The translations under genes and the position numbers were made by a program. From Erysipelotrichaceae bacterium (GTDB taxonomy: Bacteria > Bacillota_I > Bacilli_A > Erysipelotrichales > Erysipelotrichaceae): a stretch of DNA of 64,000 nt. How positions within the stretch are numbered: position 1 is the first letter of the stretch; the number at the start of each line of letters is the position of its first letter. The notes under the pieces are model-generated. The model was given only the letters and a program-made list of their open reading frames with translations. It searched no databases and was not told the DNA's origin. Shown here in pieces: positions 1 through 64,000 of the stretch. The stretch is taken from assembly GCA_017432895.1 (NCBI GenBank), contig JAFRIG010000017.1, positions 1 to 64,000 of the forward strand, given 5' to 3'.

Positions 1-83
1 AATCCGGGTATTTTCTGTCATATTCAGACAATACGGATCAGATATGACTGTTTTATTGTATATAAAAGATCTGCAGTCATAAG

Positions 84-136
84 AAAAAGGCTGCAACGCC
101 TTAAGAGTGACCAGAATCTACTCTTTCGTTACAGCC
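84..136 (-). terminator. Rho-independent terminator after psuG
   Basis: Read on the minus strand, arms at 127-136 and 89-98 pair over ten bases with one G-U or mismatch, an inner AAGAGT/ACTCTT stem lengthens the hairpin, and five T follow (84-88). It lies just past the psuG stop codon and would end the psuK-psuG transcript. Bases 1-83 show nothing I can assign. Confidence 0.8.
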
Positions 137-147
137 CCTTATTTTCA

Positions 148-1065
148 TTAGATCTCAGCGTAAGCTACAGCGATCTGGGCTGCAACTTTGGCATTGTTGT
201 AAGCCAGCTGCAGATTGGAAGCGAAGGAATCGCCACCCGTCAGATCCTTGATCGTCGCTAACAGGAACGGAGTCGTCTGCTTGCCTCTGATGCCCTTCTC
301 TTTAGCCATCTCCAGAGCCTTGTCGATCGCCTTGTCGATCACGGCATGATCCATCGAATACTCGTGCGGGATCGGATTGCCCACGATGACACCGCCCTGA
401 AGTCCCAGATCCCACTTGGTCTTGAGGATCTGTGCCACTTCTTTGGCATCTTCGACTCTGGCATCGACGCCAAAGCCCGATGATTCGCTATAGAAAGCCG
501 GGAATTCTTCCGTCTGATAACCCAAAACCGGAACGCCAAAAGTCTCCAGATATTCTAAGGTCAGGCCGATATCCAAAATGGACTTGCAGCCGGCGGAGAT
601 GACGCAGACATTGGTATGGGCAAATTCCTGTAAGTCCGCGGAGATATCCATCGTCTCCTGAGCACCGCGGTGTACACCACCGATACCGCCGGTCGCAAAG
701 ACTCTGATGCCCGCCATATCGGCTATCATCATCGTCGTAGCAACAGTGGTAGCCGCCGTCTGTTTCTTGGCCAGATACACCGCTACATCACGGCGTGATG
801 CCTTGGCGACATTCTCCGCCCTGCACATGATCTCCAGCTCATCCGCGTTAAGGCCGACCTTGAGCTTGCCATCCATGATCGCCATCGTCGCCGGAATAGC
901 CCCCTGGCCTCTGACGACTTCTTCGACCTTATGGGCGAATTCCACATTCTCCGGATAAGGCATGCCATGGGAAAGGATGGTCGACTCCAAAGCTACGATG
1001 GGTTTCCCCTCCTTTAACGCCTGCTCAATTTCAGGCGTGATCGATAAGTAATCCTGATAATTCAT
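148..1065 (-). CDS. psuG: Pseudouridine-5'-phosphate glycosidase
   Basis: Cleaves pseudouridine 5'-phosphate reversibly to uracil and ribose 5-phosphate in the cytoplasm, the second step of pseudouridine breakdown. The 305-residue length fits the family. Family motifs are visible: ALESTILSHGMPYPEN near residue 26, a TGGIGGVHRG stretch near 125, SAGCKSILD near 158, and a GNPIP motif near 230. The start codon overlaps the stop of the upstream kinase gene (ATGA), and an AAAGGAG site precedes it, so the two are translationally coupled. The kinase-glycosidase pairing is the classic PsuK/PsuG pathway, which supports the call strongly. Confidence 0.96.
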   Translation of the reverse strand: MNYQDYLSITPEIEQALKEGKPIVALESTILSHGMPYPENVEFAHKVEEVVRGQGAIPATMAIMDGKLKVGLNADELEIMCRAENVAKASRRDVAVYLAKKQTAATTVATTMMIADMAGIRVFATGGIGGVHRGAQETMDISADLQEFAHTNVCVISAGCKSILDIGLTLEYLETFGVPVLGYQTEEFPAFYSESSGFGVDARVEDAKEVAQILKTKWDLGLQGGVIVGNPIPHEYSMDHAVIDKAIDKALEMAKEKGIRGKQTTPFLLATIKDLTGGDSFASNLQLAYNNAKVAAQIAVAYAEI

Positions 1066-2159
1066 CTTTTTTTCTCCTTTATGATCTCTTCTAATAAACT
1101 TAATGACATATTTTCATTGATCGTCGTTTCCGACCTGATCGCCGCGATCCCGGCCGCCAAAGCCAGGTCTATCCTTTCTTCGATCTCAAGAGCATTGACC
1201 TGTCCATAGATCAAAGCTCCCATCAAGGCATCACCGGCTCCCGAAGCATTAACCATCTTCTTTTCTTCCTTGAAACGCCGATGCAGACACAGGTCTTCAT
1301 CCATATACAAGATACCATCTTTTCCTAGGGATGTGACCACCTTTCGGCAACCCTTAGCCAAAAGCGATTTACAGGCCTTTTTGACCCCTTCCAGATCATC
1401 CGTCTTCATCCCCGTTAAGGAAGCCAGCTCACTGCGGTTAGGCTTGATCAGTTCGAAGTTTCCGGCATAAGGCGCCATCTTCATCGCGTAGTTGTCCGAG
1501 ATCGGATCTATATAGACCGGAACCTTGTCCTTACATATATCGATGATCGCTTCGATGACTTCTTCTTTTAAAGATGGATCGATGACCACCAGTCCGGCCC
1601 TGGTGATGATATCGGCCTTGGAATAGATGTATTCGCTGTTCAAGACATCCAGGATGGACATATCACAGATCGCCAGAAACATGTCGTTGTTTTCATCCTG
1701 CACCTGCAAAAAGACACCGGATGAATGGCCTTTGACTTCAAGACAATCGGAAATATCGATCCCATTTTTCTCACAGTCCTTTACGATCTGGCTGCCGTAG
1801 CTGTCATCGCCATAGGCACTGATCAGTCTGGTCTTGCCGCCCAGTTTGGCGTAATTGACGATGATGTTGTGCATGACGCCACCCACCGAAGAGGAGATAT
1901 CCGCCGGATGATCGTAGTGTAAACGCAAAGCGATCCTTGACTTGCCATAGACATCGACATTGGCCGCCCCGATGCCTAAGACATAGGGTTCCTCGTTGAC
2001 GATATAGCCCTTGCCGGCGATCAGACCCTGTCTTTGTAAGGAAGAGATATGTACCGCCACGGTCGAACGCGAGATATGCAAAAGCTTGGCGATCTCGCCT
2101 TGTTTGATCTGGGGATGGGCCTTTATAAGTTCCAGTATTTCTCTTTCCTTGTTTGTCAT
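1062..2159 (-). CDS. psuK: HTH-fused PfkB sugar kinase, probable pseudouridine kinase
   Basis: Predicted to phosphorylate pseudouridine for PsuG, whose gene it overlaps by four bases. Residues 1-55 form a winged helix-turn-helix (ILELIKAHPQIKQGEIAKLL, then ISRSTVAVHISSLQRQGLI). The rest is a ribokinase/PfkB fold that starts at VLGIGAANVDVYGKS and ends with the ATP-site signature NASGAGDALMGALIYG near residue 305. At 365 residues it is longer than a plain PsuK by about the size of the HTH. Fusion of a DNA-binding domain to this kinase family is known in Firmicutes and suggests that the enzyme also senses or autoregulates. No strong Shine-Dalgarno sequence precedes the ATG. The start is kept because the HTH begins immediately after it. 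Confidence 0.88.
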   Translation of the reverse strand: MTNKEREILELIKAHPQIKQGEIAKLLHISRSTVAVHISSLQRQGLIAGKGYIVNEEPYVLGIGAANVDVYGKSRIALRLHYDHPADISSSVGGVMHNIIVNYAKLGGKTRLISAYGDDSYGSQIVKDCEKNGIDISDCLEVKGHSSGVFLQVQDENNDMFLAICDMSILDVLNSEYIYSKADIITRAGLVVIDPSLKEEVIEAIIDICKDKVPVYIDPISDNYAMKMAPYAGNFELIKPNRSELASLTGMKTDDLEGVKKACKSLLAKGCRKVVTSLGKDGILYMDEDLCLHRRFKEEKKMVNASGAGDALMGALIYGQVNALEIEERIDLALAAGIAAIRSETTINENMSLSLLEEIIKEKKR

Positions 2160-2165
2160 GATTTT

Positions 2166-2218
2166 GTTTAGCTATCTAAGCACATGTTTATTATAACATC
2201 CGATCTTTATTCTGGAAA
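2166..2218 (-). promoter_or_regulatory. Promoter and palindrome upstream of psuK
   Basis: On the minus strand a perfect TATAAT (-10, at 2190-2195) lies 17 bases from a weak TTTCCA (-35, at 2213-2218). Between the -10 and the start codon, at 2166-2181, is the near-palindrome GTTTAGCTATCTAAGC, with arms matching at five of six positions. It falls where a repressor would block transcription and is a reasonable operator for the HTH of the kinase itself. That link is inferred. Confidence 0.55.
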
Positions 2219-2268
2219 TATTTAGCGAAATAAGCGATAATTAAGACAAGAATAAAAGGAGAAATTCA

Positions 2269-2856
2269 ATGGCAAAATTCGTATGTAAAGTATGTGGTTA
2301 TGTCTATGAGGGCGATGTACCTCCGACAGAGTGCCCGGTCTGCCACACCGGTGCCGAAAACTTTGAAGAAGTCAAGGGCGAGATGAAACTGGCTGCCGAA
2401 CACAAATTCGGCATCTATGGTCAGACGGTCAAAGACAATCCCGACATCCCAGAAGAAGATAAGAAGTACATCTATGATCAGCTGGTCTCCAACTTCAACG
2501 GCGAATGCTCCGAAGTAGGCATGTACCTGGCCATGTCCAGAGTCGCCTACCGTGAAGGCTATCCGGAAGCCGGTCTGTATTGGGAAAAGGCCGCTTTTGA
2601 AGAGGCTGAACACGCCGCCAAGTTCGCTGAACTGCTGGGAAGCGATCTGGAAAAGAATATGACCGATTCCACTAAAGCCAACCTCAAGTGGAGAGTCGAT
2701 TGCGAATACGGCGCCACCGCCGGCAAGACCGAACTGGCGACCCTGGCCAAGAAATACAACCTTGACGCCATCCATGATACCGTTCATGAAATGGCCAGAG
2801 ATGAGGCCAGACACGGCAAAGCTCTGGAAGGCTTATTAAACAGACTGTTCAAATAA
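2269..2856 (+). CDS. Reverse rubrerythrin (rubredoxin-first NADH peroxidase component)
   Basis: A non-heme iron protein that reduces hydrogen peroxide in anaerobes. The rubredoxin-like iron site comes first, with [10 protein letters not shown] at residues 6-15 and CPVCHTGAE at about 23-31. A ferritin-like diiron domain follows, with helices carrying [21 protein letters not shown] and [13 protein letters not shown]. The domain order is the reverse of classical rubrerythrin, as in clostridial reverse rubrerythrins that accept electrons from NADH through a separate reductase. The 195-residue length is typical. A GGAG site lies nine bases before the ATG. It appears monocistronic with its own terminator. 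Confidence 0.95.
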
Positions 2857-2865
2857 TAATTCAGC

Positions 2866-2896
2866 AAGGGAGAAAGAAAGCTTTCTCCCTTCTTTA
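2866..2896 (+). terminator. Terminator after reverse rubrerythrin
   Basis: GGGAGAAAG at 2868-2876 pairs perfectly with CTTTCTCCC at 2881-2889 across an AAAG loop, followed by TTCTTT. It separates the rubrerythrin from the nucleoside hydrolase transcript. Confidence 0.85.
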
Positions 2897-2909
2897 AAAA
2901 GGAGGCAAC

Positions 2910-3878
2910 ATGCCAAGAAAGATCATCCTCGATGTCGACACCGGCTCCGATGACGCCTGTGCGATCATGCTGGCATACCTGCACCCGGACATCGACCTAC
3001 AAGCCGTCTGTACCGTCAAAGGCAACCAGCCCATCCAATACACGACCGAAAATACCCTTAGGATCAGGGAACTTTTAAACGCCGACTTCCCCGTCTATAA
3101 AGGCTGCAGCGGTTCTTTAGTCAAAAATGTCGTCTATCCCCGCATTCCGCCCACAGCCAATGCCGATGCCTATGACGAACAAGGCAACAAGATCCACATC
3201 CACCAGGAACTCTTCGACCTGCCTGAGTCAAAGGGAGATATTGAAGAGCTCAATGCCCCCAACTTCTATGTCGACTATCTTTCCAAAACCAGGGAAAAGA
3301 TCACGATCGTCGCTGTCGGTCCTTTGACCAACCTGGCGGTCGCTTTGATCATGAAACCTGAGATCGCCGAAAACATCGAAGAGATCGTCATTATGGGCGG
3401 CGGCTGGAACATAACCAACGCCACTTTAGCCGCCGAATTCAACATCTATGACGACCCCGAAGCTGCCCAAAGAGTCCTTCATTGCGGCGCTAAGATCACA
3501 ATGGTCCCGCTTGATGCCACGCACAGTGCCTATATATCCAGAGAGGATGCGCAGGATTTAAGAAAGATCAACACTCCGGCTTCCCTATTCGCCGCCGATC
3601 TGATCGATGTCAGGATCCTGGTCCACGACTATGCCCAGCCCTTGGAAGTGCCGCATACCTGTGCCCTCCATGATCCCCTGTGCATTGCTTACCTGATCGA
3701 TCCTGAAGTTTTGCAGGACGTCAAACTGTGCAACGTCGAAGTCTCGCTTTCCGGTCTCACCGAAGGTCAAACCTGTGTCGACCAGCGGGCGATCCAGGAA
3801 AATCGCAATGTCAACTTTGCCTTTAAAGGCGACCACGAAAGATTCTCCAAGATCCTCTTGGAAGCTTTTAGAGGATAA
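2910..3878 (+). CDS. Nucleoside hydrolase (IU-NH family)
   Basis: Hydrolyses the N-glycosidic bond of ribonucleosides to free base and ribose. The N-terminal DVDTGSDDACAIMLA (residues 8-22) is the family's calcium-binding DxDxGxDD motif. Further marks are AVGPLTNLAVAL near 136, IMGGGWN near 158, NIYDDPEAAQ near 176, and a C-terminal HDPLC near 250 that supplies the last metal-binding Asp. The length of 322 residues is normal. A strong AAGGAGG site sets the start. It is followed after six bases by deoC, so it probably works in the same nucleoside-degradation operon. Substrate (purine, pyrimidine or both) cannot be read from the sequence. Confidence 0.93.
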   Translation: MPRKIILDVDTGSDDACAIMLAYLHPDIDLQAVCTVKGNQPIQYTTENTLRIRELLNADFPVYKGCSGSLVKNVVYPRIPPTANADAYDEQGNKIHIHQELFDLPESKGDIEELNAPNFYVDYLSKTREKITIVAVGPLTNLAVALIMKPEIAENIEEIVIMGGGWNITNATLAAEFNIYDDPEAAQRVLHCGAKITMVPLDATHSAYISREDAQDLRKINTPASLFAADLIDVRILVHDYAQPLEVPHTCALHDPLCIAYLIDPEVLQDVKLCNVEVSLSGLTEGQTCVDQRAIQENRNVNFAFKGDHERFSKILLEAFRG

Positions 3879-3884
3879 TTAAAA

Positions 3885-4574
3885 ATGATCGACATCGAAA
3901 AGCTGGATGAAAAAGGCTTATGCAAGCTCTTCGACCACACGCAGCTTAAAGCCTATGCCACCAAAGCCGATTTTGAAAAGCTTTGCAAGGAAGCAAAAGA
4001 CAACGATTTCATGATGGTCGCCATCAATTCCTATCCGGTCAAACTGTGCAAGGAACTATTACAGGGAACTGACGTCCATGTCGGAGCTGCCATCTCCTTC
4101 CCCTTGGGCCAGATGAGTATCGAATCCAAATGTGCCGAGACCATCAACGCCATCAAAGATGGAGCCGATGAGATCGACTACGTCATCAATATTGGTAGAG
4201 CCAAGCAGCACGACTATGACTATATCAGACAAGAGATGCAAGCCATCACTGATATCTGCAAAGAAAACAAGGTGCTATGCAAAGTCATCTTTGAAAACTG
4301 TTATCTGGAAAAAGAAGAGATAAAACAGATCGCCCTGATCGCCAAAGAGGTCAGACCTGACTTCATCAAGACCTCAACGGGTTTTGGAACTTCAGGCGCC
4401 ACCGTGGAAGATGTCAAACTGATGAAGGAAACGGTCGGCGAAGCGGTCAAGGTCAAGGCCGCCGGCGGTATCCGCGACTGGCCCACCTGCAAGGCGATGA
4501 TCATAGCCGGCGCCGAAAGGATAGGCACCAGCTCCTCCTTAAAGATCCTGGAAGAATTCAAAGAAAGCCGATAA
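3885..4574 (+). CDS. deoC: Deoxyribose-phosphate aldolase
   Basis: Splits 2-deoxyribose 5-phosphate into acetaldehyde and glyceraldehyde 3-phosphate, feeding deoxynucleoside sugar into glycolysis. The DeoC class I aldolase pattern is clear: LFDHTQLK near residue 16, [10 protein letters not shown] near 66, EIDYVINIG near 92, VIFENCYL near 130, then FIKTSTGFG near 163 with the Schiff-base Lys, and [10 protein letters not shown] near 192. Length 229 is usual. It sits six bases after the nucleoside hydrolase and ends at a clean terminator, so the two genes form a small salvage operon. Confidence 0.96.
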
Positions 4575-4580
4575 AAAATG

Positions 4581-4613
4581 GAGAGATATCTGAATCTCTC
4601 CTTCTTTTTTTAG
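4581..4613 (+). terminator. Terminator after deoC
   Basis: GGAGAGAT (4581-4588) pairs with ATCTCTCC (4595-4602) around a six-base loop and is followed by TTCTTTTTTT. It ends the plus-strand operon and runs into the 3' end of the convergent lrgB gene. Confidence 0.9.
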
Positions 4614-5302
4614 TAGAGTCCGGCGAATATCCCGGCCAGCAGAACGGTCATGATGCCGGCAGTCACGATCGACAGCGAACTGATCGCCCCTTCGATCTCT
4701 CCGATCTGCATCGCCTTTGAAGTGCCTATCGCATGACTGGCCGTTCCGATCGCCGCACCTTTGGCAATTCTATCTTCAATCCTGAAGAGCTTCAGTACAC
4801 TCTCACAGATGATGTTTCCCAGCACCCCGGTCAGCACGATGGCCGCCACCGTGATCGACACATAGCCACCAAGTTCCTCCGATACGCTTAAACCGATGGC
4901 AGTCGTGATCGATTTGGGCAAAAAGGTCACGAATTCCGCTTTGCTGAAATGGAATAGCCTGCTCAGAAGGAAGATCGAAACCATGCCGGAAACCACGCCA
5001 GCGAAGATGCCCGCAAAGATCGCGATCGCATTTTTCTTCAGCCTGTCGATCTGTTTATACAAAGGAAGCGCCAGGCAGACCGTCGCCGGGGTCAAGAGAA
5101 AACTCAGATACTTAGCCGAAGAATTGTAAGATTCATAATCGACACCCGTTAACAAAACGACAGCTGCCGTCATGATGATCGCAATTAACAATGGATTGAA
5201 CAAAGAAGAACGGATCTTCTTTTTTAATGTCAAGGCAATAATATAGCTTACCAGACTGAGTGTGATGCCAAAGAATGAAGAAGGAGTCAGAAATTCTCTC
5301 AT
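4610..5302 (-). CDS. lrgB: LrgB/CidB family membrane protein
   Basis: Polytopic membrane protein of the LrgB family (230 residues, about seven hydrophobic segments), partner of the holin-like LrgA. Typical stretches are present: LLTPATVCLALPLYKQ near residue 72, LPKSITTAIGLSVSEELGG near 127, and GTASHAIGTSKAM near 185. Family members modulate murein hydrolase activity in staphylococci, and related systems move pyruvate or glycolate. Its start overlaps the lrgA stop (ATGA) and has an AAGGAGG site, so the pair is co-translated. Confidence 0.92.
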   Translation of the reverse strand: MREFLTPSSFFGITLSLVSYIIALTLKKKIRSSLFNPLLIAIIMTAAVVLLTGVDYESYNSSAKYLSFLLTPATVCLALPLYKQIDRLKKNAIAIFAGIFAGVVSGMVSIFLLSRLFHFSKAEFVTFLPKSITTAIGLSVSEELGGYVSITVAAIVLTGVLGNIICESVLKLFRIEDRIAKGAAIGTASHAIGTSKAMQIGEIEGAISSLSIVTAGIMTVLLAGIFAGLY

Positions 5303-5652
5303 TTCCCCTCCTTTCTTCTGATCATCATCTGACAGACTCTGCCGCTAACAGCCATGACAAAGATCGTCGTAAAAACGATCAGAAACAGATAAGCAAAGAG
5401 CTTTTCCTTTACGAGATCCCAGACATCAATCAGACCGACCGCCGCCGGTATAAACATCACCGGCATGATCTCGATCAGAAAAGAGGAGGTCTCTTCGATC
5501 TGTTCGGGTCTGATCCATTTAAGCATCAGTGCCACAAAAAGAATGACGATGCCATAGATACTGGCGGGGATCGCAAAAGGAAAGACATGGTGAAATAGCT
5601 CTCCCAGAAAGGAGATGACCATAATGATCGAAAACTGCTTAAGATACTTCAT
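5299..5652 (-). CDS. lrgA: LrgA/CidA family holin-like protein
   Basis: A 117-residue protein with four hydrophobic segments, the usual LrgA/CidA size and topology. Recognisable family stretches are SFLGELFHHVFPFAIPASI near residue 14 and FIPAAVGLIDVWDL near 72. It precedes and overlaps lrgB. In B. subtilis and staphylococci these pairs respond to overflow metabolism (pyruvate or acetate) through LytST. No such regulator is visible next to it here. A TAGGGG ribosome site supports the start. Confidence 0.92.
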   Translation of the reverse strand: MKYLKQFSIIMVISFLGELFHHVFPFAIPASIYGIVILFVALMLKWIRPEQIEETSSFLIEIMPVMFIPAAVGLIDVWDLVKEKLFAYLFLIVFTTIFVMAVSGRVCQMMIRRKEGK

Positions 5653-5698
5653 ATAAACCCCTACTTATCGTATTTTATGGAAAAGATACAGTGAATGT

Positions 5699-5818
5699 TT
5701 AGAAATAGACGCCTTCGATGACCGTGTCCCTGAAGGTGCTGTCCGAGAAATCCCCAAACAAAAGGATGCCGAGCGTCATAATCGTACATATCGCACCGTA
5801 TCTTCTAACTCCGGTCAT
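5699..5818 (-). CDS. Small hypothetical ORF upstream of lrgA
   Basis: A 39-codon reading frame (ATG at 5818, TAA at 5699-5701) with an AGAGGT ribosome site four bases before the start. The product begins MTGVRRYGAICTIMTLGILL, so residues 9-22 are hydrophobic enough for one membrane segment, and the C-terminal half is polar and acidic. It ends 46 bases before lrgA on the same strand and could share its transcript. I do not recognise it. It may be a membrane microprotein or simply chance coding potential. Confidence 0.4.
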   Translation of the reverse strand: MTGVRRYGAICTIMTLGILLFGDFSDSTFRDTVIEGVYF

Positions 5819-5899
5819 CGACCTCTTTCATATTATACAGGAAAGAAAGAACGCTTTCTTCTGTGTTAAGATGTGAGTAGTAAAACAGGAGCACACCAT

Positions 5900-6460
5900 A
5901 TGAAACAGAACGAACTGATTGAAAAGTATGAAGAGATCGCCGATCAGAAAGTGATCATGTATTTCAAGCCCTACCGTCACTTCCTGGCATCAAAGAAATT
6001 CTATGAACAGCTGCAGGACGGCGTCGCTGACGAGTTCACTTTCTTCACCGAAACGCTGGTGACCTTTACAGAGACGGACGATCCGGGAAGAGAGCCCGAC
6101 TTTACTTCCGGCAGCGGCAGCCGCTACTGGTATGGCAAGGAAGGCGTCGTCAGAGGCAGCGACCACTGGGGCAACGGCGTCGCCCGCTGCGACTGGGCCT
6201 TAAAGACAAAGAAAGGAAAGACCATTTATGGCTATGACTGGGATTGCCCGATCCATCTGAGTACTCCCCGCTTTGGCTTTGCGAGATGGGAGGACTTCCT
6301 CTACAAGGCCAGGCTGATACAGATCGAAGGTGAGAAGGTCGTCACCACCTTCAGCAACACCGCCGGCTATGGCCAGGTGAGCTTCAACGGCAAGGTCTAC
6401 AATCAGGTGATCAGGGAGACCTTTGAAGAGGATATCGAGGAAGAAAAAGCCGATAAATAA
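5900..6460 (+). CDS. Hypothetical cytoplasmic protein
   Basis: I do not recognise this 186-residue protein. An AGGAG site eight bases before ATG 5900 sets the start; an in-frame extension to 5873 lacks a ribosome site. It has no signal peptide or membrane segment. The middle is unusually rich in Gly, Trp and aromatic residues (SGSGSRYWYGKEG near residue 83, SDHWGNGVARCDW near 99, YGYDWDCPIHLS near 121), and the C-terminus is a run of acidic residues. The pattern suggests a compact beta-rich domain. It is transcribed alone, with a terminator directly behind it. Confidence 0.75.
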   Translation: MKQNELIEKYEEIADQKVIMYFKPYRHFLASKKFYEQLQDGVADEFTFFTETLVTFTETDDPGREPDFTSGSGSRYWYGKEGVVRGSDHWGNGVARCDWALKTKKGKTIYGYDWDCPIHLSTPRFGFARWEDFLYKARLIQIEGEKVVTTFSNTAGYGQVSFNGKVYNQVIRETFEEDIEEEKADK

Positions 6461-6486
6461 AGGACATTTACCCAATGTCTTTTTTT
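6461..6486 (+). terminator. Terminator after the 5900-6460 gene
   Basis: GACATT (6463-6468) pairs with AATGTC (6474-6479) around TACCC, extended by G-U and A-T pairs into the flanking A run and T run (6480-6486). Confidence 0.85.
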
Positions 6487-6507
6487 ATAGCAATATTGAT
6501 TTAGACC

Positions 6508-6810
6508 CTATTCGCCATATTTGGCAATCAGGATAGCCATCAGTTCATCAAAAGTGACGACTGATTTGTCCATGCCTTTGACGAAATAGTCGCCCGGATC
6601 ATCATCACGATGCGCACTTCCATCGTATTCCGGAATATTCAGAAACAGCCATTTGGTGACCATACCATCGGAGATCTCTTCAGGATCGACATTCTCTCAT
6701 TCTGGATTATGGCGGATCGCCCAGGCTTTCAAGGTGGCCCATTCCTCTGAGAAGCCGCCGCCGGCGATCTGTTTCATCTGTTCATCGCTCAATTCAAATT
6801 TTTTGCTAAT
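6508..6810 (-). pseudogene. Broken double-glycine leader peptide (bacteriocin-type) gene
   Basis: Reading from 6810 on the minus strand, a GGAGG site is followed by ATT where ATG is expected, then SKKFELSDEQMKQIAGGG, a textbook double-glycine leader of the LSxEQ-xxI-GG class. The frame continues as FSEEWATLKAWAIRHNPE, meets TGA at 6697-6699, and then reads on cleanly for 62 more codons (ENVDPEEISDGM..., ending AILIAKYGE) to TAG at 6508. One start change and one TGG-to-TGA change would restore a 100-residue precursor. Other genes here use TGA as a stop, so the lesion is real unless the codon is recoded. No peptidase-type exporter or maturase lies nearby. Confidence 0.65.
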
Positions 6811-6822
6811 ATTCCTCCCTTT

Positions 6823-6845
6823 GAAATATCGGATTGCGATATTTC
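6823..6845. repeat. Perfect 9-bp inverted repeat before the leader-peptide pseudogene
   Basis: GAAATATCG (6823-6831) and CGATATTTC (6837-6845) are exact inverted repeats with a five-base spacer. The repeat sits 12 bases upstream of the GGAGG site of the pseudogene, in its 5' leader, with AT-rich -10-like hexamers further upstream. It could be an operator or a leader hairpin. Confidence 0.6.
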
Positions 6846-6898
6846 ATCTTTTAAATTCTATTTTACGAAAAACATCTCTTGTCTGACAGAAAAACGCT

Positions 6899-6927
6899 TA
6901 AAAAGTCACTGATCGTTCAGTGACTTG
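6899..6927 (-). terminator. Terminator after the GT51 gene
   Basis: AAGTCACTGA (6904-6913) and TCAGTGACTT (6918-6927) form a perfect ten-base stem with a four-base loop. On the minus strand TTTTT follows. The stop codon of the transglycosylase gene lies inside the hairpin. Confidence 0.88.
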
Positions 6928-7640
6928 TTTATCGGTCTGACATCTTCTTCAAACGCTTCGTTCCATTGCGATTGGCTGATGTAGCCGTTGTTGTACATTG
7001 TCTTTAAGACCCAGGCCTGTCGACCCTTGGCATCTTCATAGCCATCCGAAAGCTGGTAAATGGCCGGCGCATTGGGTATCCCCGCCAGGATCGCCGCCTG
7101 CGCCAGACTGAGATCATCAGGTTCCCTGTCATAGTAGCCCTTAGAGGCCTGTCTGATGCCCCAGTAACCGTCGCCATAGTAGTTCATATTGGTATACAAA
7201 GCGAAGAGTTCTTCCTTGGAATAGTTATTTTCCAAGGCGAAGAAGATATAGATCTCCGCCGACTTCTCCTCTAGACCCGTGACATAACCGTCAAGATAGA
7301 GATTCTTGGCGATCTGTTCCGTGATCGTCGAACCTCCTTCGATCAGATCTCCGGCCAGCAGATTGTGATATAAAGCCCGAAACAGGGCGATAAAGTCGTA
7401 ACCTTTGCGGGAAAAGTAGCGTTTATCTTCCACCGACACCACAGCTTTAACGAAGTCCTCATCGATCTTGTCGAAGCTGACGTAGTCCGGATCTTTCGTA
7501 TAGGCTTCGACGGCCTGTTTTATCGGCAAAGCTGCCACTTCTCTTTTATAGCGCAGATATCCCTGCCCCATGATAGTCGCAAAAGCCGTAAAGCAGCACA
7601 GAAACAGGACGACGACAAGACTGACGAGTTTCTTTCTCAT
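6906..7640 (-). CDS. Monofunctional peptidoglycan glycosyltransferase (GT51)
   Basis: Predicted to polymerise lipid II into glycan strands at the outer face of the membrane. An N-terminal signal anchor (residues 4-27) is followed by the GT51 domain: VVSVEDKRYFSRKGYDF near residue 67 carries the catalytic Glu, and EGGSTITEQIAKNLYL near 102 is the second family motif. At 244 residues it lacks a transpeptidase domain, so it is monofunctional like MtgA. Its start overlaps the ABC permease stop (ATGA). That operon link suggests a role in cell-envelope stress response alongside the transporter. Confidence 0.9.
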   Translation of the reverse strand: MRKKLVSLVVVLFLCCFTAFATIMGQGYLRYKREVAALPIKQAVEAYTKDPDYVSFDKIDEDFVKAVVSVEDKRYFSRKGYDFIALFRALYHNLLAGDLIEGGSTITEQIAKNLYLDGYVTGLEEKSAEIYIFFALENNYSKEELFALYTNMNYYGDGYWGIRQASKGYYDREPDDLSLAQAAILAGIPNAPAIYQLSDGYEDAKGRQAWVLKTMYNNGYISQSQWNEAFEEDVRPINKSLNDQ

Positions 7641-8368
7641 TCCAGATTGAGCCTTCTGTCCAGGATGTACCAGGTCAAAGCGGAGAAGATAGCCGCAAAC
7701 AGCAGCGGTTTAAGGAACCATTGCCAATCAAAGATCAGGGCATCGCTGTAGCTGGAAATAAAGACCTTGGTCGGGAAGAAGAACATCCGGATCACCATCG
7801 CCACGATAACAAAGATCGTCGCAAACAGGATCTGATGTTTTCCTAAAAGATGTGCTACGGCAAAGGCCGCAAAAAACATGCAGGTAGCGGCGATCAGCTC
7901 CAGTGACATCAGGATCAGAGCCTGTACCAGCACCAGATAGAAATCGCTGTCCATCGAAAAGAACATTTTACACAGCTCTCTGATCTCCTCAACACTGCCG
8001 GCAATGAATCCCATGATCAGGATACAGACGCAGACACATAACATCTCCAGAGAAGCCCAGATGATGGTGTTGATCACCTTGGCCGCGATATGGGTCGCCG
8101 TATTTACCGGTAAAGCGAAAGACAGATACCCTTCATTTTTAAGCAGGCCATTGACGAAACGGCTTACCGTACAATACAAGGTGACAAAAAACGAGATACT
8201 AAGCAGGATGCCTAGAATGATCACCAAAGCCGTGAAAAAGAAACCGGCCGTCAGACGAAATCTGGTCATTATTGAACAGATCGTTGTCAATGATATCAGC
8301 GCCAGAAAAAGCGGAAACATGCTTCTGGAAGTCGCTTTAAAATCATACTTTATCAGTTTTCCTAACAT
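7637..8368 (-). CDS. ABC-2 type transporter permease
   Basis: A 243-residue membrane protein with about six hydrophobic segments, the partner of the ATPase encoded just upstream (seven-base overlap). It begins MLGKLIKYDFKATSRSMFPL, a common opening of permeases in YtrA-type operons. These systems usually export or respond to envelope-active antibiotics such as bacitracin-type or lantibiotic compounds. The substrate is unknown. Confidence 0.85.
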   Translation of the reverse strand: MLGKLIKYDFKATSRSMFPLFLALISLTTICSIMTRFRLTAGFFFTALVIILGILLSISFFVTLYCTVSRFVNGLLKNEGYLSFALPVNTATHIAAKVINTIIWASLEMLCVCVCILIMGFIAGSVEEIRELCKMFFSMDSDFYLVLVQALILMSLELIAATCMFFAAFAVAHLLGKHQILFATIFVIVAMVIRMFFFPTKVFISSYSDALIFDWQWFLKPLLFAAIFSALTWYILDRRLNLE

Positions 8369-9057
8369 CTGAATACCTCCCTGAAGTGTTCATCGACACT
8401 TCTGCCCGTCTCTTCTCTTATCTCATCGACGCTCTTATGTAAGACCACTTCCCCTTCCTTGAGGAAGATTGCCTCATCAAGCACACTTTCAACATCCGCG
8501 ATCAGATGCGTCGAGATCAGTACCGTCGCATTCTCATCATAATTGGACAGTATTGTCCTTAAGATGAAGTCCCTGGCTGCCGGGTCCACCCCCGCGATCG
8601 GCTCATCCAGAAGATAAAGCTTCGCATGCCTGGACATCGTCATGATCAGCTGTACCTTTTCCTTGGTGCCTTTCGACATCTTCTTTAAAGGCATTTCTCT
8701 GTCGATCCCTAACGACAGCAGCATTGCATTGGCTGTGCCCGTATCGAAATCGCTATAGAAATCCTCATACATATTTATCAGTTCATCGACTCGCATCCAG
8801 TCCGGCAGATAGTTCCTGTCAGGCAGATAGGAGACCATCGCCTTAGTTACAGGTGAAGGTCTTTCACCGCAGATCGTGATCTCACCTGCCGTCGGAACCA
8901 AGAGTCTGGAAGCCAGTTTGATCAAAGTCGTCTTACCAGAACCGTTTGGTCCCAATAAGCCGATGATCCTTCCTTCTTCCAAAGTCAGGTCGACATTATT
9001 CAAGGCTTTGACATTTCCATAGTCCTTGCATAGGCCTCTACAAACCAGTGTTTCCAT
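8362..9057 (-). CDS. ABC transporter ATP-binding protein, YtrB/BcrA type
   Basis: Energises the adjacent permease. The Walker A motif GPNGSGKTTL lies near residue 36, the signature MSKGTKEKVQL near 128 (a variant of LSGGQ), Walker B LYLLDEP near 147, and the switch His in ISTHLIADVES near 181. Length 231 is normal. GGAGG lies upstream of the ATG inside the end of the regulator gene, giving a 20-base overlap and tight co-regulation. Confidence 0.92.
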   Translation of the reverse strand: METLVCRGLCKDYGNVKALNNVDLTLEEGRIIGLLGPNGSGKTTLIKLASRLLVPTAGEITICGERPSPVTKAMVSYLPDRNYLPDWMRVDELINMYEDFYSDFDTGTANAMLLSLGIDREMPLKKMSKGTKEKVQLIMTMSRHAKLYLLDEPIAGVDPAARDFILRTILSNYDENATVLISTHLIADVESVLDEAIFLKEGEVVLHKSVDEIREETGRSVDEHFREVFRC

Positions 9058-9421
9058 CTTCTTTATCCTCCCAATTATTCAGGGCTTCTCTGATCATCTG
9101 ATCGTCCATGCCCAGATCCTTCAAACGTTTAAACAATTCCGCGATATATCCCTCACTCAAGTCCTTACGCAAGGCCTCGATCTTCTTTTCATCGATACTG
9201 ACATATCTTCCGCTGGTCCTTTCACTCTGTACAAGACCCAGCCGCTCGAGTTCGGCATATGCTCTTTGTACGGTATTGGGATTGACACTCACTTCAGCTG
9301 CCAGATCCCTGACTGCCGGAAGCCTGTCTCCGGAAGCGTATTTCCCGGAAACGATATCGATCTTCATCAGTTCGATGATCTGTAAGTAGATAGGTATATC
9401 ATCCGAAAACTTCCATGCCAT
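9038..9421 (-). CDS. GntR family transcriptional regulator, YtrA subfamily
   Basis: A short (127-residue) GntR protein: an N-terminal winged helix (YLQIIELMKIDIVSGKY, then RLPAVRDLAAEVSVNPNTVQ and RAYAELERLGL) and a tail of only about 55 residues, as in the YtrA subfamily, which lacks a large effector domain. Such regulators repress their own ABC operon and are released by cell-envelope antibiotics. It is the first gene of the four-gene operon, and a perfect palindrome lies immediately upstream. Confidence 0.92.
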   Translation of the reverse strand: MAWKFSDDIPIYLQIIELMKIDIVSGKYASGDRLPAVRDLAAEVSVNPNTVQRAYAELERLGLVQSERTSGRYVSIDEKKIEALRKDLSEGYIAELFKRLKDLGMDDQMIREALNNWEDKEDGNTGL

Positions 9422-9434
9422 AAAAAGTCCTTTC

Positions 9435-9460
9435 TATTGTATTAATACACTAATACAATA
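9435..9460. promoter_or_regulatory. Perfect palindromic operator of the GntR operon
   Basis: TATTGTATTA (9435-9444) and TAATACAATA (9451-9460) are exact inverted repeats separated by six bases. The element starts 14 bases upstream of the regulator start codon and overlaps AT-rich promoter sequence. Its form and place fit the YtrA-type operators described in Bacillus and Listeria relatives, so autoregulation is likely. Confidence 0.8.
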
Positions 9461-9489
9461 ACACAGTACCTATAGCCTGTCAACAGGAA

Positions 9490-9516
9490 AATAAAAAAGA
9501 ACTGCTTAACAGTTCT
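9490..9516 (-). terminator. Terminator after tRNA-Arg
   Basis: AGAACTG (9498-9504) pairs with CAGTTCT (9510-9516). Read on the minus strand, TTTTTTAT follows directly. It ends the tRNA transcript 11 bases past the CCA. Confidence 0.85.
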
Positions 9517-9527
9517 GATCTTAATAG

Positions 9528-9604
9528 TGGCGTCCATGGAGAGACTCGAACTCCCGACCGTCCGCTTAGAAGGCGGATGCTCTATCCAACTGAGCTACAT
9601 GGAC
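9528..9604 (-). tRNA. tRNA-Arg (anticodon TCT)
   Basis: A complete 77-base cloverleaf on the minus strand. The acceptor stem is GTCCATG paired with CATGGAC, the D arm contains AGCTCAGTTGGATAGAGC, and the anticodon loop CTTCTAA has TCT at 9568-9570. The T arm carries GTTCGAGTC, and the 3' CCA is encoded at 9528-9530. It has its own promoter and terminator. Confidence 0.97.
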
Positions 9605-9613
9605 AGCATAAGT

Positions 9614-9642
9614 ATATTATCATTTTTGTCAGCCTATTTCAA
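9614..9642 (-). promoter_or_regulatory. Sigma-A promoter of tRNA-Arg
   Basis: On the minus strand TTGAAA (9637-9642) and TAATAT (9614-9619) are 17 bases apart, and the mature tRNA begins ten bases after the -10. A TATAAT on the plus strand at 9655-9660 is likely the -10 of the divergent peptidase gene. Confidence 0.85.
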
Positions 9643-9680
9643 ATAAGGCCGATATATAATTTAGCTAAGAGGACAAACAT

Positions 9681-11120
9681 ATGCTGGCAATACTTATAAT
9701 CATACTGTTTCTTTTACTGCTTTTGGCTATCGCCTTCATCAGAGCTTTGATCTTACCCAAGAAAACTTCTTTCTACGAAGGAAGCAAGGATGAAGAAAGA
9801 TCCCTTGACTATGCCTTGAAACTGCAGAAGATGATACAGGTCGAAACGGTCTCCAGTAGAGATAATAACGATCCCACCAAATTCCGCAAACTGCACAAAG
9901 TCATGGAAGAGCTCTTCCCCACCGTTTTCTCAACCTGCGAGAAACACGATATCGACGGAAGCCTTCTGGTCAGATGGCCTGGCAAAGATCATAATAAACA
10001 ACCTATCGTACTGATCTCGCATCTGGATGTCGTCCCCGCGGAAGGCGAATGGCTCTATCCGCCCTTTTCCGGTACCATTGTCGACGGCAAGATCTATGGC
10101 CGCGGATCTTTTGATGTCAAATGCGGCGTCTTCTCCTTCTATCAGGCCGTTGAAGAACTGATCAAGGAAGGTTATAAACCCGATTGCGACATCTATCTGG
10201 GTTCCAGCTGTACCGAAGAAATCGGCGGAGACGGTGCTCCCAAGATCGTCAAATGGTTTGATGATCACAACATCAGACCCTTCATGGTCTGCGATGAAGG
10301 CGGTACGATCACCGAAGATCCGATGCCCGGCGTCAAGGGCAATTTCGCCGCGGTCGGTATCTTTGAAAAAGGCTATGGCGACATCAAGATCATCGCCAAA
10401 GGAAACGGCGGACACTCCTCTTCCCCAGGCAAAAACTCTCCGATCGCCCGTCTGGGGAAATTCATAAATGAGATCGAAACAAAATCACCATTTAAAGTTG
10501 AATTCACCCCGGCCGTAGAAGGCATGTTACAAAACCTGGCCCCGTATTGCGACAACCTTTTACTCAAGACGGTCTTCCACAACCTCTGGCTTTTCAAACC
10601 TGTATTGAAGAAAGTCATGCCGGCCATCTCCCCGATCGGTGCCGCAATGTTACAGACGACGATCTGTTTCACGATGCAGAAAGGATCCGATGCCACCAAC
10701 GTCATCCCCCAGGAAGCCTATGTGACCGCCAACATGCGCTACATCCCCTTCCAGGGCAAAGATGAATCATTAGCCATCGTCAGAAATATCGCTGCCAAAT
10801 ACGATCTGGAAGTGGAAGAGATCACCTGCTCCGATCCGACCAGCTCTTTGGACCTCAATGGTCCGCAGTTCGCCATGACCAAAAAAGCCATCGAAAAAAT
10901 CTTCCCCAATGTCTGTGTCTTGCCTTACGTCGTGACCGGCGGTACCGATTCCAGATTCTATGATGGCCATGTGGATGCCTGCGTACGTTTTGAACCGGTC
11001 AACGTCTCCAAACAACAGCTCGGCAATATGCATGGCATCAACGAGAATCTGAATATCGACACTCTGCCTTTGGCTGTCGAATACTATAAAGAGATCATCA
11101 GGCTGCAGGAAGGACGTTAA
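9681..11120 (+). CDS. M20 family metallopeptidase with N-terminal membrane anchor
   Basis: A dinuclear zinc aminoacylase/carboxypeptidase-type enzyme of 479 residues. Residues 1-25 form a hydrophobic anchor. Metal-site motifs follow: LISHLDVVPAEGEW near residue 112, YGRGSFDVKCGV near 139, SSCTEEIGGDGAP near 175 with the catalytic Glu, and VTGGTDSRFY near 420. GNGGHSSSPGKNSPI near 238 belongs to the lid domain used for dimerisation. The arrangement resembles the PM20D1/CPS1 carboxypeptidases. An AGAGGA site precedes the ATG, and the next gene starts on its stop codon. Confidence 0.92.
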   Translation: MLAILIIILFLLLLLAIAFIRALILPKKTSFYEGSKDEERSLDYALKLQKMIQVETVSSRDNNDPTKFRKLHKVMEELFPTVFSTCEKHDIDGSLLVRWPGKDHNKQPIVLISHLDVVPAEGEWLYPPFSGTIVDGKIYGRGSFDVKCGVFSFYQAVEELIKEGYKPDCDIYLGSSCTEEIGGDGAPKIVKWFDDHNIRPFMVCDEGGTITEDPMPGVKGNFAAVGIFEKGYGDIKIIAKGNGGHSSSPGKNSPIARLGKFINEIETKSPFKVEFTPAVEGMLQNLAPYCDNLLLKTVFHNLWLFKPVLKKVMPAISPIGAAMLQTTICFTMQKGSDATNVIPQEAYVTANMRYIPFQGKDESLAIVRNIAAKYDLEVEEITCSDPTSSLDLNGPQFAMTKKAIEKIFPNVCVLPYVVTGGTDSRFYDGHVDACVRFEPVNVSKQQLGNMHGINENLNIDTLPLAVEYYKEIIRLQEGR

Positions 11121-11791
11121 TGAACTTTACGATCAAAGATCATAAGATCGAGATATTTGGCGCTGATAAAACAGGAAAGCTTCCTTTCATCATCCTGATC
11201 GGAGATCGCGATGAAGCTGAAGAAGTCTACGAAATCGTCCGTACAAGATGCGATCAGGAATTTATTCTGATCGCCATCCATGCCAAGGACTGGAACAGTG
11301 AATTATCACCCTGGTATTGCGATCCGGTCTTTAAAGGTACGGAAGCTTTTGCGGGAAAAGCCGATGATTTCCTGACTTTGATCATAAATGAGATCCTTCC
11401 TCAATTAAACGAATACATCAATACATCACCATCTTATTATGCCCTGTGCGGCTATTCTTTGGCCGGACTCTTCGCCTTATACAGTGCCTATCGCTGCGAC
11501 AGTTTTCAAAAGATCGTCTCGGCTTCAGGAAGTCTCTGGTACCCCGGATTCATTGAAATGGTCACAAAAGAAAAGATCTCCAAAGAGATCAATACTGTCT
11601 ACCTGTCATTAGGTGATTCAGAAGCTAAAACCAGAAATCAGCTGATGGCCAGAGTCCAGGATAACAGCGAGAAGATCGCTGCATATCTAAGTCAGAACAT
11701 CAACACCGTCCTTGAGCTCAATGAAGGCAACCACTTCAATGATCCTGAACTGAGGATCGCCAAAGGAATTGCCTACATCCTCAATACCTGA
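11120..11791 (+). CDS. Alpha/beta hydrolase, esterase
   Basis: A 223-residue esterase-type protein. The nucleophile elbow GYSLAGLFALY near residue 113 gives Ser in a G-x-S-x-A-G context, and the C-terminal NEGNHFND near 203 supplies the catalytic His. The fold is close to the esterase D / siderophore-esterase (IroE, Fes) group. Its ATG overlaps the peptidase stop (TAATG), so it is co-translated. Its 3' end overlaps the convergent gene by 11 bases. The substrate is unknown. Confidence 0.78.
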   Translation: MNFTIKDHKIEIFGADKTGKLPFIILIGDRDEAEEVYEIVRTRCDQEFILIAIHAKDWNSELSPWYCDPVFKGTEAFAGKADDFLTLIINEILPQLNEYINTSPSYYALCGYSLAGLFALYSAYRCDSFQKIVSASGSLWYPGFIEMVTKEKISKEINTVYLSLGDSEAKTRNQLMARVQDNSEKIAAYLSQNINTVLELNEGNHFNDPELRIAKGIAYILNT

Positions 11792-12212
11792 TGGGTTCCC
11801 GACCCGTAAATTTGCGGCCGAGATGATTGGCCCAGCGCTCCGGATAAAAGGAAGAGTATCTGTATCTTCCTTCTCTTCTGGCCTTGATGAAATAAGGCGA
11901 AGAAGCCCAGATGAATGAGGGGATGCCGATCAAAGGCAGATAAAAAGGTCCCAGCAGAAAGGATTGTATCGAGTGACCGTATTCATGGACGATCACCCTT
12001 TCATCATCACTGCCCAGAAACAGAAACATGCCCATCGACATCGAAGAACGCAGGTTCCAGCGGGTCACCAAAGCGCCATAAAAGAAATGTCTTTCCTCCT
12101 TAGGCCCCGTCAGTAAAACATAGAGCCAGATCAAAAAACCCAGGACGTTCTGAATGATGCCCCAGGTCATCTGGACGAAATAGTAAATGAATAATCTAAT
12201 TTTCCTCATCAA
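11781..12212 (-). CDS. Small membrane protein with HEYGH motif
   Basis: A 143-residue protein with a hydrophobic N-terminus (residues 5-35) and a second hydrophobic stretch near 90-105. Between them lies [17 protein letters not shown], an HExxH motif of zinc metalloproteases set in a membrane context. It is very short for a protease and no third metal ligand is obvious, so it may be a degenerate or minimal relative. It overlaps mtnA by 17 bases at its start and is probably the last gene of the metG-like/mtnA transcript. Confidence 0.7.
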
Positions 12213-13302
12213 ATAGTTTCTTAAGATTCACGTCGAAAGGCGGATAGACGATGCCTTTTTCCGTTACGATCCCGGATAAGAGTTCATGGTCGGTCACATC
12301 GAAGGAAGGATTGTAGCACTTGACCTCCGCTGGAGCCATGGGTCTTTCATACCACATGTTTTTGATCTCTTCGGGATCCCTGAGTTCGATCTTGATGTGA
12401 TCGCCATCCGGGCAGTCCATATCGATGGTCGAAGTCGGACCCAGTGAATAGACCGGAATGCCATAGTGTTTGGCCAAAATAGCTACACCCGAAGTACCGA
12501 TCTTGTTGGCGAAATCGCCGTTGGCCGCAATGCGATCGCAACCGACGAAACAGGCATTGATCCAGCCGTTTTTCATGACGATCGAAGCCATATTGTCGCA
12601 GATCAGCGTCACATCAACGCCGGCTCTGCTCAGTTCAAAAGACGTCAGACGGGCACCCTGCAGTAAGGGCCTGGTCTCGTCGGCGAAGACTCTGATATTC
12701 ATGCCTCTGGCCTTGGCCAAAAGGAAAGGACCCTGAGCCGTGCCATAGGATGTCGCCAAAGGACCGGCGTTGCAATGGGTGAGGACGCCATCGCCATCTT
12801 TCAAAAGTGAAAGACCGTATTCGCAGATCTTCAGACACATCTCGATGTCTTCGTTGTGGATGGCGATCGCCTCTTTCTTTAACAGGTCGTTGATTTCTTT
12901 GACGCTTTTGTCTTTATTTTCTTCGACGACTCTTTCCATCCGCTTTAAAGCCCAACCCAAATTGACAGCGGTCGGACGGGAAGAATAGAGGTATTCCTTA
13001 TTCTGTCTGAAATGTTCGCAGTATTCCTCAAAAGGAAGATCTTCATCTTTCTTTGCCAGCATGAACATCGCATATCCCGCAAAGATACCGATAGCCGGAG
13101 CCCCTCTGATCTCAAGCTTCTTGATCGCCTGATAGGCACTCTCCAGATCTTCTATCTTCTTGTATTCCAATACACTCGGCAATTTGACCTGGTCGATGAT
13201 GATAATATGGGAGTCATCTTCAGCCAAACGGATATTGTCGGTGATACCGACCTTCTCCATGTCGGCTCTGGTCTTACTTAAATTGACTTGGATGTTTGAC
13301 AT
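12196..13302 (-). CDS. mtnA: S-methyl-5-thioribose-1-phosphate isomerase
   Basis: Converts methylthioribose 1-phosphate to methylthioribulose 1-phosphate in methionine salvage. The 368-residue protein shows [15 protein letters not shown] near residue 60, [16 protein letters not shown] near 170 with the catalytic Cys, and [16 protein letters not shown] near 255 with the catalytic Asp. An AGAGGA site precedes ATG 13302, which lies 29 bases inside the upstream synthetase gene. No other mtn genes are in the window. The amidohydrolase and phosphorylases at 60-64 kb could in principle provide its substrate. Confidence 0.93.
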
Positions 13303-15238
13303 AGAAGTCCTCTTTTTCCTTCAGTTCCTTGAGCTGGTGCTTCTCTTTGTCTTCGATCAGATCATAGATGTCCGCAAAGATGTTATCCCAACTGAAGAAC
13401 TTGTCAGGATCGACATTGAGATAGTCGCAAATCTTTTCGCAGCCATCCGGTACGACCGGGTGAGAAAGCACCGCCGCCACCTTGACCATGTAGAAGGCAT
13501 CGATCAGCGTCTGTTTGATGTTTTCTTCGTTGTTCGAATTCTTGGACCAGAACTTGGAAGCATTGCGGATATAGGAATCCAGATCGTTCATCACCTGATG
13601 CAGTTCAAAACGGTACATGTGATTCTCATAATTCAGGATCGTCCTTTCGGCGATCTGTTTGTATTCCGGGCTGACTTCACCATAAGGCAGGACGCCATCA
13701 AAGTATTTCTGGGTCGAATAGAAACAGCCTCTGACCAGACGGTTCAAAACATTGGTATACAGATTGCCTTGCGCCAGTACCGGATCAGGTTCATTGAGCT
13801 TGGCATCCGGATTCAAAGGCTGAGGCATGAAACTTACCGACTTGTTGCCTAAAGCCAGAGAAATGAAATGAGCCCTCAACTGATCGGCCGTATAGTAATC
13901 CAGAAGATCGGCAGCCATCGGCGGCTTGATCGCTCCGGATGAAGAAGCCTTCTTGTCCAGGAAAAGGATGTGGTGGTTGGCGACTAAAGTCGTCAGCTGC
14001 AGGTCACCGTCTTTAGGATGGATAGTCAGATTATCCTTGCCCTGCTGAGCCATCCATAACGGCATCTGAGCGACACCATAGAAATAGATATTGTCCTGGC
14101 CGATGAACTGGAAGACCGTAGCCTCCTTGTCGCACCAGTATTTTTTCCATTCATCATCGGGCAGACCGATGCGTTTGAAATAGGCCTTGGTGAAAGAGAT
14201 CGGAGCCCAAAGGCTTTCCGGCCAGACCCAGACCGTGAGGTCTTCTTCATCTTCCAGCTTGGGTGCCTTGACGCCCCACTCGATATTGCCGGTAAGTCTA
14301 AGTGGTACCAAAGTCTTGCCGGTACGGTAATGGATACCCGCCTTTGTCAGTATAGGACAGGCCTTTTCTCTTAGCTCAAGTTTGGCGAAAGTGACGATAA
14401 AGCTGCCCTTGATATTTTCCAGATCGGAGTTTTCATGTTCCGGCAGTTCATCTTCGATCTGCCTGTAGGCATCCAAAAACTTCTCCTGGATATAGATGAC
14501 CGGAGCACCCAAAGATTCCTCCATCGTCTCGGAAACGATCTTCCTGACATTCGGTTTCTTTTTGATATCTTCGACATACTCCTTGAGCAGATCGTTGAAA
14601 TCCGTCAGCTTGAAGTACCAGTTGGTGACATCCCGCATCTCCGGGGTCTCACCCGACAGGGTCGATTTGGGATCGATCAGCTCCTCGGGCATGTACTGGT
14701 GACCCAGATCACATTCATCCGCATAGCCCTTCTCCGACTGACAGTGTTCGATCGGACACTTGCCGACGACCTGCCGGCCGTTGAGGAAGCACTGGTATTT
14801 GGGATCATAGAACTGTTTAGTGACCAGCTTCTCCAGCCAGCCGTTTTCATACAGTGTCCGGATGAACTCATCGGTCTCTTCCTGATGGACTTCCTTGGTG
14901 TCACCAAGACCGGAAGCGCCAAACAGGTTCAAAGAGATCCGATAATCGCGCAAAGTCTTTTCTTGCGCATCATGATTGGCTTGGACATAATCTTCGATAC
15001 TGCCCTGATAGCCTTCTTCATCGACCTTCTTGCGATAGCCTTCCGCGATCGGTGAGCCGTAGCAGTCGGTACCGGAAACGAAAACGACATTGTCCTTGCC
15101 GATACGGTCTCTTAAAAAACGCGCAAACACATCGGCATGGACAAACATGCCACCCACATGGCCAAAATGCAAAGTCTTATTGCCATACGGCATACCGCCG
15201 GTCACTACCGCACGTTTGGGAAATACTGGACGTTCCAT
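13274..15238 (-). CDS. MetRS-like class I aminoacyl-tRNA synthetase
   Basis: A class I synthetase of about 654 residues in the MetRS clade: [18 protein letters not shown] at the N-terminus holds the HIGH motif (HFGH), [12 protein letters not shown] follows, and a Cys/His knuckle (CPIEHC, then ECDLGH) replaces the usual four-Cys zinc site. The second signature is [13 protein letters not shown] instead of KMSKS, so the second catalytic Lys is Ser. Extra sequence lies between the connective peptide and this loop. GGAAGAGG before ATG 15238 decides the start. It precedes mtnA with a 29-base overlap. It is either a divergent MetRS or a paralogue with another role. Confidence 0.82.
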
Positions 15239-15298
15239 GATCTTACCTCTTCCTAACAAAAATACTTAATAATTATAACAATTCTCTTAACTTTTAGC

Positions 15299-16723
15299 CT
15301 AGAGATCGTAGTAAAGTCTGAACTCCGCCGGATGCGGGATCCTTTCGATCTCCCCGGCCTCTATAGTGATGGCCTTAAGCCAGTTGTTCAGCTGTTCTTC
15401 ACTGAAGACCCCACCTTGTAACAGATAGTCGTGATCCTTCTTCAAAGCGTCGATCGCTTCATCGATGTTCTGGGGCAGATGTTCAAGTTTGGCCTTTTCT
15501 TCTTCACTCAGATCATAAAGGTTGAAGTCGAATGGTCCCCAGTTGTGGTCGGCCGGATCGATCCTGTTGACGATGCCGTCGAGTCCTGCCATTAAGATCG
15601 CCGCAAAAGCGAAATAGGGATTGCAGGTGGCATCGGGCGAACGCAGTTCAAAACGCACGTTATCCTCACCCTTGGCATAGCTGGGGATCCTGACGATCGC
15701 ACTGCGATTGGCGCTGGCGTAACCGATCGTGACCGGTGCTTCAAAGCCCGGTACCAGTCTACGATACGAGTTGGTCGAAGGATCCAGGATAGCACTTAAA
15801 GAACGGCTGTGTTTAAGCAGACCGCCGATGAAATACATAGCTTCCTTTGACAGATCGGCATATTCGCCTTTCTGGTAGAAGATGTTTTTGCCTCCCTTCT
15901 TCAACAACATATGTACATGCATACCGTTGCCGGCTTCGTTGTTTATCGGTTTAGGCATGAAGGTCGCCGTATAGCCATCTCTGGCCGCAGCATTTCTGAT
16001 CAGATACTTCGCCAGCATCGTCTGATCGGCCATTAAAGAAACTTCACCAAGTTCGACCTCAACTTCCATCTGGCCGCTGCCGCCGACTTCGTGGTGATGA
16101 TACTTGACCCTGATACCCGCCTCAGATAAAAGCTCACAGATCTCGTTTCTTAAATCGAAAAACAGATCAGCCGGCTGATCGTAATGATAGCCGCCTTTAG
16201 GCAGGGTGTGATAACCGCTTCCTTCCATATTCGACGACCATTCCGACTCCAGGGAATGCAGTTTGCTGGATACTTCATCTCCGGCGATGCGATAGGACAT
16301 GCTGTCGAAAAGCGAGAACTCGTATTCCGGACCAACGATCATCTCATCGGCGATCCCGAGTTTCTTCATATATTCGACCGCAGCGTTGATCACATTGCGC
16401 GGATACTGTTCAAAGGGACGATTGTGATCCTTTTCGATCACGCAAACATTGGCCATCATCGACAAGGTGGAAGCCTGGGCGAAAGGTTCGACATAGGCGC
16501 TGGCCAGATCGGGATAGAATACCATATCCGACTTTTCCACTCTGGCATAACCGTAATTAGACGCATCGAAACCGATACCGTCTTTCATCAGCTTTTCATT
16601 CAATCTTTCCGCCGGGATCGACAGATGACGAAAGCGTCCTCTTAAATCGACAAGCTTCAGATCAATGAACCTGACGTTATTTTCCTTGATATATTTTTCC
16701 GCTTCTTTGATATTCTTGAACAT
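15299..16723 (-). CDS. glnA: Glutamine synthetase, type I
   Basis: ATP-dependent synthesis of glutamine from glutamate and ammonia, as a dodecamer. Active-site motifs are present: GPEYEFSLFD near residue 134, NEAGNGMHVHMLLK near 265, PGFEAPVTIGYASANRSA near 335, and RFELRSPDATCNPYFAFA near 372. The length, 474, is a little above the Gram-positive average. The N-terminal latch reads GFDASNYGYARVEKSDM rather than GFDGSSI, a known divergent form. GGAGGTGAGGAG lies before the ATG. It is transcribed divergently from the PfkB kinase gene. Confidence 0.94.
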   Translation of the reverse strand: MFKNIKEAEKYIKENNVRFIDLKLVDLRGRFRHLSIPAERLNEKLMKDGIGFDASNYGYARVEKSDMVFYPDLASAYVEPFAQASTLSMMANVCVIEKDHNRPFEQYPRNVINAAVEYMKKLGIADEMIVGPEYEFSLFDSMSYRIAGDEVSSKLHSLESEWSSNMEGSGYHTLPKGGYHYDQPADLFFDLRNEICELLSEAGIRVKYHHHEVGGSGQMEVEVELGEVSLMADQTMLAKYLIRNAAARDGYTATFMPKPINNEAGNGMHVHMLLKKGGKNIFYQKGEYADLSKEAMYFIGGLLKHSRSLSAILDPSTNSYRRLVPGFEAPVTIGYASANRSAIVRIPSYAKGEDNVRFELRSPDATCNPYFAFAAILMAGLDGIVNRIDPADHNWGPFDFNLYDLSEEEKAKLEHLPQNIDEAIDALKKDHDYLLQGGVFSEEQLNNWLKAITIEAGEIERIPHPAEFRLYYDL

Positions 16724-16741
16724 ATTTTTCTCCTCACCTCC

Positions 16742-16765
16742 ATTATAAGCTATTACGTTTATAAT
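16742..16765. promoter_or_regulatory. Divergent -10 elements of glnA and the PfkB gene
   Basis: Two perfect TATAAT hexamers lie back to back: one on the minus strand at 16742-16747 for glnA, one on the plus strand at 16760-16765 for the kinase. No good -35 is seen for either. The plus-strand -10 ends only six bases before the kinase ATG at 16772. Confidence 0.6.
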
Positions 16766-16771
16766 TAAGGT

Positions 16772-17698
16772 ATGGATAAATATTTGCTAAGTATACTGGG
16801 AAGCAGCGTCGATATATTTTACGAAGCTGATTCCTACCCCGCCGAAGGAGATTTTTCCCATGCCCGCTACCTGTGCAGTATGGCCGGTGGCTGTCCTTTG
16901 AATGTCGCAGCCGTCTGCGCCAGTAAGGATCAGAAAGCCATTGCCTTGGATATGCTGGGAAAGGAAGACGAAAGTACCTCTTTCCTTTTGAAGGAGATGG
17001 AAAGATTCTCCATCGATACAGACCATATCATCATTCAGGATAAAGTATCCAATGGCAAGGTGGTCATCATTCTGACCGGCGATCAGCGCACGATGTTCGT
17101 CGTCGATCCGATCAGACCCCACTATGAAGTCGATGAAAAGATGCAGGACCTGCTCAACAATGCTTCCTACATCTATTCCCTCATGCACATGATCAACCGT
17201 TCCTTTTCATCACTTGAACCTTTACTTCAAGCCAAAAATCATGGTGCCCGGATCATCCTCGACGGATCTTCCAAGTACGATGATCCTTCAAGAGTAAAGA
17301 TCCTTTATGATCTCGCTGATGGCCTTTTCATCAATCAGACCGACTTTGAAAGACTCAAAGAAAATTCACCCAAAGATCCCAGAGACATCATTTTAAACGC
17401 AGAAGACAAATTTATCGTCGTCACTCATGGATCGAAAGGTTCAACTCTCTATCTAAAAGGTAGAGAAATATTCAAACCAGCTGTCAAAGACTTAGAAATC
17501 TACGATTCCACCGGTGCCGGTGATGCCTTTGCCGGCTGTTTCATTGCCTGTCTGTTAAAAGGCATGAATCACGAAAAAGCCCTGGCCTACGCCACGGTAA
17601 ATGGCGCTTATGCCTGTACAGTCTTTGGCGGAACGGGCGGTGTGGCCTCATTTGATACCTTAGAGAAATTTGCCAAGGAGCACGACTATGATCTATGA
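16772..17698 (+). CDS. PfkB family carbohydrate kinase
   Basis: Phosphorylates a sugar or sugar derivative. The ribokinase fold is shown by the N-terminal ILGSSVDIFYEADSYPAEGD and AGGCPLNVAAVCAS, and by the C-terminal ATP/anion-hole signature YDSTGAGDAFAGCFIA near residue 248 that carries the catalytic Asp. Length 308 is normal. It overlaps the SIS-domain gene behind it by 11 bases. A kinase plus SIS pair resembles fructosamine-type pathways (FrlD/FrlB), but the substrate cannot be read. The TATAAT sits so close to the start that the transcript may be leaderless. Confidence 0.88.
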   Translation: MDKYLLSILGSSVDIFYEADSYPAEGDFSHARYLCSMAGGCPLNVAAVCASKDQKAIALDMLGKEDESTSFLLKEMERFSIDTDHIIIQDKVSNGKVVIILTGDQRTMFVVDPIRPHYEVDEKMQDLLNNASYIYSLMHMINRSFSSLEPLLQAKNHGARIILDGSSKYDDPSRVKILYDLADGLFINQTDFERLKENSPKDPRDIILNAEDKFIVVTHGSKGSTLYLKGREIFKPAVKDLEIYDSTGAGDAFAGCFIACLLKGMNHEKALAYATVNGAYACTVFGGTGGVASFDTLEKFAKEHDYDL

Positions 17699-18596
17699 CA
17701 AGATGGAAGACTGTTTTGGCAGTCTGCAAGACAAAGTAAAATACGCGATCGAAAACAGCGATCTTAATGCTTTTTTCAGCACTCTGGATGAGATAGAAGG
17801 TCCTACCCTGGTTTGCGGTGTGGGCGGATCGAGTATCGTCGCCTTCTTTTTGGCCAAGGTGCTAAGAGAAAAAAGAAAGCTAATCGCCGATTTCATCTAT
17901 CCAAGAGATCTTAAATATCGTGATCTCAGTGCCTATGAAAACATCATCGCCGTCTCCTACTCCGGCCGAAACATCGGCGTTGATGTCATATTCGATACAG
18001 ATCTTAATAAATATCTGTTGACCGGCCACCCCAGGCAGGATTGTCACAACATCGTCTATCGGATGAAGGAAGAAAGATCCTATGTCTCCATCTCAGCGAC
18101 TGTCGTACCATTGACGCTGTTAATGCTATATTATCGAAATGATACAGATCTCATTGATACGATCCTGAATCAGACGATAATATCCGACTCCGATTGCGGT
18201 CACTACGAAGTGATGTCGGGTTATGAGACGGCTACGGCGGCGATGTTACTGGAATCGTCGTTCATTGAATCCGGAATGGCTGTCTGCATCATCCATGACA
18301 AATACAATTTCTGTCACGGCCGCATCAATATCTCCCGCAACTTCAAGGGCGATCTGATCTTCTTTAAAAGAGAAAATGAGCTCGATGATCTGCTTTATAA
18401 AAATCTTAAAGATCACTATCAAAAAATCATCACCCTTGATCAGAAATACGACGATCCCATCATCTGCGACTACGATCTGAGCATCAGATCAATGCAACTG
18501 ATCCGCTCCATCGCCTTAAACAAAGGCATCGACATCTCCGATATGAAGGAGCTGCCCGATAACGATATCTTCTATCTCTATAAGGGGGAGATGTAG
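17688..18596 (+). CDS. SIS-domain protein, probable sugar isomerase or deglycase
   Basis: About 302 residues with two sugar-isomerase (SIS) subdomains. The first has LVCGVGGSSIVAFFLAK near residue 41 and IIAVSYSGRN near 83. The second has SGYETATAAMLLESSFIESG near 180 and then HDKYNFCHGRINI near 205, which recalls the E-x-x-HGP motif of GlmS/AgaS/FrlB enzymes. AAGGAG eight bases before ATG 17688 fixes the start inside the kinase gene. Likely acts on the kinase product, cleaving or isomerising a phosphosugar. Not a close match to any family I can name. Confidence 0.75.
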   Translation: MIYDKMEDCFGSLQDKVKYAIENSDLNAFFSTLDEIEGPTLVCGVGGSSIVAFFLAKVLREKRKLIADFIYPRDLKYRDLSAYENIIAVSYSGRNIGVDVIFDTDLNKYLLTGHPRQDCHNIVYRMKEERSYVSISATVVPLTLLMLYYRNDTDLIDTILNQTIISDSDCGHYEVMSGYETATAAMLLESSFIESGMAVCIIHDKYNFCHGRINISRNFKGDLIFFKRENELDDLLYKNLKDHYQKIITLDQKYDDPIICDYDLSIRSMQLIRSIALNKGIDISDMKELPDNDIFYLYKGEM

Positions 18597-18597
18597 A

Positions 18598-18879
18598 TCA
18601 CAAATAAAAAAGAAACTTCCTTTTATTGCTTTTACATCTTATGGGCAGAATTCACTTTCAAAGTATGCAGATGCCGTTCTTTATATGTCCACCCGTGAAC
18701 ATATGAAAAACAACATCGGTTCTTTCGGGCCCTACATCTCGACCATGTATCTGTTCGATATCCTCTATTCATGCCTCTTCAGGCAGGATTATCAGCAGTA
18801 TTTGAAAAACAAATTCGAAACCGCCAAAGAATACCAGAATCTCAGATTCTCGAACAATCCGATCTTGAAAGACGAATAA
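18598..18879 (+). pseudogene. Remnant of an RpiR family regulator (C-terminal SIS half)
   Basis: An open frame without a proper start codon reads KKKLPFIAFTSYGQNSLSKY, then ADAVLYMSTREHMKN and GPYISTMYLFDILYSCLF. This is the characteristic C-terminal half of an RpiR/MurR regulator's SIS domain (normally about 280 residues with an N-terminal HTH). The HTH and first half of the SIS domain are missing. An ATG at 18685 begins a 64-residue frame, but it lies in the middle of the domain. The fragment probably marks the regulator that once served the kinase/SIS operon. Confidence 0.72.
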
Positions 18880-18950
18880 AAAAGGAACTTTCCCTGCCGC
18901 TTCATCACGATTGAAACACGCGCAAGGAATCAAAGCTCCTTTTTCTTTTG
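18879..18950. terminator. Possible bidirectional terminator between convergent units
   Basis: AAAAAGGA (18879-18886) plus CTTT (18888-18891) pairs with AAAG (18932-18935) plus TCCTTTTT (18937-18944), with one A:C mismatch and a loop of about 40 bases. T-rich tracts flank the arms on both strands. It lies between the RpiR remnant and the convergent GH42 gene. The long loop makes it weaker than the other terminators here. Confidence 0.45.
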
Positions 18951-18956
18951 CTTTGT

Positions 18957-20726
18957 TTACTTCAGAATCTCATCGAACAGCTTATCCAGCAGCTCTTCCT
19001 CAAAGGAGGAACCGAGATAGTAACATATGCCTTGGCCATAGTCATTCTCTACGGCTGCCGCATAATCGCCAAAGGGATTGTCCTTCCAGGAAACAAGCGA
19101 TTTGCCGCCACATAAGTTCAACAGTTCTTCAAAGACATAGCCCTTATATTCTTTGCCTTCATAGAAGCAGGAACTGTACTGATCATCCAGAAGAGATTCA
19201 TGTTCCTCGATCATACAGCCGCAAAGATCATTTAGATCCACCGGCAGACGCTTGCCAAAGATCAGATTGTTGTCCGTATCCTTCCAGGCACTGCGCGCTG
19301 TCAGTACGACCTTGCCGCCTTTGGAAACATAATCCTTTACTCTAGCCTTGAAATCATCGCTCATGATGATCATGTAAGGCAGGATGACTAAGGAATACTT
19401 GTTAAAATCGACGGATGAATCGATGATGTCACAGTTCATCCCTCGCTTGAACAGCTGGCCATAGAATTTCTGACATTCCTTCTCGTAGCTGAACTGATTG
19501 GATTGACGCTGTATAGCCATCGAAGACTTGGAATCGTAATCGTAGACCAGACATATCTTGGACTCAGGATAAGTGACAGGTTTTTCTTTGGCTTTCTTAA
19601 AGAAGTCCATGGTCTCATAGTATTTCCGTCTTTTTTCATTGTCTGCATCCAAAATGCCAAAACAGAACTGCTCGGCTCCCTTGGTGAAACCGCGATAACG
19701 GAAGAAGATCAGACTTTCCACCCCATGGTCCAAAGAATCCAGAGCCCACTTTTCGGCTTCCCCGGGTTTTGGCGCATAGCCGATGTCGTTATGACCCTGC
19801 TGGCCCATGATAGATTCCGTCACCCAGAATTTCTCTCTTCTGAAACCACGGGCAAAATCTACGGAAAAAGCCAGATCCGATGGCGATAAAGGTTCCTTCT
19901 GACCGCCCCAGACGGGGTAGTTGTTGTAGGAGACGAAGTCGAGATTTTGAGCGACCGCAAAAGGTGAAAAAGCCTTATTTATGATGCCACCCTCGAAGTC
20001 GTGACTTACGGGATGTTTATGATCAAAGCGTTTTACAGCGTCGACCAGACCTTTTATATAAGAGACGGTCGCTTCACTTCTAAAACGATACCACTCTAAA
20101 CGCAAGGAAGGATTCTGAGCTGTAAAAGCCGGTTTAGGAAGCGGGATCTGTTCAAAAGCAGAATAGGTCTGCGTCCAGAAGCGGGTACCCCATCTCTCAT
20201 TGAGTTCATTGATGTCTTTATATTTATTTTTGAGATATTCGATGAACTTGGAATGACAGTTTTGACAATAGCACAGGTCCGAACCTTCATGTCCGATCTC
20301 GTTGTCTACCTGCCAGGCCACGATGGCTTCTTCATCCTTGTAATGTTCAGCCAGCTTTTCCGCTAAGGCGATGCCCTTCTTGCGATAGATGTCGCTGTTG
20401 ATACAATAGCCTCTTCTGGCCCCATAGGGCTGACGATAGCCTTTTTCATCCTCATTCATGATCTCGGGATACTTCTCGTACAGCCAGGAAGGCATAGTAG
20501 CCGTCGGTACACACATCATGACTTTCAGATCGTGAGCCTTGGCCTTTGCGATGACTTCATCAAAGAAAGAGAAGTCGTATTCTCCTTCCCTTGGTTCAAA
20601 GACATCCCAGGCGAAATCGGCGATCCTGATCAGATTCGCCCCCAGTTCTTTGATATTGGCAAAATCTTCATCAACCATCTCTATACCCCACTGTTCGGGG
20701 TAGTAATCGACACCGAGATATCTCAT
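18957..20726 (-). CDS. GH42 beta-galactosidase
   Basis: Hydrolyses terminal beta-galactosides, probably in the cytoplasm as there is no signal peptide. The opening LGVDYYPEQW, the FAWDVFEPREGEYDFSFFDE stretch near residue 38 and the acid/base site WQVDNEIGHE near 138 are typical of GH42, and VTESIMGQQGHND near 285 holds the nucleophile Glu. A four-Cys-type site (CYCQNCHSKF) follows the acid/base. At 589 residues it ends after the trimerisation domain (YGQGICYYLGSSF) and lacks the usual C-terminal beta domain. It overlaps an upstream hydrolase gene and belongs to an MFS-hydrolase-GH42 operon. Confidence 0.92.
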   Translation of the reverse strand: MRYLGVDYYPEQWGIEMVDEDFANIKELGANLIRIADFAWDVFEPREGEYDFSFFDEVIAKAKAHDLKVMMCVPTATMPSWLYEKYPEIMNEDEKGYRQPYGARRGYCINSDIYRKKGIALAEKLAEHYKDEEAIVAWQVDNEIGHEGSDLCYCQNCHSKFIEYLKNKYKDINELNERWGTRFWTQTYSAFEQIPLPKPAFTAQNPSLRLEWYRFRSEATVSYIKGLVDAVKRFDHKHPVSHDFEGGIINKAFSPFAVAQNLDFVSYNNYPVWGGQKEPLSPSDLAFSVDFARGFRREKFWVTESIMGQQGHNDIGYAPKPGEAEKWALDSLDHGVESLIFFRYRGFTKGAEQFCFGILDADNEKRRKYYETMDFFKKAKEKPVTYPESKICLVYDYDSKSSMAIQRQSNQFSYEKECQKFYGQLFKRGMNCDIIDSSVDFNKYSLVILPYMIIMSDDFKARVKDYVSKGGKVVLTARSAWKDTDNNLIFGKRLPVDLNDLCGCMIEEHESLLDDQYSSCFYEGKEYKGYVFEELLNLCGGKSLVSWKDNPFGDYAAAVENDYGQGICYYLGSSFEEELLDKLFDEILK

Positions 20727-21685
20727 TTGAATTCTCCATCAAGAAGCCTGTTGACCGCAGCCGTGTATTCCTCTGTTGCCATCATATAGGCCGCCGCATG
20801 GCCACAGCCTTCGATCAGATGCAGTTCCTTGGGACCCTTGCAGGCCTCATACATCCTCTCCGACATCCAGCAGGGCACGAAGTGATCCTCCTTGCCATGG
20901 ATAAATAAGACAGGCAGATCTGAATTGGCCACGCAGGTCTCACCCATCGAAGTATTGAAACTCACACCGGTAATGATGACCGACCAGAACCAGGCCAGAT
21001 CACCAAAGGGGAAGTATGGCAGATGATACATATCTTTGATCAGATACTTGCTGATATTGACGATCGAATCGAAACCGCAGTCGTCGATGATACCGCAGAC
21101 GTTTTTAAGTCCCGCATCGGCGCAATGGATGACCGTCGCTCCGCCCATAGACACGCCATGCAGATAGATGCGCGGCTGTTCATACATTTCATTTACTTTA
21201 TCGATCCAGCGGGCTACATCACGCTTGTCATGTTCCGAAAAACCCAGGTACTTGCCTTCCGACTTGCCATGGGCTCTGTCATTCAGTAATAAAACCGTCG
21301 AACCCCTGTCCAGATAGATCTGGATCCGGTCGGCAAAATCCTCTTCCATCGAAGACTTGTAACCGTGGACACAGATGACGACTTCTTTGGGATCGCCCTC
21401 CAACAGATAGCCGTACAAAGTCAGATTATCAAAGGAGCGGATCGTCAGTTCCTTGAGTTGGAGCTTTTTGAAAGCATCGATATAGGGCCCTCTAAAGGCG
21501 TAATATCTTCCGGCCGTTGGACGCATCAGATCGCTGTCCGAATCGATCGAAGCGGGATCCAAAGCGCTTTCCTTGTCACCTTTCTGCTGGTCATTATATA
21601 GAAAGACCGAGTTGAAAATATAGTAGCCGGCAAACAGTGACAGCAGCACCAGTGCCAGCAGGACTAACAGGATGATCTTGATCAT
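20723..21685 (-). CDS. Membrane-anchored alpha/beta hydrolase
   Basis: A 320-residue serine hydrolase. Residues 1-30 form a membrane anchor. VVICVHGYKSS near residue 118 is the oxyanion region, HGVSMGGATVIH near 188 carries the nucleophile Ser, and the C-terminal EGCGHAAAYM gives the His. This set is typical of the BAAT/acyl-CoA thioesterase-like or YqkD/FrsA-like hydrolases of Firmicutes. It overlaps both neighbours by four bases and is therefore co-translated with the transporter and GH42. A role in removing acyl groups from galactosides is possible but unproven. Confidence 0.82.
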   Translation of the reverse strand: MIKIILLVLLALVLLSLFAGYYIFNSVFLYNDQQKGDKESALDPASIDSDSDLMRPTAGRYYAFRGPYIDAFKKLQLKELTIRSFDNLTLYGYLLEGDPKEVVICVHGYKSSMEEDFADRIQIYLDRGSTVLLLNDRAHGKSEGKYLGFSEHDKRDVARWIDKVNEMYEQPRIYLHGVSMGGATVIHCADAGLKNVCGIIDDCGFDSIVNISKYLIKDMYHLPYFPFGDLAWFWSVIITGVSFNTSMGETCVANSDLPVLFIHGKEDHFVPCWMSERMYEACKGPKELHLIEGCGHAAAYMMATEEYTAAVNRLLDGEFK

Positions 21686-23091
21686 TTATCCACCTGAATA
21701 TTATCCAGATCGACGCCCTTGGTCTCTTTGACCTTGAGCATCATGATGATCAAAGCGATCGCCATTAAAGGCAGATAAGCTACGGTCAAAACGATAGGCA
21801 GATTGGTCGAACCCGCCAGCATCGTGACGACGTTGTTATAGACCATATTGAAACCGACACCCACCATACCGACTAACTGCATCGAGCCGACAACGGAAGC
21901 CCGCATTTCCGTCGGTGTCGATTCGGAAGTGATGACAAAGAAGATCATATCGGAGATCGACCATAAGCCGGCGATCGAAATGCCATATGCCAAACCCATG
22001 ATGTAAGGATTGAGCGGGCGGATGCAACCGTATGCGAAGATTGCCAGACCCACAGAAGCCCAAAGGCCCAGGATCAAAGCCGACTTCTTACGACCCAAAG
22101 CATCGGTGATGAAACCGCCGATGATCGTAAAAATACCGTTGATCAGCGGATAGAACATCAGCACCGTATGCATCGCATCGCTGCTCATAACGCCATTGTA
22201 TTTACCGGCTTCCAGCATCGGCTGATACTTGCCCGTATAACCCGTCGAGAACATCATCAGTAAGGCAACCAAAGCGATGGCTCTGGTCTGCGGATTGGAA
22301 ATGATAAATTTGAAGGCATCCAGGACAGAAACGCTTTTTTCCTTTTCCGCTTCCTGATTGAGGCGTTCAGCTTCTGCGGAAGCGTTTCTTTCTTCTTCCG
22401 AAGATCTAAGATATTGTAATCTTCTTTGCGTGAAGACCGGGGTCTCTCTGACGAAATAGATCGCCGCGATACCGATCAAAAAGGCCAGGATGATCGGAAT
22501 GATGAAGACGTTGCGCCAAGTCGAAGGCACTTCATCATTGACAAAGAGCTTTACAAATAATCCCAGCAGCGATACCGAGATCAAGGCCAGACCCTTGGTG
22601 ATGGAACACAGCTTGGCACGATGCTCTTTCGGGGCACATTCCATGATATAGATGACTTGGACATCGTTAGGTGTGAAGAAGGTCAGGATGACCGTACCCA
22701 GAATGAACAGCGGTACGCTTTTGGATATTATGCATACCAGCATGCCAACACCCATGCCGATGGTATTGATGATAAGGAAAGGTTTGCGTCCGAAACGGTC
22801 CGCCAGAGACTTGTAGAACGGCGAGATCAGATAGGACAGATAGCCGATGATCGTCGCAAAACCCAAAGTGGCCGAGGCCTTGTCGTATTCCACGGAAGGA
22901 TAGACGACATTGAACAGGTCACGGATAGTCTGTACTTCGACGACACCTCTGACACTTGAGGAAAGTTCATCGACGATGTAGACGATACTTAAGACGACGA
23001 TGAGGATCGCAAAATAATGCTGGTGATTATGAAAAGCTTCGGCCTTTTCCAGCCGTTCCAGCTCACGCTTTTCCTTTTCGATTTTTGTCAT
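21682..23091 (-). CDS. Major facilitator superfamily transporter
   Basis: A 469-residue transporter with about twelve membrane segments. The A-motif-like loop SLADRFGRKPFLIIN near residue 92 and its repeat GFITDALGRKKSALILG near 317 are clear MFS marks. A central cytoplasmic loop rich in Glu and Arg (near 228-256) splits the two halves. It resembles the sugar-porter group in general layout. First gene of the operon with the hydrolase and GH42, which suggests it imports a galactoside or glycoside. A -10-like TATAAT lies upstream, just after the terminator of the previous gene. Confidence 0.86.
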   Translation of the reverse strand: MTKIEKEKRELERLEKAEAFHNHQHYFAILIVVLSIVYIVDELSSSVRGVVEVQTIRDLFNVVYPSVEYDKASATLGFATIIGYLSYLISPFYKSLADRFGRKPFLIINTIGMGVGMLVCIISKSVPLFILGTVILTFFTPNDVQVIYIMECAPKEHRAKLCSITKGLALISVSLLGLFVKLFVNDEVPSTWRNVFIIPIILAFLIGIAAIYFVRETPVFTQRRLQYLRSSEEERNASAEAERLNQEAEKEKSVSVLDAFKFIISNPQTRAIALVALLMMFSTGYTGKYQPMLEAGKYNGVMSSDAMHTVLMFYPLINGIFTIIGGFITDALGRKKSALILGLWASVGLAIFAYGCIRPLNPYIMGLAYGISIAGLWSISDMIFFVITSESTPTEMRASVVGSMQLVGMVGVGFNMVYNNVVTMLAGSTNLPIVLTVAYLPLMAIALIIMMLKVKETKGVDLDNIQVDK

Positions 23092-23124
23092 ATAAAACTC
23101 CTTAAACAGTCCACTTTCATTATA

Positions 23125-23152
23125 AAAGAAAAACTTCTCTTACGAGAAGTTA
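23125..23152 (-). terminator. Terminator after the E2-like gene
   Basis: AACTTCTC (23132-23139) pairs with GAGAAGTT (23144-23151) around TTAC. On the minus strand TTTTCTTTT follows. The stop codon lies within the stem. Confidence 0.88.
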
Positions 23153-23983
23153 TTTGGCGATATTCTCATCGATAGGATCTCCTATCTTTTGAGCCAGGAT
23201 CTCCGGATTCTCCAGGATGTGTTTGGTCAGCTTAAGCGATTTTGCGAAATAGAAACCATCCGCGATCCTTTCGTCCAAAGTGACCGTCGCATCGACCTTG
23301 TCGCGACCCTCGGCGTCCTTATACATCGTACCGATCGTCACCATCATCGAGTTGGTACCGAAGTTGGAAAGGTGATGGTAACAGGAATCGGCCCCGATGG
23401 AACCCAAATTGGAAAGAAGACAGGTCGTATAGTTGGGATCGCCCTTGGCCAAAGATTGCGGATAGATGCCATGATATTCCATCTTCGCCAGTACCCAGAA
23501 CAATATCTCCAGTACGAAACGGGGCAGACTGCCTACAAATTCCATCGTCTTATCCAAAGAATTGGTACCCTCGCTTCTGATCTTCTTGACTTCACCCAGA
23601 ATAAGCCTCGAGATATAGTCGAGGTCCATATCCTTGTCGACCTTCAAAGTCATCAGCGTCTCGACCGCTTCATCATCAAAGCGCTGCTTGGCTACAAAAG
23701 ACAAAGTGATGTCATTTCTTTGCCAGAACTTGCGGCCGGCAACGAAAATGTTGAGCTTGGGACGATGATAGATGGTCCGGGCGATTGCCGTACAGATGCA
23801 ATGGAAGAGCTTATAGTTGCTGCCGGTACTCTCGTTATGTTCCCTGATGAACTTCAACAGCTCGGTGATATCGAAAGTGGTGGTCGTTGAAACTTCCGAC
23901 TCCGTGCGTTTCGCCATCACATAAGGGACGATGGAATGAAACGGATCGGGATCGTTGACCAGAACTGCGTCTTTTCTTTTCAT
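23150..23983 (-). CDS. Stand-alone 2-oxoacid dehydrogenase E2-like acyltransferase domain
   Basis: A 277-residue protein with the chloramphenicol acetyltransferase/E2 catalytic fold but no lipoyl or peripheral-subunit domain. The C-terminal active-site region reads VTLDERIADGFYFAKSLK where E2 enzymes have DHRxxDG, so the catalytic His is replaced by Glu. The Asp-Gly pair is retained. TCLLSNLGSIGAD near residue 185 corresponds to the conserved SN-G strand. It follows flavodoxin with a three-base gap and no ribosome site, implying coupling. Either it catalyses a different transfer or it is a non-catalytic relative. Confidence 0.75.
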   Translation of the reverse strand: MKRKDAVLVNDPDPFHSIVPYVMAKRTESEVSTTTTFDITELLKFIREHNESTGSNYKLFHCICTAIARTIYHRPKLNIFVAGRKFWQRNDITLSFVAKQRFDDEAVETLMTLKVDKDMDLDYISRLILGEVKKIRSEGTNSLDKTMEFVGSLPRFVLEILFWVLAKMEYHGIYPQSLAKGDPNYTTCLLSNLGSIGADSCYHHLSNFGTNSMMVTIGTMYKDAEGRDKVDATVTLDERIADGFYFAKSLKLTKHILENPEILAQKIGDPIDENIAK

Positions 23984-23986
23984 TTT

Positions 23987-24493
23987 TTATTCGGCGTATG
24001 CCTTGATCCTTTCTTCGGCCTTATGGACATCGACACCTCTGATCGCCAGACCATCGGCTATCGAAGCACCTCTTAATGCACCCTGCATCTCCAGAAGGGA
24101 AATGCCGAAAGTTCCCTCGTCGTTGGTGCAGAACGGCTTGATCTTCTTACCGGCAAAATCATACTGATCCAAAAAAGAAGCTACAACGCGCGGATAAGTG
24201 CGATACCAGATCGGAAAGCCGATATAGACCGTATCATAATCATCCATATTCAGACGCGGTCCGCCCTTCATAGCGGGATGTTCGTTGTTCTCATCTTCCC
24301 TGCGGGCTCTTCTTAAACAGTCATCGTACTTAAAAGGATAAGGTTCTTCCTCTTCGATCTTAAACAGATCGCCATCGGTAAGCTCAGCCAGCTTTTCCGC
24401 TACGACCTCCGTATTGCCCTTTTCAAGTACAACGATCTCGTTGTCTTGCAGATTTTCGCCTACATGCGAGAAATATGCGATCAGTGTTTTCAT
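23987..24493 (-). CDS. Flavodoxin family protein
   Basis: A 168-residue FMN-binding protein. The N-terminus TLIAYFSHVGEN is the phosphate-binding loop, YDTVYIGFPIWYRTYP near residue 83 is the isoalloxazine-contacting loop, and FCTNDEGTFG near 120 belongs to the C-terminal flavin-binding half. It is closest in style to the NADPH-quinone-reductase-like flavodoxins of Firmicutes rather than long-chain electron-transfer flavodoxins. A GAGGAG site precedes it. The E2-like gene is next in the same transcript. Confidence 0.88.
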   Translation of the reverse strand: MKTLIAYFSHVGENLQDNEIVVLEKGNTEVVAEKLAELTDGDLFKIEEEEPYPFKYDDCLRRARREDENNEHPAMKGGPRLNMDDYDTVYIGFPIWYRTYPRVVASFLDQYDFAGKKIKPFCTNDEGTFGISLLEMQGALRGASIADGLAIRGVDVHKAEERIKAYAE

Positions 24494-24530
24494 AACAGTT
24501 TTCTCCTCAATATCCTAATTATACATTAAA

Positions 24531-24549
24531 GAAAAAGCCTTGCGGCTTT
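24531..24549 (-). terminator. Terminator after the type-B carboxylesterase operon
   Basis: AAAGCC (24534-24539) and GGCTTT (24544-24549) pair around TTGC. On the minus strand TTTTTCTTT follows. It closes the long operon that starts at 37671. A TATAAT further along (near 24521) probably starts the flavodoxin transcript. Confidence 0.85.
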
Positions 24550-25891
24550 ATCTCATCTCACATTTTTCGATATCAAGGCGGATATGCTCGCCTTTTTTAT
24601 TGTAAGGCTCCCATTGTTCAAGGCCTTGCCCATTGGGATCGCCTTTCAAAGCGAAGTTGGACCAGTAACGGTTCATCTTCTTCGCCAGCTCGTAGTCTTT
24701 TTCTTCATACGGCCGCCAGCTGCCATCGAGACTGCAGAACTGATAGCGGTTGTCGCAGGAATGCGGTACTCCGGCCTCATCCCCGGGCTGTTTTCTGTCA
24801 AAGACGTAGAGATAGATATCTTTAGAAGTATTGCGATGATATACTTCACAGAACTTTCTTATCTGTTCATACATATTGACGCCAAACTGCGGTCTCTTGC
24901 CATTTTCACCCTCATCAGCCGTACAGCCGATGATGATATCGACCTCATGCGGGATATGATCATTGAGGATGCTTTCTTCGACATCTTCCTTAAGCACATA
25001 GCCATCGGTATGGATATTGAAACCGCCCGCAAAGCCCAGGATGTCGTTGACATCTCTTAATTTTTCCGCCGGCAGTTTTCTGAGTTCTTCGATGCTTTGA
25101 CAGCCGCATAGTTCCATGAACTTCTGACCCAGCTTTTCACTCTCTTGCCTGCTTCTATCGCTCATGAAACGACCCAGGCCACCTGCCGACTGAATGGATA
25201 CTCGACGAATCATGCCTCTAGTCAAAGGTGAACACAACAAGGCCAGCGTCGAACGCCCGCCCGAAGACTGGCCAAAGACCGTGATATTGTCTTTGTCTCC
25301 GCCGAAAGCTTCAATATTCTCATAGACCCAGCGCAAAGCCCGGATCTGATCCAGTAAGCCGTAGTTGCCGCTGCTGCCATATTCGCTTTCTTTGGCTAAA
25401 TCGGGATGGGTAAAGAAACCGAAGACGTTCAAACGGTAGTTGATAGTGACCAATATGCAGCCATTCCGGCAGAACTCATCGCCGCAGTATTCGTAATCCG
25501 AACCGTACCACTGCTGGCAACCCCCGCCATGGATATACATCAATACCGGCAACCTGTCATTCTCGTTTTGAGCCGGAGTATAGATATTCAGATACAGACA
25601 GTCTTCCGACATCTTCGGCGGATAGGGATAGTTCTCAATATGGACATAAGGATGTTCATCACCATCATTGATATCATCGCTGGCCTTGGCCCACCTGTCA
25701 TATTGCATACAGGCTGGACCGTAGCTGTCGCAGGCTCTGATCCCTTCCCAGCTATCGGGTTCTTCTGGCGCTTTGAAACGCAGTTCACCGACCGGAGCTT
25801 TGGCATAAGGGATGCCTCTGAATAAGGCATAGCCTTTATTGGATCTGACGGACTTAAGCAGTCCGTACTTGCTTTTAACGATCTCCAACAT
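24548..25891 (-). CDS. Type-B carboxylesterase
   Basis: Serine esterase of the carboxylesterase/lipase family, 447 residues, without a signal peptide, so cytoplasmic. FRGIPYAKAPVGELRF near residue 24 is the family opening, YIHGGGCQQW near 117 is the oxyanion hole, and VFGQSSGGRSTLALL near 200 carries the nucleophile Ser. The acid Glu is expected in TADEGENGKRP near 315, and the His in VPHSCDNRY near 378. Its ATG overlaps the ATPase stop (TAATG). It is the last gene of the sugar-uptake operon and one of ten predicted esterases in the block. Confidence 0.9.
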   Translation of the reverse strand: MLEIVKSKYGLLKSVRSNKGYALFRGIPYAKAPVGELRFKAPEEPDSWEGIRACDSYGPACMQYDRWAKASDDINDGDEHPYVHIENYPYPPKMSEDCLYLNIYTPAQNENDRLPVLMYIHGGGCQQWYGSDYEYCGDEFCRNGCILVTINYRLNVFGFFTHPDLAKESEYGSSGNYGLLDQIRALRWVYENIEAFGGDKDNITVFGQSSGGRSTLALLCSPLTRGMIRRVSIQSAGGLGRFMSDRSRQESEKLGQKFMELCGCQSIEELRKLPAEKLRDVNDILGFAGGFNIHTDGYVLKEDVEESILNDHIPHEVDIIIGCTADEGENGKRPQFGVNMYEQIRKFCEVYHRNTSKDIYLYVFDRKQPGDEAGVPHSCDNRYQFCSLDGSWRPYEEKDYELAKKMNRYWSNFALKGDPNGQGLEQWEPYNKKGEHIRLDIEKCEMR

Positions 25892-27042
25892 TACAGTCTC
25901 TCCCCTTCCTTGTTGAAAATATGGAAATAAGCCCGATCGAAATGCAGCTTCACTTTCTGACCCCGCAGGTATTGTGAAGAGCCGTTATCAGCCTTCTTTG
26001 TCACAGTGATCTTATGACCATCGATATCCAGATGGATGATGTCGTCGGCTTCGATGTTCTCGACATATTCAACATCAGCTGGATAGCCTACCTTGTTTAT
26101 CTCAATATTCACGCTTCTGATACCGACATCGACTTTTCTTTCTTTCCCCAGCTTCTGCAGCTGTTTGTGGTCCAAAGCATAATAGGCATCGAAAAGCTTG
26201 ATCTTGCCATCCTTCACCTCAACATCTTCAAAGATGTTCATAGCCGGTGACCCTAAAAACTGGCCGCAGAAACGGTTGATCGGATAGTTGTAGACATTGG
26301 CGACACTGTCATCCATCTGTTTGATGCCATCCTTTAAAATGATCAGCCTTTCCGCCAGTGCCAAGGCATCATACTGGTCATGCGTGACATAGATGAAAGT
26401 CGTCTTGTATTTATTGTGGATCTTTTGTAACTCACTTCTTAGACGGGCGTGCATCGGCACATCCAGATTGGCGAACGGTTCATCAAATAACATGATCGAA
26501 GGTTTCTTGATCAGAGCTCTGGCGATCGCCACACGCTGCTTTTCACCGCCTGATAGTTCATCGGGCAGCTTCTTTAACTTATCCGCTATATCCAATAGTT
26601 CACTGACTTCGTAGACTTCTTTTTCGATCTCTTCTCGGGGGGTGTGCTTGACCTCCAAAGGAAAAGCCAGGTTCTGATAGACGCTCTGGTTGGGATATAG
26701 GGCATAATTCTGGAAGACCATGGCGATATCTCTGTCTTCCGCTTTGAGTTCCTCTCCATCGACACCATCGAAACTCACGGTTCCTAGCACCGGTCTTTCC
26801 AGTCCGGCGATGATCCTTAATAAAGTCGTCTTGCCCGAACCCGAAGGTCCTAAGATCACGACGAACTCCCCTTCTTTTATTTCAGCGGAAAAGTGCTGCA
26901 AAGCGATGACACCTTCGTTGGAAGTATAGGGCATTGCCTTCTGCTTTTCCAGGATCAGCTTCTTCTGTTTGCGGTCGAAAAGACCGTCCACTTTCTGGAA
27001 AGGATAGATCATCGTGACATCATCAAGGACGATGTTTCCCAT
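25891..27042 (-). CDS. MsmX/UgpC-type sugar ABC transporter ATPase
   Basis: Predicted ATPase for the CUT1-type permeases of this operon. Walker A GPSGSGKTTLLRII lies near residue 63, LSGGEKQRVAIARAL near 163, Walker B IMLFDEPFANLD near 184, and the switch His in YVTHDQYDAL near 218, followed by a C-terminal MalK-type regulatory domain. Length 383 is usual. Residues 13-43 are an insertion between the first strand and the core (Lys-rich), also present in the second ATPase at 49717. Start and stop both overlap neighbours (TAATG). Confidence 0.92.
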   Translation of the reverse strand: MGNIVLDDVTMIYPFQKVDGLFDRKQKKLILEKQKAMPYTSNEGVIALQHFSAEIKEGEFVVILGPSGSGKTTLLRIIAGLERPVLGTVSFDGVDGEELKAEDRDIAMVFQNYALYPNQSVYQNLAFPLEVKHTPREEIEKEVYEVSELLDIADKLKKLPDELSGGEKQRVAIARALIKKPSIMLFDEPFANLDVPMHARLRSELQKIHNKYKTTFIYVTHDQYDALALAERLIILKDGIKQMDDSVANVYNYPINRFCGQFLGSPAMNIFEDVEVKDGKIKLFDAYYALDHKQLQKLGKERKVDVGIRSVNIEINKVGYPADVEYVENIEADDIIHLDIDGHKITVTKKADNGSSQYLRGQKVKLHFDRAYFHIFNKEGERL

Positions 27043-27761
27043 TACTTCTTCCCCTTCTTTCTGTCTTTCGCAAACCTCTCATCAAGATCACTGAGTGATT
27101 CATTGACGACTTCCGTTATTTCTTCTTCTGCGATCTCCTCCGCCTTTTCCTCCAGCCCGTTTTCCTTGATGAAAAGATCCATGTCCTTTTCCAAATAAGG
27201 TCTGATCAGATCGGTATATAAGGCCGGTACGATCATTAAAGCCAAAGGGAAAGAAGTCACAAACAGATACATCAAAACGATCAGTAAAGTGAAAATGATC
27301 GAACGAAACGGCTTCTTCAAAGCGAAATAGACAGCCATTCTGATGATCGAAGAGACCGGTGCATCAAATTTCGATAAAACGGGTGGTATATGGATGAAAG
27401 CCGTGATCACCACGAAAGTGATCAGGATACCCAGTATCATATAAAGCAGGCCCCAGATATTGATCTTGTAGATCTGATAGCCCGTCCAGAGACCTTCCGC
27501 CACGAAAAGTCCCGCCACCACCATGATCGCCGAAAGCTTGATGCCACTGATCAGGTTCAGTTTATAGGAAGCAAAGAAGTCCTTGAAGACACCATTGCCG
27601 CGACCCTGACCGAAGATGATCTTACTGACGGTGTGAAAAAGCGCAGCACTGGAAGCCACGATCGTAAAGATAGGCAGGGAAAAGATCAGCCAGAAAAAAC
27701 TGACTATCAGCATATTGGCGATCGTTTCCAGCATTTTGATAAAAGGATTGTTGTATTGCAT
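27042..27761 (-). CDS. YesL family (DUF624) membrane protein
   Basis: A 239-residue membrane protein with five or six hydrophobic segments and a charged tail. It begins MQYNNPFIKMLETIANMLIV and continues SFFWLIFSLPIFTIVASSAA, the typical DUF624 opening. YesL genes accompany YesMN-type regulators and Lpl-type sugar importers in Bacillus. Their function is unknown; a role in transporter assembly or sensing is often suggested. There is no strong ribosome site, so translation may rely on the preceding gene four bases away. Confidence 0.85.
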   Translation of the reverse strand: MQYNNPFIKMLETIANMLIVSFFWLIFSLPIFTIVASSAALFHTVSKIIFGQGRGNGVFKDFFASYKLNLISGIKLSAIMVVAGLFVAEGLWTGYQIYKINIWGLLYMILGILITFVVITAFIHIPPVLSKFDAPVSSIIRMAVYFALKKPFRSIIFTLLIVLMYLFVTSFPLALMIVPALYTDLIRPYLEKDMDLFIKENGLEEKAEEIAEEEITEVVNESLSDLDERFAKDRKKGKK

Positions 27762-27764
27762 ATT

Positions 27765-28613
27765 CTAAAGCGGTGTTTCCTTGATCCGGGTCAGCGTACC
27801 GGCCTTGAGCAGTTCTCTGTTTCCAAAGGCGGTCAGCAGATAAATATCGGTCGCCGTCGGATTATAAATAAGTGATCCGTCTACACTATATTCTAACATT
27901 TTATAGGCCTCCAGATACGCAAGGATCTGTCCGTTGGTCGCAAACCAAATCCCCTCTTTATTCTCAGCCATATAAGCGACAAACTTCTCGATCCTGTCCC
28001 AGTTGTCATCCTTATCGAACTCATAGGCATGACCCCAGACATAGAATAGCTGCGGTTTGAAAGAAGGGCTCTTCACAAACTGCTCAGCCAGCTCCATCAG
28101 CCTTTCATCGTTGTGATGGCAGGTGGGATCAAGTTCATAGGGATCTTTAGGCAAATCAAAACCATATGTCGATCGCACCGTTCTGGCTCCCTTATAGCCG
28201 GCTGATCTCAAGATCCTTTTGACCTCATCGGAAAAAAGGCCGAAAGGATAGGCAAACATCCGCAAAGGCTTTCCGCACAGCTTCTCCAGCTGGGCCTTGT
28301 CTTCTACGATCTCGTACATGGCATATGGTTCCCCTAAAGTATCAAGGACACTGTGATACAAGCCATGTCCACCGACTTCGTGGTTCTTGTACAGCTCAGC
28401 CACTTCTTCCTTTTCGACCTTTGAGATATCGAAGGGTCCTCCCTGACTCTTATAGCCAAGGACTCCATAGCCCAGATTGAAGGTGCATTTGACCCCCGCT
28501 TCATCGAAGATCTTAACCAGCCTTTTATCCTGCACTACCCCGTCATCGTAGCTCAAAGTGAAAGCTTTGGCCTTGAAATCCGGAAACATGAGGATGTCGA
28601 ATCTTTTGCCCAT
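27765..28613 (-). CDS. Polysaccharide deacetylase-like protein (NodB/CE4 fold)
   Basis: A 282-residue metal-dependent deacetylase-type protein. KAFTLSYDDGVVQDKRL near residue 16 is motif 1 with the catalytic and metal-binding Asp pair, EVGGHGLYHS near 82 is the metal-binding HxxxH motif, and FAYPFGLFSDEV near 122 is motif 3. No signal peptide is present, so it is cytoplasmic, unlike most CE4 enzymes. The start is placed at ATG 28613, which has an AAAGGAG site. A terminator hairpin lies between this gene and the previous one. Confidence 0.85.
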   Translation of the reverse strand: MGKRFDILMFPDFKAKAFTLSYDDGVVQDKRLVKIFDEAGVKCTFNLGYGVLGYKSQGGPFDISKVEKEEVAELYKNHEVGGHGLYHSVLDTLGEPYAMYEIVEDKAQLEKLCGKPLRMFAYPFGLFSDEVKRILRSAGYKGARTVRSTYGFDLPKDPYELDPTCHHNDERLMELAEQFVKSPSFKPQLFYVWGHAYEFDKDDNWDRIEKFVAYMAENKEGIWFATNGQILAYLEAYKMLEYSVDGSLIYNPTATDIYLLTAFGNRELLKAGTLTRIKETPL

Positions 28614-28621
28614 AAAACTCC

Positions 28622-28650
28622 TTTTTAAAAAGTCCACTTTTCAGTGGACT
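28622..28650 (-). terminator. Intra-operon terminator or attenuator
   Basis: AGTCCACT (28631-28638) and AGTGGACT (28643-28650) form an eight-base perfect stem with a GAAA loop on the minus strand, followed by TTTTTAAAAA. It lies within the long operon, between the serine hydrolase and deacetylase genes. Partial readthrough would lower expression of the four distal genes. Confidence 0.8.
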
Positions 28651-28657
28651 GTGTTTC

Positions 28658-30157
28658 TTAGATCTTTTCCGCGGCGATGGCTTCCTTGTCAGGGAACTTC
28701 CAGGCGGAATTGTTGTCCGTTTCGATATTGATCCTGTCGCCTTCAAAAGTCAGTGTATAGACATCCGTCAGGCAGGTCTCGACCCAGCGGCCGTGCAGGA
28801 CCAGAACATTGTCTTGCTTCCAATAGGCATCGCCAAGATAGAGCTGTGTGAGATCTTCCTTGCTTCCTAAGAGATTGGAGAATCTGGTTCCGCTTGTCGC
28901 ATATCTGATCTTTTCTTCCCTGCCGTTTTGCGTCTTCAAAGCCATGACTACGCCATAGTTGTCGAAACAAAGTGTGAAGGTATCGATGCCGTCGGCCTTG
29001 GATCCGTTCATGAAGTTGCCGCCGAAAGGCGTAAACAGACCGCTCTTGATCTGATAGGTGTTGCCGCAGACCTCTTCAACTAACGGTGAGAACGGCTGGC
29101 ATTCCGGATTGCCGACATTGAGTCTGGCCAATTTGCGGAGCAGTTTCTCATAGTTTTCGCCATCTTCAGCTAACGGGCCTTCTTCGGTTACCTTGGCCAC
29201 GAAATCCCAGGTGATATCCAGGGTCGATTGAGCCCAGTGAGCACCGACCGCCGTCTCGGTGATGGCGATCTCCATATCCTGATCAGGCAGAACGATCGTG
29301 AACTGGCCCATCGCACCATCGGCCCGATAGGAATGTTCAGGCTTGCACATCCAGATCTGGAAGCCATAGCCCAGGAAATTGTCCGAAGCTTCCGGGTTGT
29401 TGATCGACTCGGTCGCCGAATCGTTCTGATTGGTCGTCGCCAGCTTCACATAGTCCTCAGCCAGGATCCTCTCACCATTCCAGACACCGCCATCGGCATA
29501 AAGCTTCATTAAGCGGAAGTTATCTTCGGTCGTCGCAAACAGACCACCACCGCCGACTTCCATGCCATCAGGCATGCACATCCAGCGCAGATTGTCGGGA
29601 TCGATGCCGATCTTGTTGAAAAGACGCGGCGTCAGATATTCGTGTAAGCCCAGACCCGTCTTGGCTCTGACGATGGCTCCTAAAAGTGTGGAACCCGTCG
29701 AGTTGTACATGTAGGTCGTGCCGGGCTTGTGATTGACCGGTGTATGTAAGAAGTCTTTGATCCATTCCTTGGACGGGAAAGGCATCGTATCCATGCCACA
29801 GCCCATGCATAACACATCGCGGACCGTCAGAAGTTTGAGGTTCTCGCTTGGCTCTTCAGGTGCCTCATCCGGGAAGATGTCAATGATCCTTTCATCGAGT
29901 TTCACCAGGCCTTCCGTATAGGCGATACCGACGGCCGTAGCGGCATAGGTCTTGGTGTGGGATTGTAAGCCATGACGCAGGTTGGGTCCGAAAGGTGCCC
30001 ACCAGCCCTGAGTGATCATCTTGCCATGACGCATGATCATCAGACCGTGCATCTCGGTCTGGCTTCTCTCTAAATTTTCAATATACTCTAAAATAGCTTT
30101 GCTGCTGACACCGACTTCTTCGGGTCTGGCAGTGGCAAATGCTTCTTTTTTGTTCAT
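28658..30157 (-). CDS. Serine hydrolase, beta-lactamase fold (class C-like)
   Basis: A 499-residue protein of the beta-lactamase-related esterase family. SHTKTYAATAVGIAYTEGLV near residue 78 contains the SxxK catalytic motif, TYMYNSTGSTLLGAIV near 150 contains the YxN motif, and a large C-terminal extension of about 130 residues follows the catalytic domain. There is no signal peptide, so a cytoplasmic esterase is more likely than a penicillin-binding protein. Relatives hydrolyse small ester substrates. An AAGGAG site precedes the ATG, and it follows the permease genes in the same operon. Confidence 0.85.
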   Translation of the reverse strand: MNKKEAFATARPEEVGVSSKAILEYIENLERSQTEMHGLMIMRHGKMITQGWWAPFGPNLRHGLQSHTKTYAATAVGIAYTEGLVKLDERIIDIFPDEAPEEPSENLKLLTVRDVLCMGCGMDTMPFPSKEWIKDFLHTPVNHKPGTTYMYNSTGSTLLGAIVRAKTGLGLHEYLTPRLFNKIGIDPDNLRWMCMPDGMEVGGGGLFATTEDNFRLMKLYADGGVWNGERILAEDYVKLATTNQNDSATESINNPEASDNFLGYGFQIWMCKPEHSYRADGAMGQFTIVLPDQDMEIAITETAVGAHWAQSTLDITWDFVAKVTEEGPLAEDGENYEKLLRKLARLNVGNPECQPFSPLVEEVCGNTYQIKSGLFTPFGGNFMNGSKADGIDTFTLCFDNYGVVMALKTQNGREEKIRYATSGTRFSNLLGSKEDLTQLYLGDAYWKQDNVLVLHGRWVETCLTDVYTLTFEGDRINIETDNNSAWKFPDKEAIAAEKI

Positions 30158-30174
30158 ATTGATTCTTATTCTCC

Positions 30175-31089
30175 TTAACCTTTAACACCACCAACGACCA
30201 TACCCTTGATGAGCTCTTTCTGGATAAACGGATAAACTATCAGAACCGGGATCAAAGCGATGATAGCGACCGCCATACGGGCCGACTCGGTCGGAAGGGA
30301 CCGCTGAGCCAGCAGGACGGCTTCGTTGGAAAGGTCGGTCGTCTTTAAGAACTGAATGGAGTCCATCAGCTTCTTCAGATAGACCTGTATCGTATACAGT
30401 TTGGGGTTATTGATATAGTAGATACCGGCTGTCCAGTTGTTCCAGTAACCCAGAGCCGAGAACAGACCGATCGTCGTCATGATCGGCTTGGAAAGCGGGA
30501 CCATGATCTTGGAATAGATAGTCCAGTCGTTGGCGCCATCCAGTCTTGCCGCTTCAATGATCGAATATGGAATATTGGCATTGAAATAGTTTCTCACCAG
30601 CATGACGTTCATGCCACCCATCAGAGCACCCGGCAGCAGATAAGCCAGCAGGGAGTCCTTGATGTGGAAGAGCCTGGTCCAAACCATATAGGAAGCGACC
30701 ATACCGCCATTGAACAGCATCGTGAAGAACAGGATGAAGGCAATGACATTACGCGGCTTGAAGTCCTTCCTTGACAAAGGATAGGCGAACATCGAGGTCA
30801 TGACCAGAGAAAGGATGGTACCGATGATGGTAATGACGATCGTCAGACCGTAAGCACGGAAGATCGTCGCTCTCTTGGCCCACATGAAAGTGTAGGCATC
30901 GATCGACCACTCATCAGGAATGAAACGATAACCGCGGACCAGTGAAGCTTCCGAAGAAAATGAAACGGTCAGCATCAGGATCAAAGGGACGATACAGAAA
31001 AGCATCATGAGGATCATGATGACAAGGGCTGTATAGTGGAAACCCTTTTCACCCTTCATCAATTGGATCTTGTTGTTTTGCTTAGCCAT
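30175..31089 (-). CDS. Carbohydrate ABC permease, LplC/YesQ type
   Basis: Inner-membrane subunit of a CUT1 sugar importer, 304 residues, six predicted membrane segments. The ATPase-contact EAA loop reads YSIIEAARLDGANDWTIYSK near residue 177, and the C-terminus ends LIKGMVVGGVKG, a hallmark of LplC-type permeases. The SFSSEASLVRGY loop near 45 and VMTSMFAYPLSRKDF near 96 also fit. GGAG precedes the ATG, ten bases after the partner permease. Confidence 0.95.
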   Translation of the reverse strand: MAKQNNKIQLMKGEKGFHYTALVIMILMMLFCIVPLILMLTVSFSSEASLVRGYRFIPDEWSIDAYTFMWAKRATIFRAYGLTIVITIIGTILSLVMTSMFAYPLSRKDFKPRNVIAFILFFTMLFNGGMVASYMVWTRLFHIKDSLLAYLLPGALMGGMNVMLVRNYFNANIPYSIIEAARLDGANDWTIYSKIMVPLSKPIMTTIGLFSALGYWNNWTAGIYYINNPKLYTIQVYLKKLMDSIQFLKTTDLSNEAVLLAQRSLPTESARMAVAIIALIPVLIVYPFIQKELIKGMVVGGVKG

Positions 31090-31098
31090 GATTTTCTC

Positions 31099-32064
31099 CT
31101 AGAACAGTGAGTTCTCCGGGTTGATCTTGCGGACCATCAGGTTCGACAGCATGACCAGGATAAAACCGATGATGGCCTGGAAGACCGAAGCGGCTGAAGA
31201 CTGGCCGACATTGTTGTTGATGATCAAAGCACGATAAACGAAGGTATCGATCGTCTGTGTCGTCTCATACAGCATACCGTTTCCTAACGGTACCTGATAG
31301 AACAGACCGAAGTCCGAGTTGAAGATACGTCCGATGGACAATAACAGCATCATCGTGATCATCGGCTTCAACAGCGGCAAAGTGATGTAGCGGATCTGTT
31401 CGAGCTTGGTCGCACCATCGATCCTCGCCGACTCGTAAAGACCCTTGTCGATACCGCCGATGCTGGCCATGTAGATGACGGAACTCTGTCCGGCACCCTG
31501 CCAGATATGGACGATCGTCAGGATCAAAGGCCAGTACTTGGCCGTCGTATACCAGGCGACCGGATTGTCCTTGAAAAAGACGGTATTTAGATAGCCATAG
31601 CTTTGTGAAAGGAAAGCATAGACCAGGAATGACAATATGACCGCCGAGACCATGGACGGGAAGCAGATGATCGGCTGGATGACTTTAGCGATCTTACGCT
31701 GAGCGATCTCGTTCATGCACAAAGCGATAAATACGGCGATGGCCAGGTCCATGACGATCCACACGGCATTGTAAGCCAAGGTGTTTCTGATCATGACAAA
31801 GGCATCTTTCGTCTTAAACAGATATTCGAAATTCTGCAGACCTACCCACGGGCTCTTCAGGATTCCCATCGAATAGTTGATCCTCTTGAAGGCCAATAGA
31901 ATGCCGAACATCGGCAGGTAGTTGTTGCAGATAAGATAGAGCATTCCCGGCAGCATCATCAGATACAGCGGGAGGTCATTTTTCAGCTGTTCTTTGCGTT
32001 TGAGCTTCTTCTGCTGTTTCAGAATGTCGTCAAACTCCGAACCGTTTGGATTTTTTTCGGACAT
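31099..32064 (-). CDS. Carbohydrate ABC permease, LplB/YesP type
   Basis: Partner membrane subunit, about 321 residues. The start at ATG 32064 is chosen because AAGGAGGG precedes it. The cytoplasmic N-terminus is Lys-rich and is followed by LMMLPGMLYLICNNYLPMFG and AFKRINYSMGILKSPWVGL, typical of LplB. The EAA loop reads LYESARIDGATKLEQIRY near residue 205. Together with the LplC-type partner it forms the translocation pore for the oligosaccharide bound by the lipoprotein encoded at the start of the operon. Confidence 0.95.
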   Translation of the reverse strand: MSEKNPNGSEFDDILKQQKKLKRKEQLKNDLPLYLMMLPGMLYLICNNYLPMFGILLAFKRINYSMGILKSPWVGLQNFEYLFKTKDAFVMIRNTLAYNAVWIVMDLAIAVFIALCMNEIAQRKIAKVIQPIICFPSMVSAVILSFLVYAFLSQSYGYLNTVFFKDNPVAWYTTAKYWPLILTIVHIWQGAGQSSVIYMASIGGIDKGLYESARIDGATKLEQIRYITLPLLKPMITMMLLLSIGRIFNSDFGLFYQVPLGNGMLYETTQTIDTFVYRALIINNNVGQSSAASVFQAIIGFILVMLSNLMVRKINPENSLF

Positions 32065-32157
32065 ATAACCCTCCTTATCTGTAGAATCATCCATAATTAC
32101 ATATTAAAGAATCCTCAAAAGGCTATCATTTAAAAAAATACACTCTGTTTGTTATTT

Positions 32158-32832
32158 TCAATCACTTAGGATCTGTTCAAAGAAAGCGATAGCTTCATCC
32201 AGATTGACCGCATTGGCGGCGATACCGATGATGACTTCATCGTGGTAATAGCCCGCTTTATGAAGAGGTGAATCGGTTGTCAACACGACTCCGATCAAAG
32301 CCTTCTTGCCGTTACTATCTTCATAGTAATGAAGTCTGTCCCGATGTTTACTTAATAGATCGCTGTTTATTAATAGGGACAGGTCCGCATAGGCATCGGC
32401 TTGCGCAAAGTAATCGAAATGTTCCTCATCGGCCACATAGACATCGAGATCCGAGATCATAAACAAGGCATTTATTACCTGCAAAGTCTCAGCATCCGCC
32501 GAATCATTCTCCAGACGTCCTAAAGACAGCTCCGTATTGACATCAACTCTTTTATGTTCCATATCGTAACCGGCTTGAGACATCAGTCTGTCAAAGACCT
32601 CCTCATCGCATTCTACCAGTAAAGAGTCGTTATTCAAAAGCACCGAATACAACAAAACATCACCTCTGCCCAGATTATTGAAAAAGCTGATCGATGCAAT
32701 AAGTAAAGCCGTCAGGATGGTGAGGATGGGGATCTTGTAGTAATCCCAAATGAAAGTGATCCTGCTGTTTGTATCAGGAAGATCCTTGAATTTCTGCCTG
32801 TCTTTTTCAAACTGTTCAAACAATTTCATCAC
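32158..32832 (-). CDS. Hypothetical single-pass membrane protein of the sugar operon
   Basis: I do not recognise a named family. The 224-residue protein has a cytoplasmic N-terminus containing SRITFIWDYYKIPILTILTA (the last part starts a membrane helix at about residues 34-52), then an acidic extracellular domain of about 170 residues with mixed alpha/beta character. It overlaps the response-regulator stop by 17 bases and precedes the permeases, so it is made with the sensing and uptake proteins. Similar N-terminal WDYYK segments occur in clostridial membrane proteins of unknown role. It may help the sensor or the transporter. Confidence 0.75.
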   Translation of the reverse strand: MMKLFEQFEKDRQKFKDLPDTNSRITFIWDYYKIPILTILTALLIASISFFNNLGRGDVLLYSVLLNNDSLLVECDEEVFDRLMSQAGYDMEHKRVDVNTELSLGRLENDSADAETLQVINALFMISDLDVYVADEEHFDYFAQADAYADLSLLINSDLLSKHRDRLHYYEDSNGKKALIGVVLTTDSPLHKAGYYHDEVIIGIAANAVNLDEAIAFFEQILSD

Positions 32833-34399
32833 TCAGTTCACCCTCGCCGTTTCGCCAGTCGAACGGACTTACCCCGACCAGTTTATGAAAGACGGTCGAA
32901 AAATAAGAGATATTGCCATAGCCCACGTAGGATGCGATCTCCGAGACCGACATCGGCGTTGACAGAAGCAGCCTTTTCGCCTCTTCGACCCTGAGCTGAT
33001 TGATATATTCCCTGAGGTTCATGTTCATGGAATTTTTGAACAGTTTGGACAGATAGTTTGGTGTCACGAAAGTCACCGCCGCCACATCGTTGCGGTCGAT
33101 ATTGCTGCGGAAATTCTCGTCGATATACTTACGGGCCCTGACGATGACATCTTCCGAATCGATGTTCTCCTGGGCCTTGAGCTGCTGCAGGATAAACAGA
33201 CGTTTGGTAAATTCGATCATCGCGTTCTTGCAGCTTAAAGCCTTCTCATCCAAGGCTATCATCTCGGGATCCATGAAGATCAGATTGGAACTCATGCCGT
33301 TGTCTCTAAAATAGTTGATAAAGATGTTGAGCAGTTCCTTGCGGAAACTGTCGAGTTCCTTGACTGTACAATCACTTTCATCCAGTACCGAACGGATATA
33401 TTCGTCATAGCCTTCTTCATCCCTTTTCTTTAGATACCAGAAGATCTGATTCTCATTCAGGACGATGCCTTTTTCTTTAGTCTCGATCTCATCCGACTGG
33501 AAGAAGATGCGACCGGCATAGAAACGGATCTTACGCATCTGTTCATATAATTCGCAAACCACGTTGGCCGCTTCATAGAAACGGAAGGGTTCGCTGATCA
33601 GGGCCACCGGCTGCATCGACATATAGCGCTGCGAAAATTCGATCAGCTTTTCCGTCTTCTGCTTCAGGACCTGATCGTCGATCTCATCCTTGACGAAACA
33701 GAAGCTCCAAAGGAAGCGGTCATCGGAATTGACCACCGTATGAGCCGAACCCACATAATCCAAAATGGCCTCATCGTGCAAAAGCGAAGAGGTGAAGACC
33801 AGCAGCTCCTTGTTCCAGGTCTTCTTGATGGCATCGGTCATGTCCGCGCAGGTGAAGACGATGCGCCAGATGCTGTCGGCATCAAACTGCACGCCATTCA
33901 GTCTTAAACCCGCATTGACGATGTCCCTGTCGGTACCTAAAACTCCATCACAGGCCTGCCTGAAGATCGAAGACATCAAAGAGTCGTATTGGGAACGCTG
34001 TTCAATGGAACTGGTCATCCGTTTCTGTCTGACATTGGCGATCATCCGCTGTATGCAGACCCTGACCTCCTCCAGATCGAAAGGCTTGGTCAGATAGCTG
34101 GTGACACCGTACTGAATGGCCTTTTGGGCATATTCAAACTTCTCGTAACAGGTCAGAAAGGAAAACTCGACATCCTTATCGTGCTCATAGACGTATTCCA
34201 AAACATTGATCCCGTTGGCCAGAGGCATATCGATGTCACACAGGATCAGATCGGGATGTTCCTCATCAAAGATATCCTTGGCCATCTGACCGTTATAAGC
34301 CCTTAAGATCTTGGAGATCCCCAGTTTTGAACAGTCAAGCTGACTTTGAATGACATCGATCGTCGATATATCATCATCACATACCAGTAATTTCATCAT
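32816..34399 (-). CDS. AraC-type response regulator, YesN family
   Basis: The 527-residue regulator has an N-terminal receiver domain (LLVCDDDISTIDVI, then phosphoacceptor Asp in LILCDIDMP near residue 55, and the switch Lys in TSYLTKPFDL near 104), a long central linker domain, and a C-terminal AraC/XylS DNA-binding domain (TPNYLSKLFKNSMNMNLREY near 455, IASYVGYGNISYFSTVFHK near 495). This is the YesN layout. It overlaps the sensor gene by 23 bases. It most likely activates the SBP promoter upstream and possibly the divergent esterase genes when the sugar ligand is present. Confidence 0.93.
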   Translation of the reverse strand: MMKLLVCDDDISTIDVIQSQLDCSKLGISKILRAYNGQMAKDIFDEEHPDLILCDIDMPLANGINVLEYVYEHDKDVEFSFLTCYEKFEYAQKAIQYGVTSYLTKPFDLEEVRVCIQRMIANVRQKRMTSSIEQRSQYDSLMSSIFRQACDGVLGTDRDIVNAGLRLNGVQFDADSIWRIVFTCADMTDAIKKTWNKELLVFTSSLLHDEAILDYVGSAHTVVNSDDRFLWSFCFVKDEIDDQVLKQKTEKLIEFSQRYMSMQPVALISEPFRFYEAANVVCELYEQMRKIRFYAGRIFFQSDEIETKEKGIVLNENQIFWYLKKRDEEGYDEYIRSVLDESDCTVKELDSFRKELLNIFINYFRDNGMSSNLIFMDPEMIALDEKALSCKNAMIEFTKRLFILQQLKAQENIDSEDVIVRARKYIDENFRSNIDRNDVAAVTFVTPNYLSKLFKNSMNMNLREYINQLRVEEAKRLLLSTPMSVSEIASYVGYGNISYFSTVFHKLVGVSPFDWRNGEGELSDEIV

Positions 34400-36107
34400 C
34401 TATCTCCGTTTCCGGGATCAAAAGCTCGATACGGGCTCCGCCCTCTTCTTTATTGGAGATCCTCAGCAGATCGTCCCGCTGATAGATCAGATTAAGTGAA
34501 TAACGCACATTGGTCAAACCCAGATGTTCCTTGGTGAACGGGTCATCGGCTTCGGCACTGATCAGCTTTTCCATCGCTTCCTTGGAGAAACCCGGACCGT
34601 TGTCTTCTTCGATCAGCCTGATCCCCTTGAAGCCTTCTTCTTCATAGTATTCGCCGCTTATCGACATATACATCGTATTGACCAGAGTCATCGCATGTTT
34701 GAAGGAATTCTCCACCAGCGAAAACAGGATCAGATATGGTATCTGCTCCTCCAGCATCTCCGTCGGACAGTCCCAGGTGAACTCGATGCTGTTGGGGAAA
34801 CGGATCTTCTGCATCGAAACGTAGCTTTCAATGTTCTTGAGCTCATCACCCAAAGAAGTCCAGTCCTTGGCCTTGTACATCATATAGCGGGTAAAAGAAG
34901 CGAAAGCGGCAATATAACGGCGGATATCCTCCGGCTTGCCGGTATAAGTCATATTGTTGATGGTGTTGATCGCATTAAGGAAGGTATGGGGCTTGACCTG
35001 GGCTCTTAACATCTTCAGCTGATTCTGCTGCCTCTTGATCTGGGCGTCGTAGGTCTCGATGGTCAGGTTCTGGATCTGATCGCTCATCTGATTGAAAGAG
35101 GAATACAGTTCTTCAAATTCGCTGCTGCCCGCATCGGCGGCATTGAGCTTGTATTCGAAGTCACCTTGTGAAAGCCTGTCATCGGCTTTTACCAGTTCGC
35201 TGATCGGCCCTTTGACCTTCTTATTGATCATCCTGATCGACAGAAAGACCAGGAAAACGCACAAAGCCGAGTCGGCGATCATAAAGATCGAAACCAGACG
35301 CCAGGGTATACTGATGCCATCGCTCTTGCGGATAAAGACCGTTTCCGCATTGGCGAACTGCTGCTTATTGACCGAGATCGCATAGGACTTGTTCATATAG
35401 GAAGCACCTTTATCCGCTATGATGTGCTCACTTAAAGAAGGATCGCCCTGACATAAGACATAGCCTTCCGGACTTTTGATCAGACAGGTATCCCCATCGA
35501 TATTGTCGAAAGACCCGTTCAGACTGTAGATCCGACAATCGCTCATGGCGCCGATGATGTATTTGCCCAGTTTTACCGCTTTATAGTAATAACCCGCATC
35601 CAGGACATCTACGACCTCAAAGACCCGATTGCCGATGGAAGAAAAATGATCCAGACAATACTGCTGGGCAAAGAGTTTGATCGCTACATCGATGGGCCTG
35701 GGCAAGGCATTGTTACTGTAATAGAGATAAAGATCGCTTTCCGTATCGACGACAAATAGCACGGACATGTCATCCGAAGTCATCATTGTGAGTTCGGCAT
35801 CATCCTGTATCTCCCCTCTGACATCGATACTCATGGGATCGGAACCGCTTCTGACTTCGCTCTTGCGGTAGATCGTGGCACTCAGATCATAGACACGCTC
35901 GTATATGGCGTTCAAACGACGGTCGATCTCGTTGGTCCAGTTGGTCGAGACGCTGTCCACTGAACTTAAAATACTCTGCTGATAGAAGGTGTTGTAGGTC
36001 GAAGACATCGCGATGAAAAAAAGCAGCGATGTGACCAGGACCCCGGAAAGCAGGATGATGACTTTTCTGATAAAAGAATTGGAATTTCTCATTTCACTTA
36101 TCTTCAT
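34377..36107 (-). CDS. Sensor histidine kinase, YesM family
   Basis: Two membrane segments (near residues 15-35 and 275-295) flank a sensing domain of about 240 residues, followed by a HAMP-like linker (KADDRLSQGDFEYKLN), a His_kinase domain with KPHTFLNAINTINN as phosphoacceptor site, and an ATP-binding domain with ENSFKHA and EEDNGPGFSKEA. This is the YesM plan. Several ATG codons precede the membrane helix (36122, 36107, 36092) and none has a clear ribosome site. A TATAAT between the first two makes 36107 or 36092 more likely than 36122. Works with the overlapping YesN-type regulator. Confidence 0.9.
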   Translation of the reverse strand: MKISEMRNSNSFIRKVIILLSGVLVTSLLFFIAMSSTYNTFYQQSILSSVDSVSTNWTNEIDRRLNAIYERVYDLSATIYRKSEVRSGSDPMSIDVRGEIQDDAELTMMTSDDMSVLFVVDTESDLYLYYSNNALPRPIDVAIKLFAQQYCLDHFSSIGNRVFEVVDVLDAGYYYKAVKLGKYIIGAMSDCRIYSLNGSFDNIDGDTCLIKSPEGYVLCQGDPSLSEHIIADKGASYMNKSYAISVNKQQFANAETVFIRKSDGISIPWRLVSIFMIADSALCVFLVFLSIRMINKKVKGPISELVKADDRLSQGDFEYKLNAADAGSSEFEELYSSFNQMSDQIQNLTIETYDAQIKRQQNQLKMLRAQVKPHTFLNAINTINNMTYTGKPEDIRRYIAAFASFTRYMMYKAKDWTSLGDELKNIESYVSMQKIRFPNSIEFTWDCPTEMLEEQIPYLILFSLVENSFKHAMTLVNTMYMSISGEYYEEEGFKGIRLIEEDNGPGFSKEAMEKLISAEADDPFTKEHLGLTNVRYSLNLIYQRDDLLRISNKEEGGARIELLIPETEIDDEITGM

Positions 36108-36120
36108 TATATTACAGAAC

Positions 36121-36160
36121 AAAAAAATAAAACGAAACGGACGGCTTAACCGTCCGTTTC
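36121..36160 (-). terminator. Terminator between the SBP and sensor genes
   Basis: GAAACGGACGG (36134-36144) and CCGTCCGTTTC (36150-36160) form an 11-base stem. On the minus strand GTTTTATTTTTTT follows. It would give a short abundant SBP transcript and lower readthrough into the kinase, regulator and permease genes. Confidence 0.9.
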
Positions 36161-36186
36161 ATGATCTGATTTTTTAAGCCTTCACA

Positions 36187-37671
36187 TTAGCCTTTCAGCC
36201 ATTCGTCAGCCTGAGCCTGGTAGTCGGCAACGATCTTGTCGATACCGGCATCTTTGAGAGCCTGCAGGAATTCAGGATACTTCTCTTCCGGATTGACATC
36301 GCCATACAGCAGAACATTGCTGTACTGTTCGACGACGTTGGAAACAGCCGTAACTTCGTTCATGACATTGGTCGTGTTGGGAATGAAACCGTATAGAGGA
36401 GGTATGGAAGCCTTTTCGAAGAGGATCTTGCCATATTCGCCGTTTGAACCGGTCTCGTTGCCTGATTCGAACTCGAGGAAGTAATCGAAGCCGTTACCGA
36501 TCATACCGCAGGAGTACATGCAGTTGTAAGGGATCGAGTTGAAGTCCAGACCATCCGGATATCTGACCTTGGTATGATCTTCATTCCAGACATAGTCCTG
36601 ACCCTCGGCACCGTAAATGACGGTATCCCAGACGAACTGATCGGTGTAAAGCAGGTTGATGAACTTCGCAGCCTTGTCAGGATTCTTGCAGTAGTGAGCG
36701 ATACCGATACCTAAAGTATCCGTTGCCAGATCATCGATAGCGATGGTCTGAGCACCGAAGTTGGCACCGTAGGTGTTGGTCGTTGAGAACATGTAAGCGA
36801 TGGAATCGCAGTCATTGGAGTGACCCATGATAACGCCCTTTGAAGAACCGCCCATGACGACCGCGTCATGCGATAAGGTGTTGGCGGAACCTTCCGGATC
36901 GGCATAACCCTTCTGACGGAATTCATAAGCTTTCTGGATAGCCTCTTTGAAAGCATCGGTCTCATAGTAGTTGTATAACGTCGTGTCATTACCGACTGTC
37001 GCCGTATAAGTACCTACTTGCGAAGTATGCGTCTTGGACTGGAGAATTCTGTCAAACTGGTTGCAGTAGACCAAGAAGTGCTCATCAGGATAAGCAACCT
37101 TCAGTTCAGCCAGGCACTCTTCCAGAGTGTCGAGGTCGTTGACCTTGGTCACATCAACACCGGCCGCATCGACCATATCCTTGTTGTAGATGAACTTCCA
37201 GTCAAGAACGGTGCCGAAGTAACGAGGCATCATATAAGTCTGACCGGAAACTCTGCCGTTGCCCATGATCGGCTTGATCATGTCGTAAGCACCCTTGAGT
37301 TCGTTGTTCAGATAATCATCCAACGGAAGGATGTAACCCTGATTAGCCCAGTCGGAAACGGAGAATACCTGTACAACATCCGGTGCATCTTCACCGCCGC
37401 TGGCCAGTTCCATCGGGATCTTCTGGAAATAGTCACCGATAGCCGTGATAACCAGATGGACCTTGAAATCCTCGTTCAGAGTATTCAGCAGATAGTCATT
37501 AAGCGCATCTTCGACCTTCTGAGTTGCTTCTAAAGAAGGAACGATAAACAGCGTTGACATATCCATCGTGATCGTAGGAATCTCTTCACTGCCGCCTTCC
37601 TCTTTGCTGCCGCAGCCGGCCACAGAGAAAAGCATAAGGACTGTCAATAAAAGAACGATTAGTTTTTTCAT
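36187..37671 (-). CDS. Extracellular sugar-binding lipoprotein, LplA/YtcQ type
   Basis: Substrate-binding protein of the importer, 494 residues. The signal peptide ends in the lipobox FSVAGC, so Cys-20 would be lipidated and the protein tethered outside the membrane. The mature part begins with a Gly/Glu linker. The domain pattern (VVQVFSVSDWANQGYILPLD near residue 95, QTYMMPRYFGTVLDWKFIYN near 140, PPLYGFIPNT near 425) fits the large CUT1 binding proteins. AAGGAGG precedes the ATG. It is the first gene of the Yes-like operon and has its own terminator. Bases 37672-37885 separate it from the divergent esterase genes and hold the promoters. Confidence 0.93.
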   Translation of the reverse strand: MKKLIVLLLTVLMLFSVAGCGSKEEGGSEEIPTITMDMSTLFIVPSLEATQKVEDALNDYLLNTLNEDFKVHLVITAIGDYFQKIPMELASGGEDAPDVVQVFSVSDWANQGYILPLDDYLNNELKGAYDMIKPIMGNGRVSGQTYMMPRYFGTVLDWKFIYNKDMVDAAGVDVTKVNDLDTLEECLAELKVAYPDEHFLVYCNQFDRILQSKTHTSQVGTYTATVGNDTTLYNYYETDAFKEAIQKAYEFRQKGYADPEGSANTLSHDAVVMGGSSKGVIMGHSNDCDSIAYMFSTTNTYGANFGAQTIAIDDLATDTLGIGIAHYCKNPDKAAKFINLLYTDQFVWDTVIYGAEGQDYVWNEDHTKVRYPDGLDFNSIPYNCMYSCGMIGNGFDYFLEFESGNETGSNGEYGKILFEKASIPPLYGFIPNTTNVMNEVTAVSNVVEQYSNVLLYGDVNPEEKYPEFLQALKDAGIDKIVADYQAQADEWLKG

Positions 37672-37885
37672 TTAAAAAGCCTCCTTGATAGTTCTTTGTA
37701 AATTCATTTAATCATGTCAGGTATAGTGATTGCTTTCAAAAAAAATCACTGGTATTTCAAAATTCCATCCGCCTGGTTTATTTTTTCACAAATCAAAATT
37801 GAAACTCGAAAGATGAATGCACATTTTTAATATCATCATTTCAAAGTCCAACCTACAATGAAATTAAAATTCAGGAGGTTTTATA

Positions 37886-38695
37886 ATGTCCACACATTAT
37901 GTCAAGTTCCGCAGCAACGCCCTTGGCCGCAACGGTGAATTCTACATCCACCTAGCCGAGAAGAACCTGCCCCCGTTTATGATCAAAGACAATCCCTATT
38001 ACAAACGCAAAGCCAAGACGCTGATCCTGCTGCATGGCTATTCGGGCGATTGCGACGACTGGCTCTACCATACGCCGGCTGCCGAATTTTCCATGAAATA
38101 CAACCTCAATATCGTCATGCCCTCAGGCGGCGTCAGTTTCTATGTCGACAAGAAAGCCACCGGCCATAAGTATTGCCAGTTCATCGGCGAAGACCTCATC
38201 AATTATTTAAGAGACACCTTCAACATCGCCAAAACGAAGAACGACACCTTCATCGGCGGCAACTCCATGGGCGGCTTCGGCGCCTTGCATACCGCCTTGA
38301 CCTATCCCGAGACTTTCGGCGGCGTCATGGCCTTATCTTCGGCGCTGATCATCTACGATCTGCACAAGATGAAAAAAGATATGCCCGATCCCGTCATGGC
38401 CAACTATGAATACTATGTCGATACCTTCGGTGATCTAAGGAAAGCGAGAAATTCCGCCCATGATCCGGAATGGCTGTTCAAGAAAAACGTTGAAAATAAA
38501 GTGGCCAATCCCAGGATCTACATGGCCTGCGGCAGCGAAGACTTCTTACTTGAACCCAATCACAAATTCCGCGACTTCCTCAAGAAACAGGATGCCGACT
38601 TCTGCTACAGCGAAGGACCCGGTGTCCACGACTGGAGTTTCTGGATCCCGCACGCCTACGAAGGCATTGAATATCTGCTGAATAAAAAGAAATAA
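37886..38695 (+). CDS. Esterase D/acetylesterase-like hydrolase
   Basis: A 269-residue cytoplasmic esterase of the S-formylglutathione hydrolase/EstA fold. TLILLHGYSGDCDDW near residue 46 forms the oxyanion region, FIGGNSMGGFGALHTALTYP near 126 carries the nucleophile Ser, and the C-terminal GPGVHDWSFW near 247 supplies the His. Family members such as lactococcal EstA hydrolyse short-chain acyl esters. A CAGGAGG site sets the start. It opens a three-gene plus-strand operon divergent from the sugar-uptake operon. Confidence 0.9.
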   Translation: MSTHYVKFRSNALGRNGEFYIHLAEKNLPPFMIKDNPYYKRKAKTLILLHGYSGDCDDWLYHTPAAEFSMKYNLNIVMPSGGVSFYVDKKATGHKYCQFIGEDLINYLRDTFNIAKTKNDTFIGGNSMGGFGALHTALTYPETFGGVMALSSALIIYDLHKMKKDMPDPVMANYEYYVDTFGDLRKARNSAHDPEWLFKKNVENKVANPRIYMACGSEDFLLEPNHKFRDFLKKQDADFCYSEGPGVHDWSFWIPHAYEGIEYLLNKKK

Positions 38696-38710
38696 GAAAG
38701 AGGTGATCAC

Positions 38711-40312
38711 ATGACCAATTTTGAAAACGCAAAGATCCAAGTCAAACAGGGCTGGCTGCAAGGCTACATCGAAGAAAACGTCAAGATCTTCAAAGGCATC
38801 CCCTATGCCGCTGCGCCAGTCGGTGCCCTGCGCTTTAAACAGCCGCAGGATCCCGAAAGATGGAGAGGCGTGCGCAAAGCCACCCAATACTCGGCAGCCG
38901 CCATCCAGCACGTGATGGCTCAGGAAGACATGCCTGCCAACGTCCATGGCGTTCCACAGTTTATGGCACCTTCCCAATATGAAGAAGACTGCCTGTACCT
39001 CAACGTCTGGACGCCAGCCAAGAGTGCGGAAGACAAACTTCCGGTCTTCATCTGGATCCATGGCGGCGGTATGGTCGCCGGCAGCGGCTGCGAAGTAGTC
39101 TGCGACGGTATCGGCTTCGCCAAAAGGAAAGATGTCGTCGTCGTGACCATCAACTACCGTCTGGGCTTCTTCGGCTTCTTCGCTCATCCGGAACTCACGG
39201 CTGAGACCGGCGGAACTTCCGGCAACTACGCTCTCTACGATATGCGCAAAGCCTGCCTCTGGGTCAAAGAAAACATCGCCGCCTTTGGTGGCGATCCCGA
39301 TCGCATCACGGTCGCCGGCCAGTCGGGCGGTGCCGCCGGAACGGGTGCTTTACATGCCTCACCGTTGATGAAAGGCATTATCCAGCGTGTCTCCATCGAA
39401 TCAGGACCGATCTACTGGGGCTTCATGCAGCCCGGTCCCCGCAAGAACATGGAAGACCTCGGTGTCGAATATATGAACTACATCGGCTGCAAGTCCATTG
39501 AAGAATTAAGGACCAAGGATGCCTGGGAACTCTTCGACAAATACGAGGAATTCCAGAGATCCAAGGGTGTCGGACCGATGGGCTTTGGCTTCACCTTCTG
39601 TGTCGATGGCGAATTCCTTCCTAAACCTTACTCCGAGATCATGGACAATGGCGAATTCAACGACTTCGATGTCCTGATGGGCTCCTGTGCCCAGGAATTC
39701 CCGGCCGTCAAAGCGGATGAATACTCGGTTGAAAAATTCCATGCCTACCTGGAAGAAGCCTTCAGCGACAACGTCGAAAACATGAAGAGATGGTATCCGG
39801 CAAATAACGGCATCGAAGCCGCCAAGCAGGTCTCGACCATCGCTTCCGATATCATGTTGCTGGGTTCAGCCAAACTGGGTGAACTGGTCGCCAAAAAAGG
39901 CGTCAATCAAGCCTATATCTGGCTCATGTCCAAGGAAAACGAGACGCAAAGAGGCCACAATGACGGTTCACCGCACTGTGCTGAAATGCCATATGTCTTT
40001 GGCAGAGTAGACCATGGCGAAAGAAATCCGTTCTTCCCCTATCACTGGGTAGGAGCCGACTACGACTTCATGGAACTCATTCAGGGTTACTGGTACAGCT
40101 TTGCCGCAACAGGCGATCCCAATGGTGAGCAAAGGCCTGAATGGAAGAAATACGCCGACAAGTTCGACATCATCAATCTGAACAACGCTTCAGCTATGAT
40201 GCCTAAAGAGCAGCAGGAAAAGTATCATTACTTCTACGAAAAACTGCTGAGCAACAACTACCACGTTTCACTCTTCGGACCGGCCCGTTTCACGCCAAAA
40301 GAAAATGGATAA
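38711..40312 (+). CDS. Type-B carboxylesterase
   Basis: A 533-residue serine esterase. FKGIPYAAAPVGALRF near residue 27 is the family opening, EEDCLYLNVWTPA near 93 and WIHGGGMVAGSG near 115 form the oxyanion hole, and VAGQSGGAAGTGALHAS near 195 carries the nucleophile Ser. The acid residue is expected near SCAQEFPAV (about 320) and the His near GSPHCAEMPYVF (about 420). It is paralogous in architecture to the carboxylesterase at 24548 but clearly different in sequence. No signal peptide. It follows the esterase gene by 15 bases with an AGAGGTG site. Confidence 0.93.
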   Translation: MTNFENAKIQVKQGWLQGYIEENVKIFKGIPYAAAPVGALRFKQPQDPERWRGVRKATQYSAAAIQHVMAQEDMPANVHGVPQFMAPSQYEEDCLYLNVWTPAKSAEDKLPVFIWIHGGGMVAGSGCEVVCDGIGFAKRKDVVVVTINYRLGFFGFFAHPELTAETGGTSGNYALYDMRKACLWVKENIAAFGGDPDRITVAGQSGGAAGTGALHASPLMKGIIQRVSIESGPIYWGFMQPGPRKNMEDLGVEYMNYIGCKSIEELRTKDAWELFDKYEEFQRSKGVGPMGFGFTFCVDGEFLPKPYSEIMDNGEFNDFDVLMGSCAQEFPAVKADEYSVEKFHAYLEEAFSDNVENMKRWYPANNGIEAAKQVSTIASDIMLLGSAKLGELVAKKGVNQAYIWLMSKENETQRGHNDGSPHCAEMPYVFGRVDHGERNPFFPYHWVGADYDFMELIQGYWYSFAATGDPNGEQRPEWKKYADKFDIINLNNASAMMPKEQQEKYHYFYEKLLSNNYHVSLFGPARFTPKENG

Positions 40313-40721
40313 TAAAGCCTTCCTTGAAATACATATCGATATCGCCGAAAGTGGTCTAAAGATGGAGACCCCGATCGGCGAAGTATCGATGATCCCTTTT
40401 GCCGGAACGGTGGATTGTGAACTGTTTAAAGGCATCGTGGAACCCTGGGGTGTCGACACGCAGATCGTCGATACCTCCAATATCCGTCATCTTTCCGCCC
40501 GCTATGTGCTGACCGGCAAAGATAAGGAAGGAAACGATTGCCACATCTACATCGAAAATAACGGCTGGATGGAAAACAAACCATCAATGCAGTTTAAAAC
40601 GGTGCCGACTTTCATGACTGACTCGCCGCTATTAGCCGCTTTCCTGCATCGAAACTGCTTCTATGGCACCGGGACGGTGGAAAAAGACGGATTGTGGATC
40701 AGGTTCTACGAACTGGTTTAA
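40305..40721 (+). CDS. DUF3237 family protein
   Basis: A 138-residue small beta-barrel-type protein. The pattern MIPFAGTVDCELFKGIV near residue 26, DTSNIRHLSARYVLTG near 55, and the ending GTGTVEKDGLWIRFYEL matches the DUF3237 group, whose role is unknown although members often sit near esterases and catabolic genes. It overlaps the carboxylesterase stop by eight bases, so the two are co-translated, and it may act as an accessory or an unrecognised small enzyme in the same pathway. Confidence 0.75.
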   Translation: MDNKAFLEIHIDIAESGLKMETPIGEVSMIPFAGTVDCELFKGIVEPWGVDTQIVDTSNIRHLSARYVLTGKDKEGNDCHIYIENNGWMENKPSMQFKTVPTFMTDSPLLAAFLHRNCFYGTGTVEKDGLWIRFYELV

Positions 40722-40734
40722 AAGAAAAGACAAA

Positions 40735-40782
40735 AAAACAAAAGAAAAGGCAAGCGGATCAGTCGATCCGCTTGCTTTTGAT
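40735..40782. terminator. Bidirectional terminator between convergent esterase operons
   Basis: GCAAGCGGATC (40750-40760) and GATCCGCTTGC (40765-40775) are a perfect 11-base stem around AGTC. TTTTGATT follows on the plus strand, and an A-rich run (40722-40749) gives U-rich RNA on the minus strand. The stop codon of the minus-strand hydrolase lies in the loop. Confidence 0.92.
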
Positions 40783-42450
40783 TAGAACTCTTCGATCCTT
40801 GTGGATCTGTATCTCGCCATTCTCATTTCGATAGAATTTCTTCACGAAACTGTAGGCGAAACGATTGGTGAAAGGCCTGATCTCATGGGCGTGTTTGGAG
40901 ATCGCCAGCAGGCAGGTGTAGCAGTTGCCGTCTTGCGAATCATAGTAATGGGCAAAGTAGGTGCTTTCAGGGAACATTTCATCATGTAAGATGTCCACCC
41001 GATCGCCCTTGATCCCCACATAGGGATCGGCCCAGTTTTCTTTATCCTCAAAATCAAGTTGAAAATCCGTATTCAGCTGATTGACCTGCGCCACATACTT
41101 GAGCCTATCGATGCCCCGTGGGTTATGACAAGGCAGTTCCGGCAGAGGTGAAGCGATACCGCCGACATAGAATAACGGCACCAGCACATCCTGATTGTAA
41201 TCCGGGGTCTTGGTAAAGAAGCAGTTGTTGCCCGGCGTATCGATCGCATCCATCGGCAGCAGAGCCGCAAAACGCTGCGGCAGCTGTTCATAGAGATCCC
41301 AGCTCTTGATGCCACCCATCGAGAAGCCCGTCGCATAGATCCGCGATTCATCGATGGCATATTCCTCACACAGATGATCGATAAGCGAACCGACCTCTTT
41401 GGCTGAAACGTTCATATGCATCTCGACAGCCACCGTGATGAAACCTTCTTCCTGACCGATCTGTGGCCATTCGGCCAGCGAAGCCGTCGCCAGGGCACAA
41501 TCCCCGCCGCCATGGAATACCAGCATCAAAGGATGCTTCTCATTGACCACATCGAGATCCTTGTCGTAGAAAGTGACATAGCCGACTTTATGTTCCTTGG
41601 TCCGCATGAAACGCAATCCTCTAACAAAAGTCGCATTGTCTTCCGAGATCGGCACCATCACCTCTTCCGGTTTGCAGATGATGCCTTCGGTCTCGTAGTT
41701 GTAGGCCTTCATGATCCGGCCCACCCAGCGACGATACTGACCGGTATATTCCTGGAAATCCCGATGCAGGTCGAGATCATCTCTGATAAGGACATCACCG
41801 CACAGCGCTTTTAATAAGGCGTTTTGTTCCTCGCTGTTTCCAATGGAGACCACATGGATATCATTGGTCTCGGGTTTAGGCATGATCGTTAGATCCTTCA
41901 AAGTCACACAGACCATGGTCTGATCGGCCATACCCAGATCGCCCATCAATGACTTTCCATTGACCTTTCTTAGATAATACTTCGCAAGATAATCGGCACC
42001 GCTGCCAAAGCCATAGGCATACATCCTGACGCAGGAACCCAGGATGTTATAAGAAACTTCATCGGGCCTGCTATCATCCTTCATGATCGCCAGGCCATCC
42101 CGGAAATTCATCTGGGCGATGCCTAAATGTTTACATACCGTTTCATAGGCACCGGCTTCTTCTTCATTCCAGTCCTCCCCTAGCGGATTGACCAGGATGA
42201 TGCCCATCCCGTTTTCTTCCGCAACCTTCCTTAAGCCGCTTTCTTCCGCCAGTCTGCCCAGACCCACGAAATCCGTCTTCTTATCCGGGAAGCACAGCAG
42301 AGTCGGTCCCGTAAAACCGTAGTTGATCAGGTTGGACTTCACTTCATTGGCCGGCTGCAGGAAAAGAATGGTCCTTCCCTCGTCATTGAACTCATAATAG
42401 ATATCACCGTTTGCCAGGGTGATCATTTTTCTGATCCGCTCAAAAGCCAT
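40759..42450 (-). CDS. Large two-part alpha/beta hydrolase (poly(3-hydroxybutyrate)-depolymerase-like)
   Basis: A 563-residue protein. The N-terminal half (to about residue 290) is a degenerate or beta-rich region with a possible inactive hydrolase fold (YAYGFGSGADYLAKYY near 150). The C-terminal half is a clear hydrolase: LMLVFHGGGDCALA near 305, IYATGFSMGGIKSWDL near 365 with the nucleophile Ser, and KHAHEIRPFTNRF near 520 with the likely His. The type resembles esterase/PHB-depolymerase proteins that also include feruloyl and acetylxylan esterases. No signal peptide. An AGGAGGG site fixes the start. It follows the GH13_18 gene by nine bases. Confidence 0.8.
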   Translation of the reverse strand: MAFERIRKMITLANGDIYYEFNDEGRTILFLQPANEVKSNLINYGFTGPTLLCFPDKKTDFVGLGRLAEESGLRKVAEENGMGIILVNPLGEDWNEEEAGAYETVCKHLGIAQMNFRDGLAIMKDDSRPDEVSYNILGSCVRMYAYGFGSGADYLAKYYLRKVNGKSLMGDLGMADQTMVCVTLKDLTIMPKPETNDIHVVSIGNSEEQNALLKALCGDVLIRDDLDLHRDFQEYTGQYRRWVGRIMKAYNYETEGIICKPEEVMVPISEDNATFVRGLRFMRTKEHKVGYVTFYDKDLDVVNEKHPLMLVFHGGGDCALATASLAEWPQIGQEEGFITVAVEMHMNVSAKEVGSLIDHLCEEYAIDESRIYATGFSMGGIKSWDLYEQLPQRFAALLPMDAIDTPGNNCFFTKTPDYNQDVLVPLFYVGGIASPLPELPCHNPRGIDRLKYVAQVNQLNTDFQLDFEDKENWADPYVGIKGDRVDILHDEMFPESTYFAHYYDSQDGNCYTCLLAISKHAHEIRPFTNRFAYSFVKKFYRNENGEIQIHKDRRVLIKSKRID

Positions 42451-42459
42451 AAAGCCCTC

Positions 42460-44127
42460 CTAGTAATTCTCAATGATGTTGTAGGTCTCTTTGTTGAAAT
42501 CGACCTCAAGTTTTATGCTGCCTTTGGCATTGTTCCAGCTGATCTCCAGCAGTGATTCATTGCATTCGACGCTGATATCGGCATCCTCACTGAAGACCGG
42601 ACAGGTATTGCGCAGCCTCAGCAGTTCCAGCTGCTTAGCAACCACGTCTTTCTTTAACAGTTCTTCCGCTTGCGATAAAGACAGGTTGGATCTGTTGATC
42701 TCCTTGTGACCGCCTACTCCGGCTCTGGCCATGGCTTCATAGTCATTCTTACCGGCGAAGAGATCCAGATACCAGATCTGCGGTTTGCCCGGCATGAACA
42801 ATTGAATCGCTCTTGCCATCAGCATCCGCTGATCGCTTTCACCTAAAGCGGAATAGTAGGTCGCATTCACCTGATAGTAGACGTTCTTGGCTCCATGCAG
42901 ATCCTTGACGTAACCGCCTCTGGCTACGACCGCATCGATGAGATTCTGGATATCCTCTTCCGGCAACAGACCTTTTAGATCCAAAAGCGGAATGCCGTCA
43001 TGACAGCCTAACATGTTGACCGTTTTGATATTTTCATTTATGATCTCATCCGCCCACTTCTTCAGATAGGTGCCGTTTCTTCTTAAGAAGGCATCGATCA
43101 TCAGACCCGGCAGGAAGAAGTCGTAGACCATGTAACCTTTATCGGCCAGCAGCTTATAAGTCTTCTCGCCATAGGAAGCGTGGATCTCCGGCAGCAGCGT
43201 CAAGCCATATTGGGAAGCGATCTCTTCGATCTTGCCCAGAAGATCCCAGGTACCAGGATCATTGAGGAAGTTACGTTCACCGACTTCCTTTGGTGCATAG
43301 GCGAAAGCGTCCAGTCTAACGATCGCCACACCATAGTCGGAAAGTTTCTTCAAAGTATCCCGATAGTAGTCCCAGACTAAAGGTGACTTGATATTGAGGT
43401 CCATCTGACCCAGATAGGAACGATGAGCGTTCAGATAATCTTTGACCACCGTATCGTATTTTGCCCACCTGCCCAGATCGATCTCAGCCAGGCTCTTCTT
43501 CTCTTCAAGGACCTTATTGACGATCTTAGAAATCGCAACGGCCGTCTCATATTGCAAGCCTTGCTCTTTGACTAAAGCCAAAGGATCGATCGGATTATAG
43601 ATGACTTCCTGATAGAAGGTGTTCCAGTAAGGAACGTCTCGGCCGTCAGGGAAACGTACCATCAGGATCGGCAAACCGGCCTTGCGGAAAAACATATCCT
43701 TGATATATTTCTCATCAGGCTGGATATAGCCGCCCTCGCTCATTTCGCCACAACCTTCCCAGAACTTGTTCCAGTCGATGAAGAAATCGCGATACTTGGA
43801 CTCATCGCCGTTTTTGATGATGTCCTGGAACTGCTTGGACAAAACGGAGATGTGGTTGAGGATGAAGTCCATCATCAGGTCGATATTGAGATCGTGCAGA
43901 TCTTCGATATCTTTTGGATCGGCCAGGGTCTCGGAGATCTCGTAATCGATCAAAGAAAAACCGCGGTCAAGATCGGTATTGAAAACACTGGGCAGGATAT
44001 AGAAGGAACGGAAAGTGTCCTTGAATTCCTTTCTTTTGAGTAAAGAGACGATATCCTCCAGGCGTCCGCCGACACTGTCGGGATACGCATTAAGTAAGGT
44101 GCCCAGACTCATTTTTTTCCGGCTCAT
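42460..44127 (-). CDS. GH13_18 glycoside phosphorylase (sucrose phosphorylase family)
   Basis: Predicted to phosphorolyse an alpha-glucoside to glucose 1-phosphate. About 555 residues; the start at 44127 follows AAAGGAGG, whereas an upstream in-frame extension does not look coding. The fold is that of sucrose phosphorylases: NIDLMMDFILNHISVLSKQF near residue 80, the nucleophile in IVRLDAFAYAPKE near 270, the acid/base in LLPEIHASYGE near 310, and the third acid in MLGCHDGIPLLDLKGLL near 380. GH13_18 also includes sucrose-6-phosphate, glucosylglycerol and glucosylglycerate phosphorylases, so the acceptor part is open. It is the only glycan-cleaving enzyme in the esterase locus. Confidence 0.88.
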   Translation of the reverse strand: MSRKKMSLGTLLNAYPDSVGGRLEDIVSLLKRKEFKDTFRSFYILPSVFNTDLDRGFSLIDYEISETLADPKDIEDLHDLNIDLMMDFILNHISVLSKQFQDIIKNGDESKYRDFFIDWNKFWEGCGEMSEGGYIQPDEKYIKDMFFRKAGLPILMVRFPDGRDVPYWNTFYQEVIYNPIDPLALVKEQGLQYETAVAISKIVNKVLEEKKSLAEIDLGRWAKYDTVVKDYLNAHRSYLGQMDLNIKSPLVWDYYRDTLKKLSDYGVAIVRLDAFAYAPKEVGERNFLNDPGTWDLLGKIEEIASQYGLTLLPEIHASYGEKTYKLLADKGYMVYDFFLPGLMIDAFLRRNGTYLKKWADEIINENIKTVNMLGCHDGIPLLDLKGLLPEEDIQNLIDAVVARGGYVKDLHGAKNVYYQVNATYYSALGESDQRMLMARAIQLFMPGKPQIWYLDLFAGKNDYEAMARAGVGGHKEINRSNLSLSQAEELLKKDVVAKQLELLRLRNTCPVFSEDADISVECNESLLEISWNNAKGSIKLEVDFNKETYNIIENY

Positions 44128-44137
44128 TTTTCCTCCT

Positions 44138-45052
44138 TTAAAAAGCTTTGGGGTCCAGCAGTTCACCAGCCTTGGAGATGATGATCTTGGCACTGGAAGC
44201 TCTGTCATCAAGTTCTTCCTGTTCGATCTCCAATACCATGGTCGTGAAAGCCGAATCGGTCTTGCCATCTCTGGCTCTTAAACGGCGATGTTCCCTGGTC
44301 TCTTCCGGTGTTGAATTTAACAGAACCGGAATATCGATACCCTCAAGGGCCTTGTTGCCGCCATGGGTCCATTCCACCAGTAAAACGTTTATCTCACTGA
44401 AATCAACTTCATCGTACCAGCGTTCATCTTCGCTTCGACCCATCCGCTTGAGATAGATCTTATCTTTGCCTTCCTTGAAAGCCTTCAGGATGGCATTTAT
44501 TTCTTCGTAATTCTGTTCCTTGTCCGTACCAAGGTATTCCTTCAAAGCTTTACGGCCATAAAGCTGATAGGCCTTGAGCCAGGGATACTCATCGGTCTTC
44601 TTAGGATCAGGATCGCTTTCCTCAGCCCAAAGCTGATCGAGCTTTTCCTGGACTTCTTTGCCATATAAACCCTCTGCAAGCAGGCCTCTTAAACCGGCAG
44701 CCCTGAAGATGGAGAATCTTTCCGCATCGTTATAAAGCGGGATACGACGGGGATAGTTGTCACCGGAAAGCACATAGGCTCCGATGCCGCTTTCCTGCAG
44801 GTAGTAGGTCAATAAGGAAGCGATCTCGCTTTTGCCTACCCCGGAACCGCCAAAGACGGCCACAGCGACCTTTTCCTGGTCACATTTCAAGATCTCTTCC
44901 ACCAGTAAAGGGAAGATCTTTGAGGCCTTCAGTTCATGGTTCTCATCGATCTTGATCTTGTCCCCCGGCATATCGCCATGAGGCATATCCTCCCTTAAAG
45001 CGGGAGCCTTCCAGTTTTCAAGATCGATCTTATTCAGTTTCTCTTTTAACAT
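44138..45052 (-). CDS. P-loop kinase of unknown substrate
   Basis: A 304-residue P-loop protein in the uridine-kinase/phosphoribulokinase style. Walker A VFGGSGVGKSEIASLL lies near residue 63, and GAYVLSGDNYPRRIPLYNDA near 88 holds the DxxxR type substrate-binding loop. LLVEWTHGGNKALEG near 220 is the second core strand, and HRRLRARDGKTDSAFTT near 250 looks like an arginine-rich lid. D-glycerate 3-kinase of plants and some bacteria belongs to the same superfamily. Beside a GH13_18 phosphorylase this kinase could phosphorylate the released acceptor. Overlap with the CE2 gene is seven bases. Confidence 0.75.
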   Translation of the reverse strand: MLKEKLNKIDLENWKAPALREDMPHGDMPGDKIKIDENHELKASKIFPLLVEEILKCDQEKVAVAVFGGSGVGKSEIASLLTYYLQESGIGAYVLSGDNYPRRIPLYNDAERFSIFRAAGLRGLLAEGLYGKEVQEKLDQLWAEESDPDPKKTDEYPWLKAYQLYGRKALKEYLGTDKEQNYEEINAILKAFKEGKDKIYLKRMGRSEDERWYDEVDFSEINVLLVEWTHGGNKALEGIDIPVLLNSTPEETREHRRLRARDGKTDSAFTTMVLEIEQEELDDRASSAKIIISKAGELLDPKAF

Positions 45053-46143
45053 AGTTCTTCTCCTAAGACGTATTTGCGGATATAACCGGCCAGTTCACCA
45101 CCCATCCTCAGATGCGTCTTGGCGGAAGGATGTCCGGCGGCGCCATAGCCTTCGGTCATGACATTGATCGGAATATAAGCGAAGCAGCACAGCTTCTCAT
45201 CGCCCGTCTCTTCCTTAATCTCTTTGACGACATCTTTGATGATGTGATAGACGTAGTGTTCCATCGGGCCCATCGTACAACAGATAAAAGTATCCGGACC
45301 GTTGGCCTTTCTGACCATCTTCACGAATTCCTTATAACGTTTGTGGAACCATTTCAGCATCGGATCGACATCCTTGAAATCGCGGTAGAAACGGATCGGT
45401 GTCGTATCATTGGTGCCGAGGTTGATCACGACGATATCGTTGTGATTGCTTTCAAAATCCCATTCGACGTTCTCTTTGCCGTATTTGAGGGCATAGAGCT
45501 CATCCCGTTTGGTATAGATATCTTCCATTGCATGCATCGGGAACAGCGGATGTTCCGGCTTGGTGGCGGCGATACCCGATTCACAGATCATCGAAAGATC
45601 ATAGCCCAGCTCTCTGGCCGCCAAAGCTCCATAGGTCATCCAGCCGTTTTCTTCACTGGTCTTGAATTCAAAAGCGTTGTTGGGGGCTTCGTTGCCGAAA
45701 CCGCAGGTGATGGAATCGCCGATGATCTCCATGTGTTTCTTTGCTTCCGTCGCCTTATAAAACTGTCCATCCGTTTCCAGTTCAACAATAGCCAGCTTGC
45801 CTCTGGCATTCTCGGAAACCTTCACGATCCTGAGTTCCAGCTCTTCTTCTTTTTCGCTCTCCCACAGGGTCAGAGTCTCATTATTCTCTTTGCATTCATG
45901 GCGATAGAAAAGTTCATCCCCCTTCGCGCAACCGATGCAGGGCCAGTCGGCCGGTGGCGTCGGCATGCCGGGCATACCCGGGATCTGATCACTGTCCGCC
46001 AGGATCTTCACTTTCAGATAAGTTCCCTTGACGCCGATGCTGAGACCGCTTAAGCTCCAGTTGCAAAAAAGAGCTTCCTTTTCCTCATCATAGACCGTTC
46101 TGCCATGCAGTGCCAGCAGGGGTAATAATTCTTTGATCTTCAT
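45046..46143 (-). CDS. CE2-type carbohydrate O-deacetylase
   Basis: A two-domain esterase of 365 residues. The N-terminal 120 residues form a beta domain (LFCNWSLSGLSIGVKGTYLK near residue 26), the C-terminal part is SGNH: MEIIGDSITCGFGNE near 138 has the nucleophile Ser, INLGTNDTTP near 245 has the block III Asn, and AAGHPSAKTHLRMGGELA near 335 has the His. This is the CE2 layout, which removes O-acetyl groups, often at O-6, from sugars and oligosaccharides. Usual CE2 enzymes are secreted. This one has no signal peptide. It starts on the Nif3-like stop codon (TGATG). Confidence 0.88.
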   Translation of the reverse strand: MKIKELLPLLALHGRTVYDEEKEALFCNWSLSGLSIGVKGTYLKVKILADSDQIPGMPGMPTPPADWPCIGCAKGDELFYRHECKENNETLTLWESEKEEELELRIVKVSENARGKLAIVELETDGQFYKATEAKKHMEIIGDSITCGFGNEAPNNAFEFKTSEENGWMTYGALAARELGYDLSMICESGIAATKPEHPLFPMHAMEDIYTKRDELYALKYGKENVEWDFESNHNDIVVINLGTNDTTPIRFYRDFKDVDPMLKWFHKRYKEFVKMVRKANGPDTFICCTMGPMEHYVYHIIKDVVKEIKEETGDEKLCCFAYIPINVMTEGYGAAGHPSAKTHLRMGGELAGYIRKYVLGEELC

Positions 46144-47003
46144 CACTGTTCTCCTTTTACGATATATCGATACATATCACCGGATGGGACATAGGTCACC
46201 TCCGTCTTATTTTCCAGCAGTTCACTGAGCCATTCTTCCATGTATTTCATGCCCAGCTCTTCCCAGTTGAAATGGCCCAGATTGATGACGGCCTTGTTTT
46301 TGCCAAGTTCCATCGCATCACGCACATAGGTCAGTACTGTCCAGTCGATCACTTCACCCGGTATCAGGACATCGGCCTTCTTCTCCAGGACTTCGATCAC
46401 CTTGACCGAATACTCGCCCTTTGTACCATCAGGCTTCTTGTATTGCTGGGGATAGAGGTGGCCGACAAAAGCGATCTTTGAAACAACTGCATCCGGATCA
46501 CCGACGATGCGACAGCCGTTGAGGCCGATCTTATCGATGATGTACTCGCTAAGTTCCTTTACCGTTGTCGGATCGATCTGCACCAGATAGTGGCCATAGA
46601 GCACGCTGGGATCTGCTACCGACTTATCCAGCCAGCCCAGATATTTAAGGACACCCGTAAAGATCGCATCCGGACGATGGATATGCATATGATCGTGATC
46701 ACGCCAGACCACGATCTTATGTTCATCCAGCAGCCTTCTTTTCTCGTCATAGACGCTGTTTGCAAAATCTTCTTTCCAGCCATCCTCATCATCCGAAGTA
46801 TGGTTGGTCGGTTCATGAACGACGATCAGATTGGCCCCCAGTTCTATCGTTTTGCGAATAACTGAAATATTGGGAGCCAAAGCCGTGACTACCCCGCTGC
46901 ATTCCTGTTCGGGATCGCCGCACTTGTAGTCGTCGCAGCCTTTATAACCCTCCAGATATGGATGATAGGCCAGGATCTTTTCTACTACTTCTTTAATTTT
47001 CAT
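46143..47003 (-). CDS. Nif3-like dinuclear metal protein (DUF34/NIF3 family)
   Basis: A 286-residue member of the Nif3/YbgI family, here inside a sugar operon. Metal-ligand motifs are visible: LGANLIVVHEPTNH near residue 55, WRDHDHMHIHRPDAI near 100, and INLGHFNWEELGMKYM near 245. The functions proposed for the family (GTP cyclohydrolase type 2, metallochaperone, general phosphatase or amidase) are unsettled. The HDHMHIH cluster is richer in His than usual Nif3 sequences. It sits between CE2 and the sialate esterase gene, with close spacing on both sides, so it may be a pathway-specific hydrolase rather than the housekeeping copy. Confidence 0.8.
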   Translation of the reverse strand: MKIKEVVEKILAYHPYLEGYKGCDDYKCGDPEQECSGVVTALAPNISVIRKTIELGANLIVVHEPTNHTSDDEDGWKEDFANSVYDEKRRLLDEHKIVVWRDHDHMHIHRPDAIFTGVLKYLGWLDKSVADPSVLYGHYLVQIDPTTVKELSEYIIDKIGLNGCRIVGDPDAVVSKIAFVGHLYPQQYKKPDGTKGEYSVKVIEVLEKKADVLIPGEVIDWTVLTYVRDAMELGKNKAVINLGHFNWEELGMKYMEEWLSELLENKTEVTYVPSGDMYRYIVKGEQ

Positions 47004-47007
47004 TTTA

Positions 47008-48537
47008 TTAAACCTCGAATGTAAAACCGAAGACCGGATTTCCTTCCGAATTATACAAAGGATCTACACAGTAATTGCTTTCACAGAACTCTATTTTTAT
47101 TTTAGCTTTGGAAAGATCGCATTTGAGGATCAATCGATCTTTATTCAGCTCAGTTTCATAGTCCAATGTTTCCCCATCATGACTAAGTGAAAGATATTTC
47201 TTCAGATCGCCCTTTATTTCAAGGCCCTCAGCGGCATTCTCGAATATAACGATGATCCTGTCTTCGTCGCGATAAGCTTTTATGGCCTTAGGACAATCCG
47301 CAACCAGGTTTTCATCGCCATAGCTGTGTTTCATGACGATACGACCCAGTCTTTCACCTACCATCTTCTTATGGCGGGGATGGATATTGTATTCTTCTCC
47401 CGCATCCAGGATGCAGACGTCATAGACCTCAGCAAGACCTGAAGCCGCCTTGGCCTGCTGCTGTCTAATCAAAGGATACTTCTTGGCCGCCGTTGCCCCG
47501 ACGCCCCTGAAAGGAGCCAGTTCGATCTGATAAAACGGCATTTCTTCTTTCCAGAGTTTACGCCAGCTTTTGATCAGCGCCATCATCGTCGCATCGTAGA
47601 ACTCCGCCCAGTCTCTGGCGTCATCATCTTCCCCCTGATACCACAAAAAACCTTTGATGGCATAGGGTGCGACCTTGCACAACATGTTTTCATATAAGCC
47701 GGAAGGTCTGACGACCGATCTTGGTCCGGGATTGAATGGCGCATAATCGACCTTGGGCAGTTTGGAAGGATCGAAGTTCTTAAAGAATTCGCTCATATCC
47801 TCACCCATCATGAAACGCTCCGTAAACGCCAGCTGTTCAGCGCTCGGTTTGGGAGCCTTGACTTCGCTGGCCGCAAAATAGGAAGGCCAGTCAAGCTCTT
47901 TTAAAGCCTTTTCGTGCCAGTCCAGAATCGGCTTGACCCGCGGTTCGTTCGCCAGTTCTTCCTTGGAAGTCCAGGCTGCCGCCGGCGATCCGCCCCAGTT
48001 GCAGCTGATGATACCTACCGGCACCTTAAGCTTTTCCCTGAGCATCATGCCCATATAAGTAGGAACCGCCGCAAAATAGGAGCGGTCTTCTTCATTTATC
48101 CACTGTCTCCAGAAACCCGCCTGCGGGCAATCGTCCAGTTCCAGGAAACCCAGATAGGCGCTTTGCGGATAAGTGAAACAGCGAAGAAGTTCGTCACTTG
48201 CCAGCTTCTTGGTTTCCGGGAAGTCGATGTCGTACTTCATGAGGAATTCCATATTGGACTGACCACCGGCCAGCCAAACCTCACCGATCGCCACATCTTC
48301 AAAACGGATCTTCTCACCTGTGCGTCCGGAAACGATCTCCAGACTTGTCTTATCTAAAGCTTCTTTGGCTTCAAAAGTCACGGACCACAGACCATCTTCA
48401 GCCTTAGCGATTTCCGTTTTTCCAGCAAGGGTGACACTGACTTCATCACCTTCAACGCTGTTGCCCCAGATCCTGATCGGCTTTAGGCGCTGCAAGACCA
48501 TATGTTCGCCGAAGATCAGCGCGGGTCTTAGCTTCAT
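47008..48537 (-). CDS. Sialate O-acetylesterase-like SGNH hydrolase
   Basis: A 509-residue esterase of the SIAE type. The N-terminal beta domain carries IFGEHMVLQRLKPIRIWG and the catalytic core starts at VWLAGGQSNMEFLMKYD near residue 88 with the nucleophile Ser. LWYQGEDDDAR near 320 and the C-terminal IHPRHKKMVGERL near 415 complete the SGNH-like triad. Relatives remove 9-O-acetyl groups from sialic acid or acetyl groups from xylan. No sialic-acid catabolic genes (nanA, nanE, nanK) are in the window, so another acetylated sugar is more likely. Its ATG overlaps the stop of the upstream hydrolase. Confidence 0.9.
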   Translation of the reverse strand: MKLRPALIFGEHMVLQRLKPIRIWGNSVEGDEVSVTLAGKTEIAKAEDGLWSVTFEAKEALDKTSLEIVSGRTGEKIRFEDVAIGEVWLAGGQSNMEFLMKYDIDFPETKKLASDELLRCFTYPQSAYLGFLELDDCPQAGFWRQWINEEDRSYFAAVPTYMGMMLREKLKVPVGIISCNWGGSPAAAWTSKEELANEPRVKPILDWHEKALKELDWPSYFAASEVKAPKPSAEQLAFTERFMMGEDMSEFFKNFDPSKLPKVDYAPFNPGPRSVVRPSGLYENMLCKVAPYAIKGFLWYQGEDDDARDWAEFYDATMMALIKSWRKLWKEEMPFYQIELAPFRGVGATAAKKYPLIRQQQAKAASGLAEVYDVCILDAGEEYNIHPRHKKMVGERLGRIVMKHSYGDENLVADCPKAIKAYRDEDRIIVIFENAAEGLEIKGDLKKYLSLSHDGETLDYETELNKDRLILKCDLSKAKIKIEFCESNYCVDPLYNSEGNPVFGFTFEV

Positions 48538-49397
48538 TAGAGTATCCTTCCTTCGACGTCCTTAAAGAAACGGTCGCAGTCCCGGGCTGCCAGTTCCGGC
48601 ATCTCATCGGCACCGCCGTGACCCAGGTGCTGATACATCAGGTATTGGGCACCGGGTATTGCCTTGGCACATTCCAAAGCCGCTTCCGGAGTCGCTAAAG
48701 GATCAAGTCCTCCTTCCCAGATCATGACCGGGAAGTTTATTTCGTGTAATCTTTCCAGCAGTTCTTCCTGCGATTTGGCGTTGCAGCCGGTCATATCTCC
48801 CAGCATCGGCAAAGCGAATTCTTCTTTCTTGCGGTGCATCAGGATATCGAGGTGTTCCTCGAAGTTGGCCTGTCTTCTCGCCAGACGCTCAGGATTTTCT
48901 GTCGGCCAGGTCTCGATCCAGGCCGTCTTGCGTAGCTGTTCCTCGTTGCCGACAAAGAATTCCGCCTGATCTCTCATCTTGGCCAAAGGAGCCGGCAGAT
49001 CGCGTCTTTCATGGTATTGCGTGATGCCATCGACACAGACGTAGGCTCTTAACAGTTCCGGTCTGTGGAAGGCGATATACCAGGCCGCCCAGTTGCCGTG
49101 GGAAATGCCCGTATAGTAGAAAGACGGGATGTTCATGACTTCCGCGAAATTGATCAGGTCTTCGCCCCAGATCTGCGCATAATCGCGTAAGGTATCGTCG
49201 AAGATATGTTCCGATTCACCATATCCGCGCATATAGACTAAAAAGCAGTGATAATCATAAGGCGGCTGACCAAGCATAGCCATGTGGCTGTCTTTAAAGA
49301 AAAAGTTCTGGGTCGACAAAAGATATTTGTCACCGCTGCCATATTCCCGATAGGCCAGTTTTACACCTTTTACATCTACAGTCTTGATCTCGTGCAT
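48537..49397 (-). CDS. Alpha/beta hydrolase, first gene of the minus-strand esterase operon
   Basis: A 286-residue canonical alpha/beta hydrolase. MRGYGESEHIFDDTLRDYAQ near residue 53 is the typical loop after the oxyanion strand, FYYTGISHGNWAAWYIAFHR near 92 holds the nucleophile Ser in a G-x-S-x-G-x-like elbow, PVMIWEGGLDPLATPEAALE near 225 gives the acid Asp, and YQHLGHGGADEMPE near 258 the His. The substrate is unknown. It leads a run of seven same-strand genes down to 40759. A perfect palindrome lies upstream, and an AAGAAGG site precedes the ATG. Confidence 0.87.
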   Translation of the reverse strand: MHEIKTVDVKGVKLAYREYGSGDKYLLSTQNFFFKDSHMAMLGQPPYDYHCFLVYMRGYGESEHIFDDTLRDYAQIWGEDLINFAEVMNIPSFYYTGISHGNWAAWYIAFHRPELLRAYVCVDGITQYHERRDLPAPLAKMRDQAEFFVGNEEQLRKTAWIETWPTENPERLARRQANFEEHLDILMHRKKEEFALPMLGDMTGCNAKSQEELLERLHEINFPVMIWEGGLDPLATPEAALECAKAIPGAQYLMYQHLGHGGADEMPELAARDCDRFFKDVEGRIL

Positions 49398-49421
49398 TGT
49401 TAAAAACCTTCTTTCGGATTC

Positions 49422-49438
49422 AGGATAACAGTTATCCT
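49422..49438. promoter_or_regulatory. Perfect 17-bp palindrome before the esterase operon
   Basis: AGGATAAC (49422-49429) and GTTATCCT (49431-49438) are exact inverted repeats around one central base. The site lies 25 bases before the hydrolase ATG, so it would sit just downstream of the promoter, a common place for a repressor of the LacI or GntR type. No gene for such a repressor lies in the block. Confidence 0.6.
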
Positions 49439-49565
49439 AAAATCAAAAAATCAAAATAAACGCTTTGATTTTCGATTTTCTCTTCTGTTATTCCTTATTT
49501 GAAAAACGAAGATATTTTTTCAAAAGGAATACGCTTAAGGATTTGAAATAATATAGTCGAAATAC

Positions 49566-49716
49566 TGCGCTCCACACTTACAGCGGTAAAGAAAAGGAGG
49601 AAAGCCGTGGCTCGCGGGTCAGCATAGTGGAGACATGCTGAGAAAGTCTTTGATCCTTAGTGTCGGTCAAAGATGAGGCGGAGCGGCGAAGGCCAAACCG
49701 TCAGAGCAATCATTCA
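49566..49716 (+). ncRNA. Structured 5' leader of the MsmX-type gene, unknown class
   Basis: The 319 bases between 49397 and 49717 hold the divergent promoters and, from about 49566, a leader with clear pairing. An outer stem pairs CGCTCC (49568-49573) with GGAGCG (49680-49685). Inside are two perfect seven-base hairpins: TCAGCAT/ATGCTGA (49619-49625 with 49635-49641) and TCTTTGA/TCAAAGA (49647-49653 with 49667-49673). AAGGAGG at 49594-49600 precedes a six-codon GTG frame (49607-49627) that stops inside the first hairpin. The conserved core sequences of the riboswitches I know (cobalamin, SAM, lysine, glycine, c-di-AMP, T-box) are absent. Confidence 0.45.
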
Positions 49717-50922
49717 ATGTCCAGTATTACTTTAAAAAACATCAAGAAGATCTATCCGATCACTGATGAAGAGATCAGATCGAATCGGAAAGCCGCCAAG
49801 AGAAAGAAAGCTGAAGAAGCACCACCCGAGGAAGGTTTCAGACCAAATCTGCAGATCACCGATGAAGGTGTCGTTGCCGTTCAGGAATTCTCTTTGGACA
49901 TCAAAGACAAGGAATTCATCGTTTTAGTCGGTCCTTCCGGCTGTGGCAAGTCCACGACCTTAAGAATGATTGCGGGTCTGGAAGAGATCACCAGCGGTGA
50001 ACTTTATATCGGTGATGTCTTATCAAACGTTATCGCTCCGCGTGATCGGAATATCGCGATGGTCTTCCAGAACTATTCGCTGTATCCCCACATGACGGTC
50101 TATGAAAACATGGCCTTCTCACTCAAACTGGCCAAGATGCCTAAAGAAGAGATCGACAAGAAGGTCAAGGAAGCCGCCAAGACTTTAGAGATCACCGAGA
50201 TCCTCGATCGTCTGCCCAAAGCCCTTTCCGGTGGTCAGAGACAGCGTGTCGCCATCGGCCGTGCCATCGTCAGACAGCCGCAGGTCATCCTGATGGACGA
50301 ACCGTTATCCAACCTGGATGCCAAACTGCGTGGCCAGATGCGTTCGGAGATCATCCGTCTGCGTCAGAAGATCGATACGACCTTCGTCTACGTCACCCAC
50401 GACCAGGTCGAAGCCATGACTTTAGGCGACAGGATCGTCGTCATGCGTGACGGCTTCATCCAGCAGGTCGGTACGCCGCAGGAAGTCTTCAACCATCCGG
50501 AGAATGTCTTCGTTGCCGGCTTCATCGGCACTCCGCAGATCAACTTCTTCCACAATGTCCCGCTCACCAAGAGAGATGGCGATTACTACATCACCATCCA
50601 GGGCAGACACATCAAACTTGATGAGAAACATCAGAAAGTATTGAAAGAAAACGATCAGCCGGAGATCAACACCATCGTCGGTGTCAGACCCGTCCACATC
50701 GAAAAGAGTGACGACGGCTTCGTCGGCATGATCGAAGTATCCGAAATGATGGGCTCCGAAGTACACTTACACATCAATCTCAACGGCGATGACATCGTAG
50801 CCGTCATTCCGACTGCCAACCTCGACCTGGATACGGTCGCCTTAGGCAAGGAATTCACCTTCAATTTCAATCCTAGTCTCCTGCATATCTTTGATGCCGA
50901 GAGTGAAAAGAACCTGATCTAA
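49717..50922 (+). CDS. MsmX/UgpC-type multi-sugar ABC transporter ATPase
   Basis: A 401-residue ATPase that probably energises several sugar importers of the cell. Walker [18 protein letters not shown] lies near residue 74, [16 protein letters not shown] near 170, Walker [15 protein letters not shown] near 192, and [14 protein letters not shown] near 226. The C-terminal domain is MalK-like. An insertion of about 35 residues, rich in Lys and Glu, follows the first strand. ATG 49717 has no ribosome site directly before it, which is unusual here, and an in-frame GTG at 49660 also lacks one. The leader structure may control translation. Confidence 0.93.
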
Positions 50923-50934
50923 GATGATATGAAA

Positions 50935-50966
50935 GCCCATACCCAGACAGGTATGGGCCTTTATTA
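50935..50966 (+). terminator. Terminator after the MsmX-type gene
   Basis: GCCCATACC (50935-50943) and GGTATGGGC (50950-50958) form a perfect nine-base stem with loop CAGACA, then CTTTATTAT. The T tract is broken, so readthrough into the next gene 12 bases later is possible. Confidence 0.8.
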
Positions 50967-50977
50967 TCGGAGGCAAT

Positions 50978-51940
50978 ATGTATCAGAACAATTACAGTGA
51001 ACTTAAAAAAGTCGTCGAAGAAGATGCGGTCATCATCAATGTATCTGAGCACCGCAAACCCGACGGCACGATGGATATCGAAAAAAACCTGAACACCTGG
51101 AACAAGGCGGTGGAACGTTTCGAGATCATCCCCTTGTGGCCGATAGGCAAAACGCCAAACTTCGACGATCGAGCTCCTTTACAGATCGAACCGAATCTGA
51201 TCTTCGTTCCGGCCCAAAACAGAAACGATAAGACCGGTACCATCATCGTCGCCTGCGGCGGAGGCTTCTCCACCAGAACGGGTTGCGAAGGTTTCAACGT
51301 CGCCAAATACTTTGCGGATGCCGGCTTCAACACCGCCATCCTGACTTATCGCTTACAGCCCTATGGCCGCAAGGATGCCCTGGATGACATGCAAAGAGCC
51401 ATCAGGACCATCAGGTACAGAAAAGATGAACTCAACGTATCCGACAAGGTCATCTGCATGGGCTTCTCCGCCGGAGGCATGCTGTCGGGGAATGCTGCGA
51501 CGCACTTCGATCAGGGTGATGAAAATAGTGAAGATCCGATCGAAAGGATGTCCTGCCGACCCGATGGAGCGGTGCTTGGCTATGGCGCTTTCGCCTTTGC
51601 CGGACTGCCCGGAGGCTTCTTCGTCGATCCCTTCTCAGATACGATCAGAAACCCCTTCTTTGCCAACAAAGAAGAACTGATCTACTATTCCCCGGAAGTA
51701 AATATTTCCAGGCAGACTCCGCCTTTCTTCATCTGGCAGACCAACAGCGACGACCCGCGCAACTCCTTCACTTTAGGACAGGCGCTTACCGCCATGGGCA
51801 TCCCCTTCGAGATGCACCTGTTCCCGGAAGGTGTCCACGGTCTGGCTCTGGCCGACGGTCACAACGACCTGGCCATGGATCTGCCACACGTCCACAAGTG
51901 GGCATCATTATGTGTTGAATGGCTCGAAAAGATTCTTTAG
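50978..51940 (+). CDS. Alpha/beta hydrolase, acetylxylan-esterase-like
   Basis: A 320-residue esterase of the BD-FAE/lipase-like type. TGTIIVACGGGFSTRTGCEG near residue 86 replaces the HGGG oxyanion motif by ACGGGF, DMQRAIRTIRYRKDELNV near 140 is a family helix, KVICMGFSAGGMLSGNAATH near 163 carries the nucleophile Ser, and PEGVHGLALADG near 290 carries the His. Relatives deacetylate xylan or remove acyl groups from sugars. No signal peptide. A CGGAGG site precedes the ATG. It closes the plus-strand side of the esterase block and shares a bidirectional terminator with the next gene. Confidence 0.87.
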   Translation: MYQNNYSELKKVVEEDAVIINVSEHRKPDGTMDIEKNLNTWNKAVERFEIIPLWPIGKTPNFDDRAPLQIEPNLIFVPAQNRNDKTGTIIVACGGGFSTRTGCEGFNVAKYFADAGFNTAILTYRLQPYGRKDALDDMQRAIRTIRYRKDELNVSDKVICMGFSAGGMLSGNAATHFDQGDENSEDPIERMSCRPDGAVLGYGAFAFAGLPGGFFVDPFSDTIRNPFFANKEELIYYSPEVNISRQTPPFFIWQTNSDDPRNSFTLGQALTAMGIPFEMHLFPEGVHGLALADGHNDLAMDLPHVHKWASLCVEWLEKIL

Positions 51941-51958
51941 AGCTTTCCCTTTCTTATT

Positions 51959-51990
51959 AAAACGCGTTCTCAACTGAACGCGTTTTAATT
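51959..51990. terminator. Bidirectional terminator
   Basis: AAAACGCGTTC (51959-51969) and GAACGCGTTTT (51976-51986) form a perfect 11-base stem with flanking A and T tracts on both strands. It separates the plus-strand hydrolase from the convergent hypothetical gene. Confidence 0.92.
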
Positions 51991-52755
51991 TGGATCATGG
52001 GCTATATTGTTCATCCGCACTTCCAGATAGATCTTCTCCATACAGGTATCGAAGTCATCTTCATGATAGTCGGTCGTCGCCAGATAATCTTTTATCGCTT
52101 CACCGATATCGTATTTGGCATAGATATATTCGCCATCATAGTCCTTATCGAAGATGAACTGTGGCCGATAATCGGGCATGCGGTAGTAAACGACATGGAC
52201 CGGGAAGCGGTGTGCGAAGAACAGTTCTCCCTTTTCCATTTGCACATATTGTCTTAAATATTCCGTCATCTCCTCATCGATCACAAAGAAGTCGTCATAC
52301 CTTAATTCCACCTGACTCTTATCTTCAGATAGAACGATATCCGTCTTTATGACCAAGCAGGTATTGAAGTACTCCTTGTATTTGACGGAAAGATAGATAT
52401 CGACCTTATCATTTCCAAAATCGACATCCAGTCCCACCTTGTCTATCGTCATCTCTTCAGGCAGACTTAGGATCTTTCCCATCGATTCTTCATTGACGAT
52501 CTCATAGAGATAATAGGCCGGTACCTTGTATTCGAAGATGTGATTTACTTTGTCGTAGTAGATATGGTCTTCAAACTTATTGTCGTCCTTTTCCTTGATC
52601 AGACTGTGATAGTCATAGACGAACTTATCGCTGTACTTATCGATATTGTTTACCCGCTTATAGGCATAGAAAATAAAACCGCCGGCTGCCAGGAAGATCA
52701 CTAGCAGCAGTATCAGCAGGAATTTTCCGAAACTGAATCTCTTTTTCTTTTTCAT
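51985..52755 (-). CDS. Hypothetical membrane-anchored protein
   Basis: About 256 residues. A basic N-terminus (MKKKKRFSFGKF) and a strong hydrophobic segment (LLILLLVIFLAAGGFIFYAY) anchor the protein, and the remaining 220 residues form an acidic, aromatic-rich extracellular part. I do not recognise the family. ATG 52755 is chosen because the signal anchor starts there. A GTG at 52791 would add 12 basic residues. Neither has a good ribosome site. The inverted repeat ACGGCG/CGCCGT (52768-52788) lies just upstream. The IS110 element sits beyond and may have cut the gene off from its promoter. Confidence 0.75.
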   Translation of the reverse strand: MKKKKRFSFGKFLLILLLVIFLAAGGFIFYAYKRVNNIDKYSDKFVYDYHSLIKEKDDNKFEDHIYYDKVNHIFEYKVPAYYLYEIVNEESMGKILSLPEEMTIDKVGLDVDFGNDKVDIYLSVKYKEYFNTCLVIKTDIVLSEDKSQVELRYDDFFVIDEEMTEYLRQYVQMEKGELFFAHRFPVHVVYYRMPDYRPQFIFDKDYDGEYIYAKYDIGEAIKDYLATTDYHEDDFDTCMEKIYLEVRMNNIAHDPN

Positions 52756-52800
52756 ATTAGTACCATTACGGCGCCTTTCTTTCGCCGTCACAAATAAGTG

Positions 52801-52812
52801 ATGAATAAATTT
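52801..52812 (+). repeat. Left inverted repeat of the IS110 element
   Basis: Exact reverse complement of 54477-54488. Similarity extends a few bases inward (TGTTG against ATTTG when reversed). AT-rich, so chance is not excluded. Confidence 0.5.
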
Positions 52813-53033
52813 GTTGTGTGCTTCTTTCTTTGATATCTTTAAGTTGAAGATATGTCCTGATTAGAGCACGTTGAGGTGAGCGGGTATTTTATCCCGTATA
52901 TTTATCAGTTGCCGTCATCCTTGCAAGCACAAACTAGTGAGATTTGAAGCTCGAACACTTATCATTGACAATCAGTTATTTTTGATTCGCCGGATGGCAT
53001 TCAGGATCATCTTCTAGAAAGGAGAATACCTGT
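52813..53033 (+). ncRNA. Candidate bridge-RNA region of the IS110 element
   Basis: Non-coding leader of the transposase. IS110-group elements encode a structured bridge RNA of roughly 170-200 bases here. Hairpins are visible: ATATCTT/AAGATAT (52833-52839 with 52847-52853), CGGG/CCCG (52881-52884 with 52893-52896), and AATCA/TGATT close to position 52975. A ribosome site AAAGGAG precedes the transposase ATG. I could not assign the target-binding and donor-binding loops, which need the target and junction sequences. Confidence 0.45.
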
Positions 53034-54350
53034 ATGTCATTTAAGATCGTCCGTTTCAACTGCTGCGGAATGGATGTGCATAAAGACATCATCGTTGCCA
53101 CCGTTGGCATTACCGATCATACGAGTCTGATTACTGATTATCATCAGGAATCATTCACGAGTCTTAATTCCGATTTATACAGACTCTGTGACTGGCTTGA
53201 CAGCTTTGAATGTAAGGAAGTCTGTATGGAATCAACCGGCAAGTACTGGATCCCGATATTCAATGTTCTGGAAGACCATGGAATCAAAGTCTGTCTGGCT
53301 CATCCCAAATACACAAAGGCAATCAAGGGAAAGAAGACCGACAAGAAGGATTCCAAGTGGATCTGTGATCTCTATAAGCACGATATGGTCAAAGGTTCAT
53401 TTATTCCGCCTAAGGCCATCAGAGCTTTAAGAGAGATTGCCAGATACTATCGCAAGCTTGTAGGAATGGATTCATCCGAATCCAACCGTTACCAGAACTG
53501 CATGAGTGTATCTAACTTAGGTATAGGATCCGTATTCAAAGATGTGAATGGCAAGTCTGCCTCCAGAATCATGGATGCGATCATGGAAGCGGAAGACGAA
53601 AGCTGTTTAAGCGATGAAGACATCCTGAAGCTGGTTCATTCCAACTGCAAAAAGAAAGACAAGGTTCTCGATGCGATCAGGGGAGCTCATATTGAATCTG
53701 ACACCAAGTTCAAGATCAAAGTGATCTCAATGCATAAAAAAGAACTGGCCAACCATATCGAAGCGTGTCTGACTGAGATGTTCAAACGTGCACAGCCTTA
53801 TTTCGACCAGTTCATCCACATCACGGAGATCACTGGAATCTCGTTGATCTCCGCTATACTCATTATATCGGAAATCGGTGTGGATATGTCGGTCTGGGAG
53901 AACGCCAGGCAGCTGTGCTGCTGGGCAGGTCTTACCCCGGCCAATAACGAATCTGCAGGAAAGAAGAAATCCGTACGCATCAGTAAGGCAGGACAATATC
54001 TCAAGCCTTTACTTGTACAATGTGCCCTGGCTGCGATCAAGAATCCGAAGGGATATTTTGGAATCAAATATCGAAGGATCAAAAAACGCAGAGGACACAA
54101 GAAGGCCATTATTGCCGTTGCCAGAATGATGTTGATCTGTATCTATCACATGATACTGACCGGAGAATCATTCAAACCATCCGACTATGATGAACTGATG
54201 AATCCTAATCCTAAGCATTTCAAAGAACTGAGCGTATCTGACGCCATTGATTTCTTAAAAGAAAAAGGCGTAGACATCGAAACAATCAAAGCAGCCTATT
54301 CAAATACAGACCCACCGCCCAAACAAACGATAAGTGTACAAACTGCCTAA
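53034..54350 (+). CDS. IS110 family transposase
   Basis: A 438-residue recombinase with both family domains. The N-terminal DEDD/RuvC-like domain has CGMDVHKDIIVATVG near residue 12, CMESTGKYWIP near 63 and KGKKTDKKDSKWICDL near 98. The C-terminal Tnp domain has ITEITGISLISAILIISE near 263, AGLTPANNESAGKKKS near 300 with the conserved catalytic Ser, and RISKAGQYLKPLLVQ after it. Length is at the upper end of the family (300-450). No frameshift or stop is present, so the gene looks intact and could be active. AAAGGAG lies 12 bases before the ATG. Confidence 0.96.
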   Translation: MSFKIVRFNCCGMDVHKDIIVATVGITDHTSLITDYHQESFTSLNSDLYRLCDWLDSFECKEVCMESTGKYWIPIFNVLEDHGIKVCLAHPKYTKAIKGKKTDKKDSKWICDLYKHDMVKGSFIPPKAIRALREIARYYRKLVGMDSSESNRYQNCMSVSNLGIGSVFKDVNGKSASRIMDAIMEAEDESCLSDEDILKLVHSNCKKKDKVLDAIRGAHIESDTKFKIKVISMHKKELANHIEACLTEMFKRAQPYFDQFIHITEITGISLISAILIISEIGVDMSVWENARQLCCWAGLTPANNESAGKKKSVRISKAGQYLKPLLVQCALAAIKNPKGYFGIKYRRIKKRRGHKKAIIAVARMMLICIYHMILTGESFKPSDYDELMNPNPKHFKELSVSDAIDFLKEKGVDIETIKAAYSNTDPPPKQTISVQTA

Positions 54351-54476
54351 GCAACTGTTTCAAACAAATTGATAAACGATATAATCAACAAGGTTAAAAC
54401 CTGCCGATCTGTAAAAAGATATTTTAGTATTGCCTCTGATACGTGTTTTACACAGAATCAGAATACCCGTTCAAAT

Positions 54477-54488
54477 AAATTTATTCAT
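54477..54488 (-). repeat. Right inverted repeat of the IS110 element
   Basis: Exact reverse complement of 52801-52812. It is followed directly by a T run that precedes the terminator of the BMP-importer operon. Bases 54351-54476 between the transposase stop and this repeat show no gene. Confidence 0.5.
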
Positions 54489-54500
54489 ATTTTTTCCATA

Positions 54501-54530
54501 GTAAAAGCCGGCCTAAAAGACCGGCTTTGT
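54501..54530 (-). terminator. Terminator of the BMP-importer operon
   Basis: AAAGCCGG (54504-54511) and CCGGCTTT (54521-54528) pair perfectly around a nine-base loop. On the minus strand the arm ends in TTTTAC. It lies 17 bases past the last permease gene and directly beside the IS right end. Confidence 0.87.
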
Positions 54531-54544
54531 GATAAAAGATAAAA

Positions 54545-55501
54545 CTAACGCTGCGACTTGTCGTAAGGCTGACCGGAAGCTTTCGGCGAATGGTCATGTT
54601 TGGACGTGACGGCCAAAGCGATCAGCGTGACGATGAACGGCAGGCTCTTATAGAAGGCCGCCGGCAGACCCAGATTGTTCAAGAGCGGAATACCCGAATA
54701 GGCATTGGCGATGGTCTTACAGAAAGCAAAGAATGCCGCCGCACCTAATAATGGGATCGAACGCCACTGACCGAAGATCAGAACCGACATGGCCAGATAG
54801 CCGTAACCGCCGACGGTTTGCGAATAGTGGGTCGCGACCGGAATGATGTACATCAGACCGCCCATTCCGCCGATGAAACCGGCGATGATCAAAGCGGCAT
54901 AACGGTAACGCTGAACATTGACACCCAGCGATTCGGCAGCCTGCGGATTCTCGCCACAGGCACACATCCTTAAACCGAATCTGGTCTTGCTTAAGACGAT
55001 GGCCGAGATCACAAAGATCGCGATACCGATGAAGTTGGTGATGTAGGTCCTGGTGAAAAACATCTGACCAAGGACCGGAATATCGCCTAAAACCGGGATC
55101 TTTTCGATCAGGAAATCGTTTCTGATCGAAAGGTGTTCCGAACCGTTCTGCAGCACTCTGGCAAAGAAGACACAGAAGGCCGGAGCGAAAGTATTCATCG
55201 CCATACCGACGATCGTCTGATCGGCATTGAGGTTGATGGAAGCCACTGCCAGTAACAGCGTCAGCAAGACACCCATCACCCCCGCAAAAAGCAAGGCGAT
55301 AATCAGTCTCAACTGTCCGGCGACGACACCATCCAGCCATTGCAGACACAGAACGCCCCACATGCAGGACCAGACCATGACGGAATCAAGACCCATATGG
55401 ATGACACCGCTGCGTTCCGAGAACATGCCGCTGACCGAAACGACCAGAAGCGGGATGAAGAAATACATGAAATATCTGGCAATAAAGTAGAACATTTCCA
55501 T
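54545..55501 (-). CDS. BMP-family nucleoside ABC permease, NupQ/YufQ type
   Basis: A 318-residue permease with eight or more hydrophobic segments. SGMFSERSGVIHMGLDSVMV near residue 24 is the mark of this class, INLNADQTIVGMAMNTFAPA near 89 and FGLRMCACGENPQAAESLGV near 178 are further family stretches. With the neighbouring permease it forms the channel of a nucleoside importer energised by the double ATPase. A GGAGAGGAG site in the end of the previous gene precedes the ATG. It is the last gene of the operon. Confidence 0.95.
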   Translation of the reverse strand: MEMFYFIARYFMYFFIPLLVVSVSGMFSERSGVIHMGLDSVMVWSCMWGVLCLQWLDGVVAGQLRLIIALLFAGVMGVLLTLLLAVASINLNADQTIVGMAMNTFAPAFCVFFARVLQNGSEHLSIRNDFLIEKIPVLGDIPVLGQMFFTRTYITNFIGIAIFVISAIVLSKTRFGLRMCACGENPQAAESLGVNVQRYRYAALIIAGFIGGMGGLMYIIPVATHYSQTVGGYGYLAMSVLIFGQWRSIPLLGAAAFFAFCKTIANAYSGIPLLNNLGLPAAFYKSLPFIVTLIALAVTSKHDHSPKASGQPYDKSQR

Positions 55502-55502
55502 A

Positions 55503-56627
55503 CTATCTTAGCTCCTCTCCCGTAACTTTGTTTATTTCCTTCTTCTGCTTGATCAGCTGCTTTTCGATCATCTGTTTTAAGAACAGCGAGAAAGCTGCGA
55601 AATAGATGATGACGGAAGTGATGACATTGACGATCTCCCTTTGGAAACCGAATATCTGCATGTAGTTGCCGCCGACCGTCAAAAAAGCCAGAAACAGCGA
55701 AGCGAAAATCGAACCCAATGGCGAGTTGTTGGCCAGACAGCAGACGGCGATACCGTTGAAGCCTTCGGCTGCCAGCTGTTCCTTCATGGTGATGTAAGTA
55801 CCGGAAACAGACAAATGCGTCAGGCCGCCGCCCAGACCGCACAGGGCTCCGGACAACAGGATCGAGACCATGATGTTGCGCTTGGACTTGATACCCGCAT
55901 ATCTTGAGGCTTCGGCATTCTTGCCGCAGGCCTTGAGTTCATAACCAAGCTGTGTCTTTTCGATCAGCACCCAGGCTAAAATCGCAAAGATGATGGCGAT
56001 CAGGATGCCGATATCTGCCGTCTTGTTGCCGGTGATGGCCGGCATGAAAGCCTGCGGGAGCTTGCATTGGGCGGGAACGGCCTTGGTCTGACCCTTCATC
56101 GCATCGTAGCAGTAATCGTTGATCCAGTGCATCATGTAGTACATCTCGATGTAGTTGAACATGATGGTACCGATAACGACGTTGACATTGAAATAGGCTT
56201 TTAAGATGCCCGGAATTAAAGCCCAGGCCGCTCCGGCGATGATCGAAACGATCAGCGGAACTATCCAGGTCAAAGGCTTAGGCAGATCCTTGGAGAAATA
56301 CAGAGAAGTAAGGATGGCCGCCAAAGCACCGACCGAATACTGGCCCGGTCCGCCGATATTGAAGATACCGGCCTGGAAAGCCAGACACATCGCCACACCG
56401 GTACAAAGGATCGGGGTCGCGAAATAGAATAAGGTACCGAGGTTCTTGATGCCGCCCATCTGGAAACCGCCGGTGATCAGCGTCGTAAACGCCGGAACAC
56501 CCTTGGCCGGATTGGAGATCATCAAAACGATAAATGCGATGATCAGACCGCCGACTATCGCGATCAGAGATGACAGTAAGCCGGTATGATCGGAGATATT
56601 GAATTTCTTCCTGGTCTTTACACTCAT
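55503..56627 (-). CDS. BMP-family nucleoside ABC permease, NupP/YufP type
   Basis: A 374-residue permease, the longer partner. LFYFATPILCTGVAMCLAFQ and AGIFNIGGPGQYSVGALAA near residue 83 are the class signature, and GYELKACGKNAEASRYAGIK near 230 is the loop equivalent to that of its partner. It overlaps the ATPase gene by four bases (ATGA). Related systems import uridine, guanosine and other nucleosides (B. subtilis NupNOPQ, L. lactis BmpA-NupABC). Confidence 0.95.
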   Translation of the reverse strand: MSVKTRKKFNISDHTGLLSSLIAIVGGLIIAFIVLMISNPAKGVPAFTTLITGGFQMGGIKNLGTLFYFATPILCTGVAMCLAFQAGIFNIGGPGQYSVGALAAILTSLYFSKDLPKPLTWIVPLIVSIIAGAAWALIPGILKAYFNVNVVIGTIMFNYIEMYYMMHWINDYCYDAMKGQTKAVPAQCKLPQAFMPAITGNKTADIGILIAIIFAILAWVLIEKTQLGYELKACGKNAEASRYAGIKSKRNIMVSILLSGALCGLGGGLTHLSVSGTYITMKEQLAAEGFNGIAVCCLANNSPLGSIFASLFLAFLTVGGNYMQIFGFQREIVNVITSVIIYFAAFSLFLKQMIEKQLIKQKKEINKVTGEELR

Positions 56628-58162
56628 GCCTGTTTCTCCTCTCTCTTGACACCGGCCATATACAAGCCCATCTCTTCGACCGAAACGACTTTCGGATCGA
56701 GGTTGCCCATGATCTCGCCTTCAAACATGACAATGACGCGGTCGGCGACGTCCATGACTTCATCGAGTTCAAATGACATCAGCAGGACCGCCTTTCCTTC
56801 ATCACGCTGTTTGACCAGTTCCTTATGGATGAATTCGATAGCCCCGACATCCAGACCCCTGGTCGGCTGAACGGCGACCAAAACTTCAGCGTTCTGGTCG
56901 ATCTCACGGGCGACGATCGCTTTCTGCTGGTTACCGCCCGACATCGAACGGGCCATCGTGATCTTGCCCTGACCGGAACGGATATCAAAACGATCGATCA
57001 GTTCATCGGCATAGGAATCGAATTTGTTGAATTTGAGGAAACCTGTCTTGGAAACGAATTCAGGCTTGAAGTAGTTCTTTAAAGCGAGGTTATAGGACAG
57101 CGGATAATCCAGGATCAGACCGTATTTGTGACGGTCTTCCGGGATATGCGACATGATCAGGTTCCTGTCCCTGATCGACTTGCCGGTATAATCGATACCG
57201 TTGATCTCGATCTTTCCCTCGTCGATCGGCATGATACCGGTCAGACCGTAGATCAGTTCGCTCTGCCCGTTGCCGTCGATTCCGGCGATCGCCAGGATCT
57301 CACCCTTTCTGACGGAGAAGGATACGTCGTTGACGACCTTTTTCTTGGTCTCGTCGTTGATCATGGTCAGATGTTCGACCTTCAAAACCTCTTCGCCGGG
57401 CTGAGCCGGTTTCTTTTCGACGTGGAAACTGACTTCCCTGCCGACCATCAGTTCACCCATCTGGGTGGTGGTGGTATCGGCCGCATTCAAAGTATCCACC
57501 AGACGTCCGCGGCGCAGGATGGTGACCCTGTCCGATACTCTCTTTATTTCCTCGAGCTTATGGGAGATGAACAGGATCGTATGGCCTTCTCTGGCCAGAC
57601 CCTTCATGATCTCCATGAGTTCGTCGATCTCTTGCGGAGTCAAAACGGCAGTAGGCTCATCGAAGATCAGTATTTCTGCTTCACGATACAGCATCTTTAA
57701 GATCTCACAGCGCTGCTGCTGACCGACCGTGATGTTTTCGATCAAAGCATCCGGGTCCACAGCCAGACCGTATTTCTGGGAAAGCTCCACTACCTTCTTG
57801 CGGCAGCTGTCCATATCCAGGAAGGGTCCCTTCAAGGTCTCACTGCCTAATATAATGTTCTGTAAAACCGTATAATTCTGGACCAGTTTGAAGTGCTGGT
57901 GCACCATACCGATACCAAGCTCGGTCGCCACGCGCGGGTTGGTGATCTTGACTTCTTTTCCCCTGATGGCTATCGTGCCTTCTTCAGGCGTATACATACC
58001 AAAAAGCACACTCATCAGCGTCGACTTGCCCGCACCGTTTTCCCCAAGCAGGGCATGGATCTCTCCTTTGCGGATATCCAGGCTGATGTCGTTGCAGGCG
58101 ATGATGCCCGGGAACCTTTTGGTTATGTGACGGAACTCGATAATGTTTTCCGTTTTTTCCAT
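56624..58162 (-). CDS. BMP-family nucleoside ABC transporter ATPase (two ATPase domains)
   Basis: A 512-residue tandem ATPase. The N-terminal half has Walker A LLGENGAGKSTLMSVLFG near residue 36 and VGQQQRCEILKML near 146. The C-terminal half has IAGIDGNGQSELIYGLTG near 292, which is the degenerate second Walker A, and MSGGNQQKAIVAREID near 408. It belongs to the same class as RbsA/YufO. It is encoded between the lipoprotein and permeases, and its partners decide the substrate class, here nucleosides. Confidence 0.95.
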   Translation of the reverse strand: MEKTENIIEFRHITKRFPGIIACNDISLDIRKGEIHALLGENGAGKSTLMSVLFGMYTPEEGTIAIRGKEVKITNPRVATELGIGMVHQHFKLVQNYTVLQNIILGSETLKGPFLDMDSCRKKVVELSQKYGLAVDPDALIENITVGQQQRCEILKMLYREAEILIFDEPTAVLTPQEIDELMEIMKGLAREGHTILFISHKLEEIKRVSDRVTILRRGRLVDTLNAADTTTTQMGELMVGREVSFHVEKKPAQPGEEVLKVEHLTMINDETKKKVVNDVSFSVRKGEILAIAGIDGNGQSELIYGLTGIMPIDEGKIEINGIDYTGKSIRDRNLIMSHIPEDRHKYGLILDYPLSYNLALKNYFKPEFVSKTGFLKFNKFDSYADELIDRFDIRSGQGKITMARSMSGGNQQKAIVAREIDQNAEVLVAVQPTRGLDVGAIEFIHKELVKQRDEGKAVLLMSFELDEVMDVADRVIVMFEGEIMGNLDPKVVSVEEMGLYMAGVKREEKQA

Positions 58163-58190
58163 ATCATTATCCTTTCATAAATAAAGGCAA

Positions 58191-58214
58191 GGAGGTGCAC
58201 TGACGCGCACCTCC
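58191..58214 (-). other. Stem-loop between the BMP lipoprotein and ATPase genes
   Basis: GGAGGTGC (58191-58198) and GCACCTCC (58207-58214) form a perfect eight-base, GC-rich stem with an eight-base loop, without a clear T run. Such hairpins behind binding-protein genes commonly protect the upstream message and give higher binding-protein expression. Confidence 0.7.
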
Positions 58215-58239
58215 CACTTAAAACGATCAACAGATGATC

Positions 58240-59415
58240 TTACTGCTCGAAGTAAGTTACCGCAACGTACTTGTAGCCGTCAACAGGAGCACCGTTGACA
58301 CCGTCGACTTCCGTCGGCAGCGTGTCATGAACAGCGATTACCTGCTGCTTGACAGCGTTGTATTCTTCTTCCGTGAAGCTGTTCCAGTTCTCAGCTCTGT
58401 AAGGAGCCAGGATAGCACCGTCTTCCTTGGCACCGAGTCTGATCAGACCGGCATCCGTGTAAGCGGACCATTCAGCACCGCCGGCATAAGCAGCCTTGAC
58501 GGCTCTGTAGATCGTGATCTCCAGATCCTTCATAGCCGAAGTGACGAATAACGGCTCATTTTCCGCACCGTCAGCAGCTCTGGTGAAGTATTCATCGGTA
58601 TCGACACCGACGATCTTTCTGTTCTCACCGTCTTTAGCAGCCTGGATGACCGAGTTGACGATCGTACCGCCGCAGGAGAAGATGATCTCCGTACCGTTGG
58701 TATACCATTCGGAAGCTCTGGTAACGATATCCGGAGAAGCATCGAATGTACCGGTATAGAAGTACTTCATTTCGATAGCGCCTTCAGCCAGACCCAGCTC
58801 TTCAGCAGCGTCCTCGGCACCCTCGATGAAGCCGTAACCGAATCTGACGACAGCCGGAACAGCCATACCGCCTAAGAAGGCGAGTTTTCTGTAACCGTCT
58901 TTAACGACAGCATAACCGGCCATGTAGCCGCAGTCCTGCTCAGCGAAAGTGATCATCGCCAGGTTGTCCTGATGATCGAGTGAATCATCGACACCATCGT
59001 AGTCGTAGTCGATGTTGTAGAGGTCATCGGCATCGACGAAGATGACTTTTACATCAGGATAGTTAGGAATTTCCTGGCAAAGTGCCGCATCCCACAGGAA
59101 GCCGACAGCGACCAGGACATTGGCTGACATCTGATTGACAGCCTGCTCGAAGATGGTCGTTCTCGATGCGTCATCGGAACCCGCCGGCTGCAGATAAGTA
59201 TACTTTAAGCCGTTCTCTTCGCAATAGTCTCTGATACCATAGAATGAGTGCTCGTTGAAGCCGCCATCATAAATGGAACCGAGGTCTGCCAGGAAGACGA
59301 CATCGTAGTGTTCGTCACTGCTGGCCGGAGTAGTCTCGCTTTCTTCCTTCTTGCCGCAGCCGAATAAGCTGCAAACCAGCAGAAGAGCGAGAGCTAACGT
59401 AAGAAATTTCTTCAT
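58240..59415 (-). CDS. BMP-family nucleoside-binding lipoprotein
   Basis: A 391-residue lipoprotein of the basic membrane protein (PnrA/Med/BmpA) family. The signal peptide ends in the lipobox CSLFGC, so the Cys near residue 20 is lipidated. VVFLADLGSIYDGGFNEHSF near residue 37 is the family opening that lines the nucleoside site. NVLVAVGFLWDAALCQE near 100 and IIFSCGGTIVNSVIQAAKDG near 250 follow. The start at 59415 is set by AAGGAG. An upstream in-frame ATG at 59457 would put the signal peptide behind a charged extension. It is the first gene of the importer operon. Confidence 0.93.
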   Translation of the reverse strand: MKKFLTLALALLLVCSLFGCGKKEESETTPASSDEHYDVVFLADLGSIYDGGFNEHSFYGIRDYCEENGLKYTYLQPAGSDDASRTTIFEQAVNQMSANVLVAVGFLWDAALCQEIPNYPDVKVIFVDADDLYNIDYDYDGVDDSLDHQDNLAMITFAEQDCGYMAGYAVVKDGYRKLAFLGGMAVPAVVRFGYGFIEGAEDAAEELGLAEGAIEMKYFYTGTFDASPDIVTRASEWYTNGTEIIFSCGGTIVNSVIQAAKDGENRKIVGVDTDEYFTRAADGAENEPLFVTSAMKDLEITIYRAVKAAYAGGAEWSAYTDAGLIRLGAKEDGAILAPYRAENWNSFTEEEYNAVKQQVIAVHDTLPTEVDGVNGAPVDGYKYVAVTYFEQ

Positions 59416-59515
59416 TTTTTCTCCTTCTTTCTTGTTTTTATGATCTGCATACATCAAAAAAGCTTTCTTTTGATCATCTCAATTCTGCTTCTTCAATGTC
59501 TGCATACCTAATTTG

Positions 59516-59545
59516 ATTTTACCATCCTTTTTTGCATATGTACAA
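59516..59545 (-). promoter_or_regulatory. Promoter of the BMP-importer operon
   Basis: On the minus strand TTGTAC (59540-59545) and TAAAAT (59516-59521) lie 18 bases apart, about 100 bases before the lipoprotein ATG. The leader downstream contains TATGCAGA twice (near 59502 and 59447) and an AAAGAAAGCTTTTTT near-palindrome, possible regulator sites. Confidence 0.65.
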
Positions 59546-59562
59546 GTGGCTTTAAGACAGCC

Positions 59563-60207
59563 CTATGCCTTCCAGGGACCCAGTTTTGTACAATACGCCA
59601 TGGTTTTATCCAGCGCCTTATCCAGGATAAAACCGGTCAGAAAGACCCCTGCCAGGGTACCTACACCCACAACACCGCCCAGGATAAAACCGATGATAAA
59701 GAATAAGCCGTCCGATATCATCTGCGCATAGCTGATATCGATATGGAAGTATTCATTGAGAAATAGCGGGATGAACTGGAAACAGCCGACCCCCATTTGA
59801 CAACCTATGCCCATACCATAACCGATCCCTGTTGTGATCAGACCGACGATCAGGATCACGACTCTCATATATAGTGAAGTGCTTTCTAAAGGAAAAGCCG
59901 TTCTCACCAGAGTCTCGAAGACATCGATCAAAGGTCCGCCGATCACTACTCCCAACAAAGTCCCGGGACCCAGATGTTTTCTTATAAGCAAGAAGATCAG
60001 GATGGCCTGAATGACGTTGCAGATGGTGGAGATCGTGCCATAGGAAAGGCCAAACCTGCCGTGCAAACCATCCACAAAGACCGAGATCGGATCGGTCCCC
60101 AGTCCGCAGGCATAGTAACAGCCGATCCCCAGTTCCGAGATCATGGTCGCCAGAAAGCTGATGAAAAAGCGTACCCAAAAAGAGCGCCAATCAATGACTT
60201 TCATCAA
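59563..60207 (-). CDS. YczE/YitT-type integral membrane protein
   Basis: A 214-residue protein with about five or six hydrophobic segments. GIGCYYACGLGTDPISVFVD near residue 28 and FGLSYGTISTICNVIQAILI near 52, and later LGGVVGVGTLAGVFLTGFIL, match the YczE/YyaS group, whose function is mostly unknown. The start overlaps the upstream phosphorylase stop (TGATG). Its position at the end of a nucleoside phosphorylase run and just before the importer suggests a role in moving a nucleoside or base, but this is inferred from context only. Confidence 0.82.
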   Translation of the reverse strand: MMKVIDWRSFWVRFFISFLATMISELGIGCYYACGLGTDPISVFVDGLHGRFGLSYGTISTICNVIQAILIFLLIRKHLGPGTLLGVVIGGPLIDVFETLVRTAFPLESTSLYMRVVILIVGLITTGIGYGMGIGCQMGVGCFQFIPLFLNEYFHIDISYAQMISDGLFFIIGFILGGVVGVGTLAGVFLTGFILDKALDKTMAYCTKLGPWKA

Positions 60208-61013
60208 TGATCCCTGAGATCCTTTAGATCCTCAAGGCCATCGATGATCTCGATCGCCCGCAAAGTGATCTTACTCATCAGTTCGACCTTTTTGGCGTAA
60301 TCGTCTTTATTGCTGGTGGACATCGAACCGTAGTTATTACCCAGATAATCGCCACACATCAGGATAGTCCCTGCTCGGATACCGCCTAAAAGCGAAGCGA
60401 CGGTAAACAAGGCAGAAGACTCATTCTCCACCGCCAGAGCTCCGGCATCTTCCCAGACTTTGACTCTTTCCAGGTATCCTTCATGAGCACCCGGCGATTC
60501 CATATAGAAAGAGTCGTGGCTTCTGACGATCCCTAAATAGGGTTTTACGCCATATTCCAGACAGGCCTGACGCAACGCCGAAACGACATCCACATCCGCC
60601 ACAGCCGGATACTCCAATGGGATATACTCTTTGGAAGCTCCTTCACCTCTGATGGCTCCGGTCGCGATCACGAAAGCATCGCTTGGCAGATTGGGTTGCA
60701 ATGAGCCGGCCGTACCCATCCTGATCATCGTCTTGACCCCCAGATGTTTGAGCTCTTCGACCGCGATCGAAACGGCCATGGCTCCCATGCCGGTACACAT
60801 GATCGACAAGGGAACGCCATGATAGGTTCCCGTATAAGTCGGATTGCCCCTGGATATAGCTACCAGTTTTGCCTCATCGAAGTATTTGGCGACCATCTCG
60901 CATCTGCCGGGATCGGCCGGCAGGATGAAGTGCTTGCCGCAATCATTTTCATCCAGGCCGATATGCCACATCTTACCCTCAGCGTTGGTCAGTTTTGCCG
61001 ATCTATATTTCAT
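60204..61013 (-). CDS. Nucleoside phosphorylase, third of three tandem copies
   Basis: A 269-residue PNP/UDP-family phosphorylase that splits nucleosides with phosphate to base plus ribose 1-phosphate. ILPADPGRCEMVAKYFDEA near residue 30 (PGDP-like phosphate loop), MCTGMGAMAVSIAVEEL near 70, RMGTAGSLQPNL near 97 and AVENESSALFTVASLLGG near 195 are the uridine phosphorylase pattern. The usual P-G-D-P reads P-A-D-P here. It overlaps the previous phosphorylase by 11 bases. It is a distant paralogue of the two phosphorylases encoded upstream. Confidence 0.92.
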   Translation of the reverse strand: MKYRSAKLTNAEGKMWHIGLDENDCGKHFILPADPGRCEMVAKYFDEAKLVAISRGNPTYTGTYHGVPLSIMCTGMGAMAVSIAVEELKHLGVKTMIRMGTAGSLQPNLPSDAFVIATGAIRGEGASKEYIPLEYPAVADVDVVSALRQACLEYGVKPYLGIVRSHDSFYMESPGAHEGYLERVKVWEDAGALAVENESSALFTVASLLGGIRAGTILMCGDYLGNNYGSMSTSNKDDYAKKVELMSKITLRAIEIIDGLEDLKDLRDH

Positions 61014-61806
61014 ATTCGACTCCTTTGATCAGTTTGGACATCGCCGCTACCGCGATCTCAATGATGTCGTCGATCCTTCTTTGATAATCCTTTTCATAAT
61101 CCATCGCTTCACCGCTCGCCAGATTGTCAGTCACGACATAAATGCACCCGGCCTGTAGCTGCAGTATCGAAGCTACGGTAAACATGGTCGCACACTCGTT
61201 ATCCACGCAACTCACCCCGACTTTCTGCCAGGGAGCTATCCTTTCCGCTACCCCCTCATGGGCAAAAGGTGACTCCAGGAAAAGTCCGTCATGGGTCCTG
61301 ATGATGCCGGTCTTGACTTCCTGTTTCAGCTCCTTGGCACTTTGAAGCAGGGCAAAGAAAGCATCCAGATCGCTGATGGCGGGATATTGAATGTTGACAT
61401 ATTCCAAAGTCGCCCCTTCACAACGACAAGCCCCCGTCGGCACAAAGATACTGCCAGGTTTGATATTAGGATCGATGGCGTAGCAGGAGCCGACTTTGAT
61501 CATCCGTTTACAGCCGATATGGCGCAGTTCCTCGACCGCGATCTCCGTAGGCATACAGCCGTTGCCGATAGACATACAAGAGATCCGATCGCCCTTATAA
61601 GTACCCGTATAGGTGATGTATTCCCGATGGAAGGCTTCTCTTTTCGCATCATCAAAGAGATCCTTGATCTTCTCCACTCTTTCCAGATTTGAAGTCAGGA
61701 TGCAGCCTTCACCGATCTGACTTTCATTGATGCCCAGATGATGGACCTTATTGTCTTTCTCATACTGAGGAAGCGAATCAAAACCGTTCTTGATCTTGTT
61801 TTCCAT
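61003..61806 (-). CDS. Nucleoside phosphorylase, second of three tandem copies
   Basis: A 267-residue PNP/UDP-family protein. ILTSNLERVEKIKDLFDDA near residue 35 replaces the PGDPxR phosphate loop and lacks its Gly-Asp, so phosphate binding may differ. MSIGNGCMPTEIAVEELRHI near 75, KVGSCYAIDPN near 100 (GTG replaced by GSC) and CVDNECATMFTVASILQLQ near 195 depart from the family consensus. It is therefore the most divergent of the three and may be specialised or regulatory. Its ATG overlaps the upstream stop (TAATG). Confidence 0.85.
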   Translation of the reverse strand: MENKIKNGFDSLPQYEKDNKVHHLGINESQIGEGCILTSNLERVEKIKDLFDDAKREAFHREYITYTGTYKGDRISCMSIGNGCMPTEIAVEELRHIGCKRMIKVGSCYAIDPNIKPGSIFVPTGACRCEGATLEYVNIQYPAISDLDAFFALLQSAKELKQEVKTGIIRTHDGLFLESPFAHEGVAERIAPWQKVGVSCVDNECATMFTVASILQLQAGCIYVVTDNLASGEAMDYEKDYQRRIDDIIEIAVAAMSKLIKGVEYEI

Positions 61807-62639
61807 TATCTGATTACCCCCTTCTTCTCCATTTCCGCGATGATCTCGCTCGCTCTGACGGCGATCTTGGCACAGACCAGGATTCTTTTATCCATGAAAT
61901 CATCCTCGAAAGCCTCCGGATAGGCGATCCTTGAATCAGGACCCGTGTAGTAGATCGTATCTTCCACCATCGAAGTATGGGAGACACAGATCGACCCGCA
62001 TCTTAAACCCAGCTGCGGTCCTACCGTAAATAACGTCGCCGACTCGTTTTCGACCATCTTGACCCCGGCATCGACCCAGGGTTTCATCCGCTCATAGGTA
62101 TCGATCATCGCCGTGGAAGTCTCTCTATAATAGGAATCGTGAGCCCGGTAAAGGCCGACGATCGGATCTTCGCCATATTCTTTGGCCGCCATGATCAAAG
62201 CCTTGGTCACATAGGGATCGGCGATCGCCGGATATTCCGCCGGTACGTATTCATAGGAATTGCCATCCCCTCTGACACAGCCTGTCGCAATGATGATGCG
62301 ACCGGGCTGATAGTCCGTCAGTAGAGCTGCTCCGGTCCCGACCCTGATCAGATTCTTCATGCCGATCTGCACGCCTTCTTCCGCCACCGTCGAAACCGCC
62401 AGAGGTCCCATGCCGGAAGAGATGACCGAGATCGGTGTATCGTTTTGTGTGACACCGGTATAGGTATAGTAGGTACGCTGGCCATTGACGAAATGAGCTT
62501 GTTTAAAACAGTCCGCGATGACTTTGGAACGGGCCAGATCGCCGGGCATTAAAACAGTTTCCGCAATATCGCCTTCCTTGAGACCGGTAAAGTAGAGCCT
62601 TCCTTGACTGTCGGTATATTTCTTTTCTCTTTTTAACAT
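61806..62639 (-). CDS. Nucleoside phosphorylase, first of three tandem copies
   Basis: A 277-residue PNP/UDP-family phosphorylase. VLMPGDLARSKVIADCF near residue 29, VISSGMGPLAVSTVAEEGVQ near 72, VGTGAALLTDYQPGRIIIA near 99 and MVENESATLFTVGPQLGLR near 203 are intact family motifs, so it is the most canonical of the three. Uridine phosphorylase-like specificity is the best guess. GGAGGATTAG precedes the ATG, one base after the amidohydrolase stop. Confidence 0.92.
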   Translation of the reverse strand: MLKREKKYTDSQGRLYFTGLKEGDIAETVLMPGDLARSKVIADCFKQAHFVNGQRTYYTYTGVTQNDTPISVISSGMGPLAVSTVAEEGVQIGMKNLIRVGTGAALLTDYQPGRIIIATGCVRGDGNSYEYVPAEYPAIADPYVTKALIMAAKEYGEDPIVGLYRAHDSYYRETSTAMIDTYERMKPWVDAGVKMVENESATLFTVGPQLGLRCGSICVSHTSMVEDTIYYTGPDSRIAYPEAFEDDFMDKRILVCAKIAVRASEIIAEMEKKGVIR

Positions 62640-63980
62640 CTAATCCTCCTTCACATAACCCGTCCTGACATTGAGTTCATGGATCATGTCGTTGCATTTA
62701 CGGATGATGTATCCTTCATCGAAATTCTGTATCTTCTTGTTTCTGACTTTCAGACTGCCGGCCACAAAGACTGTATCCACCGCATGACCGGTTCCGGCAT
62801 ATAAGAGATTGCCGATCCTGTGATCGCGATCGGTCAAAGACAGATCATCTTCCATATTGACCAGGACCAGATCCGCCTGATAGCCTTCCTTGATCGCACC
62901 AAGATCTTCATAACCTAAAGCCCTGGCACCATTGATACTCATCATCTTGAAAGTCGTACCGGCATCCATGACCGTAGGATCCAAAGTGATGGCCTTCTGC
63001 AGATAAGAACCGGCCTTGCCTTCCCTGATCATGTCTTTCGTGGCACTTGAAGCCTCCCCGTCACAACCCATCGCCACCGGAATGCCTCTTTGTAACATCT
63101 GGGCGATCTTGGGAATGCCATCCGAGATCTTCATATTTGTATTGGGACAATGGACCGGAATGGCCTTGGTCCTGGCGATGATGTCCAGCTCATGATCGGA
63201 AAGCCAGATCGAATGCGCCAGCAGGGTCTTTTCATCCAGGATACCCAAATATTCCAAAGCCTCCGCCTCGCCATTCAAGCCATATTCTCTGGCGACTCTT
63301 TCGGTCTCCATCTTGCCTTCTCCCAGATGGGTGTGATAGATAAGGCCTCTTTCATTGGCCCAGGCCTTTAAAGCCTTGGCCATTTCTCCCGACACGGCCG
63401 GAAGACCTGCCGGAGCCACCGATGCTCTCATTAAACCGTTGTTTCGGCCATGGGTCTTTTTATAGACCTCTTCGCTTCTTCTGATCGCTTCATCCACGCT
63501 GATGATCGGCGTCACTTCATTCTCCGGCACATCGGTCGTCGAAATACCGAAAGTCGTGCGGATACCCGCATCTTCAAAAGCCTTCAACGTCGCATCGAGA
63601 TGTTCGTAGCCTCCCATCTCATTGATGGTCGTCGTTCCGAAACGCATAGCCGAAAGACATGACAGCAAGGTCGCATAATAGTAGTCTTCATCGCTCATCG
63701 ACTCCTCAAACTTGAAAAGACGCACCAGCCAGTCCGTGATCACCAGGTCGTCAAGAGGTCCCTTGATGAAAGTCTGGTAAACATGGGAGTGGCAATCCGT
63801 GAAACCCGGCAGCGCCAGCATGTTGTGGGCATCGATGACACTGGCCCCGGGACATTCGTCAAGTTCTATCCTTTCTGCGATCTTTTTGAAACGGCCATCG
63901 GCTATCAAGATATCCCTGGTTCTGGTACTAAGATCATCCAGATCGGCGATATCCGCATTTCTGATCAGAAATTCACTCAT
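62640..63980 (-). CDS. Amidohydrolase, nucleobase/nucleoside deaminase type (TRZ/ATZ family)
   Basis: A 446-residue metal-dependent amidohydrolase that probably removes an amino group from a purine or pyrimidine base or nucleoside. Metal sites are LPGFTDCHSHVYQTFIKG near residue 58 (HxH), YHTHLGEGKMETERV near 212, LLAHSIWLSDHELDII near 248 and VAMGCDGEASSATKDMI near 303 with the catalytic Asp. Guanine, cytosine and S-adenosylhomocysteine or methylthioadenosine deaminases share this pattern. It is the first gene of the run of three phosphorylases, an order that suggests deamination first, then phosphorolysis. AAAGGAG precedes the ATG. Confidence 0.9.
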   Translation of the reverse strand: MSEFLIRNADIADLDDLSTRTRDILIADGRFKKIAERIELDECPGASVIDAHNMLALPGFTDCHSHVYQTFIKGPLDDLVITDWLVRLFKFEESMSDEDYYYATLLSCLSAMRFGTTTINEMGGYEHLDATLKAFEDAGIRTTFGISTTDVPENEVTPIISVDEAIRRSEEVYKKTHGRNNGLMRASVAPAGLPAVSGEMAKALKAWANERGLIYHTHLGEGKMETERVAREYGLNGEAEALEYLGILDEKTLLAHSIWLSDHELDIIARTKAIPVHCPNTNMKISDGIPKIAQMLQRGIPVAMGCDGEASSATKDMIREGKAGSYLQKAITLDPTVMDAGTTFKMMSINGARALGYEDLGAIKEGYQADLVLVNMEDDLSLTDRDHRIGNLLYAGTGHAVDTVFVAGSLKVRNKKIQNFDEGYIIRKCNDMIHELNVRTGYVKED

Positions 63981-64000
63981 AACGATACTCTCCTTTGCCT

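Follow-up and report, generated by a model that had tools for sequence, protein, structure and literature searches.

Complementary active-site loss in two paired NP-I phosphorylase paralogues suggests a heteromeric enzyme

Textbooks describe the nucleoside phosphorylases of the NP-I family as homohexamers built of dimers that exchange two residues. Why, then, does a single gene run encode three divergent members of this family? The question is raised by an Erysipelotrichaceae genome of 2.29 Mb with 11 PF01048 genes in total, three of which (NP1, NP2 and NP3) lie in tandem in the stretch of 64,000 nucleotides analysed here (the window). A preliminary description of this DNA had proposed either a separate substrate for each protein or mixed hexamers.

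Gene order and family membership

The three genes are coupled and of one family, as that description stated. They lie behind an amidohydrolase gene (Table 1), score 81.9, 99.7 and 135.1 bits against PF01048 (cut-off 25.1) and encode proteins with a mutual identity of about 40%. NP1 abuts the amidohydrolase gene with no gap, NP1 and NP2 overlap by 1 nt (TAATG) and NP2 and NP3 by 11 nt. The YczE/YitT-like gene is in turn coupled to NP3 (ATG at 60204, 1-nt overlap with the NP3 stop); it falls within the range covered by the preliminary description (59563-63980) but was not named there. The amidohydrolase gene does stand ahead of the phosphorylase genes, yet it is not the first gene of the operon, as a carbon-nitrogen hydrolase gene overlaps its start. 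Further upstream, beyond the window, we find a divergent nucleoside hydrolase gene, a fourth NP-I gene (NP4), a cytidine deaminase gene and an isomerase-like gene. The locus is one of nucleoside import and breakdown. Its gene run is real and not a product of chance, because congeneric genomes have the same gene order, at 79-93% identity: NP1 is 89-93% and NP3 81-85% identical there, and NP2 is 79-84% identical in nine others. The close relatives, that is, the contigs matching these loci, come from Erysipelotrichaceae/Solobacterium-like MAGs, mostly of ruminant gut.

Table 1. Genes and codons of the locus, with positions in the window unless stated otherwise
Feature	Position	Strand	Remarks
Carbon-nitrogen hydrolase	contig 63973-64731, beyond window		overlaps amidohydrolase start by 8 nt
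Amidohydrolase (TRZ/ATZ, cog0402-like)	62640..63980	-	PF01979 190.5 bits; metal-ligand motifs intact
NP1, NP-I phosphorylase subunit (proposed)	61806..62639	-	acceptor (phosphate/ribose) half-site complete; without donated His8 (Phe17)
NP1 Phe17 codon	62589..62591	-	replaces donated His8
NP2, NP-I paralogue, proposed donor subunit	61003..61806	-	phosphate half-site decayed (S39/N40/K104); His23 (=His8) and Arg61 (=Arg48) invariant
NP2 His23 codon	61738..61740	-	equivalent of E. coli Udp His8 / PNP His4, donated to neighbour subunit
NP2 Lys104 codon	61495..61497	-	replaces phosphate-binding Arg91 (Udp) / Arg87 (PNP); Lys in all NP2 rows
NP3, complete NP-I phosphorylase (predicted)	60204..61013	-	donor and acceptor halves intact; Ala for Gly26
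YczE/YitT-like membrane protein	59563..60207	-	NF052291 69.9 bits (below 205 cut-off); PF02588 24.6 bits; conserved position
BMP/PnrA-like nucleoside-binding lipoprotein	58240..59457	-	PF02608 92 bits
ATPase of BMP-system ABC transporter	56624..58162	-	PF00005, two ATPase stretches
ABC permease A	55503..56627	-	position and conservation beside BMP gene
ABC permease B	54545..55501	-	position and conservation beside BMP gene

In fold, family and the alignment of donor and acceptor residues the proteins resemble the hexameric uridine and purine nucleoside phosphorylases (E. coli Udp and DeoD, Streptococcus pyogenes UP 3QPB). AlphaFold monomer models of NP2 and NP1 (pLDDT 79.9 and 74.6) both match uridine phosphorylases of the hexameric family, with 3qpb as best match. 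An identity as uridine phosphorylases is nevertheless rejected for all three proteins, since their scores against TIGR01718 (153, 158.5 and 202.7 bits for NP1, NP2 and NP3) lie under the equivalog cut-off of 280.3 and the positions of the uracil-binding Gln166 and Arg168 are a gap in the alignment with E. coli Udp. Unlike Udp the proteins also lack Met197, which is Asn in all NP1, all NP3 and the window-type NP2 and His, Gly or Ser in diverged NP2. As this position neighbours the ribose-binding Glu198, the substrate may have an uncommon sugar or sugar substitution. A quick tree places NP1, NP2 and NP3 together, away from Udp and the remaining paralogues, with a support of 93; within this group NP1 and NP3 are the more closely related two (support 89).

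Donor and acceptor half-sites

In E. coli purine nucleoside phosphorylase, the active site of each subunit in a dimer receives His4 and Arg43 from the other subunit; the phosphate ligands are Arg24, Arg87 and Ser90, together with Arg43 of the neighbour (PMC6193948). Each site of E. coli Udp is likewise built from two subunits (PMC7226091). We aligned all sequences with Udp and DeoD from the E. coli MG1655 record and use the Udp numbering. DeoD His4, Arg43, Arg24, Arg87 and Ser90 align with Udp His8, Arg48, Arg30, Arg91 and Thr94, and the alignment is free of gaps around the donor residues. One contig was counted twice (L054 = L076), and the 23 and 25 rows of the residue tables correspond to 22 and 24 distinct loci.

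The acceptor half of NP1 (Gly26, Asp27, Arg30, Arg91, Gly93, Thr94 and Glu198) is retained at all 22 loci. The donated His8 is lost at 20 of these 22 and replaced by Phe, Cys, Arg or Gln, and Arg48 has become Ser or Gly throughout the diverged clade. NP2 retains the donated His8 and Arg48 in every row, and in every row it has lost Gly26 and carries Lys for Arg91. Arg30 is lost across the diverged NP2 clade, and Asp27, Gly93 and Thr94 are decaying, most diverged rows having no Thr94. Every NP2 row has Lys91 and Glu198. Within-clade parsimony assigns six donor changes to NP1 and none to NP2, and 23 acceptor changes to NP2 and none to NP1; the rows are phylogenetically non-independent, the changes nonetheless run one way only. 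The motifs agree with the preliminary description: NP1 has PGDL and RVGTG, NP2 has TSNL and KVGSC in their place, and NP3 has PADP and RMGTAG. The PAD of NP3, however, is a minor variation, PGD being found in 8 of the 19 NP3 rows.

None of the 19 NP3 rows has lost a donor or acceptor residue other than Gly26, which is Ala in 11. In 55 other family members His8, Gly26, Arg30, Arg91 and Glu198 are all retained, as is Arg48 with one exception. A complete active-site set in one chain is thus found in NP3, but neither in NP1, where donor residues are missing, nor in NP2, where phosphate-binding acceptors are missing.

The loss is graded. Two NP1 proteins from Oscillospiraceae/Clostridia (L070, L071) keep both donor residues, most NP1 have lost His8, and in the diverged clade both are lost; this pattern fits a progressive commitment. 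The window's own NP1 still has Arg48, only His8 being gone, and in diverged NP1 an Arg stands one residue earlier (47) and might substitute for Arg48. The window's own NP2 still has Arg30. Given this residue and Lys91/Glu198, the site of NP2 itself may keep some function.

Pairing, selection and proposed assembly

In each of the 22 pairs NP1 is the gene immediately upstream of NP2, and the available start codons are compatible with a junction of about -11 to +14 nt. Of about 120 related genomes, 12 have NP1, and it is these 12 that have NP2. Two MAGs have two pairs each (L070 and L075, L071 and L079), and each pair is intact. In the quick tree the NP1 and NP2 subtrees consist of matching clades. 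Erysipelotrichaceae, Oscillospiraceae and other Bacillota also have diverged pairs, whose NP1' and NP2' are about 44-55% and 37-45% identical to the proteins of the window or of L049. The gene next after such a pair often encodes a protein related to the amidohydrolase (L077, L079, L080, L081, L082). The remaining neighbours of the diverged pairs (pnp, a trmB-like gene, pseudouridine synthase, Mur ligase, CTP synthase) are varied and probably incidental, and we do not use them as clues to the substrate. The pair is rare: in a sample of 392 genomes from the phylum, none but that of the window scored as having an NP2. Proteins from further genera of the class that resembled NP2 by score (E about 1e-41 to 1e-54) fall among the ordinary EME-type members in the tree.

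The loss of several conserved catalytic residues could mean that NP2 is a decaying pseudogene product which survived a recent tandem duplication by chance. We hold this for extremely improbable and reject pseudogene status on the grounds of pN/pS and conservation. NP2 is under purifying selection: its pN/pS is 0.18, next to 0.09 for NP1 and 0.16 for NP3, its frames are uninterrupted, congeneric orthologues are 79-84% identical and other Bacillota have relatives with as little as about 37-45% identity. The preliminary description would have been refuted by a second protein both inactive and unconserved. NP2 is probably inactive alone, as far as its residues tell, yet it is well conserved.

What is found is complementary half-site loss in two strictly paired paralogues, the pattern looked for in an enzyme with a donor subunit. 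We therefore consider it probable that NP1 and NP2 together make up a single heteromeric nucleoside phosphorylase of the NP-I family, in its simplest form (NP1-NP2)3. The residue complementarity, the strict pairing, the purifying selection and the monomer fold behind this reading were computed directly. Three NP1-NP2 dimers would come together in this assembly. NP1 would carry the working site and bind phosphate and ribose, and NP2 would complete that site with a His and an Arg that extend into it. The site of NP2 would be without phosphate binding, NP2 would act as a structural donor subunit, and each dimer would have one working site. Such an (NP1-NP2)3 assembly implies three working sites rather than six, and inactivity of NP2 alone; the two proteins would probably function only in combination. 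In the known hexameric NP-I enzymes all chains are alike and each has both half-sites, whereas here the halves are split over two genes.

The mixed hexamers of the preliminary description are accordingly favoured for NP1 and NP2 by residue complementarity and strict co-inheritance, but not for NP3. For NP3 the other proposal, a separate enzyme, fits better: both half-sites are kept, and in four congeners (L051, L052, L053, L055) amidohydrolase, NP3 and YczE occur without NP1 or NP2 at the locus. NP3 would belong to the same sub-clade as a phosphorylase complete in itself and separate from the pair, probably homomeric and homohexameric.

The main rival of the split-site heteromer holds that all three proteins are independent homomeric enzymes with different substrates. 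The loss of His8, which contacts the 5' side of the ribose, would then adapt NP1 to a 5'-deoxy or 5'-modified nucleoside, and NP2 would be a phosphate-independent nucleosidase or another enzyme, with which Glu198 and Lys91 in every NP2 row agree. Why NP2 should keep an invariant His8 and phosphate-contacting Arg48 after losing its phosphate site is left unexplained, as are the loss of Arg48 in diverged NP1 and the fact that NP1 and NP2 are never found apart. We regard three separate enzymes as unlikely.

The same invariance of Lys91 and Glu198, while the rest of the site decays, could also indicate a regulatory pseudoenzyme whose pocket binds an effector and which acts on an NP1 with complete homomeric sites. 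Such a catalytic subunit activated by a regulatory one is known from the short-form ATP phosphoribosyltransferase HisGS (PMC10795190). Sites formed between NP1 chains would, however, be incomplete, given that NP1 lacks His8 at all but two of the 22 loci and, within the diverged clade, Arg48, and this makes a purely regulatory NP2 quite improbable.

Returning to the heteromer, prozyme or donor-subunit pairs are known from T. brucei AdoMetDC and deoxyhypusine synthase and from HisGS-HisZ. There, too, a catalytically dead paralogue is conserved together with an active partner, which it should complete or activate, but the families are unrelated to that of NP1 and NP2. We found no report of a heteromeric NP-I enzyme in the open-licence PMC literature. 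A more far-reaching version, in which the pair is the first heteromeric NP-I phosphorylase, with three split sites in (NP1-NP2)3 and the former NP2 site repurposed around Lys91/Glu198, for example as an effector pocket, is tentative and rather doubtful as a whole. If a heteromer is indeed formed, it would clearly exemplify how an oligomeric active site can be subfunctionalised. It would also offer a direct way to probe whether such a hexamer needs all six of its sites and how its dimers communicate, matters still debated for E. coli PNP. The annotation "uridine phosphorylase" for both NP1 and NP2 would need to end.

The amidohydrolase and the likely substrate

The amidohydrolase lies within the nucleoside/purine deaminase branch. 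Its motifs DCHSH, HTHLGEG, LAHS and GCDGEASS are conserved in the linked subfamily, and with its cluster relatives it forms a recognisable subfamily (HTHL[GA]EG, GCDGEASS). It is a probable deaminase of a nucleoside or base, the best guess for its reaction being the deamination of an aminopurine nucleoside or base. Together with the BMP-ABC importer it would supply a purine-like nucleoside to the NP1-NP2 pair. An aminated nucleoside, at which the preliminary description had hinted, is plausible and not more than that, because the protein is in the deaminase branch yet below the NCBIfam cut-offs of its best matches.

For a 5'-modified substrate, as three separate enzymes would entail, it speaks that the best NCBIfam match is 5'-deoxyadenosine deaminase and the best solved relative (4f0r) an MTA/SAH deaminase. 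The score against the former equivalog is 286.2 bits, under the cut-off of 522, which makes the protein related but not assignable. Moreover, the genome already has a separate MTA/SAH nucleosidase gene (C51, 111 bits versus a cut-off of 73.8), and MTA/SAH salvage as the sole role of the locus is a conceivable but unneeded reading. As to riboswitches that might hint at the substrate, Rfam gave no match save a tRNA.

In the pathway of the Pseudomonas aeruginosa type an MTA deaminase acts with a methylthioinosine phosphorylase. The present locus is similar in that a TRZ/ATZ amidohydrolase is paired with an NP-I phosphorylase. It differs in that the amidohydrolase belongs to a distinct subfamily (GCDGEASS, not GTDGAASN) and the putative phosphorylase is a two-gene pair.

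Residues and paralogous copies of the NP1-NP2 pair

In NP2, the second of the tandem NP-I family genes, the Lys and Glu at the positions of residues 91 and 198 of E. coli Udp are invariant despite decay elsewhere in its own site. Lys104 and Glu204 of NP2 could possibly form an internal salt bridge or belong to a repurposed pocket.

Two MAGs carry two paralogous NP1-NP2 pairs each (loci L070 and L075; L071 and L079). Since in both one pair lies with NP3, the amidohydrolase and the BMP-ABC importer genes while the other stands separately, we suggest that the copies within one MAG differ in specificity.

Neighboring genes

Between NP2 and NP3, the Oscillospiraceae/Clostridia clusters L070-L072 encode a GntR-type regulator (Pfam check for L070 only). 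Almost every cluster has the gene for the YczE/YitT-like membrane protein coupled to NP3. A candidate transposase follows immediately after the transporter genes. Upstream, a 397-aa protein without any Pfam match is a putative sugar isomerase within the nucleoside locus; its gene adjoins cytidine deaminase and a fourth NP-I gene, NP4, in a conserved arrangement.

Coordinates of the features discussed
Feature	Position	Strand
Candidate IS110-type transposase ORF (resemblance judged by eye)	53034-54350	
YczE/YitT-like gene	59563-60207	
NP2 Glu204 codon (Glu198 equivalent)	61195-61197	-
NP2 Lys104 codon (Lys91 equivalent)	61495-61497	-
397-aa protein, sulfoquinovose isomerase-like (weak match)	L009:13236-14429 (C75, beyond the window)	
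GntR-type regulator, example	L070:8790-9569
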